This document shows positions 1-39,267 of a stretch of 39,267 bases of DNA, one piece after another. Source of the DNA: Balneolales bacterium. GTDB taxonomy: Bacteria > Bacteroidota > Rhodothermia > Balneolales > Cyclonatronaceae. The first letter of the stretch is position 1. Every line of letters begins with the position of its first letter. The notes below the pieces were generated by a model. The model did not search any database and was not told where the DNA came from. It saw nothing but the letters and a program-made list of their open reading frames with translations. Location of the stretch: NCBI GenBank assembly GCA_020832405.1, contig JAFIET010000035.1, positions 1 through 39,267 on the forward strand, read 5' to 3'. A program made the translations under genes and the position numbers.

Positions 1-116
1 ATTTCATTGAGGAGAAAATAAATGTATTTGTTCATGCAATTTATAAAGTTAGGGGAAATAAAGGATTTCAAGTTAAGCTGACTTTCACCAAAAAGCTGAA
101 AGCCCGACTAATAAAT

Positions 117-3100
117 TTAGCGGTGCACCTCAGCACGGCCCGCAGTTGTGCGGGCAAAAACAGACGCGTCGTTCAGGCCGCTCACCTGCACCGCGGGCAG
201 GATGAAGTCGCCGGCATAGGTCGCGGTGAGCCTCACCCGAAACACCTTGCTTTCCCCGGCGGATAGACTAAAGTAGGTGAGGATGCGGTCGTCGCGCACA
301 TCCTGATAATCGGGCCGGGATGCCGCCTGCGTGAAGATGTCGTCATCGGCGCGAGTGCTGATGATTTCCCAGCCTGAGGGAAAAATTTGTGTGAGAGCCA
401 GATCGCGCAGCGCGCCCCTGCTGCCGGGGTTGTTCACGCGCACTTCCGCGATGAAATCGGTGCCCATGCGCAGGCGCGCCGGGTCGGCTTTATCGCCGTT
501 CGGGAAAAGGTAGCGGACCTCAAGGCCCAGGTCGGAGGAGGCCGCCGGGCTCCGGTCTTCGGCGGGGATGCCTTCCTGAAGCAGTCGCGCAAACACCACA
601 CCGCCGCCCTCGTTGCGCAGGCGCAGGCTGTGCGGGCCGGTTTCGGTGATTTCAAACGGCACCTGCCAGAGCGGCTGCGTGCCGCTGATCTGACCTGCAC
701 CGATGCTCATGCCTTCGAAGCGAACAGCAGTCTGCTCCGATACGGGATATGCCTCCGCGAAGCGGGCCGCGGCAATCAGGGCAAAAGCCACCGTTTGCGG
801 CGGAAACCAGTCATCGCGGTTAATTTCGGCAGAAATTTCCATCATAAGCCGGGATGCCTGATCAGCCAGGCCGAGACGCACGAGGCTTTCGAGCATCATT
901 GCGCGGTCGCGCAGCTCGCTGCCGTAGGTGCCGCCGGTTTCACGGTAGGAGGAAATCTGCGTACCGGCCTGACGCACCAGCTGTGAAGCGGCCTCGGGCA
1001 TGCCCGCTACCTGATAGGCGGCAGCGAGGCGCCAGCGGGCCTGAGCCGATAGCGCGTTCACCTCCCGCAGGCGGTTCATCGAACCCAGCGGGGCTTCGCC
1101 GCTGAGGGCGAGGGTATAGAGGCGGTAGGCCTGCATAAGGTCCGCATTGCGGGGCGCATCGGGCACTTCGCGCCAGTTGCCGGCAGCCTGCTGCTGAAAG
1201 CGGCGCAGGGGTGCCTTGATGCTGCCCGGCACAAAATATCCGGCCCGCTCCGCTTCTGTGAGAAAATGCAGTGCGAAACTGCTCAGCCACTCCTGCGCCA
1301 CGGCCTGACCCGGCCACTGTGCGAGTCCGCCGTTCGGCAGCTGATAGCGGCTGAGCGATGCGATGGCTTCTTCCACGCGGCGGTGGCTCTCGGCCTGCTG
1401 CGCGGCACCGGCATCCGGGCCGGTGAACACGTTCAGGTACAGGTGCGGGAATGCCCGCGTAAGCTGCGCTTCGAGGCTGCTGTGCGGGTAGCGGTTCAGA
1501 AAGCGGATGTGCCGGGCCAAATCTACCGGCGGCACCGACGAAATTTCGAGCAGTCCGGCAGCGGTGCCCGCCGCACCGGCAGGCTCATAGCTCAAATCCC
1601 AGCTTTCGCCCGGCTGAAGTGTTTGTGCAAACAGCTGCATCACGGGCGGGTTGGGATTGCGGATGCTCAGCTCAATTTCATCGCGCCCCTGCTCATTGCC
1701 GCTTTGGGCATGCAGGGTGATGCGTGCCGTGCCCGTAAGCGGCCCCGTGCGGAGTTCGAAGCGCTCGAGGCGGTCGCCCATGCCCGTAAAACGAAGCCGG
1801 CGACTTTCGCTGCCCTGCCCTTCAAACATCTCGTTCGCCTGAATGCTCAGATCCACCTCGCGGATGCGGTCATCCATCGCAAAAACGGTCGCAGCCAGCT
1901 CTACCCGCTCGCCGGGGCCGAGTACCCGCGGCAGGGTTCCGAGCACCATCACCGGCTGACGCACCGGCACAGCGGCCGATGTGCTGCCAAAGGCATCATC
2001 CTGCGCGGCCACCACCATTACCCGAACCGAACCCACGTAGTTCGGAATTTCGACCTGATGCACGGCTGTCGCGCCGGCACCCAGGGTGAAGGGGCCCATA
2101 AACCGGACCATCGGCCGGAAACGGACTACTTCACCCGCTTCCTCCCGCTCCAGCTCAAGGTCGCCCCCGATGGCCAAAATCCGGCTGAGGGCGCCGGTAT
2201 AAGCACCGGCCACATCATTATATAAATCCCAGGTGCGCACGCCCAGCGCCTCGCGGGCATAAAAATGCGCATGCGGGTCGGGCGTGCGGAAGTTGGTGAG
2301 GTCGAGCAGGCCTTCATCCACCAGCGCAAGGGTGTAGGTCATGGCGCGGCCGCTTTGCTCGCTGATGCGCAGCTCCGCAACCGACTCCGGCCTGATTTCC
2401 GAGGGCAGCCCGAGTACCGGGCGCAGGCGCGTTTGCGGGTCGTTTACCGTGAGCGGCACCACTCCGTACATGCGGATGGGCAGGTCGTTGTGCTGCTGCG
2501 CGTGCGGCTGAATCACGTGCACACTTGCGTACACGGTCGGGCTCATGCCGGCTTCGGCCGGAATGCGGATTTCATTCATGCCGGGCGCGGTTTCGGTCCA
2601 GAAGGTGCGCAGCACTTCCGAGCCGGTTTCGAGGCTCACCAGCGCCCGTGCCTGATGCGCGCCGGGAAAGCGCAGGGTGATGGTCTCCCCGACCTCATAC
2701 TGCTCCCGGTCGGTTTCCACCGTGAGGCGCACAGGCGCGCCACCGGGCGATTCGCCTCCGCTCCAGCCCACGAAAAATACTTTGCCGGCTGTATGTCCGC
2801 CGGGCGCCTCCAGCTGCACGAGGTAGCGGCCCCAGTCCAGCATTTCAGCGGGCAGGATCACTTCGGCTTCGCCCCGGGCGTTGGTTCGCACCGTAGTGCT
2901 GAGCAGCGGACTCCGGCTGCGGCTGCCAAAAAACTGACTCAGGTTTTCGTTACGCCGCTGCCACCACCAGCGCCAGTCGAGCTCATACACGGTTGCGGTA
3001 AGGTTCTGCCCCGCGAGACGGCCGCCGCCGGCATCGAGCAGCACCGCCTGAACACGGACGGGCTCGTCGTACTGAAACGTATCGCGCTCGTCGGCGCCTT

Positions 3101-5663
3101 CAAGCCGGATGCCGGCCATGCTGCTGTACGGCAGATAGCTGAAGCCCGTGCTTCGGGCACTGAAATTGCCGGATTCTTCGAAAACGCGGGTTGCAAGGGT
3201 GCCCTCAATCAGACCGGGGGCACCTTCGGGGCGCTGCAGCTGATGCGAGAATCGGGTTTGGCCCTCCGCATTGAGCCGGCCGCGGAAAACCTGGGCAGGC
3301 TGCGATTCAATCGTCCGGCTCGGATCGTTGAAGGTAAACTGCGGGAAATCGGAAAAACGAAGCTGCCCTGTGCGCAGGCTCAGGCTCACATCGGTGAGCA
3401 GCTCACCGGCCACGGCCCCGTGCAGCCATTCTGCGGAGATGCTGCCGCTCAGCGTTGCCAGCTGGCCGCTCAGCCTTGTTTCGTCGGGCTCCGTGAGGAT
3501 GCGCAGCCGGTTGGGCTGTATGGTTTCGATGTTGATGCTTCGGGTGAAGGTATTGCCGCCCACCCGCGCACGCAGCAGCCAGCGGCCTGTTTCGGCGCGG
3601 GCCTCGGTGCGGGCCGTGAAGGCATACATGCGGTTTACGGGCTGCACCGTGCGGCGGACCGTAACGCGCCCGGCAGGATCAATCAGCTCAAAATTCGCGG
3701 GATGCGCAGCGGGCAGCATGGCTTCACCGGCCTGCACAATCAGGTTCACAAAAAGCGAATCGCCGGGCCGCCACACATCGCGCTCGCTGTAGAGGAAGCC
3801 CTTCACCCCGCCGCTCACGCTTGCGCCGGAAACATCAAACTCGCTCAGGGAGAGGGCGCTTCCTTCGGTAAGCCGCAGGTAGGCACGCTCGGAACCCCGG
3901 CGGGCGAGCAACAAAAAAGGATCGCGTTGGGGCGCATCCATCACCCAAAAACCGTCGGAATCCGTACTGCCGCTGCCCAGGCTTTGCTGCTGAAAATCAA
4001 GCACTTCGAGGGCCACGCCGGAAAGCGGGCGCGCGCTGCTGAGGCTTGCGGCGCTCACGTGCAGACGGCCGGTTTCGCCCCGTTTGGCGATCAGGCCGAT
4101 ATCCGAGGCCAGCACATTGCGGCTCACCCGCTGATTTGAGGTGTAGTAGGAGGAATGACAGGGGTTATCGCGCTCGCGCCAGTCGTAAGGGCCGAAGGTC
4201 CACAGGTTTTCGAACTGTTCCCAGTAGCGGGCTTCCTCATCCTCATTTTCGTACTGCCAACTGCTTGAGGCGGGGGCCGGCGGAGTGACGCCCTCGCAGG
4301 GATACAGCGACTGATGCTGCCTGAAACCCAGCGTTACTTTGTAGAGGGCGCCGGGCTCGGGTTCGATCAGCGGGCTGAGATCGATGGCGTAGCTGTTGCG
4401 CTTGCCGGCTTCGCTGATGCCTGTACCGAGGCTGTGCAGCGGCACGACCTCACCGGCAACGGGCCGACCGACTTCCCGAAGCGACCAGCCCGGATCGCCC
4501 AGCCCCTGATTTTGCAGAAACTGCGGGATGTTGTTTTCGAAAATGCGGATGACCTGCACATCAACGGCACCGAGATTAACGGCCTCGAAAGGCAGGAGGA
4601 GTCCGGTGCTGCCGGGCAGGATTACGCCGCTGCCGAGCAGGCGCAGCTGCGGCGGCTCGTGTGCCAGGGTGAGGCTGCGGCTGAGCTCTTCGCCCAGGCG
4701 CTGCCCCTGCGCACTGCGGATGCCGGAAGAAAGGGTGAGGCGGGTTTCGCCGGGCTGTGCCGCGCGGGGATAAACCAGCAGGCGGTTGTTCCGGATGATG
4801 ACACCCGGCTCGGACAGGCCTTCGAGCTGCACCAGGCCTGTAAGGTTTTGCGAGGCATCGAGCGGGTCGGAGAAGGAGATTTCGATAAAGGGCTGCTGCT
4901 CGTATATCACCCGCACATCGGTGAGGGTGAAGCTGTCGCGGGAGGGCACCGTAAGCCGGGCCGAGCCGCGGGTGCGGGCGCCGAGCGGGCGGGCATCCCA
5001 GCTGAGTTCAAGGTCCTGCGGCTGCGCATCGCGGCCGATACCGGCAAGCACGAAGCTGAAACTGCGGTCGGTTTCGCGGGTAATCTGCGGCTCCAGGGTC
5101 TGCCCTTTGAGCTCGGCGCGCAGCACGTGGCTGATTTCGGCAAGCCCGGCGGCATCAGCCGTGAGGATACGGCCGCTGAGCAGCTGCGCGCCGCTCTGCG
5201 AATCCGGATCGGGCTCGAGTGCGGCAAGGCGCACATCGAGATCCTGCGGGATGATGCCGACCTCAAAACCAAACACCCGGCCGGCTTCACTGCCGCCTAA
5301 AATTTTACCCGCCCCGAAGCGCACCTGATAGCGGGCACCATTTTGGAGGCGGTCAGCCGGTTTAAACACAACCGTGCGCTCATCGGCCCAGCGCTGCTGC
5401 CCCCGCACTGAAGGCTGAAGCGAAAACAGGGGCGCGTTGGCAGCACGCACGGCTTCGTCAACGGGATTCACAAAACGAACTACAATCTCAGCATCACTGC
5501 TGATGAGACCGCTCGTGTAGGAAGCAAGCTGCCCGCTGAACTGCTCCGGGCTCGTAAAAATTTCGTCTGAAGATTTGCCGCAGCCTGCTGCAACCAGCAG
5601 AAGAAGCATGAAAAAAAATACTTTATTGAAGGATGCCATCATAAATAAGCCCTGAAATTTCAT
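117..5663 (-). CDS. Bacterial alpha-2-macroglobulin family lipoprotein without thioester
   Basis: This 1848-residue protein is a giant bacterial alpha-2-macroglobulin (the YfaS/YfhM type), a periplasmic bait-and-trap inhibitor of invading proteases. The N-terminus has a hydrophobic stretch ending in a lipobox (VAAGC, Cys28), so it should be a lipoprotein. Many beta-sandwich repeats fill the first 1100 residues, followed by the A2M core and an alpha-helical toroid domain near 1370-1650. In thioester-bearing relatives the toroid starts with YPYGCLEQ. Here the matching segment, residues 1392-1399, reads YPHSSLEA, so the Cys is Ser1396 and the Gln is Ala1399. No covalent trap can form, as in YfaS. 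The first in-frame ATG is at 5663. An AGGG seven bases before the ATG at 5642 (residue 8) suggests translation may really start there, which leaves a cleaner signal peptide. The usual partner pbpC is not visible and could lie beyond the left edge. Confidence 0.88.
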   Translation of the reverse strand: MKFQGLFMMASFNKVFFFMLLLLVAAGCGKSSDEIFTSPEQFSGQLASYTSGLISSDAEIVVRFVNPVDEAVRAANAPLFSLQPSVRGQQRWADERTVVFKPADRLQNGARYQVRFGAGKILGGSEAGRVFGFEVGIIPQDLDVRLAALEPDPDSQSGAQLLSGRILTADAAGLAEISHVLRAELKGQTLEPQITRETDRSFSFVLAGIGRDAQPQDLELSWDARPLGARTRGSARLTVPSRDSFTLTDVRVIYEQQPFIEISFSDPLDASQNLTGLVQLEGLSEPGVIIRNNRLLVYPRAAQPGETRLTLSSGIRSAQGQRLGEELSRSLTLAHEPPQLRLLGSGVILPGSTGLLLPFEAVNLGAVDVQVIRIFENNIPQFLQNQGLGDPGWSLREVGRPVAGEVVPLHSLGTGISEAGKRNSYAIDLSPLIEPEPGALYKVTLGFRQHQSLYPCEGVTPPAPASSSWQYENEDEEARYWEQFENLWTFGPYDWRERDNPCHSSYYTSNQRVSRNVLASDIGLIAKRGETGRLHVSAASLSSARPLSGVALEVLDFQQQSLGSGSTDSDGFWVMDAPQRDPFLLLARRGSERAYLRLTEGSALSLSEFDVSGASVSGGVKGFLYSERDVWRPGDSLFVNLIVQAGEAMLPAAHPANFELIDPAGRVTVRRTVQPVNRMYAFTARTEARAETGRWLLRARVGGNTFTRSINIETIQPNRLRILTEPDETRLSGQLATLSGSISAEWLHGAVAGELLTDVSLSLRTGQLRFSDFPQFTFNDPSRTIESQPAQVFRGRLNAEGQTRFSHQLQRPEGAPGLIEGTLATRVFEESGNFSARSTGFSYLPYSSMAGIRLEGADERDTFQYDEPVRVQAVLLDAGGGRLAGQNLTATVYELDWRWWWQRRNENLSQFFGSRSRSPLLSTTVRTNARGEAEVILPAEMLDWGRYLVQLEAPGGHTAGKVFFVGWSGGESPGGAPVRLTVETDREQYEVGETITLRFPGAHQARALVSLETGSEVLRTFWTETAPGMNEIRIPAEAGMSPTVYASVHVIQPHAQQHNDLPIRMYGVVPLTVNDPQTRLRPVLGLPSEIRPESVAELRISEQSGRAMTYTLALVDEGLLDLTNFRTPDPHAHFYAREALGVRTWDLYNDVAGAYTGALSRILAIGGDLELEREEAGEVVRFRPMVRFMGPFTLGAGATAVHQVEIPNYVGSVRVMVVAAQDDAFGSTSAAVPVRQPVMVLGTLPRVLGPGERVELAATVFAMDDRIREVDLSIQANEMFEGQGSESRRLRFTGMGDRLERFELRTGPLTGTARITLHAQSGNEQGRDEIELSIRNPNPPVMQLFAQTLQPGESWDLSYEPAGAAGTAAGLLEISSVPPVDLARHIRFLNRYPHSSLEAQLTRAFPHLYLNVFTGPDAGAAQQAESHRRVEEAIASLSRYQLPNGGLAQWPGQAVAQEWLSSFALHFLTEAERAGYFVPGSIKAPLRRFQQQAAGNWREVPDAPRNADLMQAYRLYTLALSGEAPLGSMNRLREVNALSAQARWRLAAAYQVAGMPEAASQLVRQAGTQISSYRETGGTYGSELRDRAMMLESLVRLGLADQASRLMMEISAEINRDDWFPPQTVAFALIAAARFAEAYPVSEQTAVRFEGMSIGAGQISGTQPLWQVPFEITETGPHSLRLRNEGGGVVFARLLQEGIPAEDRSPAASSDLGLEVRYLFPNGDKADPARLRMGTDFIAEVRVNNPGSRGALRDLALTQIFPSGWEIISTRADDDIFTQAASRPDYQDVRDDRILTYFSLSAGESKVFRVRLTATYAGDFILPAVQVSGLNDASVFARTTAGRAEVHR

Positions 5664-5878
5664 CTGTTTATATAATCGAATACCGCTATCGGATAAGATA
5701 CTGAGAAAGTTGCCGAATGCTTAACCTCAAATCCGTTAATCATGAAAAACCGCTTTCAGCTCATACAGCTTTAAAAGCCCGAAACCGGATGGGGCGGAAT
5801 GATTTTAAGCTTTCAAAGCTTTTCAGAGGCATAATTCCAAAACACAAATACTATTCAAAATTCCAAAATCTGAATTTA

Positions 5879-6454
5879 ATGACACGCATACATATTCTCA
5901 GTTCAACAGACCGGCCGGGTTCAATGGCACTCAAAATCTCCGAATTTGTCAAAAAGCAGTACGACGATCTCGGTGTTGAAGCGGAAGTAATTTCCCTGGA
6001 AGATTTCCCGATTCAGGACGTTGCCGGCGGCAAATACGGTGCTGATATCCCCAGTGTGAAAGCTTTCAACGAGCAGGTACTCGACTGCGACGGCCTGCTG
6101 ATGGTCATCCCGGAATACAATGGTTCCTACCCCGGTATTCTCAAATTATTTATTGACTACCTGCCTTTCCCGGCCGCTTTTGACAAACTCCCGATTGCAT
6201 TTATAGGTGAAGCGGCCGGTGCCTTTGGCTCCCTTCGTGCCGTAGAGCAAATGCAGATGGTCTGCAACTACCGCAACGCTTATCTGTTTCCGGAGCGGGT
6301 ATTTTTGCAGCGGGTTCACAAAATCTTCAGCCCGGAAAACGGGATTTCCGATGAGCTGCAGGCCAAACTGCTCGACAGCCTTATCAAAAACTTTGCCTCC
6401 TTCACCGAACGCAACAAAGGTGAACGGGAGCGTAAAGCCGGCGTAACGGCTTAG
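5879..6454 (+). CDS. NADPH-dependent FMN reductase family flavoprotein
   Basis: The product (191 residues from this start) has the flavodoxin-like fold of the NADPH-dependent FMN reductase family, which moves electrons from NAD(P)H to FMN or to quinones, chromate or azo compounds. The N-terminal beta strand and phosphate loop read IHILSSTDRPGS, replacing the common GSxRxxS loop. The family hallmark PEYNGSYPGILKLFIDYL lies in the middle, and GEAAGAFGSLRAVEQM follows. The reading frame stays open upstream to 5717, but those 54 residues are basic, low in conserved features and absent from the family. I therefore chose the ATG at 5879, immediately before the first beta strand. The physiological substrate cannot be told from sequence. 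The gene is single and ends in a strong terminator. Confidence 0.85.
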   Translation: MTRIHILSSTDRPGSMALKISEFVKKQYDDLGVEAEVISLEDFPIQDVAGGKYGADIPSVKAFNEQVLDCDGLLMVIPEYNGSYPGILKLFIDYLPFPAAFDKLPIAFIGEAAGAFGSLRAVEQMQMVCNYRNAYLFPERVFLQRVHKIFSPENGISDELQAKLLDSLIKNFASFTERNKGERERKAGVTA

Positions 6455-6461
6455 AAACTGC

Positions 6462-6505
6462 AAAAAAAATCCCCTGTCATCGCGAAAAGACAGGGGATTT
6501 TTTTT
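6462..6505. terminator. Bidirectional intrinsic terminator
   Basis: A 9-base perfect stem (TCCCCTGTC at 6470-6478 with GACAGGGGA at 6489-6497) has a 10-base loop. It is followed by eight T on the + strand and preceded by eight A. It can therefore end both the + strand flavoprotein gene and the - strand alpha-CTD-like gene that converge here. Confidence 0.9.
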
Positions 6506-6520
6506 GGAATTAATACGAAT

Positions 6521-7039
6521 TCAGGATCCGGTCAGGGTTAAACTATCCTGCTGTTCCTTCATCATTTCTTTGGCACAACTGATGAGGGTTTGGTTAGTTA
6601 CAGCCCCGCAATGCCGAAGAGTGCCAAAATTTTTGTGCTCTCTATAGTATTTCAAAAATGCATCCGGACCGGTGATACCGTTCAGGTGCAACACATTTTT
6701 CGGGCGCATCGGCATAGTATGGTAAGTCTTGAGTGCGCTGTCGCAGAGTTCACTCTGAAACGTATCTGATGCTGAAAAACGAACCTTTTCATTTTGGACA
6801 GGGCGATGATCCTGTTCAGCTGTTTTTTCAATTAAAGCTGAGGCAAGAGCGATGAGTTCCTGATTTGTTTTTGCTCCGCAATGCCGGAGCTGTAAGAAAT
6901 TTCCGAATTTCTTGTAATATGTAAGGAAACCGGGAACATTGTCAAGGCGGCTAATTGACAGAGCATTGAATGCCCGTTCGCTTAAACTGCCAAAAGCACT
7001 GGAAGCAGAAAGGGCCTCCAAGTTATGTCTATATACCAT
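6521..7039 (-). CDS. Tandem RNA polymerase alpha-CTD-like (helix-hairpin-helix) protein
   Basis: This 172-residue protein consists of two related modules, about residues 16-70 and 103-160. Each ends in LRHCGAxTNQ after a matching FLxYYxxxxNF segment. I read them as copies of the C-terminal DNA-binding domain of RNA polymerase alpha. Module 1 has LSERAFNAL where E. coli alpha has the Arg265-Asn268 helix (here Arg22, Asn25). Its CGAKTNQEL supplies the equivalents of Gly296, Lys298, Ser299 and Glu302 (Gly55, Lys57, Thr58, Glu61). Module 2 keeps Arg112, Asn115, Gly145 and Thr148 but has Val147 and Thr151 at the Lys and Glu positions. Asn-to-Gly spacing is 30 in both modules, versus 28 in E. coli. 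There is no alpha N-terminal assembly domain, so this is not RpoA. The frame extends to a TTG at 7150, but the ATG at 7039 sits just before module 1. The role is unknown; promoter or UP-element binding is inference. Confidence 0.62.
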   Translation of the reverse strand: MVYRHNLEALSASSAFGSLSERAFNALSISRLDNVPGFLTYYKKFGNFLQLRHCGAKTNQELIALASALIEKTAEQDHRPVQNEKVRFSASDTFQSELCDSALKTYHTMPMRPKNVLHLNGITGPDAFLKYYREHKNFGTLRHCGAVTNQTLISCAKEMMKEQQDSLTLTGS

Positions 7040-7381
7040 AGAAGTATTTGTTAAGATTTGAGCTGATTTACACGCAATGCTTTCACAACCGGATTGTAGT
7101 CCTGTACTTATATTAATTCGAGTCCTGTAAGTCCCATAATTATGAAGCAATTTTAATATTTGAGCACCTGTCCTGACTTAAGATTCCCAAATCTCATGAA
7201 ATCGGGCAAAATGCGCAAATTTGGTTGTGCTTATGATAATAATTATTCCTCGTCATGCAAAGACAATCGATTATATTTTACAAATCATGTTTTCCGAATT
7301 CATCCGGCCTTTATTGCACTATCTTAACAAGAAGCATCCCCAACCTCTGATATGTGCTTAGTTTTCTGAAATTATTGATTT

Positions 7382-8296
7382 ATGACTAACCTTTTTCTGT
7401 TGGTTTTCTGTCTGGTGCTGGGCGCTTTTTTGAGGCGTATTAAGGATTTTCCCGAAAATTCGCCTATGGTCCTGAATCAGTTTCTGATTTACATTTCGCT
7501 TCCTGCCCTTGCACTCATTTACATACCGCAGATCACACTCAGCCGAGAGCTGCTGTTCCCGGTTGCTACCTCATGGCTGGTTTTAGGTTTTGCACTTATA
7601 ATTATACCGTTGCTGGGCAGGCTTTTCGGCTGGTCGCGGGAAACGGTTGGTTGCCTGCTGCTCACGGCAGGGCTCGGGAACACTTCGTTCGTAGGATTTC
7701 CGGTAATTGAAGCGGTTTATGGCCCTGAAGCCCTCAGAATTGCACTCATGGTTGATCAGCCCGGCTCTTTCGTAGCTGTATCAACGGCAGGAATCATTAT
7801 CGCGTGCACCTACTCCGACAACGAACTTCGCAAGCGGGATATCTTCCGGAAAGTGCTGTTGTTTCCTCCCTTCATCACATTTGTGTTTGCGATCGGCATG
7901 AATTTAGCCGGAATTGAAGCCCGCGGCATTCCGCTTGAAGTACTCGAACGCCTGGGTGCCACACTTGCTCCGATTGCCTTAACCTCGGTAGGCATGCAGC
8001 TTTCTTTCAGCCTTCAAAAAGAATCTGTCGCGCCTTTGATCTGGGGGCTTTCCTATAAGCTGCTGCTGGCACCGCTGCTGCTTAGCGTGCTTTTTATTTT
8101 TGTACTGCAAGGCAGCGGAGAAGTAGTTAAAGTAAGTATCATGGAAGCTGCAATGGCCCCCATGATTACAGGTTCCATACTTGCGATTATGTACGGCCTT
8201 AACCCAAAGCTTGCCTCGCAAATGGTCGGTATCGGGGTTCCGTTGTCTTTTCTGACCCTCTTCGGGTGGTATTATATTCTTGAATGGCTGGGGTGA
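7382..8296 (+). CDS. AEC family transporter (auxin efflux carrier type)
   Basis: This 304-residue, very hydrophobic protein has about ten membrane segments arranged as two five-helix halves, as in the AEC / membrane transport protein family (bile-acid/auxin-carrier fold). Features typical of the family are NQFLIYISLPALAL near residue 30, the conserved GNTSFVGFPVIEA in the fourth segment, and the second-half segment MEAAMAPMITGSILA. Members export or import small organic anions such as malate, malonate or amino-acid derivatives; the substrate here cannot be assigned. The gene stands alone, about 340 bases from the divergent alpha-CTD-like gene, and converges with the FloA-like gene, leaving only 23 bases between the stops and no clear hairpin. 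Confidence 0.85.
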   Translation: MTNLFLLVFCLVLGAFLRRIKDFPENSPMVLNQFLIYISLPALALIYIPQITLSRELLFPVATSWLVLGFALIIIPLLGRLFGWSRETVGCLLLTAGLGNTSFVGFPVIEAVYGPEALRIALMVDQPGSFVAVSTAGIIIACTYSDNELRKRDIFRKVLLFPPFITFVFAIGMNLAGIEARGIPLEVLERLGATLAPIALTSVGMQLSFSLQKESVAPLIWGLSYKLLLAPLLLSVLFIFVLQGSGEVVKVSIMEAAMAPMITGSILAIMYGLNPKLASQMVGIGVPLSFLTLFGWYYILEWLG

Positions 8297-8319
8297 TGCA
8301 CTACGGGTTTGTACAGCCA

Positions 8320-9069
8320 TCAATCCATAGGTGACCGTGAAATGACAATATCATGCTCAAGTAAAATCAGCTTGAAGTTCTGCTCCCAGAATGCCTTGCG
8401 AAGCACATTATCGAGAATCAGCTTCCTCAGCTGCGCTTCATCTCCGGCTTTCATGCGAAGCAGCTCTTTATGATACCTGCTCAGGTCTGTAATTTTGCGC
8501 TTAATCTCTTTGCGCACGGGTTCCCCGGAGAAAGAATCGAACGCGACCGACATCAGAGGCCGGCGGTAACTTGCCTGATATAAGTAATGGTACTCCATCC
8601 CTGAAAATTCGAATTCTCCGGATAGCTTTAACCCGAGGATCTGTTCCGCTTCCTCTATTACCTGCGTAAGTGGCTTTCCTGAAAGATCGATCAGGCAAAT
8701 GTGCCTGAAGCCAACTTTAAGCGATTCTATTTCCGTTTGCTCCAGGTATTTCATGGCCTGCACAACCTGCATGGGGTTGCCGCCTGAGGCCGCATGAATC
8801 TGAAGCTTCTCTACAGGTACAGGCTGCCGCAGCTTCTCAGAAAGTTTCGCAGCTTCAGCTATATCCTGCCTGAACCCTCCCCGGATAAATACATTAACAG
8901 CCTGCTGAAACTGTAAATCGACACCATAGCGACGAAAGCGAAATTTTTCGCGGTAAACGATTCCTATAAAAAACAGCAGAACGGAAATTAAGAGCAATAA
9001 AGGCGTAAACAGCACGCTGATACAGGTTTTTGGTGAAATAAAAGGTGTTTCAGGCAGGAACAAAGCCAT
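8320..9069 (-). CDS. Membrane-anchored protein resembling the N-terminal part of flotillin FloA
   Basis: The protein has 249 residues. One strong membrane segment lies at about 19-39 (LFTPLLLLISVLLFFIGIV), followed by a basic cytoplasmic entry. Residues 86-140 recall FloA (YqfA), the bacterial membrane-microdomain scaffold. VEKLQIHAASGGN followed by VVQAM matches FloA's LExHYLAGGNVDRVVxAL, and ICLIDLSGKPL followed by VIEEAE matches AAIDLAGRDVLEAVQ, with similar spacing. FloA is usually about 330 residues with a second hairpin-forming hydrophobic part and a long coiled coil rich in Ala and Glu. Here the first membrane segment is single, and the C-terminal 100 residues are charged and do not match the FloA SPFH core clearly. 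It may be a divergent or shortened paralogue. The similarity was found by eye and needs a profile search. No operon partner is evident. Confidence 0.55.
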   Translation of the reverse strand: MALFLPETPFISPKTCISVLFTPLLLLISVLLFFIGIVYREKFRFRRYGVDLQFQQAVNVFIRGGFRQDIAEAAKLSEKLRQPVPVEKLQIHAASGGNPMQVVQAMKYLEQTEIESLKVGFRHICLIDLSGKPLTQVIEEAEQILGLKLSGEFEFSGMEYHYLYQASYRRPLMSVAFDSFSGEPVRKEIKRKITDLSRYHKELLRMKAGDEAQLRKLILDNVLRKAFWEQNFKLILLEHDIVISRSPMD

Positions 9070-9266
9070 CTGATGGATCTGTTTCCGCCATTCATGTATT
9101 CCGGCAAGATACGCCTCTGAACGGACATGCTCTCATAAACTTCATCAGGGCCTGCTTAGTTGTTTTCAATTTGACTACATTTTACCGGCAACTTTGTCCG
9201 GTCTGATTCCGGAAAACATGCGAATCTGTTTCGCAACCGCTTAATCAGGAATAAAAAACTAAAACC

Positions 9267-9521
9267 ATGGCAAAACTAAAACTTGACCTGCACGAAATCT
9301 ATAACAAAGGGAATCTTATTGATCAGGCCCTGAGCGATATTATCGAAGAAGCCGTATATAAAAAAATCAGGCTTGTGGAAATCATTCCCGGCAAAGGCAG
9401 CGGTCAGCTCAAAAAAAAAGTGCTTCGGTTCCTGCAACAGAAGCATATCAAGCCCTACTATCACCGCATAGAAAAAGACAGCAAAAACTTCGGGCGCTTG
9501 TTTGTACATTTCCGCTTTTAG
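9267..9521 (+). CDS. Stand-alone Smr domain protein
   Basis: The 84-residue product is nothing but an Smr domain, the small MutS-related fold. It starts with the LDLH motif (LKLDLHEIY, residues 4-12) and carries the second signature IIPGKGSGQLKKKV near residues 39-52, where many members have HGxGxG. Smr domains bind or nick branched DNA or, in several bacteria, cleave RNA in stalled ribosomes. Here the His of the HGxG motif is Pro, so catalysis is uncertain, although LDLH is kept. The ATG at 9267 follows an AT-rich leader and begins right before the first strand. The gene lies 57 bases before kynA and may be cotranscribed with it, though no functional link is obvious. Confidence 0.85.
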   Translation: MAKLKLDLHEIYNKGNLIDQALSDIIEEAVYKKIRLVEIIPGKGSGQLKKKVLRFLQQKHIKPYYHRIEKDSKNFGRLFVHFRF

Positions 9522-9578
9522 TGCGGCACTGTCCGTTTTTCCCTCCTATATTTCTGATTCGACCAAAATAATCTGCTT

Positions 9579-10373
9579 ATGTCTGTTTCCAAATCTCTTA
9601 CTTACACCCGTTACCTAAAGATCGATGAGCTGCTGTCGCTACAGCAGTGTAAATCGGACCCTGAGGAACACGATGAAACCCTTTTCATTATTATTCACCA
9701 AACCTATGAACTTTGGTTCAGGCAAATTCTCCACGAGTTTAAGCTGCTCAGGCAGGAGCTGAGTGCAGGCCGCACCTGGACGAGCATCAGAACCCTGCGG
9801 CGCATCCTCACCATCATGAAAACACTTGTAGGGCAGATCGACATCCTCGAAACCATGACGCCCCTCTCCTTCAATATGTTCCGGAAATTTCTCGATAGCT
9901 CCAGCGGGTTTCAGTCTGTTCAGTTTCGCGAAATGGAAATCATCTGCGGGCTGCGCTACCCGCTCATGACCGAAGCGCACCACGACAACGAGCCTGCCCT
10001 CAAAATTATCAGAAGCCGGATGGAAGAGCAGACCCTTTGGGAGGCTTTCATTGCCTATCTGCAACGGCAGGGCCACCCGGCAATAACACCGAAAAGAGTG
10101 AACGAACATGGCCTGCTGTTCGAAGCCAGCCCGCATAATCAGCAGGTGTTAATTGAGGTGATGCACAACGATCCGGAATCATCTCTGCTGAGTGAGCTTT
10201 TTGTTGATTTTGATGAAGGCCTTCAGGAATGGCGTTACCGGCATGTTAAAATGGTTGAGCGAACCATAGGCACCAAAAAAGGAACGGGCGGTTCAGACGG
10301 TGTTACTTACCTGCGAAAAACAACCAACAACGCGATTTTTCCCGATTTATGGGCCATTAGAGCCCATATCTGA
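9579..10373 (+). CDS. kynA: Tryptophan 2,3-dioxygenase
   Basis: This is the haem enzyme that opens the indole ring of L-tryptophan to N-formylkynurenine, the first step of the kynurenine route. The 264-residue length is close to the bacterial norm. LTYTRYLKIDELLSLQ is the standard N-terminal substrate-binding start. FIIIHQTYELWFRQILHE (around residue 37) holds His40, which aligns with active-site His55 of the Xanthomonas enzyme. RHVKMVERTIG holds the axial haem ligand (His222), and GTGGSDGVTYLRK is the family substrate loop near the C-terminus. No other kynurenine gene is in the window, so whether the pathway leads to NAD or only to tryptophan breakdown cannot be seen. A short hairpin and T-run overlap the stop region. 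Confidence 0.95.
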   Translation: MSVSKSLTYTRYLKIDELLSLQQCKSDPEEHDETLFIIIHQTYELWFRQILHEFKLLRQELSAGRTWTSIRTLRRILTIMKTLVGQIDILETMTPLSFNMFRKFLDSSSGFQSVQFREMEIICGLRYPLMTEAHHDNEPALKIIRSRMEEQTLWEAFIAYLQRQGHPAITPKRVNEHGLLFEASPHNQQVLIEVMHNDPESSLLSELFVDFDEGLQEWRYRHVKMVERTIGTKKGTGGSDGVTYLRKTTNNAIFPDLWAIRAHI

Positions 10374-10382
10374 TTTTTTTTT
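10349..10382 (+). terminator. Possible weak terminator of kynA
   Basis: A 6-base stem (ATGGGC at 10349-10354 with GCCCAT at 10362-10367) sits at the very end of the kynA coding region. A run of nine T starts at 10374. The six-base gap between stem and T-run makes it a weak or imperfect intrinsic terminator. Confidence 0.35.
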
Positions 10383-10435
10383 GGGTGCAGTTGAAAGGTT
10401 TTTCACTTTTGTTACTCTGAAGAAGCATAAAAACC

Positions 10436-10452
10436 AAAGCTGCTGAAGCTTT
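10436..10452. promoter_or_regulatory. Dyad upstream of recA, candidate operator
   Basis: The perfect dyad AAAGCT-N5-AGCTTT lies 63 bases before the recA start and overlaps the upstream edge of the candidate -35 hexamer. Its position suits a repressor site such as LexA, but the sequence is not a known LexA box, so this is a positional inference. Confidence 0.3.
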
Positions 10453-10478
10453 CAATTCACATATTTTATACATATACT
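10451..10478 (+). promoter_or_regulatory. recA: Candidate recA promoter
   Basis: TTCAAT (10451-10456) and TATACT (10473-10478) are separated by 16 bases and lie in an AT-rich leader 36 bases before the recA ATG. The -10 is close to the sigma-70 consensus and the -35 is poor. Promoter consensus in this phylum may differ. Confidence 0.3.
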
Positions 10479-10514
10479 AAACAAAAATCCTAACTCTTCA
10501 GAATAATACGCGAT

Positions 10515-11612
10515 ATGGCAACTTCAGACAGACAAAAAGCGATTGAACTGGCCCTGGGTCAGATTGAAAAGCAACACGGCAAGGGCACGATAATGCGCCT
10601 TGGCGACAATCCCATTGTAAACATCCCTGTAATTTCATCAGGTTCTATGATGATCGACGCCGCTCTCGGAGTGGGCGGGTTTCCCCGTGGCCGGATCATT
10701 GAGATTTACGGGCCTGAATCCAGCGGTAAAACAACACTTGCGATGCACATAATCGCAGAAGCGCAAAAAAAAGGCGGCTATGCTGCATTTATTGATGCGG
10801 AGAACGCCTTCGATGCCAAATATGCCAAAGCGCTGGGCATCAAAACCGATGAGTTGCTGGTATCCCAGCCCGACAGCGGTGAGCAGGCGCTTGAAATTAC
10901 CGAAACCCTGATTCGTTCAGCGGCACTTGATGTAGTGGTGGTTGACTCAGTAGCGGCTCTCGTGCCCCGTGCCGAGCTTGACGGTGAGATGGGAGATTCC
11001 CACATGGGCCTGCAGGCACGGCTGATGTCGCAGGCGCTGAGAAAACTCACCGGTATCGTGAATAAAACGCACACCTGCGTTATTTTTATCAATCAGATTC
11101 GCGAAAAAATCGGTGTCATGTTCGGAAACCCTGAAACCACAACCGGTGGGCGAGCCCTCAAGTTTTACTCATCTGTTCGGATCGATATCCGCCGGATCGG
11201 AACCATAAAAAAAGGCGATGAAGTAGTAGGGAACCGTACCAAAGTTAAGATCGTAAAAAACAAGGTTGCCCCGCCTTTCCGCGAAGTCGAGTTCAATATT
11301 GAGTACGGCAAAGGCATCTCCCGCATGGGCGAGCTGCTCGACCTGGCGGTGCAGTACGAAATCATTCAGAAGCGCGGCAGCTGGTACCGTTACGACGGCG
11401 AGCCGATCGGTCAGGGTGCTGATTCAGCCCTGCAGTTCCTCACGGAAGATCCGGAGCTCACCAACAGAATTGAAAAAATCGTACGCGCCAAACTGATGCC
11501 CGAAACCCTCACAGAAGAAGAAACCGCAGAGGCTGCGGCGGCGGGCGAAGCCCTCAGTGCCGCAGGCAGCAGCAACGGTGCAGGAAGCACCGGCGGCAAA
11601 AACAAGGCCTGA
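10515..11612 (+). CDS. recA: RecA recombinase
   Basis: RecA is the ATP-dependent strand-exchange protein for homologous recombination and for the SOS response. The 365-residue product has Walker A GPESSGKT at 66-73, the catalytic Glu96 in IDAENAFD, Walker [11 protein letters not shown], and the DNA-binding L2 loop within [13 protein letters not shown]. Position 97 is Asn where most RecA proteins have His. The C-terminal tail after about 330 is Ala-, Gly- and Ser-rich rather than strongly acidic throughout. recX follows after 23 bases, the common arrangement in which RecX restrains RecA filaments. The start at 10515 matches the normal RecA N-terminus. An AT-rich leader with a dyad and a candidate promoter precedes it. 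Confidence 0.98.
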
Positions 11613-11635
11613 ATGCAGGCAGGTCGTGCATACTT

Positions 11636-12343
11636 ATGAGAAGAAAGGTAAGACAGCAACCGAAAGATGACGCCCCGGAGCCGGAGTTCAGCCCGGGGCG
11701 CATCACGGGCCTGAATACACAAACCCGCAACAGCTCGCGGGTTTCTGTGTTTATTGAAGGGGAGTTCAGTTTTGGCTGCTATAAAGCGGTCTTTCTGGAA
11801 TCCGGCCTTGGTATTGGGAAAGAACTGGATTTGGACGGGTACGACCTGCTCATGAAACAGGAATCGCGTTTTTCCCTGCGCGAGTACTGGCTAAGCCTTC
11901 TGGCACGCCGGGCGCACACTTCTGTTGAACTGATTCGCAAAGCCCGGAAAAAAGAATTTACTGAAATGCATTTCGACAGCCTTTTGGATGAATTTCGGGA
12001 CAAAGGATATCTTGACGAACGTGCCTATGCCAGGGCTTACATACGGGAGGTAAGCAGTCTCAAAAAATGGGGGGCTGCAAAAGTGAGGGCTGAACTCAAA
12101 AAACGCGGTGTACCTGAACCCGTGCTCGCCGAACTCATTCCCGAAATGCTGCCCGATAATGATATTGCTGCGCTGGAAGCTCTTGTGCTGAAAAACAGCA
12201 GGCGTTTCAGGCGCGAATCTGATATATTGAAACGCAAAAAAAAGGTGGCCGATCACCTCTTACGCAAAGGCCATGCGGCTGAACAGGTTTTCCGCAACCT
12301 TAACCGTCTGCTTGAACTGATTGATTCGCAACCCGACGGCTGA
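11636..12343 (+). CDS. recX: Regulatory protein RecX
   Basis: RecX binds RecA filaments and limits RecA activity. The 235-residue protein is longer than the E. coli one (166) but in the range of three-repeat RecX proteins. Repeated helical signatures are visible: LRKGH and RAHTSVELIRKARKK, the segment FRDKGYLDERAYARAYIRE near residue 120, and KWGAAKVRAELKKRGVPEPV with its conserved Gly-x3-[IV]-x3-L pattern. The N-terminal 70 residues form a beta-rich extension (SRVSVFIEGEFSFGCY) seen in longer relatives. It follows recA by 23 bases in the same direction and is surely cotranscribed. Confidence 0.92.
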   Translation: MRRKVRQQPKDDAPEPEFSPGRITGLNTQTRNSSRVSVFIEGEFSFGCYKAVFLESGLGIGKELDLDGYDLLMKQESRFSLREYWLSLLARRAHTSVELIRKARKKEFTEMHFDSLLDEFRDKGYLDERAYARAYIREVSSLKKWGAAKVRAELKKRGVPEPVLAELIPEMLPDNDIAALEALVLKNSRRFRRESDILKRKKKVADHLLRKGHAAEQVFRNLNRLLELIDSQPDG

Positions 12344-12405
12344 TGTACTCCTGAACTCATCTTTGCTCCGGAAAAGCGCAGCCTTATCTTATTGATACAT
12401 AACCT

Positions 12406-13473
12406 ATGGTTAACATAACCCCTGAAAAAGTTATTCGCTTTTTAATTTACACCGCTATCGGTGCAGGGGTGCTTATGCTATTGTGGCGGTTTTCCGTTCT
12501 GCTGGCTTATCTGCTTATTTCCCTGGTGCTTAGCTACATGCTTAATCCGGTAGTTAACCGCATGCAGGCCAACGGCATGAACCGGACCCTTGCCACATTT
12601 CTGGTCGTGCTGTCGGTATTGCTGGTACTTACCTGGGCCTCAACAACCATTATTCCGAATATAGGCAATCAGCTGCTTCGGCTGGCCACACAACTAAATG
12701 TGGAAACCGTGGCCTTTATCGCCCGCTCTATCGAAGAGTACACCTTACAGATTATTCCGCAGCTGCCTCAGGGATACCTCACAAGTAACGTTGACGGCTT
12801 TTTTGACCGTTTTTTCGACCTTGAAAATGTTCAGTCTCTGTTCGGCAACATTATCGGTGTTTTCACAAATTTGTTCACGGCATTGCTGATTCTGCCTTTT
12901 ACAACTTTCTTTCTGCTAAAAGACGGCAGTAACCTACGGCGGCAGCTGCTTCAGCTGGTACCCAACAAGTACTTCGAGACCACGCTAAACATCATCAGTA
13001 AAATAGAGATGCGGCTTGGCCGGCATTTTAAAGCCGTAGGCCTGCAAAGTACGCTGGTCGCTTTTTTTTCATGGATGCTTCTGAGTATTGCAGGGCTTAA
13101 CAACGCCCTTTCGGTAGGTGTGGCAATCGGTCTTGCAAACACCATCCCTTATTTCGGACCTGTTTTGGGCTATTTGCTTTCCATTGTAATTGCCATCATC
13201 GAAACCGGTGATTTTTCTCTGGTTCTGAACTGTATCCTCGCGGTGATGATCGTGCAGATTATGGATAATGTGATCTTTTACCCGGCCATTTTTTCCCGCT
13301 CAGCCAACATACACCCGCTTTACGTACTGCTGATTATTCTGATTGGCGCCGAGCTCGCAGGCCTGATCGGCATGCTGATTGCCATCCCACTGTTCACCGT
13401 TATTCGGGTAATTTACAACGAAATTTCGTGGAGCATCCAAAATTATTATGTCTTTAAATCACGACAGACCTGA
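12406..13473 (+). CDS. AI-2E family transporter (PerM-like)
   Basis: This 355-residue protein has about seven or eight membrane segments with the central periplasmic or amphipathic part typical of the AI-2 exporter / PerM family. The conserved C-terminal signature GLANTIPYFGPVLGYLLS is present, together with QIMDNVIFYPAIFS and the closing GLIGMLIAIPLFTVIRV. Family members have been linked to autoinducer-2 export and to Na+(Li+)/H+ antiport; sequence alone does not choose. The 3' end overlaps the LD-carboxypeptidase start by 26 bases in another frame, so the two are probably translated from one message. Confidence 0.88.
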   Translation: MVNITPEKVIRFLIYTAIGAGVLMLLWRFSVLLAYLLISLVLSYMLNPVVNRMQANGMNRTLATFLVVLSVLLVLTWASTTIIPNIGNQLLRLATQLNVETVAFIARSIEEYTLQIIPQLPQGYLTSNVDGFFDRFFDLENVQSLFGNIIGVFTNLFTALLILPFTTFFLLKDGSNLRRQLLQLVPNKYFETTLNIISKIEMRLGRHFKAVGLQSTLVAFFSWMLLSIAGLNNALSVGVAIGLANTIPYFGPVLGYLLSIVIAIIETGDFSLVLNCILAVMIVQIMDNVIFYPAIFSRSANIHPLYVLLIILIGAELAGLIGMLIAIPLFTVIRVIYNEISWSIQNYYVFKSRQT

Positions 13474-14410
13474 CGCATACGTCCCCCTGCGCCCTTTGCC
13501 ACAAAGAGGTACCATCGGGATATTTGCACCTTCAACACCGGCAGAGGCGGAAAAAATTGAGCAGGGCATCCGCTACCTCGAATCTCTGGGCTACCGCACG
13601 CTTACCACTCCAAGCTGCTCGATGCGGGATGAGTACCTGGCCGGTAGCGGTAAAGCCCGGGCCCGCGACCTCATGAATCTGGTAAATGATCCCCTGGTTG
13701 ACGCTGTTTTTTGTACCCGTGGCGGTTTTGGCTGTTTAATGATGCTGCCCTACCTGGATTATGATGCCATCAAAAGCGCCCGAAAACTCATTCTTGGGTT
13801 TAGCGATGTTACGGCTTTGCACTGGGGTATTTACAGTCAGTGCGGGCTGCCCGCTATTTCTGCAGGCATGGTAGCTACTGATTTATCCTACCCGCAGCGC
13901 AACCCTCAGTTTGAAACCTATTTTTGGAAACTGCTTGAAACCGGAGAAACGGAAATCGCTTTTGAAAATGAACTTTGGGATCACTCACGGCCTCCGGCAC
14001 AACTTAGCGGTGTTCTTATGCCCGGCACCATGTCGGTGGCTGCTATGCTTCTCGGTACCCGCTGGTTTCCGCGGCTAAAGGGCTGCATCCCTGTTTTGGA
14101 GGATGTGGATGAACCCCGGCACAAAGTCGAAGCTTACCTCACACAGCTTTGTATGGGCGGGCACTTCTCCGGCTGCGAGGCCCTGCTTTTCGGGCAGTTC
14201 ACCGATGCAGCCGTTCAGGGATATCCGGAAGTGCCCGCGCTGGACAAAATCATTCGCAGAGCAACTGCAGGTCTTTCACTTCAGTTAGCCAAAGGGCTGG
14301 ATTACGGACATGTGCCTGGTAAAATTTCTTTACCTTTAGGAGTGCCGATATCCGTATCTTGGGGGCCAACTACAATTTTGCGAACCCGGCAATCCATTTT
14401 CGAATCTTGA
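13448..14410 (+). CDS. ldcA: LD-carboxypeptidase (murein tetrapeptide carboxypeptidase)
   Basis: This S66-family serine peptidase removes the terminal D-Ala from the L,D-linked tetrapeptide released from murein, a cytoplasmic step of cell-wall recycling. Three catalytic positions match the Pseudomonas LdcA triad (Ser115, Glu217, His285) closely: Ser119 in GFSDVT, Glu218 in VLEDVDEPRHK and His288 in YGHVPGKISLPLG. The N-terminal strand GTIGIFAPSTP and the TRGGFGCLMMLPYLDYD segment are also standard. The 320-residue length is normal. Its start lies inside the last 26 bases of the AI-2E gene. Its stop overlaps the chosen purN TTG start as TTGA, pointing to translational coupling in a row of four genes. 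Confidence 0.92.
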   Translation: MSLNHDRPDAYVPLRPLPQRGTIGIFAPSTPAEAEKIEQGIRYLESLGYRTLTTPSCSMRDEYLAGSGKARARDLMNLVNDPLVDAVFCTRGGFGCLMMLPYLDYDAIKSARKLILGFSDVTALHWGIYSQCGLPAISAGMVATDLSYPQRNPQFETYFWKLLETGETEIAFENELWDHSRPPAQLSGVLMPGTMSVAAMLLGTRWFPRLKGCIPVLEDVDEPRHKVEAYLTQLCMGGHFSGCEALLFGQFTDAAVQGYPEVPALDKIIRRATAGLSLQLAKGLDYGHVPGKISLPLGVPISVSWGPTTILRTRQSIFES

Positions 14411-15009
14411 CACCCAGCATTGTGGTCGCTGCATCGGGCGGCGGCACAAATTTTCAGGCACTTATCGACGCTGTAGTACAAAACCGGCTTCAGTCCCGAA
14501 TTGCCGGGCTTATTGCTGGTTCGCCGGGAACAGGGGCCATAAAGCGTGCTGAAAAACACGGAATTCCGGTTTTTGTACAACCGCGCAGTTGCGATGAAAA
14601 TACCGAAGCAGACACCATGCTGGATATTTTGCAGATATGGAAACCTGATTTGATTGTGCTGGCGGGATGGCTCCGTAAAGTTCCGCCAGCAGTACTTGAG
14701 CAGTTTCCTGATCGCTTCGTAAACATTCACCCATCACTGCTCCCAAAATTCGGTGGCAAAGGGTTCTATGGTATTCGTGTTCATGAAGCTGTTATACAGG
14801 CCGGAGAATCCGAGTCGGGCTGCACGGTTCACTTGGTGAATGAAGAATATGACAAGGGCCGGATAATCGGGCAGCGCCGCATTCCGGTACTTCCTGAAGA
14901 CACCCCTCAAAGCTTAGCTGCCCGCGTTCTGGAGCAGGAGCATCAACTTTATCCGGAGTGCATTAACACATTATTGCACCATCCGACCAAAAAAGAGTGT
15001 ATAACCTGA
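14407..15009 (+). CDS. purN: Phosphoribosylglycinamide formyltransferase
   Basis: PurN transfers a formyl group from 10-formyl-tetrahydrofolate to GAR in de novo purine synthesis. The N-terminal loop SGGGTNFQALIDAV binds the nucleotide phosphate. The catalytic trio is visible as Asn and His in FVNIHPSLLPKFGGKG and Asp in VNEEYDKGRIIGQ. The frame opens upstream at a TTG at 14359, but residues from there do not belong to the family. I chose the TTG at 14407, which overlaps the upstream stop as TTGA and gives a normal-length 200-residue protein. No ATG fits, so the start is a non-ATG codon. purH follows with a TGATG overlap, forming a purNH pair. Confidence 0.93.
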   Translation: MTPSIVVAASGGGTNFQALIDAVVQNRLQSRIAGLIAGSPGTGAIKRAEKHGIPVFVQPRSCDENTEADTMLDILQIWKPDLIVLAGWLRKVPPAVLEQFPDRFVNIHPSLLPKFGGKGFYGIRVHEAVIQAGESESGCTVHLVNEEYDKGRIIGQRRIPVLPEDTPQSLAARVLEQEHQLYPECINTLLHHPTKKECIT

Positions 15010-16580
15010 TGATACAGTCATTCGCAGCTTTCGAGAAAAAGAATTTAAAGGTAAAAAGGGCTTTGTTGTCCGTTTTTGACAAAACCGGTATTGCCGAACT
15101 CGGTCAGTTTTTACATGAACAAGGGGTTGAACTGATCTCAACCGGAGGTACGGCAAAAACCCTCATCAAGGCAGGCCTGCCGGTAACAAGTGTTGACTCC
15201 CTAACCGGTTTTCCCGAAATGATGGATGGTCGGGTTAAAACCCTGCATCCTGCCATCCACGGGCCGCTGCTTTCCAGACCGGTTGTTAAATCTGACATGG
15301 CGTCTCTTCATGCGCTTGGCTATGCCCCGATCGAACTGCTTGTTGTTAATTTGTATCCGTTCAGCGAAACAGTTGCCGAGAGCCCGGGTTTTGAAACATG
15401 CATGGAAAACATCGACATTGGCGGCCCGGCCATGCTTCGGGCGGCTGCCAAAAATGTGGATCATGTTTGTGTACTTACCTCACCTGAGCAGTACAAAAAA
15501 TTCCAGCAGGAAGTTACGGAACATAACGGAACCGTACGCTACAAGTACCGTCTCCGAATGGCGCAGCAGGCTTTTCAGCACACCTCCATCTACGATACTG
15601 CTGTAGCGATGTATTTATCGAAGGAAATCAAATCCGGATTTCCGGACGTGCTGAACCTTCAGCTTCGCAAATTCAGCCCGCTTCGTTATGGTGAAAACCC
15701 GCATCAGGCTGCAGCTGTTTACGGCGATCAGGGGGAAATCATTGAAGTGCTGCACGGCAAACAGCTTAGCTACAACAACCTGCTTGATGTGGATGCCGCG
15801 CTCAACCTGTTCGCTGATTTCAGGTATGACGACCCCACCTGCGCCATTATTAAGCATACACTACCCTGCGGTGTTGCAACGCGTGCGGATCTCACACAGG
15901 CCTGGCATGCTGCTTTCGCAACAGATACTATCAGCCCCTTTGGCGGTATAGTGCTGGTAAACGAATCCCTTGACCTGCCAACCGCTAAAGCCATTGATTC
16001 CATTTTTACTGAAATTGTGGTCGCACCCGATTTCGATAACGACGCACTCGAACTGCTCACTCAAAAAGCCAACCGGCGCCTCGTCAAAATTAAAAAAGCC
16101 GACCTGCTTACAACATCTTACAGTTACCGCAGTATTTTTGGCGGCCTTCTTTGTCAGCAACCCGATTCCGTTGAAATTGAGACCAAAAATTTCAAGGTTG
16201 TAACCCACCTCAAACCAACTGAGAAACAACTCTCGGATATGCTATTTGCATGGAAGGTTGTTAAACGGGTGAATTCTAATGCCATCGTATTCGGGCGCGA
16301 TCAGCAAACCCTCGGCATAGGCAGCGGTCAGCCGAGCAGACTGGATTCATCTGAATTTGCTGTGCTGAAAGCGGCAAAATTTGACCACGATCTGAAAGGA
16401 GCTGCTGTTGCATCAGATGCGTTTTTTCCGTTTCGTGACGGCATAGACGCCATTGCCAAAGCCGGAGCCGGCTGTGTGATTCAGCCTGGTGGCAGCATTC
16501 GCGATCAGGAAGTGATTGATGCCGCTAATGAGCATGGCCTGTGCATGGTTTTTACCGGCAGAAGACATTTTAAACATTAA
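15009..16580 (+). CDS. purH: Bifunctional AICAR transformylase / IMP cyclohydrolase
   Basis: PurH carries out the last two steps to IMP: formylation of AICAR and ring closure of FAICAR. The N-terminal IMP cyclohydrolase domain begins with KRALLSVFDKTGI and carries ISTGGTAKTL and DGRVKTLHPAIHGPLL. The transformylase domain has LRYGENPHQAA and the catalytic Lys-His pair (Lys282-His283) in IIKHTLPCGVA, then SPFGGIVL and the C-terminal DAFFPFRDGIDAIAKAG. A GTG at 14997 also lies in frame, but the ATG at 15009 overlaps the purN stop by one base (TGATG) and gives 523 residues, close to the norm. The usual Asn in KHxNPCG is Leu here, a mild deviation. Confidence 0.96.
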   Translation: MIQSFAAFEKKNLKVKRALLSVFDKTGIAELGQFLHEQGVELISTGGTAKTLIKAGLPVTSVDSLTGFPEMMDGRVKTLHPAIHGPLLSRPVVKSDMASLHALGYAPIELLVVNLYPFSETVAESPGFETCMENIDIGGPAMLRAAAKNVDHVCVLTSPEQYKKFQQEVTEHNGTVRYKYRLRMAQQAFQHTSIYDTAVAMYLSKEIKSGFPDVLNLQLRKFSPLRYGENPHQAAAVYGDQGEIIEVLHGKQLSYNNLLDVDAALNLFADFRYDDPTCAIIKHTLPCGVATRADLTQAWHAAFATDTISPFGGIVLVNESLDLPTAKAIDSIFTEIVVAPDFDNDALELLTQKANRRLVKIKKADLLTTSYSYRSIFGGLLCQQPDSVEIETKNFKVVTHLKPTEKQLSDMLFAWKVVKRVNSNAIVFGRDQQTLGIGSGQPSRLDSSEFAVLKAAKFDHDLKGAAVASDAFFPFRDGIDAIAKAGAGCVIQPGGSIRDQEVIDAANEHGLCMVFTGRRHFKH

Positions 16581-16900
16581 ATCAGCCGCTGGGATTGCTT
16601 ATTTTCCCGACTTATGAAACGGGTATCAGCTGAAGAAACAGCGCAATAGATGTCTCTTCATTTTCAGCCCGTGTTTTAAATCAGCCAAATTATTTATTTC
16701 TTAACCTTCTCGTAAATGCCCATGCGCTTCATGTTTCATTTTTGGGATCCCCTGAGATCTTTGCCGCTTACTCAGGTTTTTAACTCTCAGCGTACGGGCG
16801 TTTTCCGGTTTAAAACAAGCGCAGGCCAAACCGGCGGCCCCCAACAATGCTGACCCGCCAATTCTAACATATCAGCCCCAAATTTCTCTACTCAATTCTT
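16581..16900. other. Non-coding region between purH and mreB
   Basis: These 320 bases carry no plausible gene. They hold a candidate terminator for purH at 16749-16781 and then about 120 bases of leader before mreB. I see no recognisable riboswitch or RNA gene, and no confident promoter hexamers. Confidence 0.6.
16749..16781 (+). terminator. Possible purH terminator
   Basis: CCTGAG (16751-16756) and CTCAGG (16771-16776) form a 6-base stem with a 14-base loop, followed at once by TTTTT. It lies 170 bases past the purH stop. The stem is short, so termination may be partial. Confidence 0.4.
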
Positions 16901-17956
16901 ATGCAATCCACTGCGAACCCTGACTCCAAGAACCGTCCGAAAAAACAATCTGCCTTCGACTGGCTTTATACAGATATAGCCATCGACTTAGGAACGGCCA
17001 ACACCCTCATTTACGAAAGAAACAAAGGCATTGTGCTGAATGAGCCCTCCATCGTTGCCCTGGATGCCAAAGGCGGCGTTGTAGCTATTGGCCATGAAGC
17101 ACGGCTGATGCACGAGAAAACGCACCAGAATATCCGCACCATCCGCCCATTGCGCGACGGCGTAATCGCCGATTTTGAAGTAGCCGAACACATGATTCGG
17201 GGCATGATAAAAAAAGTGAAGAAACGCTGGTACTCCTCAACACGGAAAATGGTGGTTTGTGTACCTTCCGGTATTACGGAGGTGGAAAAACGTGCCGTGC
17301 GCGACAGCGCCGAGCGGGCAGGCGCCAAAGAAGTTTTCCTGGTTGATGAACCCATGGCAGCGGCCATCGGTATCGGCCTTGACGTGCACGAGCCCGTCGG
17401 AAACATGATCGTAGATATCGGAGGCGGTACCACAGAAATCGCCGTTATTGCACTTTCAGGCATTGTTTACTCGCAGTCCGTCAGAATTGGCGGCGATAAA
17501 CTCAACGAAGTTATTATCAACTATTTCCGCCGCAACCATAACCTGCTGATCGGTGAGCGTACCGGCGAAGAAGTTAAAATGACGCTTGGCTCTGCAACAC
17601 CGCTCGATGAAGAAATCGAGATGTACGCCAAAGGCCGTGACCTCATCAACGGGGTACCCAAAACACGGGTAGTAACTTCCCGCGATGTTCGCGAAGCCTT
17701 GTCAGAAACCGTGAATACTATCGTGGAGTCAGTCACCAAATCGCTGGAGCAAACCCCTCCGGAGCTTTCGTCTGACCTGCTCGACCGTGGCATCATGCTA
17801 ACCGGAGGAGGTGCGCTGCTCAAAAACCTGGACCGCCTCATCATGGAAACAACCGAACTGCCTGTACACATTGCCGAAGATCCCCTCACGGCAGTTGTTC
17901 GGGGCACAGGTGCCATCCTCGAAGATATTGAGTTTTACAAAAGCGTACTGACCTAA
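16901..17956 (+). CDS. mreB: Rod shape-determining actin homologue MreB
   Basis: MreB forms membrane-bound filaments that guide lateral cell-wall synthesis. The 351-residue protein begins with a short Lys-rich extension, then the phosphate-1 motif AIDLGTANTLIY. It also shows VCVPSGITEVEKRAVRDSAE, the phosphate-2 motif MIVDIGGGTTEIAVI and the adenosine motif GIMLTGGGALLKNLD, all standard for MreB. It leads the complete cluster mreB-mreC-mreD-mrdA-rodA, 34 bases before mreC. The presence of the full set predicts a rod or curved-rod cell. The start at 16901 is the only ATG before the first conserved strand. Confidence 0.98.
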   Translation: MQSTANPDSKNRPKKQSAFDWLYTDIAIDLGTANTLIYERNKGIVLNEPSIVALDAKGGVVAIGHEARLMHEKTHQNIRTIRPLRDGVIADFEVAEHMIRGMIKKVKKRWYSSTRKMVVCVPSGITEVEKRAVRDSAERAGAKEVFLVDEPMAAAIGIGLDVHEPVGNMIVDIGGGTTEIAVIALSGIVYSQSVRIGGDKLNEVIINYFRRNHNLLIGERTGEEVKMTLGSATPLDEEIEMYAKGRDLINGVPKTRVVTSRDVREALSETVNTIVESVTKSLEQTPPELSSDLLDRGIMLTGGGALLKNLDRLIMETTELPVHIAEDPLTAVVRGTGAILEDIEFYKSVLT

Positions 17957-17990
17957 TCAGCACCTCCATCCGATTGCCGGAGCCGGCCCT

Positions 17991-18833
17991 ATGAGAATCA
18001 GATTTACCAAGATCGGAGATATCCGGGATCAGCTGATTTCCGCTGCGCTAATTTTGGTAGCCTTGTTTATGATGGTTGCCCGGCAGGACAACGCCTTCCA
18101 AAACGTGCGTAAAGCTTCCATTACCCTTGTAAGCTATGTTGAGGCACCGCTTTCGAATGTGCGTGTGTATCGCTCGGCCCTACGCACCAATGCTGCGCTT
18201 GAGCAGAATACCATCCTCCTGCAGGATGAAATCAGCCGGCTTCGGTCACTTCGGGATGAAAATGAAGTGCTGCGTGCCCTTCTCAACTTTCGTGATACCT
18301 CTGAATTTGACATGCAGCCCGTACGCATCGTGGCCAAAAATCTGACCGGCATTAACAATAACATTATTGTTAATGCCGGCTCAGATCAGGGTCTTGTTAT
18401 TGGTATGCCGGTTGTGAATCATGAAGGCCTTATAGGCACCATCACCATTGTGGCAAGCGGGCATGCGCAGGTTTTACCGCTGTTTAACCGGCAGTTTCGG
18501 GCAAGCGTGCGGCTTGAAGAAAGCCGCGCATTTGGCATCATCTCCTGGGAGTCAGACAACCTTTCGGAGCTTGTTATCAACTTTGTTCCGCAAACCATCA
18601 GTGTGCAGGCTGGTATGCGGGTTTATACTTCAGGCCTGAGCAACAAGCTCCCCCCTAACATACCCGTTGGAATGGTAATCCGGGCTGAACCCGAACCCGG
18701 CCGTGAAACACAGCGGATCTACGTTGCCCCTTATGTTAATTTTTCAACCCTTGCTGAAGGGCATGTACTGCTCTATACAGTAGAAGAAGAAATTCTCGAA
18801 CTTGAACAGGAATGGCAGGAAATTTTTGAATGA
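17991..18833 (+). CDS. mreC: Rod shape-determining protein MreC
   Basis: MreC is an inner-membrane protein whose periplasmic part activates PBP2-RodA. The 280-residue product has one membrane helix at about 16-32 (LISAALILVALFMMVAR). A coiled coil follows at about 60-100 (AALEQNTILLQDEISRLRSL and DENEVLRALL), then the double beta-barrel domain, with the family motifs NNNIIVNAGSDQGL, GMPVVNHEGLIG and SGLSNKLPPNIPVGMV. The stop overlaps the mreD start (ATGA), so the two are translationally coupled. The length and domain order are ordinary. Confidence 0.95.
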   Translation: MRIRFTKIGDIRDQLISAALILVALFMMVARQDNAFQNVRKASITLVSYVEAPLSNVRVYRSALRTNAALEQNTILLQDEISRLRSLRDENEVLRALLNFRDTSEFDMQPVRIVAKNLTGINNNIIVNAGSDQGLVIGMPVVNHEGLIGTITIVASGHAQVLPLFNRQFRASVRLEESRAFGIISWESDNLSELVINFVPQTISVQAGMRVYTSGLSNKLPPNIPVGMVIRAEPEPGRETQRIYVAPYVNFSTLAEGHVLLYTVEEEILELEQEWQEIFE

Positions 18834-19300
18834 AGCAATCTCTGTTGGTTGATTTACTTGCCGGTATTGTGGCCATTTTGCTTCAGATCATGATATTCCG
18901 CCATCTGGAAATCTGGAGTATTACTGCCGATGTAACCCTGCTTTACATACTCGGACTTTGTGCTGTACGGCCGAGAACCTATGTACTGCTTGTTGGCGGC
19001 GTTACAGCACTCACCCTCGATATACTCCTGGATACCTGGGGCGTACACTTGTTCAGTGTAACCCTCATTGTGTTGTTTACACACCGTATTGTGGCAACCC
19101 AATGGGAAAACAAACTGCTCACCGGGCAGACTTTTTTGTTACTGCTTGTACTATCAGCGGTGTACAATCTGATTTTCTTACTCATTGCATCCTTTGCCGG
19201 TATTTACGATACCAATCTTTTATTTTTAAAGTTTTGGCTTGGCAGCAGTGTATATACCGCCCTTATAGGTATTATATTATACTTACTGCTCATAGACTAA
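18830..19300 (+). CDS. mreD: Rod shape-determining protein MreD
   Basis: A small (156 residues), almost wholly hydrophobic protein with five or six predicted membrane helices, matching MreD, the least conserved elongasome member. Sequence identity in this family is low. The call rests on length, hydrophobic pattern, the family-like segment RPRTYVLLVGGVTALTLDIL and its place between mreC (ATGA overlap) and the PBP2 gene. Its role is to stabilise the MreC-PBP2-RodA complex. Confidence 0.9.
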   Translation: MKQSLLVDLLAGIVAILLQIMIFRHLEIWSITADVTLLYILGLCAVRPRTYVLLVGGVTALTLDILLDTWGVHLFSVTLIVLFTHRIVATQWENKLLTGQTFLLLLVLSAVYNLIFLLIASFAGIYDTNLLFLKFWLGSSVYTALIGIILYLLLID

Positions 19301-19359
19301 GCCCTATTATCAGGCTTTAGCTGTATTTTGCGCCATTTCAACCTGTACTGATTTATTCC

Positions 19360-21198
19360 ATGCCTGTTCCCGCCCAGGACCCCCGACACCACCGTATCGT
19401 AGTTGTTGTTATACAGCTTATTGTGGTTTCTGTATTTTTGCTTCTTTTCGGGCGTATTGTGTACCTGCAGATTTATCAGTACGATATTTACAGCCCGATC
19501 AGTGAACGCAACAGCGTTCGTCAGCAAATCGTAAACCCGGCCCGCGGCCTCATTTTTGACCGGCACGGGGAGCTGATAGTGGGTAATGAGCCATCCTTCA
19601 CGATAACCATCACCCCTCTGAATTTTGATATGGCCAACATTCCGTTGCTGGCCGAGCTTACACACATATCAGAGGAAGAAATCCTGCAGCTGGTTCAGGA
19701 AGCCCGTACATTTTCAAGACATCGTGAAAGCCGCCTGCTTAGGGATGTTGATTTCCGGACCTTCTCCAATATTCAGGAAAATCTGTGGCGGCTGCCCGGT
19801 ATAAACCATCAGGTTGAGGGTAAACGCAGCTACCCCTCTGAAGCACGGCTCTCACATGTGCTGGGTTACCTTGCAGAAGTAACAAGGGGAGAAATGACGG
19901 CCTCTGCTTTTTACCGGCTTGGTGACCTCGTTGGCAGAAGCGGTATAGAGCGGGTTTATGAAGAAGATCTCCGTGGCAACAAAGGTACCGAATTTGTAAC
20001 CGTGAATGCCTTCGGCCGTTCTCTTGGCCCTTTTAATCAGGGGCAGCTGGATGTGAACCCCGTTCAGGGGCTGAACCTGCATACCACCATTGATGTGCAG
20101 CTGCAGCGTGTTGCTGAAGAGCTTCTGGAAGGAAAGGTAGGCGGCGTTGTAGCTCTTAACCCGCAAACAGGTGGTATCCTTGCAATTGCAAGCGCTCCTG
20201 ATTACGACAACAGCCGCCTTGCCGGGCGTATGGACCGCTCGTACTGGCAAGCTGTAAATGCCGACTCGCTCACCCCTCTTTTTAACAGAGCCGTTGCAAC
20301 GCTTCAGCCACCGGGTTCAACTACCAAGCCTATGATGGGCCTGATTGGCATGCGGCTGGGCCTTATTACCGAAAACACTACCATTCACTGCAACGGTGGC
20401 TACATGCGAGGCCGGTTTTACCGCTGTTTGCGCCGTCACGGTGATCAGACTATTGCACAGGCCATTGAAACTTCCTGCAACACCTTTTTTTATGCCCTGA
20501 TGGATCAGATCGTAACCCGCCACGGGCTAAACGTCTGGACCCGTATGATGAATGATTTCGGAATGGGCGTTACAAGCGGAGCCGACCTGACCGGGGAGGT
20601 CCGCGGGCTTGTACCCGACAGCACCTACTTCAACCGCGTTTTCGGTGTACGGCAGTGGGGTTTGGGTGATATGATCAACCTTGGTATCGGGCAGGGCGCT
20701 ATGGGTACTTCACCGCTTCAGATGGCTATTGCAACTGCGGCTATCGCCAACAACGGCAATCGGGTTAAACCCCATATCGTTGACCGCATCTCCTACCCCG
20801 GCGGTGATATGGAGCTGATTCGGCCGGAACCGGAACGTATTGAATGGATTAACCCCGTGCAGCTTCGTGCAGTACAAATGGGGATGCGTAAAGCCGTTAC
20901 AGACGGCTCAGGCCGTTTCTATGCCAACCTTCGGGATGTGGCTGTAGCAGGAAAAACCGGCACTGCACAAAACCCGCATGGTCAGAATCACGGCTGGTTT
21001 ATTGCTTATGCGCCCTTCGAGAATCCGGAAATTGTAATTGCGGTACTGCTCCAAAATGCCGGTTTCGGATCCATTTCAGCTGCACCGCTGGCCGGCATGA
21101 TGTTCGAACAGTACTTTTATGGCGAAATACGCAGGCCACACGTGTACCGGATGATGCTCGAATTTGAACCGGCACCCTTTAACCCGGATCGCAATTAA
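19360..21198 (+). CDS. mrdA: Penicillin-binding protein 2 (elongation transpeptidase)
   Basis: This class B PBP crosslinks new peptidoglycan during cell elongation and partners with RodA. The 612-residue product has a membrane anchor at about 13-35 and the pedestal domain with RGLIFDRHGELIVGNEPS. The transpeptidase motifs are SxxK as Ser320-Thr-Thr-Lys323 in PPGSTTKP, SxN as Ser372-Cys-Asn374, and KTGT at 532-535. The DLVGRSGIERVYEEDLRG segment is typical of the elongation PBP2 rather than the division PBP3. Only one base is shared with rodA (TAATG), which implies coupled synthesis of the pair. No MrdA C-terminal extension is present. Confidence 0.97.
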   Translation: MPVPAQDPRHHRIVVVVIQLIVVSVFLLLFGRIVYLQIYQYDIYSPISERNSVRQQIVNPARGLIFDRHGELIVGNEPSFTITITPLNFDMANIPLLAELTHISEEEILQLVQEARTFSRHRESRLLRDVDFRTFSNIQENLWRLPGINHQVEGKRSYPSEARLSHVLGYLAEVTRGEMTASAFYRLGDLVGRSGIERVYEEDLRGNKGTEFVTVNAFGRSLGPFNQGQLDVNPVQGLNLHTTIDVQLQRVAEELLEGKVGGVVALNPQTGGILAIASAPDYDNSRLAGRMDRSYWQAVNADSLTPLFNRAVATLQPPGSTTKPMMGLIGMRLGLITENTTIHCNGGYMRGRFYRCLRRHGDQTIAQAIETSCNTFFYALMDQIVTRHGLNVWTRMMNDFGMGVTSGADLTGEVRGLVPDSTYFNRVFGVRQWGLGDMINLGIGQGAMGTSPLQMAIATAAIANNGNRVKPHIVDRISYPGGDMELIRPEPERIEWINPVQLRAVQMGMRKAVTDGSGRFYANLRDVAVAGKTGTAQNPHGQNHGWFIAYAPFENPEIVIAVLLQNAGFGSISAAPLAGMMFEQYFYGEIRRPHVYRMMLEFEPAPFNPDRN

Positions 21199-22445
21199 TG
21201 AAATGGTACAACCGATTTGACTGGGTTTTGCTCATCAGCTGGCTGGTGCTCAGCATTATTGGGCTGGTAGCCATTTACAGCGCAACACAGGGGCCCATGC
21301 ATCAGGGCACCGCAATAAGCGGCAACTTCGACAGGCAGGTACTGCACCTGGGTATCGGGCTGATCATCATTGTGCTTATGCAGTTTCTAACCCCGCAAAC
21401 CTTTATGCAGCTCAGCTGGCCGGGCTATGTGCTGTGCCTGATAATTGCCCTGCTCACTGTTTTTTTTGGCATTGAAGTAGGCGGCGAACGAAACTGGCTT
21501 AATATTTTCGGTTTCCGGCTGCAGATCAGCGAATTCATGAAGCTGGCAACTGTGATGGCCATCGCCTCTTTTTTATCTTCCCAGCGGCAGTATTCGATGG
21601 AAGACTTCAAAACACTCTTCATTTTTCTGCTGCTTATCGCACTGCCCGTTTTTTTAATTACGCTGCATGGTGATACAGGTACAAGCCTGGTTTACATTGG
21701 TATCATACCTTTTCTGCTTTTTTGGGCAGGCCTCTCCTTCGGATTATCCCTTATGCTGGTTATGCCAGCGGTTTTAGCCTACCTTACCGTCATTAATATT
21801 GTTGCAGCAGGGGTCGTTGCTGCTGTGCTCTGCGGTGTGGTGTTTCTGGTTGACCGCCGCCCTCTGGTTTCTGTAAGTGCCGTATTGCTGGCCATTGCCA
21901 TCATTATTGGCGTACAGGTGGCGCTCACTGAAGTGCTGCAACCGCACCAGCGGGCACGGGTTGAGGCCTTCACAAACCCGGCTGTTGACCCTCATGGTGC
22001 CGGATGGAATGTAATTCAGGCTAAAACAGCCATCAGCTCCGGTGGTCTGTACGGCAAAGGCTTTATGCAGGGAACCCAAACACAGCTGCGCTTTCTGCCC
22101 GAGCAGCAAACCGACTTTATTTTTTGTGTTATCAGTGAAGAGTTTGGCCTCGTAGGGGCTGGTACAACCCTGTTGTTTTTCCTGGTTCTCCTATCCCGGC
22201 TTGTTTATATCGCAGGCACGCACAAACATGCCTATGCCCGGCTCACTATTATTGGCGTTGCCTCCGTGTTTCTCGTGCATATTATTGTAAATCTTGGGAT
22301 GGCGACAGCTTTATTGCCGGTAATTGGCATTCCGCTGCCGCTCATCAGCTACGGAGGTTCATCTTTCCTAAGCTTCAGCATCATGATAGGGCTTTGCCTG
22401 AACCTGCACTTTTACGAGCGTAATTTCAGTATCTACGCTTCGTAG
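21198..22445 (+). CDS. rodA: RodA peptidoglycan glycosyltransferase (SEDS family)
   Basis: RodA polymerises lipid II into glycan strands for side-wall growth. The 415-residue, ten-helix SEDS protein has GGERNWLNIFGFRLQISEFMK early on. The functional extracellular loop contains VDPHGAGWNVIQAKTAISSG and LPEQQTDFIFCVISEEFGLVG, and the C-terminal signature is PLISYGGSSFLSF. These distinguish RodA/FtsW proteins. Placement after the elongation PBP2 identifies RodA rather than FtsW. An additional hydrophobic segment near residues 160-240 makes it somewhat longer than the E. coli 370. The 3' end overlaps the convergent rnhB by 13 bases. Confidence 0.96.
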   Translation: MKWYNRFDWVLLISWLVLSIIGLVAIYSATQGPMHQGTAISGNFDRQVLHLGIGLIIIVLMQFLTPQTFMQLSWPGYVLCLIIALLTVFFGIEVGGERNWLNIFGFRLQISEFMKLATVMAIASFLSSQRQYSMEDFKTLFIFLLLIALPVFLITLHGDTGTSLVYIGIIPFLLFWAGLSFGLSLMLVMPAVLAYLTVINIVAAGVVAAVLCGVVFLVDRRPLVSVSAVLLAIAIIIGVQVALTEVLQPHQRARVEAFTNPAVDPHGAGWNVIQAKTAISSGGLYGKGFMQGTQTQLRFLPEQQTDFIFCVISEEFGLVGAGTTLLFFLVLLSRLVYIAGTHKHAYARLTIIGVASVFLVHIIVNLGMATALLPVIGIPLPLISYGGSSFLSFSIMIGLCLNLHFYERNFSIYAS

Positions 22446-23092
22446 CCATTGCGGGGTGAAACCGTGAGCAGTTTTTCGGTGCGAAGCCGGAAAGTCCGGC
22501 GGTGCAGCGGGCTGATTCCGACCTCCTCCAACCCCCGGTAGTGCGCTTGAGTCGGGTACCCAACATTGGTATTCCAGCCATACCAGGGGTACAGCTGATG
22601 CAGGCTGTACATGAGTTCATCACGGTGTACTTTTGCCAGGATGGAGGCCGCAGCAATGCTCGCCGAGCGCGCGTCTCCCTTTACCAGGCACTCGTGCGGC
22701 ACAAGCGAAGGCGGAAACCTATTGCCGTCGATCAGCAGATAGTCAGGGGCCGGATCTGCACTTTCCGCACATTTTTGCATCGCAAGAAAGGAAGCCTGCA
22801 AAATATTATGCTCGTCAATTTCCTGCGGGCTGCATTCTTTCACCACATAGAAGGCCGCCTCTTTTTTAATACGCTCAGCGAGCAGCCTGCGTGCGTCGTG
22901 TGTCGGAATCTGCTTGCTGTCGGTAACGCCTGTACAGTCGAAGTCGTCGGGTAAAATGACCCCGGCGGCAACAACAGGTCCGGCAAGGCACCCCCGGCCA
23001 ACCTCATCGAGCCCCATCACCCGGCTGAAGCCCTGCTGCCACAGGCGTTTTTCGAAATGAAACATGTCGGGTGCAGCACTGTTTTTTTTCAT
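22433..23092 (-). CDS. rnhB: Ribonuclease HII
   Basis: This enzyme nicks DNA 5' of an embedded ribonucleotide and degrades RNA in RNA-DNA hybrids. The 219-residue protein has the catalytic DEDD set: Asp and Glu in GLDEVGRGCLAGPVVAAGV, Asp in YLLIDGN, and Asp in LAKVHRDELM. The RNase HII-specific segments VTDSKQIP and KGDARSASIAAASILAKVHR are present. GCLAGP replaces the common GPLAGP. The gene points against rodA, with a 13-base shared 3' end, and diverges from the von Willebrand A gene across the inverted-repeat region. An about 15-residue extension precedes the first conserved strand. Confidence 0.95.
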   Translation of the reverse strand: MKKNSAAPDMFHFEKRLWQQGFSRVMGLDEVGRGCLAGPVVAAGVILPDDFDCTGVTDSKQIPTHDARRLLAERIKKEAAFYVVKECSPQEIDEHNILQASFLAMQKCAESADPAPDYLLIDGNRFPPSLVPHECLVKGDARSASIAAASILAKVHRDELMYSLHQLYPWYGWNTNVGYPTQAHYRGLEEVGISPLHRRTFRLRTEKLLTVSPRNGYEA

Positions 23093-23614
23093 GGACGAGG
23101 ATAGCCTTGACGGGAATATTAGTTTGAACGCCGGAATTTACAAAAAGTCCTCAAAAGACGAGACCTCAACCGGAGGGCCGGCCGCATAAACATTTCCCGG
23201 CTCTTTTTTTTTGGGAGGAACTCCGTGCACATCACTGGGCGCACCGCTGCTCCTCACACCCCAAAGCGGCGGAGTGCTCCTTGCTTTTTTTGTTCAGCAT
23301 TACAGCAGCGAAAACGCTGCACGCCGTCAATCAAGCCCCCTCAACTCCCTCACACAGCAATACCGACTGGCACAGTACAAAAAAGCACGGGCTTCTCCGC
23401 CGCTTTGGGATATCAGGAGGTACACCGCACCCAGTGATGTTATCGGAGTTCCCCCCCAAAAAAAGAGCGCCGCGGCCTGCTTTGGTGTTAGGTTCAGGGC
23501 AAATCGTTTAGCCGTTGGCCATTGCAGGGTTCAATGTGCCGGTGTGTTTGCAGAATGATTCAGGCGGTGGGGCTGTTACGGTGTAACTCTGTCATTCTTT
23601 AACAAACTGCGTGT
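23093..23614. other. Non-coding region containing a long inverted repeat
   Basis: About 520 bases separate rnhB and the divergent von Willebrand A gene. The dominant structure is the inverted repeat listed separately. Short open frames here arise from the repeat arms and have no recognisable protein. The last 145 bases before the VWA start look like an ordinary leader. Confidence 0.6.
23201..23467. repeat. Imperfect inverted repeat about 270 bases long, MITE-like or hairpin element
   Basis: The left arm (23201-23274) reads CTC, nine T, G-rich, then AACTCCG, ATCACTGGG, CTCCT and CCCAAAGCGGCGGAG. The right arm (23395-23467), read on the - strand, repeats the same order. From AACTCCG to CGGAG both arms have 56 bases, with 43 identical by hand count. 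Similarity continues inward as a second GCTTTTTT block on each side (about 23283 and 23380). Near the centre a small perfect hairpin, GCAGCG-AAAA-CGCTGC, lies at 23305-23320. There is no coding potential and I see no clear target-site duplication. It may be a non-autonomous mobile element, two head-to-head dispersed repeats, or a structured RNA. Confidence 0.75.
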
Positions 23615-24721
23615 ATGCGTTTCCTTTATCAAAAATGGGACCCCCGTTTCGATCAATCCGGTTCAAAACCGGCTTTCGACCGGCTCAACGAAATCTTTCA
23701 GCAGCTGCTCTACATCAGCAGCGGAGATGTGGGTCAGGCCCTGAAGTGGCTCACCGATCTCGACAAGGAGTACAAGCTCACGGAGCAGTACGAAAATTAC
23801 GGGATGGCCGATTTCATCAAAGAGCTGGAGGAGCGCGGCTACATCAAGTATGACGCGGAAGCGGTTGAGGTCGTAATTACCCGGAAAATGGAGCGCAGTC
23901 TGCGTACGAGGGCTTTGGAAGAGGTTTTCAGAAACCTGCGCAAAGGCGGGGCCGGTCAGCACAAAACCGCGCATCAGGGCAAGGGGCTGGAGCGGGAGCC
24001 GGAAACCCGCGCCTGGCAGTTTGGCGACGACGCCCATCAGTTCGACAGCACCGGCACCCTGCTCAATGCCCTTCGCAACAGCCCGATCGATCAGTTCAGC
24101 CTTACGGAAGACGACCTGCGCGTCTATGAAACCGACCACAACACCAGCATGGCTACCGTTCTGATGATTGACCTGAGCCATTCCATGATTTTGTACGGCG
24201 AGGACCGCATCACCCCGGCAAAAAAAGTGGCGATGGCCCTCGCTGAGCTCATTCTCAGCCGCTTCGCGAAAGACAGCCTCGAAATCATCGCCTTCGGCAA
24301 CGATGTTTGGAAGGTATCCATAGATGAGCTTCCCTACCTGAGTGTAGGGCCGTATCACACCAACACCCTTGCGGGCCTCGAACTCGCCCGGCACCTGCTG
24401 CAGCGCAAAAAGCACGCAAATAAGCAAATTTTCATGATTACGGACGGCAAGCCCTCTGCCATGTACGAAAACGGAAAGCTCTACAAAAACAGCTTTGGCC
24501 TTGACCGCAAAATCGTGAATAAAGTGCTCAATGAAGCGACACAGTGCCGCAAGGAAAAAATCACGATCACCACGTTCATGATTGCTCAGGACCCCTATCT
24601 GCAAAACTTCGTGCGGGAAATGACCGAGGCGAACAAGGGTCGGGCCTATTTTTCAGGCCTGAACAGCCTCGGAGGTTTTGTGCTTGAAGATTATGTTAGG
24701 AACCGGAAGAAGAGCGTTTGA
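23615..24721 (+). CDS. von Willebrand factor A domain protein (chelatase-D/CoxE-like)
   Basis: This 368-residue cytoplasmic protein has a C-terminal von Willebrand A fold with a complete metal-ion site. The site is Asp186-Leu-Ser188-His-Ser190 (MIDLSHSM), then Thr in HTNTLAGLELAR and Asp in MITDGKPSAMY. The N-terminal half (about 1-150) is helical and charged, with DPRFDQSG and a GGAGQHKTAHQGKG linker. Proteins of this architecture normally work with a MoxR- or magnesium-chelatase-I-like AAA+ ATPase encoded nearby. None is visible in the window, so it is an orphan here or the partner lies elsewhere. No membrane segment or signal peptide is present. The precise function is unknown. Confidence 0.82.
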   Translation: MRFLYQKWDPRFDQSGSKPAFDRLNEIFQQLLYISSGDVGQALKWLTDLDKEYKLTEQYENYGMADFIKELEERGYIKYDAEAVEVVITRKMERSLRTRALEEVFRNLRKGGAGQHKTAHQGKGLEREPETRAWQFGDDAHQFDSTGTLLNALRNSPIDQFSLTEDDLRVYETDHNTSMATVLMIDLSHSMILYGEDRITPAKKVAMALAELILSRFAKDSLEIIAFGNDVWKVSIDELPYLSVGPYHTNTLAGLELARHLLQRKKHANKQIFMITDGKPSAMYENGKLYKNSFGLDRKIVNKVLNEATQCRKEKITITTFMIAQDPYLQNFVREMTEANKGRAYFSGLNSLGGFVLEDYVRNRKKSV

Positions 24722-24784
24722 GAGGCGGCTTCTGCTGAGCGTTTTTGGACAGGGCAAAGTAAACATCACCCTGCTCACCGCCCC

Positions 24785-26071
24785 TTAATACAGCAGATAG
24801 GGCTTCCTTTTTTTGGTGAAAACTTCGACTTCTGCTTGCCAGAAGGTTACCGGCGGGGCATCGCTTTCGAGAAATTCCCTGATGCGCTGCGTGCCTGCAA
24901 GGTTGTAGAGGAAGCGGTTGGTGCGGGCGTCCGGAGCGTGGTGCAGCATTTCGCGGAAGAGCTCAAGGCCGAGTTCGAGGGGGCGGAGTGAACCGGCATC
25001 GAGCGTGAGCGGGCTCAGGCGAATACCGCTGACTTCCGTGCCGCGATATTTTGGGTTTGTCGCCATGCCGGGGATATCAACGGGGGTGAAAGTCACCGGT
25101 TCGAGCGATACGGGGTAACGCTGCATAAGGCTGAGCCGGGCCTCTTCGGGAAATTCGAGGCCGGGCGAGCCGACCATCATAAACGGATCGCGGGTGCCGC
25201 GGCCTTCTGACATAGTGCTGCCTTCGAAAAAGCAGGTGCCGGGATAAACGAGGGCGTTGGTAAAATGCGGCAGATTCGGGGAAGGCGGAATCCAGGTGAG
25301 GCCGGTTTCGATCCAGTTTTGTTCGCGCTGCCAGTTTTCCATCGGGATAACGCGCAGGCGGGGTTCGGTTTCGGTGTTCAGCCAGCCTTCGCCAATCATC
25401 ATGAGGGCGAGTTCGCCTATGGTCATGCCGTGTACAATGGGGATGGGGAAAGCCCCGACGAAGGAGCGGAATTCGGGTTCCAGCATCCAGCCGGAAACGT
25501 AGGTGCCCCCCAGCGGATTAGGGCGGTCGAGCACCCAAACTTCGACATCGTGCGCGGCGGCGGCTTCGAGAACAAGCCCGAGGGTTGAAATATAAGTGTA
25601 GAAGCGCACGCCGGCATCCTGCAGGTCGAAAATGAGCAGGTCGATTTCGGCCAGCATTTCCGGCGTGGGGCGGCGGGTTTGCCCGTAGAGGGAGAAAACC
25701 GGCAGGCCGGTGAGCACATCGGTACCGTCTTTGATTTCTTCGCCGGCGGGCACATCACCGCGGAAGCCATGTTCAGCCGCAAAAAGGGCTGTTACGGGAA
25801 CCTGACGGGTGAGCAGGGTATCGAGCAGGTGGGCAGAGCCGATACGTGAAGCGGGGTTGGCCAGCAGGCCGATCCGCCGGTCGCGCAGCTCGTCAAGATA
25901 TTGGGAGAGAAGCTGCTGAGCCCCTAACTTTATTTCAGGGGCGGAATGCTGCGCGGCTGTTTGGTGTATAAAATGATGTTCCCGGTCCGCACAACTAACA
26001 GTACACCAAAACAATACTGAAAGTAAAAGCAAGCTACAGAAGCGGAAACCGGGAACATTTTTTTTATTCAT
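24785..26071 (-). CDS. namZ: DUF1343 lipoprotein, NamZ-type exo-beta-N-acetylmuramidase
   Basis: NamZ (GH171, formerly DUF1343) clips terminal N-acetylmuramic acid from the non-reducing ends of murein glycans and feeds cell-wall recycling. The 428-residue product has a signal peptide with a lipobox ending in Cys27 (TVSC). Family signatures are ALFAAEHGFRGDVPAGE with the presumed catalytic Glu, VFSLYGQTRRPTPEML, LLIFDLQDAGVRFYTYIST, VLDRPNPLGG, and LPHFTNALVYPGTCFFEGS with SEGRGT. Length fits the family. No NagZ or MurQ gene is nearby; the downstream neighbour is the VWA gene, with which it converges. ndk lies 21 bases upstream in the same direction, so the two may share a message. Confidence 0.88.
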   Translation of the reverse strand: MNKKNVPGFRFCSLLLLSVLFWCTVSCADREHHFIHQTAAQHSAPEIKLGAQQLLSQYLDELRDRRIGLLANPASRIGSAHLLDTLLTRQVPVTALFAAEHGFRGDVPAGEEIKDGTDVLTGLPVFSLYGQTRRPTPEMLAEIDLLIFDLQDAGVRFYTYISTLGLVLEAAAAHDVEVWVLDRPNPLGGTYVSGWMLEPEFRSFVGAFPIPIVHGMTIGELALMMIGEGWLNTETEPRLRVIPMENWQREQNWIETGLTWIPPSPNLPHFTNALVYPGTCFFEGSTMSEGRGTRDPFMMVGSPGLEFPEEARLSLMQRYPVSLEPVTFTPVDIPGMATNPKYRGTEVSGIRLSPLTLDAGSLRPLELGLELFREMLHHAPDARTNRFLYNLAGTQRIREFLESDAPPVTFWQAEVEVFTKKRKPYLLY

Positions 26072-26092
26072 AACTGAAAAAGATGCCCGCTA

Positions 26093-26524
26093 TTATGCAA
26101 GGTTGGCGACTTCTTCAGATTTAGCAAAAAAGTAAGCTGATTCGATGGCGGCGTTCTCATCAGAGTCAGAACCGTGCACGATATTTTCGCCTTTGCTGTC
26201 GGCATAGAGTTTACGAATGGTGCCTTCAGCGGCTTCGGCCGGGTCAGTTGCCCCGATCAGGGTTCTGAAATCAGCAACCGCATTTTCTTTCTCAAGAATG
26301 ATGGGCACGCAGGGGCCTGAGCTCATGAATGCGCACAATTCGCCGTAAAACGGACGCTCTTTGTGAACTTCATAAAACCCGCCGGCGGTATCAGGTGTGA
26401 GGCGTGTTAATTTCATGGCTACAATTTTGAAGCCGGCTTTTTGAATGTGGGCGATCACTTCGCCAACAAGATTTTTACGGACACAGTCCGGTTTGAGGAT
26501 CGTCAGGGTTCTGTTGGTTGCCAT
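26093..26524 (-). CDS. ndk: Nucleoside-diphosphate kinase
   Basis: This enzyme passes the gamma phosphate of ATP to NDPs through a phosphohistidine. The 143-residue length is standard. [20 protein letters not shown] is the usual start, [17 protein letters not shown] follows, and the phosphorylated histidine is His117 in [13 protein letters not shown]. All nucleotide-binding positions that I can check by eye are present. It precedes the NamZ-type gene in the same direction, with 21 bases between them. Confidence 0.97.
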
Positions 26525-26922
26525 TCTATACTACGTTGGTTTTATTAGTGTTTGATGAATTGTGCAATCGCTGAAAATCAGTTGAACAAAACAGCGGCCC
26601 TTGCCGGGGATCTTTTCACTACAGATCTGCAGAAAATAATGGTACCTGAATTAAAAACGGCAGCTCCTGATGGCGAAGGAATCCGGCACTTTACGGATTC
26701 ATGTTTGCTTTGCTGATGCGTCTGAATGCATTTTTTGTGATTTTCATTTATAATTGAATATAAGCCTTAATCCCCAAATCCTTCAAAAGATTTGTACATT
26801 TTACCAGGCTTCTGAACTATTCCTGCAAGGATGAGTGGATTTCTGACGGCGAACACCTAATTTTAAGCAAGGCTTGCTTTTCCGGCCTTCCCTGTGCACT
26901 ATCACTTGCTAATAAACCCAGT
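26525..26922. other. Non-coding divergent region between ndk and the GNAT gene
   Basis: Nearly 400 bases separate two divergent genes. I find no plausible protein. A short dyad, CAAATC-N8-GATTTG at 26775-26794, is the only symmetric element I noted, lying about 130 bases before the GNAT start. Both promoters should be here but cannot be assigned with confidence. Confidence 0.5.
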
Positions 26923-27540
26923 ATGCCTCAGTCTAAAAATCCTGAAATTCAAATCCGCGTTGTGCGCGGCGAACAAATCGCACAATTTATCCCGGCCCTT
27001 GCATGGCTTCGAATTACCGTTTTTCATGAGTTTCCGTACCTCTACGACGGCTCTGACGAGTATGAGCGTGCATACCTGAAAACCTACCTCAATAGTGAAG
27101 AAAGCCTGTTTGTGCTCGCAACTGATTCAAACAAAGTAGTCGGGGCTTCATCCGGGATGCCCCTAAAACTGGAAACGGATGAAGTTAAGGCACCATTTAT
27201 TCAAAAAGGAATCGATCCTGAGTGTGTTTTTTATTTCGGGGAATCGGTACTGCTGAAACAATACCGGGGACTTGGGATCGGCAAAAAGTTTTTTGAAGAA
27301 CGTGAGAAGCATGCCCTCACTCTTGGTTACCGAATAACGGCCTTTTGCGGCGTTCAGAGGCCCGACGACCATGCCCGTAAACCAGCAGGCTACCGGAACC
27401 TGCATTCATTTTGGGAGATGATGGGTTACCGTATGCAGCCTGATATGCGGACTCAGTTCTCCTGGCAGGATTTGGACGAAAATACCGCATCAGAAAAAGA
27501 AATGATGTTCTGGATTAAGGAACATCCCCCGCAGGCTTAA
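26923..27540 (+). CDS. GNAT family N-acetyltransferase
   Basis: This 205-residue protein has the GNAT fold, which transfers an acetyl group from acetyl-CoA to an amine. Motif A appears as ESVLLKQYRGLGIGKKFFEE, with the pyrophosphate-binding Arg-Gly-Leu-Gly-Ile-Gly loop near residue 115. The N-terminal part has WLRITVFHEFPYLYDG, a form I associate with small-molecule or antibiotic-type acetyltransferases. The substrate is not predictable. The gene is single and ends in a clear terminator shared with pgk. Confidence 0.85.
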   Translation: MPQSKNPEIQIRVVRGEQIAQFIPALAWLRITVFHEFPYLYDGSDEYERAYLKTYLNSEESLFVLATDSNKVVGASSGMPLKLETDEVKAPFIQKGIDPECVFYFGESVLLKQYRGLGIGKKFFEEREKHALTLGYRITAFCGVQRPDDHARKPAGYRNLHSFWEMMGYRMQPDMRTQFSWQDLDENTASEKEMMFWIKEHPPQA

Positions 27541-27562
27541 GGCAGGCAGGCTTCCGGAAAAA

Positions 27563-27605
27563 GCAAAAGGCCCGCGACTTTATTCTGCCGCAGGCCTTTT
27601 TTTCT
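27563..27605. terminator. Bidirectional terminator between GNAT gene and pgk
   Basis: AAGGCC-C-GCG (27567-27576) pairs with CGC-A-GGCCTT (27589-27598) around one C/A mismatch. A T-run of seven follows on the + strand and an A-rich stretch precedes it. It can serve both converging genes. Confidence 0.85.
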
Positions 27606-27622
27606 CTAAAGCTTGTTAGCTG

Positions 27623-28816
27623 CTACTTGTCAGTAAGGCTGGAAATACCGGGCAGATCTTTGCCTTCGAGGTATTCGAGAGAGGCACCGCCGCCGGTTGA
27701 AACATGGCTCACCTTGTCGGCAAGGCCGGCTTTCTTAATTGCTGAAGCAGAATCGCCGCCGCCGATAATGGTGATGGCGCCGCCGGCTGTTGCGTCGGCC
27801 ATGGCCTGTGCCAGGGCAAAGGTGCCTTTGCTGAAGTTGGCCATTTCAAAAACGCCCATCGGCCCGTTCCAGATCACAGTTTTTGCAGCGCGCACTTCGT
27901 CGCTGTATAGCTTCGTGGTTTCAGCACCAATATCGAGGGCCATCCAGTCGTCTTCGATACCGTCTTCGGCTACCGTTTTGAAGGCTGCTTCGTTGCTGAA
28001 TTCCTGAGAGACTACCGAATCGACCGGCAACATCAGCTTCACGCCCTGCTCTTCTGCTTCTTTGAGCAGCTCGCCGGCGAGCTCAACCTTGTCGGCTTCA
28101 AGCAGCGACTTGCCAATGGGCAGGCCTTTGGCTTTCATGAAGGTGTAGGCCATGCCACCGCCGATGATTATGGTGTTCACTTTTGGTAGCAGATTGCGGA
28201 TTACGCCGATTTTGTCAGACACTTTGGCCCCGCCCAGCACTGCCACAAAGGGGCGCTCCGGACTGTTCACGCTGTCGCTGAGGAACTGAATTTCTTTCTG
28301 AAGGAGATAGCCGGCTGCGGCAGGCTGCAGGTGTTCGGTGATGCCGGCAACCGAGCAGTGCGCGCGGTGGCTGCTTCCGAAAGCATCATTCACAAAAACA
28401 TCGCCAAGAGCGGCAAACTTTTTGGATAGTTCCGGGTCATTTTTGGTCTCTCCGGCGTGGAAACGCACGTTTTCGAGCAGTACAACATCGCCGGCTTTGG
28501 CTTTCGCAATTGCGGTTTCGGCTGCTTCACCCACACAGTCTTCACCAAAGAATACATTTCCGGGAAGTGCTTTTTCCAGATACTCAGCTACGGGCTTCAG
28601 GCTGAAATCGGGGTTGGGCTCGCCTTTGGGGCGCCCAAGATGGCTGAGCAGAATAACGGTCGCGCCTTTTTCGAGGGCGTATGTAATGGTGGGCAGCGCC
28701 TGTACGATTCGGTTGTCATCAGTGATGACGCCCCCTTTGAGGGGAACGTTGAAATCGACCCGCATCACAACTTTTTTGCCTGCGAGGCCGATGTCTTCAA
28801 TGGTTAGTTTTGGCAT
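27623..28816 (-). CDS. pgk: Phosphoglycerate kinase
   Basis: Pgk makes ATP and 3-phosphoglycerate from 1,3-bisphosphoglycerate in glycolysis, and runs in reverse in gluconeogenesis. The 397-residue protein shows [15 protein letters not shown], the substrate loop [63 protein letters not shown] and [16 protein letters not shown]. The nucleotide site near the C-terminus is [17 protein letters not shown] followed by [10 protein letters not shown] and [15 protein letters not shown]. Length and motifs are complete. It stands alone and terminates into the bidirectional hairpin to its left. No gap gene is adjacent. Confidence 0.98.
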
Positions 28817-29043
28817 GGTTTAACGGTTTGGATGGTGGGGCTGCACTCGGGGCTCAGGGCTCAGGCCTTCGGCTTTCATCTTGCTGAGATGTATAAATCG
28901 GGATGCTCATAAAGCCGGCTGAATCTGCACTGTTTAGGGCCCTGCGCCTGGCTGAGCTGCAGCACGGGGTGGTTTTAAAATCGAATACGAATATACGAAA
29001 TATTCAGCTAAATCCGGACTTACTGCCCGTTTTCGGCCTTGTT

Positions 29044-29424
29044 TCAGGGCTCCTCTGATTCCAGAAACAGCTCCTGATCTTCGGGCATGCTCATTGCCCA
29101 GCTTGTTGCGTGCGGCTCCCGAAGTGGTAAAGGAGAGAAAAAAACATGATGGTTGGTTTCACTGCGACTGTCTTTGCGAAGAAAGAATATCACGGGGTCA
29201 AATTCGGGATGGCCGTCAATTTCGATAACATCCTGAATAAAAACCTTGCAGGGATGCAGCGTTGGCTGCGTTTTTAGCCATGATTTGATTTTTTTCCGAA
29301 ACACCTTTTCCGCGCGGTTCAGGCTCTTTTCCTGCACAATCAGCTTAAACTGACCAGAATCGACTTCGGGTGCTGCAAATGTGAATGCACCGATATAGGT
29401 TTTGAGGGGCGATTTTACGCTCAT
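29044..29424 (-). CDS. Unknown small protein coupled to K+ channel gene
   Basis: I do not recognise this 126-residue protein. It has no signal peptide or membrane helix. The first 90 residues alternate strand-like segments (YIGAFTFAAP, QFKLIVQEKS, KVFIQDVIEID, PVIFFLRKD) with one basic helix (LNRAEKVFRKKIKSWLKTQ), so it looks like a compact alpha/beta fold. The C-terminus is acidic (MPEDQELFLESEEP). Its ATG overlaps the stop of the K+ channel gene (ATGA), so it is very likely translated with the channel. A role as accessory or regulatory protein is inference only. Confidence 0.7.
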   Translation of the reverse strand: MSVKSPLKTYIGAFTFAAPEVDSGQFKLIVQEKSLNRAEKVFRKKIKSWLKTQPTLHPCKVFIQDVIEIDGHPEFDPVIFFLRKDSRSETNHHVFFSPLPLREPHATSWAMSMPEDQELFLESEEP

Positions 29425-31109
29425 TCCCGAATGTACTCCATAAATTTAGCCTCTGAAGATTTATCACCGATAATTACCAGTTCAGCATCTTTGGGGATTT
29501 CCATTTCGGGATTGGGGTTCACGATCATTTCATCGTTGTGGTTAATTGCAATTACGCTGCAGCCGGTAGTCTGCCGGATGTCAGATTCCATGAGCGTAAC
29601 GCCGATCAGTTTTTTAGGAACGGGAAGTCTGAATATATCGAGGCCTTCTGCAAGAGTAATTATTTCAGAAGAATCGAGGGCATTATAAATGATGTTAGCG
29701 CCCATAGTGGCGTACGACATTACGAAATCGGCCCCGGCGCGGTGCAGGCTGTTCACGTTGCGGTCGTCGGTAGCACGGGCTGTAATCTGAATATCGGGCC
29801 GGAGTTTACGGCAGTACAGGGTGAGGTAGATATTCATCTCATCCAGATTGGTTGTAATAATTACGGTGTGAGCCGTATCGATTCCGGCTTTTTTGAGTGT
29901 TGCAAGATCAGCAGCATCCCCCTTAACAAACTTTGAAGGGTCAATAATCCGCGCCGGATCTCTTTCTACAATTACGTAATCCATTCGGCGGTCTTCCAGC
30001 GACCTGGCCGTTGCAAGCCCAACGCGGCCTCCTCCGATAATAATAACAGGATGGTCCTCTGAATGATAAATACCGAAAAGCTCATCGTAACTGCGCAGCT
30101 GATCAACTTTACCGGCCAGTACAAGTACTGTATGCCTGTTAATCACCGTGTTTGGCAGAGCGGGTTCAAACTTACCGCGCTCCCATACGCCAATAACGCT
30201 TACGCCGGTCATTTGCCTGAGCTTTGACTCCGCGAGTGATTTACCTACAAGCGGCGTATCAATGGCGGGGGCCTCACCAATTACAAGCTGATCTAACCTG
30301 CCAATTACATGTACGCGTGCACTTCCGCCAAGCGTACGGCGCGCCAGCGACTGCCCAAGCATACGGGCAAGCTGTACAACCGTATTGCTGCCGGCAAGTT
30401 TGAGGATATCCACAGAATCTTCAAAGCTCGCAAGACTGATAATCCGGACCTTATCCGTTATTTCCCGCACCGTAAAAGCGATGTTGGTGTTCAGCATATC
30501 GTTGCAGGTTGCCACAACCATAGCTGCGTTCTGAACCTGAATTTTCCGGTAGGTTTCGGGGTCATCAAGCTGACCTACTACAACTTTGTAGCCTTCGTTA
30601 TAAAGATCAAGCGCCCGCTGAAATTCGGGTACCAGAATGAAATAAGGATGGTTGAAATGATTAAGCTTCTCAATTAAAGACCGGGCAACAGAATCGAAAT
30701 TAGTTACGATAACGTGGTTTTTAATGCTGGGATGTAGCTCGGTCGGTGTTTTAACCTTATTGTAGGCTTCGAGCCAGGGCGCATAAAAAAATTGGATAAA
30801 GGTGAAAGGCAGCATCACCAGCAGTAAAATCACACCCGAAAGCAGCACAATAATCGAGAAGGTGCGGCCAATATCAGTTTCAAATGTGATGTCCCCAAAA
30901 CCCAGCGTTGACATGACCGTTAGCGTCCAGTAAAAACCCGAAACCCAACTGTGCTCCTGCCCTTCCCGAATCATTAGCACATGAAAAAGCACACTATACA
31001 AAATAATAACTAAGCTTAGGAAAACCAAGAACTTGATCAAACCAGATATGTTTGACTTGGCTTCTTTTTCCTGCATAAAAGCCATTAAAATGGACGAAAC
31101 AAACTTCAT
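29421..31109 (-). CDS. Two-RCK potassium channel
   Basis: The 562-residue protein has a two-helix ion-channel domain followed by two RCK (TrkA-N plus TrkA-C) modules, the layout of GsuK-like gated K+ channels. Membrane helices are near 24-47 and 84-110, with the pore filter TLGFGD at 68-73 between them. RCK1 begins at about 130; its nucleotide loop is altered (VIVTNFDSVARSL), so it may not bind NAD. RCK2 has an intact VIIIGGGRVGLATA loop (GGGRVG at 359-364) with an acidic residue ending strand 2 (VIVERDP), as expected for NAD or another ligand. Each RCK is followed by a TrkA-C lobe. The ATGA overlap with the downstream 126-residue gene suggests a channel/accessory pair. Confidence 0.93.
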   Translation of the reverse strand: MKFVSSILMAFMQEKEAKSNISGLIKFLVFLSLVIILYSVLFHVLMIREGQEHSWVSGFYWTLTVMSTLGFGDITFETDIGRTFSIIVLLSGVILLLVMLPFTFIQFFYAPWLEAYNKVKTPTELHPSIKNHVIVTNFDSVARSLIEKLNHFNHPYFILVPEFQRALDLYNEGYKVVVGQLDDPETYRKIQVQNAAMVVATCNDMLNTNIAFTVREITDKVRIISLASFEDSVDILKLAGSNTVVQLARMLGQSLARRTLGGSARVHVIGRLDQLVIGEAPAIDTPLVGKSLAESKLRQMTGVSVIGVWERGKFEPALPNTVINRHTVLVLAGKVDQLRSYDELFGIYHSEDHPVIIIGGGRVGLATARSLEDRRMDYVIVERDPARIIDPSKFVKGDAADLATLKKAGIDTAHTVIITTNLDEMNIYLTLYCRKLRPDIQITARATDDRNVNSLHRAGADFVMSYATMGANIIYNALDSSEIITLAEGLDIFRLPVPKKLIGVTLMESDIRQTTGCSVIAINHNDEMIVNPNPEMEIPKDAELVIIGDKSSEAKFMEYIRE

Positions 31110-31144
31110 GCGGTGAACTCCCCGAAAGCAGTCATAAAAATGAA

Positions 31145-31582
31145 TTAGCGGTTAAGCAGCTGAAAACCAGGCTCGGGAATTTCTTCGAGGGCAAGGCTGC
31201 GAACCAGACGAAGCGGCCCCGGGCACATTCGCTCATGACAGCTGATGCAGGTCTGAACCACGATGTTGTAATTTTCGGGCGTTGGCGCATCGAGGAAACG
31301 GACATAAAAAGAATCGAAGGCTTGCAACTGCCCCTGCACACCCGGCTCGCGCAGGGCGTCACGGGATGGGTCACCTTTGGCAAAAGGCGTAAAAACAGTG
31401 TTTTCGGCAGCTATCGGGGTACCCGCTTCTACGGCAGATTTAATTAGCTGCATCTGATTGGTACGCTCCCGCATCAGCTGCGAAAGGGTCTGATTTTCCT
31501 GCAACCCGGAGGTGCAGGAAAACAGAAGTGCAGCTGCAAAAAGGCTAAGGCAAAAAAAACTGAGAAAACAGCGGTTCATCAT
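31145..31582 (-). CDS. Small lipoprotein with one c-type haem motif
   Basis: The product has 145 residues, a signal peptide and a probable lipobox at Cys23 (LLFSC). A single CxxCH motif (Cys112-Ile-Ser-Cys-His116) lies near the C-terminus, within QTCISCHERMCPGPLRLVR. If the motif is used, this is a monohaem cytochrome c anchored in the envelope. No clear distal Met ligand is identified, so an electron-carrier role is unproven. The middle section (AFDSFYVRFLDAPTPENYN) recalls small soluble cytochromes of the c' or c556 kind, but I would not name a family. It is translationally coupled to the DUF4920 gene upstream through an ATGATG overlap. Confidence 0.72.
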   Translation of the reverse strand: MMNRCFLSFFCLSLFAAALLFSCTSGLQENQTLSQLMRERTNQMQLIKSAVEAGTPIAAENTVFTPFAKGDPSRDALREPGVQGQLQAFDSFYVRFLDAPTPENYNIVVQTCISCHERMCPGPLRLVRSLALEEIPEPGFQLLNR

Positions 31583-32061
31583 AACAGCACAACGCCGGCA
31601 GCCTCAAAATAATAGCTGATTTTCGGCTCAGTGATTGCTGAAATTTCCTCTGCAGAAGCGTTCGCATCTTCAAGGTAATGCCGCTGATGATCTACGGATG
31701 TTTCCTCCATCCATGTAATTCCTTCCATCATTACTTCACGCCCTGCAATATCCATTGGTACGAAAAACTCATAATCCTTGAAGGTAACGCGAACGGATTT
31801 CTCGTCAGAGGTCTGAAGGGTTAGCCAGCATCCTTTGGTTTGGCAAACCTGAATCACTTCACCCTTAACCTGTACAGGCTCACTTTCCTGAGCTGTAATA
31901 AGCGGGAAGAGTTCATCAACTGTAAAATATGAGGCCGGAGTAAAAGCGGCTCCAAAAACGGTCTGTTCGGCATCAGCGGTGCTTTCAGCGTGATTATCTG
32001 CGCTGCAGGCAGCTGCGATCAGCATCAGGGAAAACAGAGCGGGAAGTACAATGCGCATCAT
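31579..32061 (-). CDS. DUF4920 domain lipoprotein
   Basis: A 160-residue lipoprotein: the signal peptide ends in LIAAAC with Cys19. From about residue 60 it carries the DUF4920 domain, an OB-like beta barrel. The barrel is recognised by VKGEVIQVCQTKGCWLTLQ with the conserved pair Cys73 and Cys78, then VRVTFKDYEFFVPMDIAGREV. The family is of unknown function. The conserved CxxxGCW motif suggests metal binding or redox activity, and I infer possible involvement in metal or copper handling in the envelope. The stop overlaps the start of the downstream CxxCH lipoprotein, so these two envelope proteins are probably made together. Confidence 0.85.
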   Translation of the reverse strand: MMRIVLPALFSLMLIAAACSADNHAESTADAEQTVFGAAFTPASYFTVDELFPLITAQESEPVQVKGEVIQVCQTKGCWLTLQTSDEKSVRVTFKDYEFFVPMDIAGREVMMEGITWMEETSVDHQRHYLEDANASAEEISAITEPKISYYFEAAGVVLL

Positions 32062-32217
32062 TTTGATTTAGCTTTAGGGTTAATTAAGACAAAATCTAAT
32101 TTAAGTATAATTTTTGAGATTAGCTTTCAGGCTGCCTCCGTAAAGAAAGCGCTACCTTATACTCCGATGAATGCAGGCTGTGGCGTAAGGGTATGGTTTT
32201 ATTCTAAGTGGGTTTAA

Positions 32218-32233
32218 TTATTTAGCTAAATAA
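32218..32233. promoter_or_regulatory. 16-base perfect palindrome, candidate regulator site
   Basis: TTATTTAGCTAAATAA is exactly self-complementary. It lies about 157 bases before the DUF4920 start and about 330 before the protease start. AT-rich palindromes can arise by chance, but this one lies in a divergent intergenic region. Confidence 0.35.
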
Positions 32234-32357
32234 ACTATCTTATTTTTTTAGCCTCCAAAAGAACTATTCCTGAGTTGCTTACCTGTAGTATTTCTATCTA
32301 ACGCATGAACTTTTCCAAAACCAGCTCAGGCTGGCTCAGCCAAATCTATCGCCCGCT

Positions 32358-32369
32358 TTGTACGTACAA
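32358..32369. promoter_or_regulatory. 12-base perfect palindrome, candidate regulator site
   Basis: TTGTACGTACAA is exactly self-complementary and lies 196 bases before the protease ATG. The form resembles operators bound by dimeric repressors. No regulator is identified. Confidence 0.35.
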
Positions 32370-32565
32370 GTCCGGCTGAAAGCTTTTTTCATTCCGGAAC
32401 ACGCCAACACAATTTTATGGGCAGCCGCTTTATCAGGGAACAGCTTTTTGAATACGGTCTGATTCTGCATGAAATTAAATTGCAGCTAAAGCCCTCCTCA
32501 CACATCAACCCCACAGAACTACTTTAACAATCTATCTTAAATCTAATCTGTCAAAAACCGATACA

Positions 32566-35500
32566 ATGAAGAATACCCCCCGCTTTAAACTACTACTGTT
32601 ACTCGCATTGGTTTGGGCCGGCTTTTGGTCAACCGATGCTTTTGCTGATGAATTCACCGATGAAGTGCGTACGGTTCACGCCAATGTGCAGGGTTTCGGT
32701 GAAATCGAATTCGTTGAAAACCGCGTAATCGTAAAAATGGCTTCCGGCCTGATGAATGTTGAAGAGCAGGCCGAAATGCTTCGCACGCAAATGAACGCTG
32801 AAGTCGAATTTTCGCTCCCGTTTATTGGCGCCGAAGTATGGCAGCTCCGGGGCCGCTCAGTCGAAGACGTTGTTGCTGAATTTTCGGGCCACAGCGCTAT
32901 CGAGTGGATTCAGCCCGATATCATCTACCACCTGCCCGATTTCGAAATCGAATCGCTGGATTCCGGAGGCACCATCCGAAACAATCAGGGTGAAACCGTG
33001 CCGGCCAATGATGGCATCATCCCCAATGATCCGCTCTACAGTACACTTTGGGGGATGGACCGCATTTCGGCACCACAGGCATGGGCGCTTGAAACCGGTA
33101 ACCCGGAAGTAATTATTGCCGTGCTTGATTCCGGTGTTGACTACAACCACCCCGATCTCGCGGCCAATATGTGGCAGGATGAAAACGGCAACTTCGGAGC
33201 CAATTTTGCCGGCGGTAATGTAAACAACCCGATGGACTTTAACGGGCACGGCACGCACGTTGCCGGAACGGTTGCAGCTGTCGGGAACAACGGTATTGGC
33301 GTAGTTGGTGTAATGTGGGATGCTAAAATTATGGCCGTTCGTGTTTGCGGAACCAGCGGCTGTCCGCAGTCTGCAATAACCCAGGGCGTTGCTTTCGCAA
33401 TTGCAAACGGTGCCATGATTTCCAACAACAGCTACGGCACCCAAACGCCTACGGAAAACCCCACTCCGCCGCCGGCTTACGTTACAATGATGGAAGCCGC
33501 TCAGGCCGCCGGGCACCTTTACATCACTTCTGCCGGTAACACAGGTACTAACAATGATGTACTCAACAACTGGCCTGCCAACATGATGCGCTTTTTCGAT
33601 AACGTGATGTCTATCGGAAACTCAACCATCAATGATGTGCGTGCAGGCGGCTCAAGTTTCGGTCTGGAAACCGTCCACATGTTTGCACCGGGCACCGGCA
33701 TTCGCTCAACGGTGCTTAACAACGGTTACGGCAACCTCTCGGGCACTTCCATGGCATCGCCTCACGTTGCGGGCGCAGCCGGTCTTATTCTCTCAGCAAA
33801 CCCGAATGCCGATTATCAGTTCATTAAGGAAAGGCTGATGGAATCTGTAGATCAGCTTCCTGCCTATACCAATATCTCGATCTCCGGGGGCCGTCTTAAT
33901 GCCGGAGAGGCCGTTCTGGTTGATGACGGCATCGCCCCGTCACCTATCACAGACCTAAGCGTTGCCTTTACCGACGCAAGCCTGGTGAAGCTCGAATGGA
34001 CCGCAACCGGTGCAAGCGGCAGCGAAGGCCGTGCTTTTTCGTATGACGTGCGCGTAAGCACAAGCCCTATCAGCGAAGGCAACTTCGAAGATGCCGATCA
34101 GATAACCGGCGTTCAGCGCCCGTCCGATTCAGGTACAAGTGAAAGCTTTCTGGTACGTAACCTGAACCCCGGCACGACCTACTATTTTGCCGTACGCGCC
34201 CTCGATCCGTTCAACAATGCATCAGACCTCAGCAACGTGGTCAGCACTACTACGGAACAGCCCGCATCCATCGCTGTTTCCGCAGAAAGTATCAGCGGCG
34301 AAGTACAGGTAGAAACTACCGAGACCTTCACCTTCACCATATCAAACACAGGCAGCGGTCAGCTGCGGTATGTAATCCCGACTCTTGAGCTTGAGGAAAC
34401 CGCTGCACTTGCCGGAAACCCGGTAAACGCGCTTGACCCTTCATTCCGCCTTGTGACCAATGCTGAAGGCCATGAAACCGGCAACCCGGTTCTCACAGGC
34501 GCCGGCGGGCCGGACAATTTCGGTTATTTCTGGTTTGATGATGAAGAGCTCAACGGCCTCACGTTCAGCTGGGCCGATATTGCCAATATCGGCACCCCAT
34601 TGGAAATCGCCAACCCCGATAACGGCTTCACCAACACAGCCCTCCCGTTTGAATTTCCGTTTTACGGACAGCTGAAAGACAACATCAATATTGCCGTGAA
34701 CGGCTTTGCAACTTTCAATACAGTTCCGGGTAACGGTCTTCCCACCAACAACCCCATCCCCGGTAACGGTACCTTCCCTAACGACCTTATCATCCCGTTC
34801 TGGTATGACATGTCACTCGGTGAAGATGGTCAGATTCTGACCTACCACGACGAGGCCGGCGACCGCTTCATCATTCAGTGGAACAACCTTAGCGAGGGAT
34901 CCGGAACTGTTGCGAGCAGCTATACTTTCCAGGCAATCCTTTCAGCCTCCGGTTCAATCACGTTCCAGTATCTGAACATGAGCGGGGTTACCGACCGTGC
35001 TACCGTTGGCATTCAGCCCCGCAACAATCAGGATGCCCTTCAGATTGCTTTCCGCACGCCTTTTGCACAAAGCTTTAAGGCCGTTCATATCGGAAAGGCA
35101 CTGCCTGAGTGGATCAGCCCCGCTCCGGCTGCGGCAACAATCGCGCCCGGCAGCAGTCAGGAAGTTTCCTTAACCATCGACGGAGACCTTCTCGTAAACG
35201 GCACCTACTCAACCGAGATCGTGATTCTCAACAATGACTTCAGCAATACGCTGGTTCGCATACCGGTCAGCATTGAAGCCGTTGGCGGCACACCACAGGT
35301 AGCAGCCGATGCTGATGCTCTCGATTTCGGCCTGGTTTACCTCAACTGGCCGCAAAGCCTCGATATTGAATTCACCAATACAGGCCGGGCACCGCTGGTA
35401 TTTACTTCTGTGAGCTCCGATAACCCCGGAATCGGGTTTAGTTTCAACGAAGAGATGACCGTTCCGCCCCTTGGCAGCGCAGTGCTCACGGTCACCTACG

Positions 35501-36294
35501 ACCCGACCCAAACCGAAACCCTCGAAAGCCTGCTCGTAATTGAAACCGACGACCCGGCCAGCCACAGCTTCGAAATCGCGCTGAACGGCAGCGCCGCCGG
35601 AGCGCCTGATATTCGCCTGAACCGCGCACAGCTACTGGCTGAAGTAGCTCCCGGCGGACTCGTTGGCGTGCCTATGACCATCCGGAATGCCGGAGGCAGC
35701 CTGCTGAGCTACGAAATAGACTTCGTAGAAACAACCAACCGCCCGATTGGTGATGCGCCGGCAGAAGACGGCTACACCGCTGTTCCGGTTGAGCTTCAGG
35801 GCGAAACCCAAAGCTTCCCGATCTGGATTCTCTTCCCGGTACGTACCGGCAGCGTTGAGCCGGGCGTTACCCGTGAAATTACGGTACGCTTCCGCGGTAA
35901 CGTCCCTCCCGGGGATTACACCGCTACCATGCTGATCGAGAGTAATGACCCGGCTAAACCCGAGCGCACGGTCAACCTGTTCCTCACCGTGCTTCAGGAG
36001 GTTTCTACCGAGCCGGAAACGGAAATGCCAACTGAGTTTATCCTCAGCCAGAACTACCCGAACCCGTTCAACCCCACAACACGCATTGAGTACGCCCTGC
36101 CCGAAGCTGCGCAGGTAACGCTCGAGGTGTTTAACGTTCAGGGTCAGCGGGTTGCAGTGCTCATCAACGAGCTGCAGAATGCCGGCAATCACGGGGCTAC
36201 CTTCGACGCCGCGAACCTCTCAAGCGGTATTTACATCTACCGCCTGCGTGCCGGAAACTTCGTACAAACCCGCAAAATGATGCTGGTGAAATAA
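32566..36294 (+). CDS. Secreted subtilisin-like (S8) serine protease with T9SS sorting domain
   Basis: This 1242-residue exported protease has an N-terminal signal peptide ([18 protein letters not shown]) and a prodomain at about 30-125. The S8 catalytic domain contains Asp188 in [13 protein letters not shown], His228 in [10 protein letters not shown], the oxyanion Asn325 in SAGNTG and Ser395 in [13 protein letters not shown] fibronectin type III domain follows at about 450-565, then beta-rich regions. These include choice-of-anchor/ASH-like domains with the [20 protein letters not shown] and SDNPGIGFS pattern around 905-1010. The last 85 residues begin with [20 protein letters not shown] and end KMMLVK. 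This is a type IX (Por) secretion sorting domain, so the protein should cross the outer membrane by T9SS and be cell-attached or released. No T9SS gene is in the window. Confidence 0.93.
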
Positions 36295-36330
36295 AACAAC
36301 AGCATCCGGGTTTTGTCCGGAAACCGTATC

Positions 36331-36371
36331 AAAAAAAGCTCCCGCTTCACTTCGAGGCGGGAGCTTTTTTT
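36331..36371. terminator. Strong bidirectional terminator after the protease
   Basis: A 15-base perfect stem (AAAAAAAGCTCCCGC at 36331-36345 and GCGGGAGCTTTTTTT at 36357-36371) surrounds an 11-base loop. T- and A-runs on either side make it work for the protease and for the convergent DUF4286 gene. Confidence 0.92.
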
Positions 36372-36433
36372 ATGAGTTGATGTGAGTTGTAAGTTTCAGC
36401 TTTGTCGCTGACAGGCGCACCGGAAACTCTTCA

Positions 36434-36751
36434 CTATGTAAAAGTGTGAAGGGTTTCGAGCAAATCCCGCTCAGCGGTGAAGAGTCCGCTAAAACCGGCT
36501 TCTGAAGCATGCTGCCGAAGCGCCGGGGCAAAGTCTTTTTCGTAGGTGTCAAAGGCGGCACGGCTTTTCAGCGCGTAGAACATCCGGTAGGTCGTGCAGC
36601 CCGGCTGCTGCGCCGCTTCGGAGCGGCACATGCGGCAGTCGTAAAAAAGGCCGGTTTTGAGCACTTCGGGGATGTGCTCTTCCTTCATCCACGCTACCCA
36701 GCGCGCTTCTGCATCTTTTTGAATGTGGATGGTTACAACATAAGTGAACAT
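36434..36751 (-). CDS. DUF4286 family protein
   Basis: A 105-residue protein of the DUF4286 family, frequent in Bacteroidota-group bacteria, of unknown function. It starts TYVVTIHIQKDAEARWVAWM, followed by KEEHIPEVLKTGLFYD, then a CxxC-like CRMC, YRMFYALKSRAAFDTY and a helical C-terminus. The fold is likely a small ferredoxin-like dimer of the dabb/ABM type, judging by the strand-helix pattern. It lies 15 bases downstream of the MscS gene in the same direction, so they may be cotranscribed. Confidence 0.82.
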   Translation of the reverse strand: MFTYVVTIHIQKDAEARWVAWMKEEHIPEVLKTGLFYDCRMCRSEAAQQPGCTTYRMFYALKSRAAFDTYEKDFAPALRQHASEAGFSGLFTAERDLLETLHTFT

Positions 36752-36766
36752 GAGCAGATCCTCCTT

Positions 36767-37627
36767 TCAGGATTTTGACGGCAGGGTTTCAGAGCCGGCG
36801 GGAGCCAGAGCTTCAGCCTGCATAGAAATCGGGAAAGGTTTGGTGACATCGCCGGTGTAAACCGTAACATGCGGGAAGGGAATTTCGATACCTTCTTCGT
36901 CAAACCGTTTCTTAATTTCCATGTTAATGGATGTCGTCATGCTAATAAAGTCTTCCTTCTGAGCCCATGTCCTCAGCACCAGATCTACCGATGAGCTGTT
37001 GAAAGAATCAAAGTGAATCGCATGTGCCGGCTCCTGCAACACAAAGGGGTTTTCATCGGCAATCTGGGTCAGTAGTTTCTTTACCCGATCAAGATTCTCC
37101 TTGTAAGCTACCGATACTTTGATGGAAGCCCGCCGGATCGGGAAACGCGTAAAATTGGTAACCGGCGATTTCAGCATGGTTTCATTGGGGATGCGCACCA
37201 GATGGTTGTCAAAAACCCGGATTTTGACGGACAGTGTATCGATGCTCATCACGGCTCCCACAATGTCATTCACCTTAACAATATCCCCTACCTGAAACGG
37301 CTTCTCACCAATCAGAAAAAAACCGCTGATGATATTGGAGAGGCTCGTCTGTGAGGCAAATGAAATCCCGATTCCCAAAATACCCGCCGCACCGAGTAAA
37401 GGCCCCAGGCTGAAGCCAAACTCATGCAGCACCAGAATCATGATCATGGTAAAGCCGATGTAGAAAAAAATCTTGGAAAACAGCATCGCATAGTGCGGGC
37501 TGTATTTCTCGGTAACGAAATTGCGAATCCATTTCCGGAACAGCCCCAGTATCGGGATGCCGAGAAAGATGAGCAGCGAAGACCGTACAAGTACTTCTAT
37601 ATCAAGGGTGAAATTCCAAAATTCCAT
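36767..37627 (-). CDS. Mechanosensitive channel, MscS family
   Basis: MscS channels open under membrane tension and release solutes on hypo-osmotic shock. The 286-residue protein has three membrane segments. The pore-lining helix 3 carries GAAGILGIGISFASQTSLSN and ends in FLIGEKPFQVGD, followed by the beta domain VKVNDIVGAVMSIDTLSVKI, RIPNETMLKSPVTNFTR and the C-terminal alpha/beta vestibule domain. Length and signatures match the standard MscS core, with no large periplasmic extension. It sits between the DUF432 gene (41 bases upstream) and the DUF4286 gene. Confidence 0.94.
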   Translation of the reverse strand: MEFWNFTLDIEVLVRSSLLIFLGIPILGLFRKWIRNFVTEKYSPHYAMLFSKIFFYIGFTMIMILVLHEFGFSLGPLLGAAGILGIGISFASQTSLSNIISGFFLIGEKPFQVGDIVKVNDIVGAVMSIDTLSVKIRVFDNHLVRIPNETMLKSPVTNFTRFPIRRASIKVSVAYKENLDRVKKLLTQIADENPFVLQEPAHAIHFDSFNSSSVDLVLRTWAQKEDFISMTTSINMEIKKRFDEEGIEIPFPHVTVYTGDVTKPFPISMQAEALAPAGSETLPSKS

Positions 37628-37668
37628 AAATAATAGCGTTGAATGAGCACAAAGAAGTTTTCATGATC

Positions 37669-38517
37669 TCAAAAGGCATTGAGCATGGGCAGCGGGTTCA
37701 GCGCTCTGAAGGTGCGCAAAGCAAAACCCTTACGAGCCGGGTTTCGCGGCCGTGCCAGCAATTTTGCCCCTGCTGCCTCCGCCGGAGGTTTGCCTTCGAC
37801 GGAAAGATCGCTTAAGCTGTCTCCGCCTTTGTGCACTACGGTCATCTGATCAGACCACAGCATGCCGTCCTGCTCAAAAATTGAAAGCCGCTCGACCCGC
37901 AGGCAGATTTTATCGATGTGCAGGAAATCCTCAGATTCATTTTTGATAAGCACAGGGCAGTAACAGCGGTGTGCCCGAACCATTTCCGGGCGAACTTTTA
38001 GTGACGCAACGGTTTTCACCCAGTAGCACACCTCACCGCTTTCAAATGTACCGAACCAGGTTTTCACCATTTCAACCGAGTTGATTTCGGTAAGCTTCAG
38101 ATTGTTGTCACTTTGGTCTGATATGGCAACCGCAACAGGAATCCGCATAAAAAGGCGGGTTTCGGCACCCGGCGCAAGCTGGTAATTGTGTTCGGGATGT
38201 ACCACAAACGGGAGGTTCGGAAAAGCCGGGGCAACATTCAGCACGGGCTTCTTTGAACGCAGCCGCCATCTCGTCCACTTATGCTCCTCAACCGTATGAA
38301 CATCATAATCGGTGTTGTCAAAAACCTTTTCGGCCGATTGCTCACTGCCGGCATCTTCACCGTCATCTTCATCATTAATAGAAAGTTGCGGCTCCCGGTT
38401 TCTGTCAAAAGCAAGCCATATTTCTGATTCATTCCGCCTGAGATGCACGTTCAGCACATCATCGAGACTAAGTGATTTCACTTCGTCGATTTCCAGCGGA
38501 TAATCTCCCCAAATCAT
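37669..38517 (-). CDS. DUF432-like protein upstream of MscS
   Basis: I assign this 282-residue soluble protein, with moderate confidence, to DUF432, a family best known from archaea. Features are the opening MIWGDYPLEI, a mid-protein PNLPFVVHPEHNYQLAPGAE, RLFMRIPVAVAI and the signature KTWFGTFESGEVCYWVKT (where archaeal members have WFGxxxxGELCY). Next come AHRCYCPVLIKNESEDFLHIDKI and LSIFEQDGMLWSDQMTV. There is an acidic insert at about 55-70 (NDEDDGEDAGSEQS). It lacks membrane helices or a signal peptide. It precedes the MscS gene in the same direction and is likely cotranscribed with it. A role in channel control is an inference from context. Confidence 0.7.
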   Translation of the reverse strand: MIWGDYPLEIDEVKSLSLDDVLNVHLRRNESEIWLAFDRNREPQLSINDEDDGEDAGSEQSAEKVFDNTDYDVHTVEEHKWTRWRLRSKKPVLNVAPAFPNLPFVVHPEHNYQLAPGAETRLFMRIPVAVAISDQSDNNLKLTEINSVEMVKTWFGTFESGEVCYWVKTVASLKVRPEMVRAHRCYCPVLIKNESEDFLHIDKICLRVERLSIFEQDGMLWSDQMTVVHKGGDSLSDLSVEGKPPAEAAGAKLLARPRNPARKGFALRTFRALNPLPMLNAF

Positions 38518-38671
38518 GCAGTAATCCGGTTTGTGAACAGTTTTATAATTTTGAGTAAGCTATAAAAAAGCAGCTTAGTATGAAACAAATCACCCAAATT
38601 TAGCAGTTTCGCTGCATTCCCCATTACAGTATTTTGCAGCCCTCTCACCTCAATCAAAACCATTTTTTCTC

Positions 38672-39262
38672 ATGAGTACTATTTCAACTGTTGCTGTGTA
38701 CTGCGGCTCGTCTGCCGGCACGCAGCCCGTTTATTGCGAAAAAGCCGCAGAAACCGGGCGGCTGATTGCCGGGCTCGGCATGGGCATTATCTACGGCGGC
38801 GCAAAAGTCGGGGTGATGGGCGCCGTAGCCGACGGCGCACTGCAGGCCGGCGGCAGGGTTACCGGCATCCTCCCGCACTTCCTCGAGCAGCGGGAAGTTG
38901 CACATCACGGCCTCACCGAACTCATTATGGTCGAAACCATGCACGAGCGCAAGCTGATGATGTACGAAAAAGCCGATGCCATCCTCGCCCTGCCCGGCGG
39001 CTTCGGCACCATGGAAGAGCTCTTCGAGATGCTCACCTGGGCGCAGCTCGGCCTCCATCAGAAACCGATCGGCCTGCTCAACACCGGCGGCTTTTACGAC
39101 CCGCTGCTCGCTCTTGCCCAAACCATGCTCGAAAACGGCTTCATCCGCGAAGCGCACCGGCACATTTTCGTGCACGACACCGAACCAGCAGCCCTGCTCG
39201 AAAAAATCAAAAGCTTCCGCCCGCCACAGCTCGGCAAACTCATGACCCGCGAACGGATTTAA
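38672..39262 (+). CDS. LOG family (Rossmann-fold) nucleotide phosphoribohydrolase
   Basis: A 196-residue TIGR00730/LOG family protein. Such enzymes release free bases from nucleoside 5'-monophosphates, and some act on cytokinins in plants. The signature PGGFGTMEELFEMLTWAQLG is present, with the substrate and catalytic Arg/Glu context in MVETMHERKLMMYEKADAI and GIIYGGAKVGVMGAVADGAL (the GGxxxGxMG loop). The start VAVYCGSSAGTQPVY is normal. The gene is complete and ends five bases before the window edge. Actual substrate and role in this bacterium are unknown. Confidence 0.93.
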   Translation: MSTISTVAVYCGSSAGTQPVYCEKAAETGRLIAGLGMGIIYGGAKVGVMGAVADGALQAGGRVTGILPHFLEQREVAHHGLTELIMVETMHERKLMMYEKADAILALPGGFGTMEELFEMLTWAQLGLHQKPIGLLNTGGFYDPLLALAQTMLENGFIREAHRHIFVHDTEPAALLEKIKSFRPPQLGKLMTRERI

Positions 39263-39267
39263 GGGGG

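Follow-up and report, generated by a model that had tools for sequence, protein, structure and literature searches.

The carboxyl-terminal domain of the RNA polymerase alpha subunit (alphaCTD), which has a helix-hairpin-helix (HhH) type fold, is the part of the enzyme that recognizes upstream promoter sequences and is the target of many activators. The window analyzed here, a stretch of 39,267 nucleotides from a Balneolales bacterium, codes for a small protein that appears to be built of two such domains. The question raised by this locus is what two alphaCTD-like modules can do when they are detached from the polymerase. The reading favored below is that they bind DNA, and the observations that count against it are identified where they are given.

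The two-module gene and its conservation in the genus

The reading frame is on the minus strand (6521-7039, stop included) and runs from an ATG at 7039 to a stop codon at 6521-6523, coding for 172 amino acids. The ATG is preferred over a TTG that would yield 209 residues because the homologous proteins start at about the same position. The original prediction had delimited the gene correctly, leaving its strand unstated, and was also right in describing two tandem modules without an alpha amino-terminal domain. Module 1 (6815-7000) and module 2 (6545-6730), both on the minus strand, have ~60 residues each and carry the motifs LRHCGAKTNQ and LRHCGAVTNQ, respectively. Aligned with each other they score 106 (BLOSUM62), whereas none of 20,000 shuffles scored above 51. 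The linker that completes the protein (residues 75-99; 6743-6817, minus strand) is predicted to be mostly disordered (pLDDT <50) and differs in length and sequence among orthologues. Curated family searches of the window protein reveal no sigma domain, and the RpoA of the same genome is intact and encoded elsewhere (L014).

The gene stands alone. It is convergent with a gene coding an NADPH-dependent FMN reductase (5879-6454; PF03358), from which it is separated by a strong two-way intrinsic terminator (6462-6505) composed of A8, a 9-bp stem and T8, whose predicted fold has an energy of -27.9 kcal/mol (z -6.1). Note that a simple terminator scan overlooked this element because its loop limit was 8. 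On the other side, a divergent intergenic region of 342 bp with 65% A+T (7040-7381) is common to the two-module gene and to a divergently oriented Mem_trans transporter gene (7382-8296). Judging from composition and gene order, this region must contain the promoter of the two-module gene. The order of genes is conserved in the genus, with the FMN reductase gene convergent wherever the contig extends that far and a FloA-like gene nearby. In the window the latter is found at 8320-9069 (minus strand); its product scores below the Pfam cut-off (19.9 versus 34 bits) and seems to be a diverged flotillin-like protein, conserved next to this locus in the genus. The transporter gene is lacking at this place in some relatives. 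A functional assignment by operon logic was discarded, given the convergent orientation of the FMN reductase gene and the inconstancy of the transporter gene. There is no conserved operon partner from which a pathway could be deduced, which counts against the DNA-binder reading. Neither Rfam matches nor defence genes are found near the gene.

The protein had been regarded as an orphan, a description that does not hold. A search of 60 related genomes identified orthologues in all five other genomes of the genus among them (E 3e-34 to 2e-17), and both modules are present in the six genomes. Nothing significant turned up, with either the protein search or the module profile, in the five genomes that represent other genera of the family. 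Orthologues are 29-38% identical to the window protein over the alignment, compared to 71-94% for the neighboring FMN reductase and for RecA, showing that the two-module protein evolves fast. The closest orthologue pair (L004/L005), with a dN of 0.26 and saturated dS, nevertheless shows purifying selection on the protein. Module 2 sequences form a clade of their own (support 93, 48-column alignment), and the duplication of the module therefore predates the genus. In the contig search, the single window protein had no match; an alignment of four orthologues matched public records, those of four relatives being metagenome assemblies of Balneolia or Balneolales. No homologues of the two-module protein were found in phages, plasmids or viral contigs, PHROGs gave no significant match, and a literature search covering few subscription journals yielded no description of such a protein.

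Relationship of the modules to alphaCTD

As a single sequence, the window protein has no usable match in the curated families of Pfam and NCBIfam, so profile tests were required to assess its likeness to alphaCTD. Its sole Pfam match, Cas_APE2256, was rejected (E 0.1, spanning the linker and outside the module cores), as was its match among PDB sequences, an unrelated polyprotein (E 0.46). The cut-off of the RpoA CTD family PF03118 is reached by none of the six members, the best E value being 0.075, with a match in two of the six; this was counted against the DNA-binder reading, as was the lack of resemblance above shuffles between module 2 of the window protein and the CTD of its own RpoA.

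Profiles were built from 12 modules (two per protein from the six genus members), from the amino-terminal modules of four sigma-region-4 proteins, and from these 16 together. The 12-module profile matches the amino-terminal modules of the four sigma-region-4 proteins with E values of 2e-18 to 1e-10. The reverse search, with the profile of the latter, recovers both the 12 modules (E 1e-15 to 8e-9) and RpoA CTDs (E about 1e-7), whereas none of 5,000 shuffled decoys gave an E value better than 0.007. When 394 genomes were searched without preselection (E<=0.001), the 16-module profile found only the family itself, the sigma-region-4 proteins, RpoA (confirmed on the fetched loci) and one stray ORF. 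The stray match, of 33 residues in a broken frame (L105, genome G292), looks like chance and was set aside. Among PDB sequences, RpoA accounts for 13 of the 15 matches of this profile (best 6e-4), and there is one RecR match with E 0.6. Taken together, these profile searches establish that the modules of the window protein are homologous to alphaCTD.

The predicted structures point in the same direction. The AlphaFold model of the whole protein has a mean pLDDT of 71, with the modules at about 85, and module 2 modeled alone reaches 93. The module 1 model superimposes on the RpoA CTD 1z3e_B over 64 residues (Z 7.3, 2.5 A), and alphaCTDs fill most of its top rows. For module 2 they rank second to fourth, with Z values of 5.5-5.8 that are level with HhH domains of Rad51/Dmc1. 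Note that Z values of such size can be common among small helical domains, and that Foldseek E-values are by themselves not significant for either model. Both modules are thus predicted to have the alphaCTD fold, less specifically so for module 2; as Rad51/Dmc1 HhH domains fit the latter about equally well, a further point against the DNA-binder reading, its specific tie to alphaCTD rests on homology with module 1. In sum, the original proposal that both modules are alphaCTD-like is borne out for module 1 by profile match, fold match and residue table, and for module 2 by profile match and the module-alone model: a helical fold is predicted, and the profiles do not place the modules in an unrelated HhH family.

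The residues that contact DNA in alphaCTD give a finer view. The E. coli rrnB P1 complex has R265 and N294 inserted into the minor groove, with backbone contacts made by K291 and K298 (PMC7822876). DNA binding depends critically on R265 and N268 (PMC11434276). As had been noted, module 1 carries equivalents of R265, N268, G296, K298 and E302 (R22, N25, G55, K57 and E61), with an Asn-to-Gly spacing of 30 versus 28 in E. coli. Module 2 of the window protein retains R112, N115 and G145 and has V147 and T151 at the K298 and E302 places. A search for these residues in the orthologues finds the R265, N268 and G296 equivalents in 12/12 modules; in the joint alignment that includes the sigma-region-4 proteins, R265 and G296 are present in 16/16 modules and N268 in 15/16. 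The E302 equivalent occurs in 9 of the 12 modules (module 2, 4/6) and the K298 equivalent in 7 (module 1, 5/6; module 2, 2/6), both being mostly retained in module 1. That module 2 lacks the Lys in four of the six species counts against the DNA-binder reading. The loss of Lys and Glu from module 2, reported from the window sequence, is correct for that species but not general. The division of labor suggested on its basis, in which one module binds DNA and the other may do something else, finds no support: module 2 always keeps Arg, Asn and Gly, with Lys or Glu variably present, and is more basic than module 1 in the window protein. A functional split between the modules is possible.

Other positions have changed. 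The N294 equivalent is found in none of the 12 modules, where it is replaced by H, Q or G, and the K291 equivalent is replaced in 11; both observations count against the DNA-binder reading, as does the acidic character of module 2 in four of the six species (it is basic in the window species). The K271 equivalent is also lost. Every one of the 12 modules has F, Y or L at place 259, and just one has an acidic residue at place 261. The patch D259/E261, established as the sigma-facing patch of E. coli alphaCTD, is thus essentially gone, which argues against ordinary polymerase recruitment via sigma region 4. Read against the E. coli contact map, the residue table suggests that the core of the DNA-contact surface is retained, that some contacts are altered and that the sigma-facing patch is lost. 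A separate observation concerns the residue directly before the hairpin Gly (place 295), which is Cys in 16/16 modules and Phe or Leu in the aligned RpoA CTDs. This invariant Cys and the constant presence of the FMN reductase gene next to the locus are the basis on which a redox role could, speculatively, be asked about.

Comparison with known alphaCTD-like proteins

The window modules have in common with the RpoA CTD (PF03118) the fold, the helix order, R265, N268, G296, mostly E302 and, in module 1, K298. They differ from it by being two residues longer before the hairpin, by the invariant Cys at 295 and a Phe at 289, by essentially lacking N294, K291, K271 and the 259/261 patch, and by falling below the Pfam cut-off. 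A further difference from RpoA is that two modules are found in one chain without the alpha amino-terminal domain.

The nearest relative found is the amino-terminal module of the sigma-region-4 proteins of Bacteroidota (E 2e-18), which features the same insertion and Cys-Gly hairpin. These proteins are encoded in four loci (L083, 4234-6207; L084, 4685-6685; L085, 2475-4640, minus strand; L086, 4741-6951), have 650-740 residues and are covered by no curated family. They carry one clear alphaCTD-like module followed by a sigma-70 region 4 HTH and ~400 conserved residues, whereas the window protein consists of two modules only. A second alphaCTD-like module seen by eye in the middle of the L086 protein was not supported by the profiles. 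Some of their genes adjoin genes for DndD-like ATPases, unlike the stand-alone window gene, which has no defence neighbors. The gene following that of L084 codes for a DndD/PbeC-like protein (PADLOC E 1e-96), and the one following in L086 is similar by eye, which suggests a role of the sigma-region-4 proteins in phosphorothioate-linked or other defence islands. Their weak likeness to MzaA of the MZA anti-phage system is confined to the region-4 part.

PRK07758-type proteins (NF005841) are small and stand-alone like the window protein, and one of them (L051, 2531-3016) likewise has two alphaCTD/HhH-like copies. The latter is a 162-residue frame from a different branch that matches PRK07758 with E 4e-66 and adjoins dihydrofolate-reductase-like and glyoxalase-like genes. 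It has a Cys-rich start, scores above the PF03118 cut-off and lacks the R265 and N268 pair, the window protein being the opposite in the last two respects; the NF005841 model matches neither the window protein (P0001) nor its orthologue L006. Among the small proteins of the order matched by alphaCTD profiles, the three inspected (L050, L051 and L052) are generic HhH or PRK07758-type and were dismissed as unrelated to the window gene. The genome of the window also codes for a large SWIM/SNF2-associated helicase-type protein (L015, 1465-3147 of G000:C42; 1187-residue open frame) with an alphaCTD/HhH-like domain near its amino terminus. PglW of type-2 BREX, set beside the window protein by description, is a large defence kinase in which the alphaCTD-like fold is reused as a domain outside RpoA (PMC12839542). 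The existence of alphaCTD-like domains outside RpoA is therefore already known from PRK07758-type proteins and PglW, and the sigma-region-4 proteins described above add a further case. What sets the window family apart is that it is composed of two alphaCTD-like modules and nothing else, with the R265/N268 pair intact.

Proposed function and competing explanations

The gene, its conservation, its alphaCTD homology and the retained contact residues are observed, and the fold is a prediction; from them we infer DNA binding, its A/T preference and an effect on transcription. The reading as a whole, to which a probability of about 0.58 is given, is that the protein is a polymerase-free, bivalent minor-groove DNA binder made of two domains of alphaCTD stock joined by a flexible linker. 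The Arg of each module at the R265 place would be inserted into a narrow, A/T-rich minor groove, assisted by the Asn at the N268 place and by the hairpin around the Gly at the G296 place. The protein would grip two nearby sites as do the paired alphaCTDs of one polymerase on an UP element. Since the alpha amino-terminal domain is absent and the sigma-contact patch is lost, none of the known routes into the polymerase or modes of contact with sigma region 4 would be expected. Being unable to join the polymerase, it would work by covering upstream promoter DNA or altering its shape, either as an alphaCTD competitor or as a local regulator, maybe with a further partner. A narrower version, in which it is a genus-specific mimic of paired alphaCTDs that competes with RNA polymerase for UP elements (an anti-UP-element factor), is tentative and on balance unlikely.

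The modules might instead have become mainly protein-docking domains, making the protein an adaptor that binds the polymerase, sigma or an activator, or a decoy for the usual partners of alphaCTD. The fast evolution of their surface, the acidic module 2 of four of the six species and the loss of N294 and K291 would fit such a role, the F/Y/L at place 259 of all 12 modules could form a new contact, and alphaCTD is a known docking domain, bound for instance by Spx in 1z3e, the complex that heads the list of structural matches. The R265 and N268 equivalents are, however, present in 12/12 modules, as expected for DNA contact, whereas the positions of known protein contacts (259/261 and 271) are not conserved, and protein docking as the main role is considered doubtful.

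A general HhH-type nucleic-acid binder, nucleoid- or RNA-associated and without a special tie to promoters, would agree with the HhH-type fold of alphaCTD itself, with the higher Z value of module 2 against the Dmc1 HhH domain (6.5) than against alphaCTD (5.8), and with the resemblance to plain HhH domains of other Balneolia proteins that have weak alphaCTD profile matches. It is made improbable by the genome and PDB profile searches, which return RpoA and not the HhH families of RuvA, RadC or ligase, and by the conservation of both the R265 and N268 equivalents, a pair that L051 and L015, which are of HhH type, do not keep (compared by eye). That the closest modules are the amino-terminal ones of ~700-residue sigma-region-4 proteins, at least one of which adjoins a DndD-like gene, could also be taken to mean that the window protein is a functionless remnant of such a protein from mobile defence islands, or else a broken rpoA. 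This origin is very improbable in view of the two modules found in 6/6 genus genomes within a conserved neighborhood, the purifying selection seen for L004/L005, a duplication older than the genus and an intact rpoA elsewhere in the genome.

The family and the amino-terminal modules of the sigma-region-4 proteins represent a distinct branch of alphaCTD outside RpoA, marked by an insertion and a Cys-Gly hairpin of its own; in other bacteria this branch occurs as a fusion with sigma region 4. If the reading as a polymerase-free DNA binder is true, the two-module protein would provide a simple competitor for the sites of alphaCTD and a naturally occurring means of identifying the promoters that depend on them.
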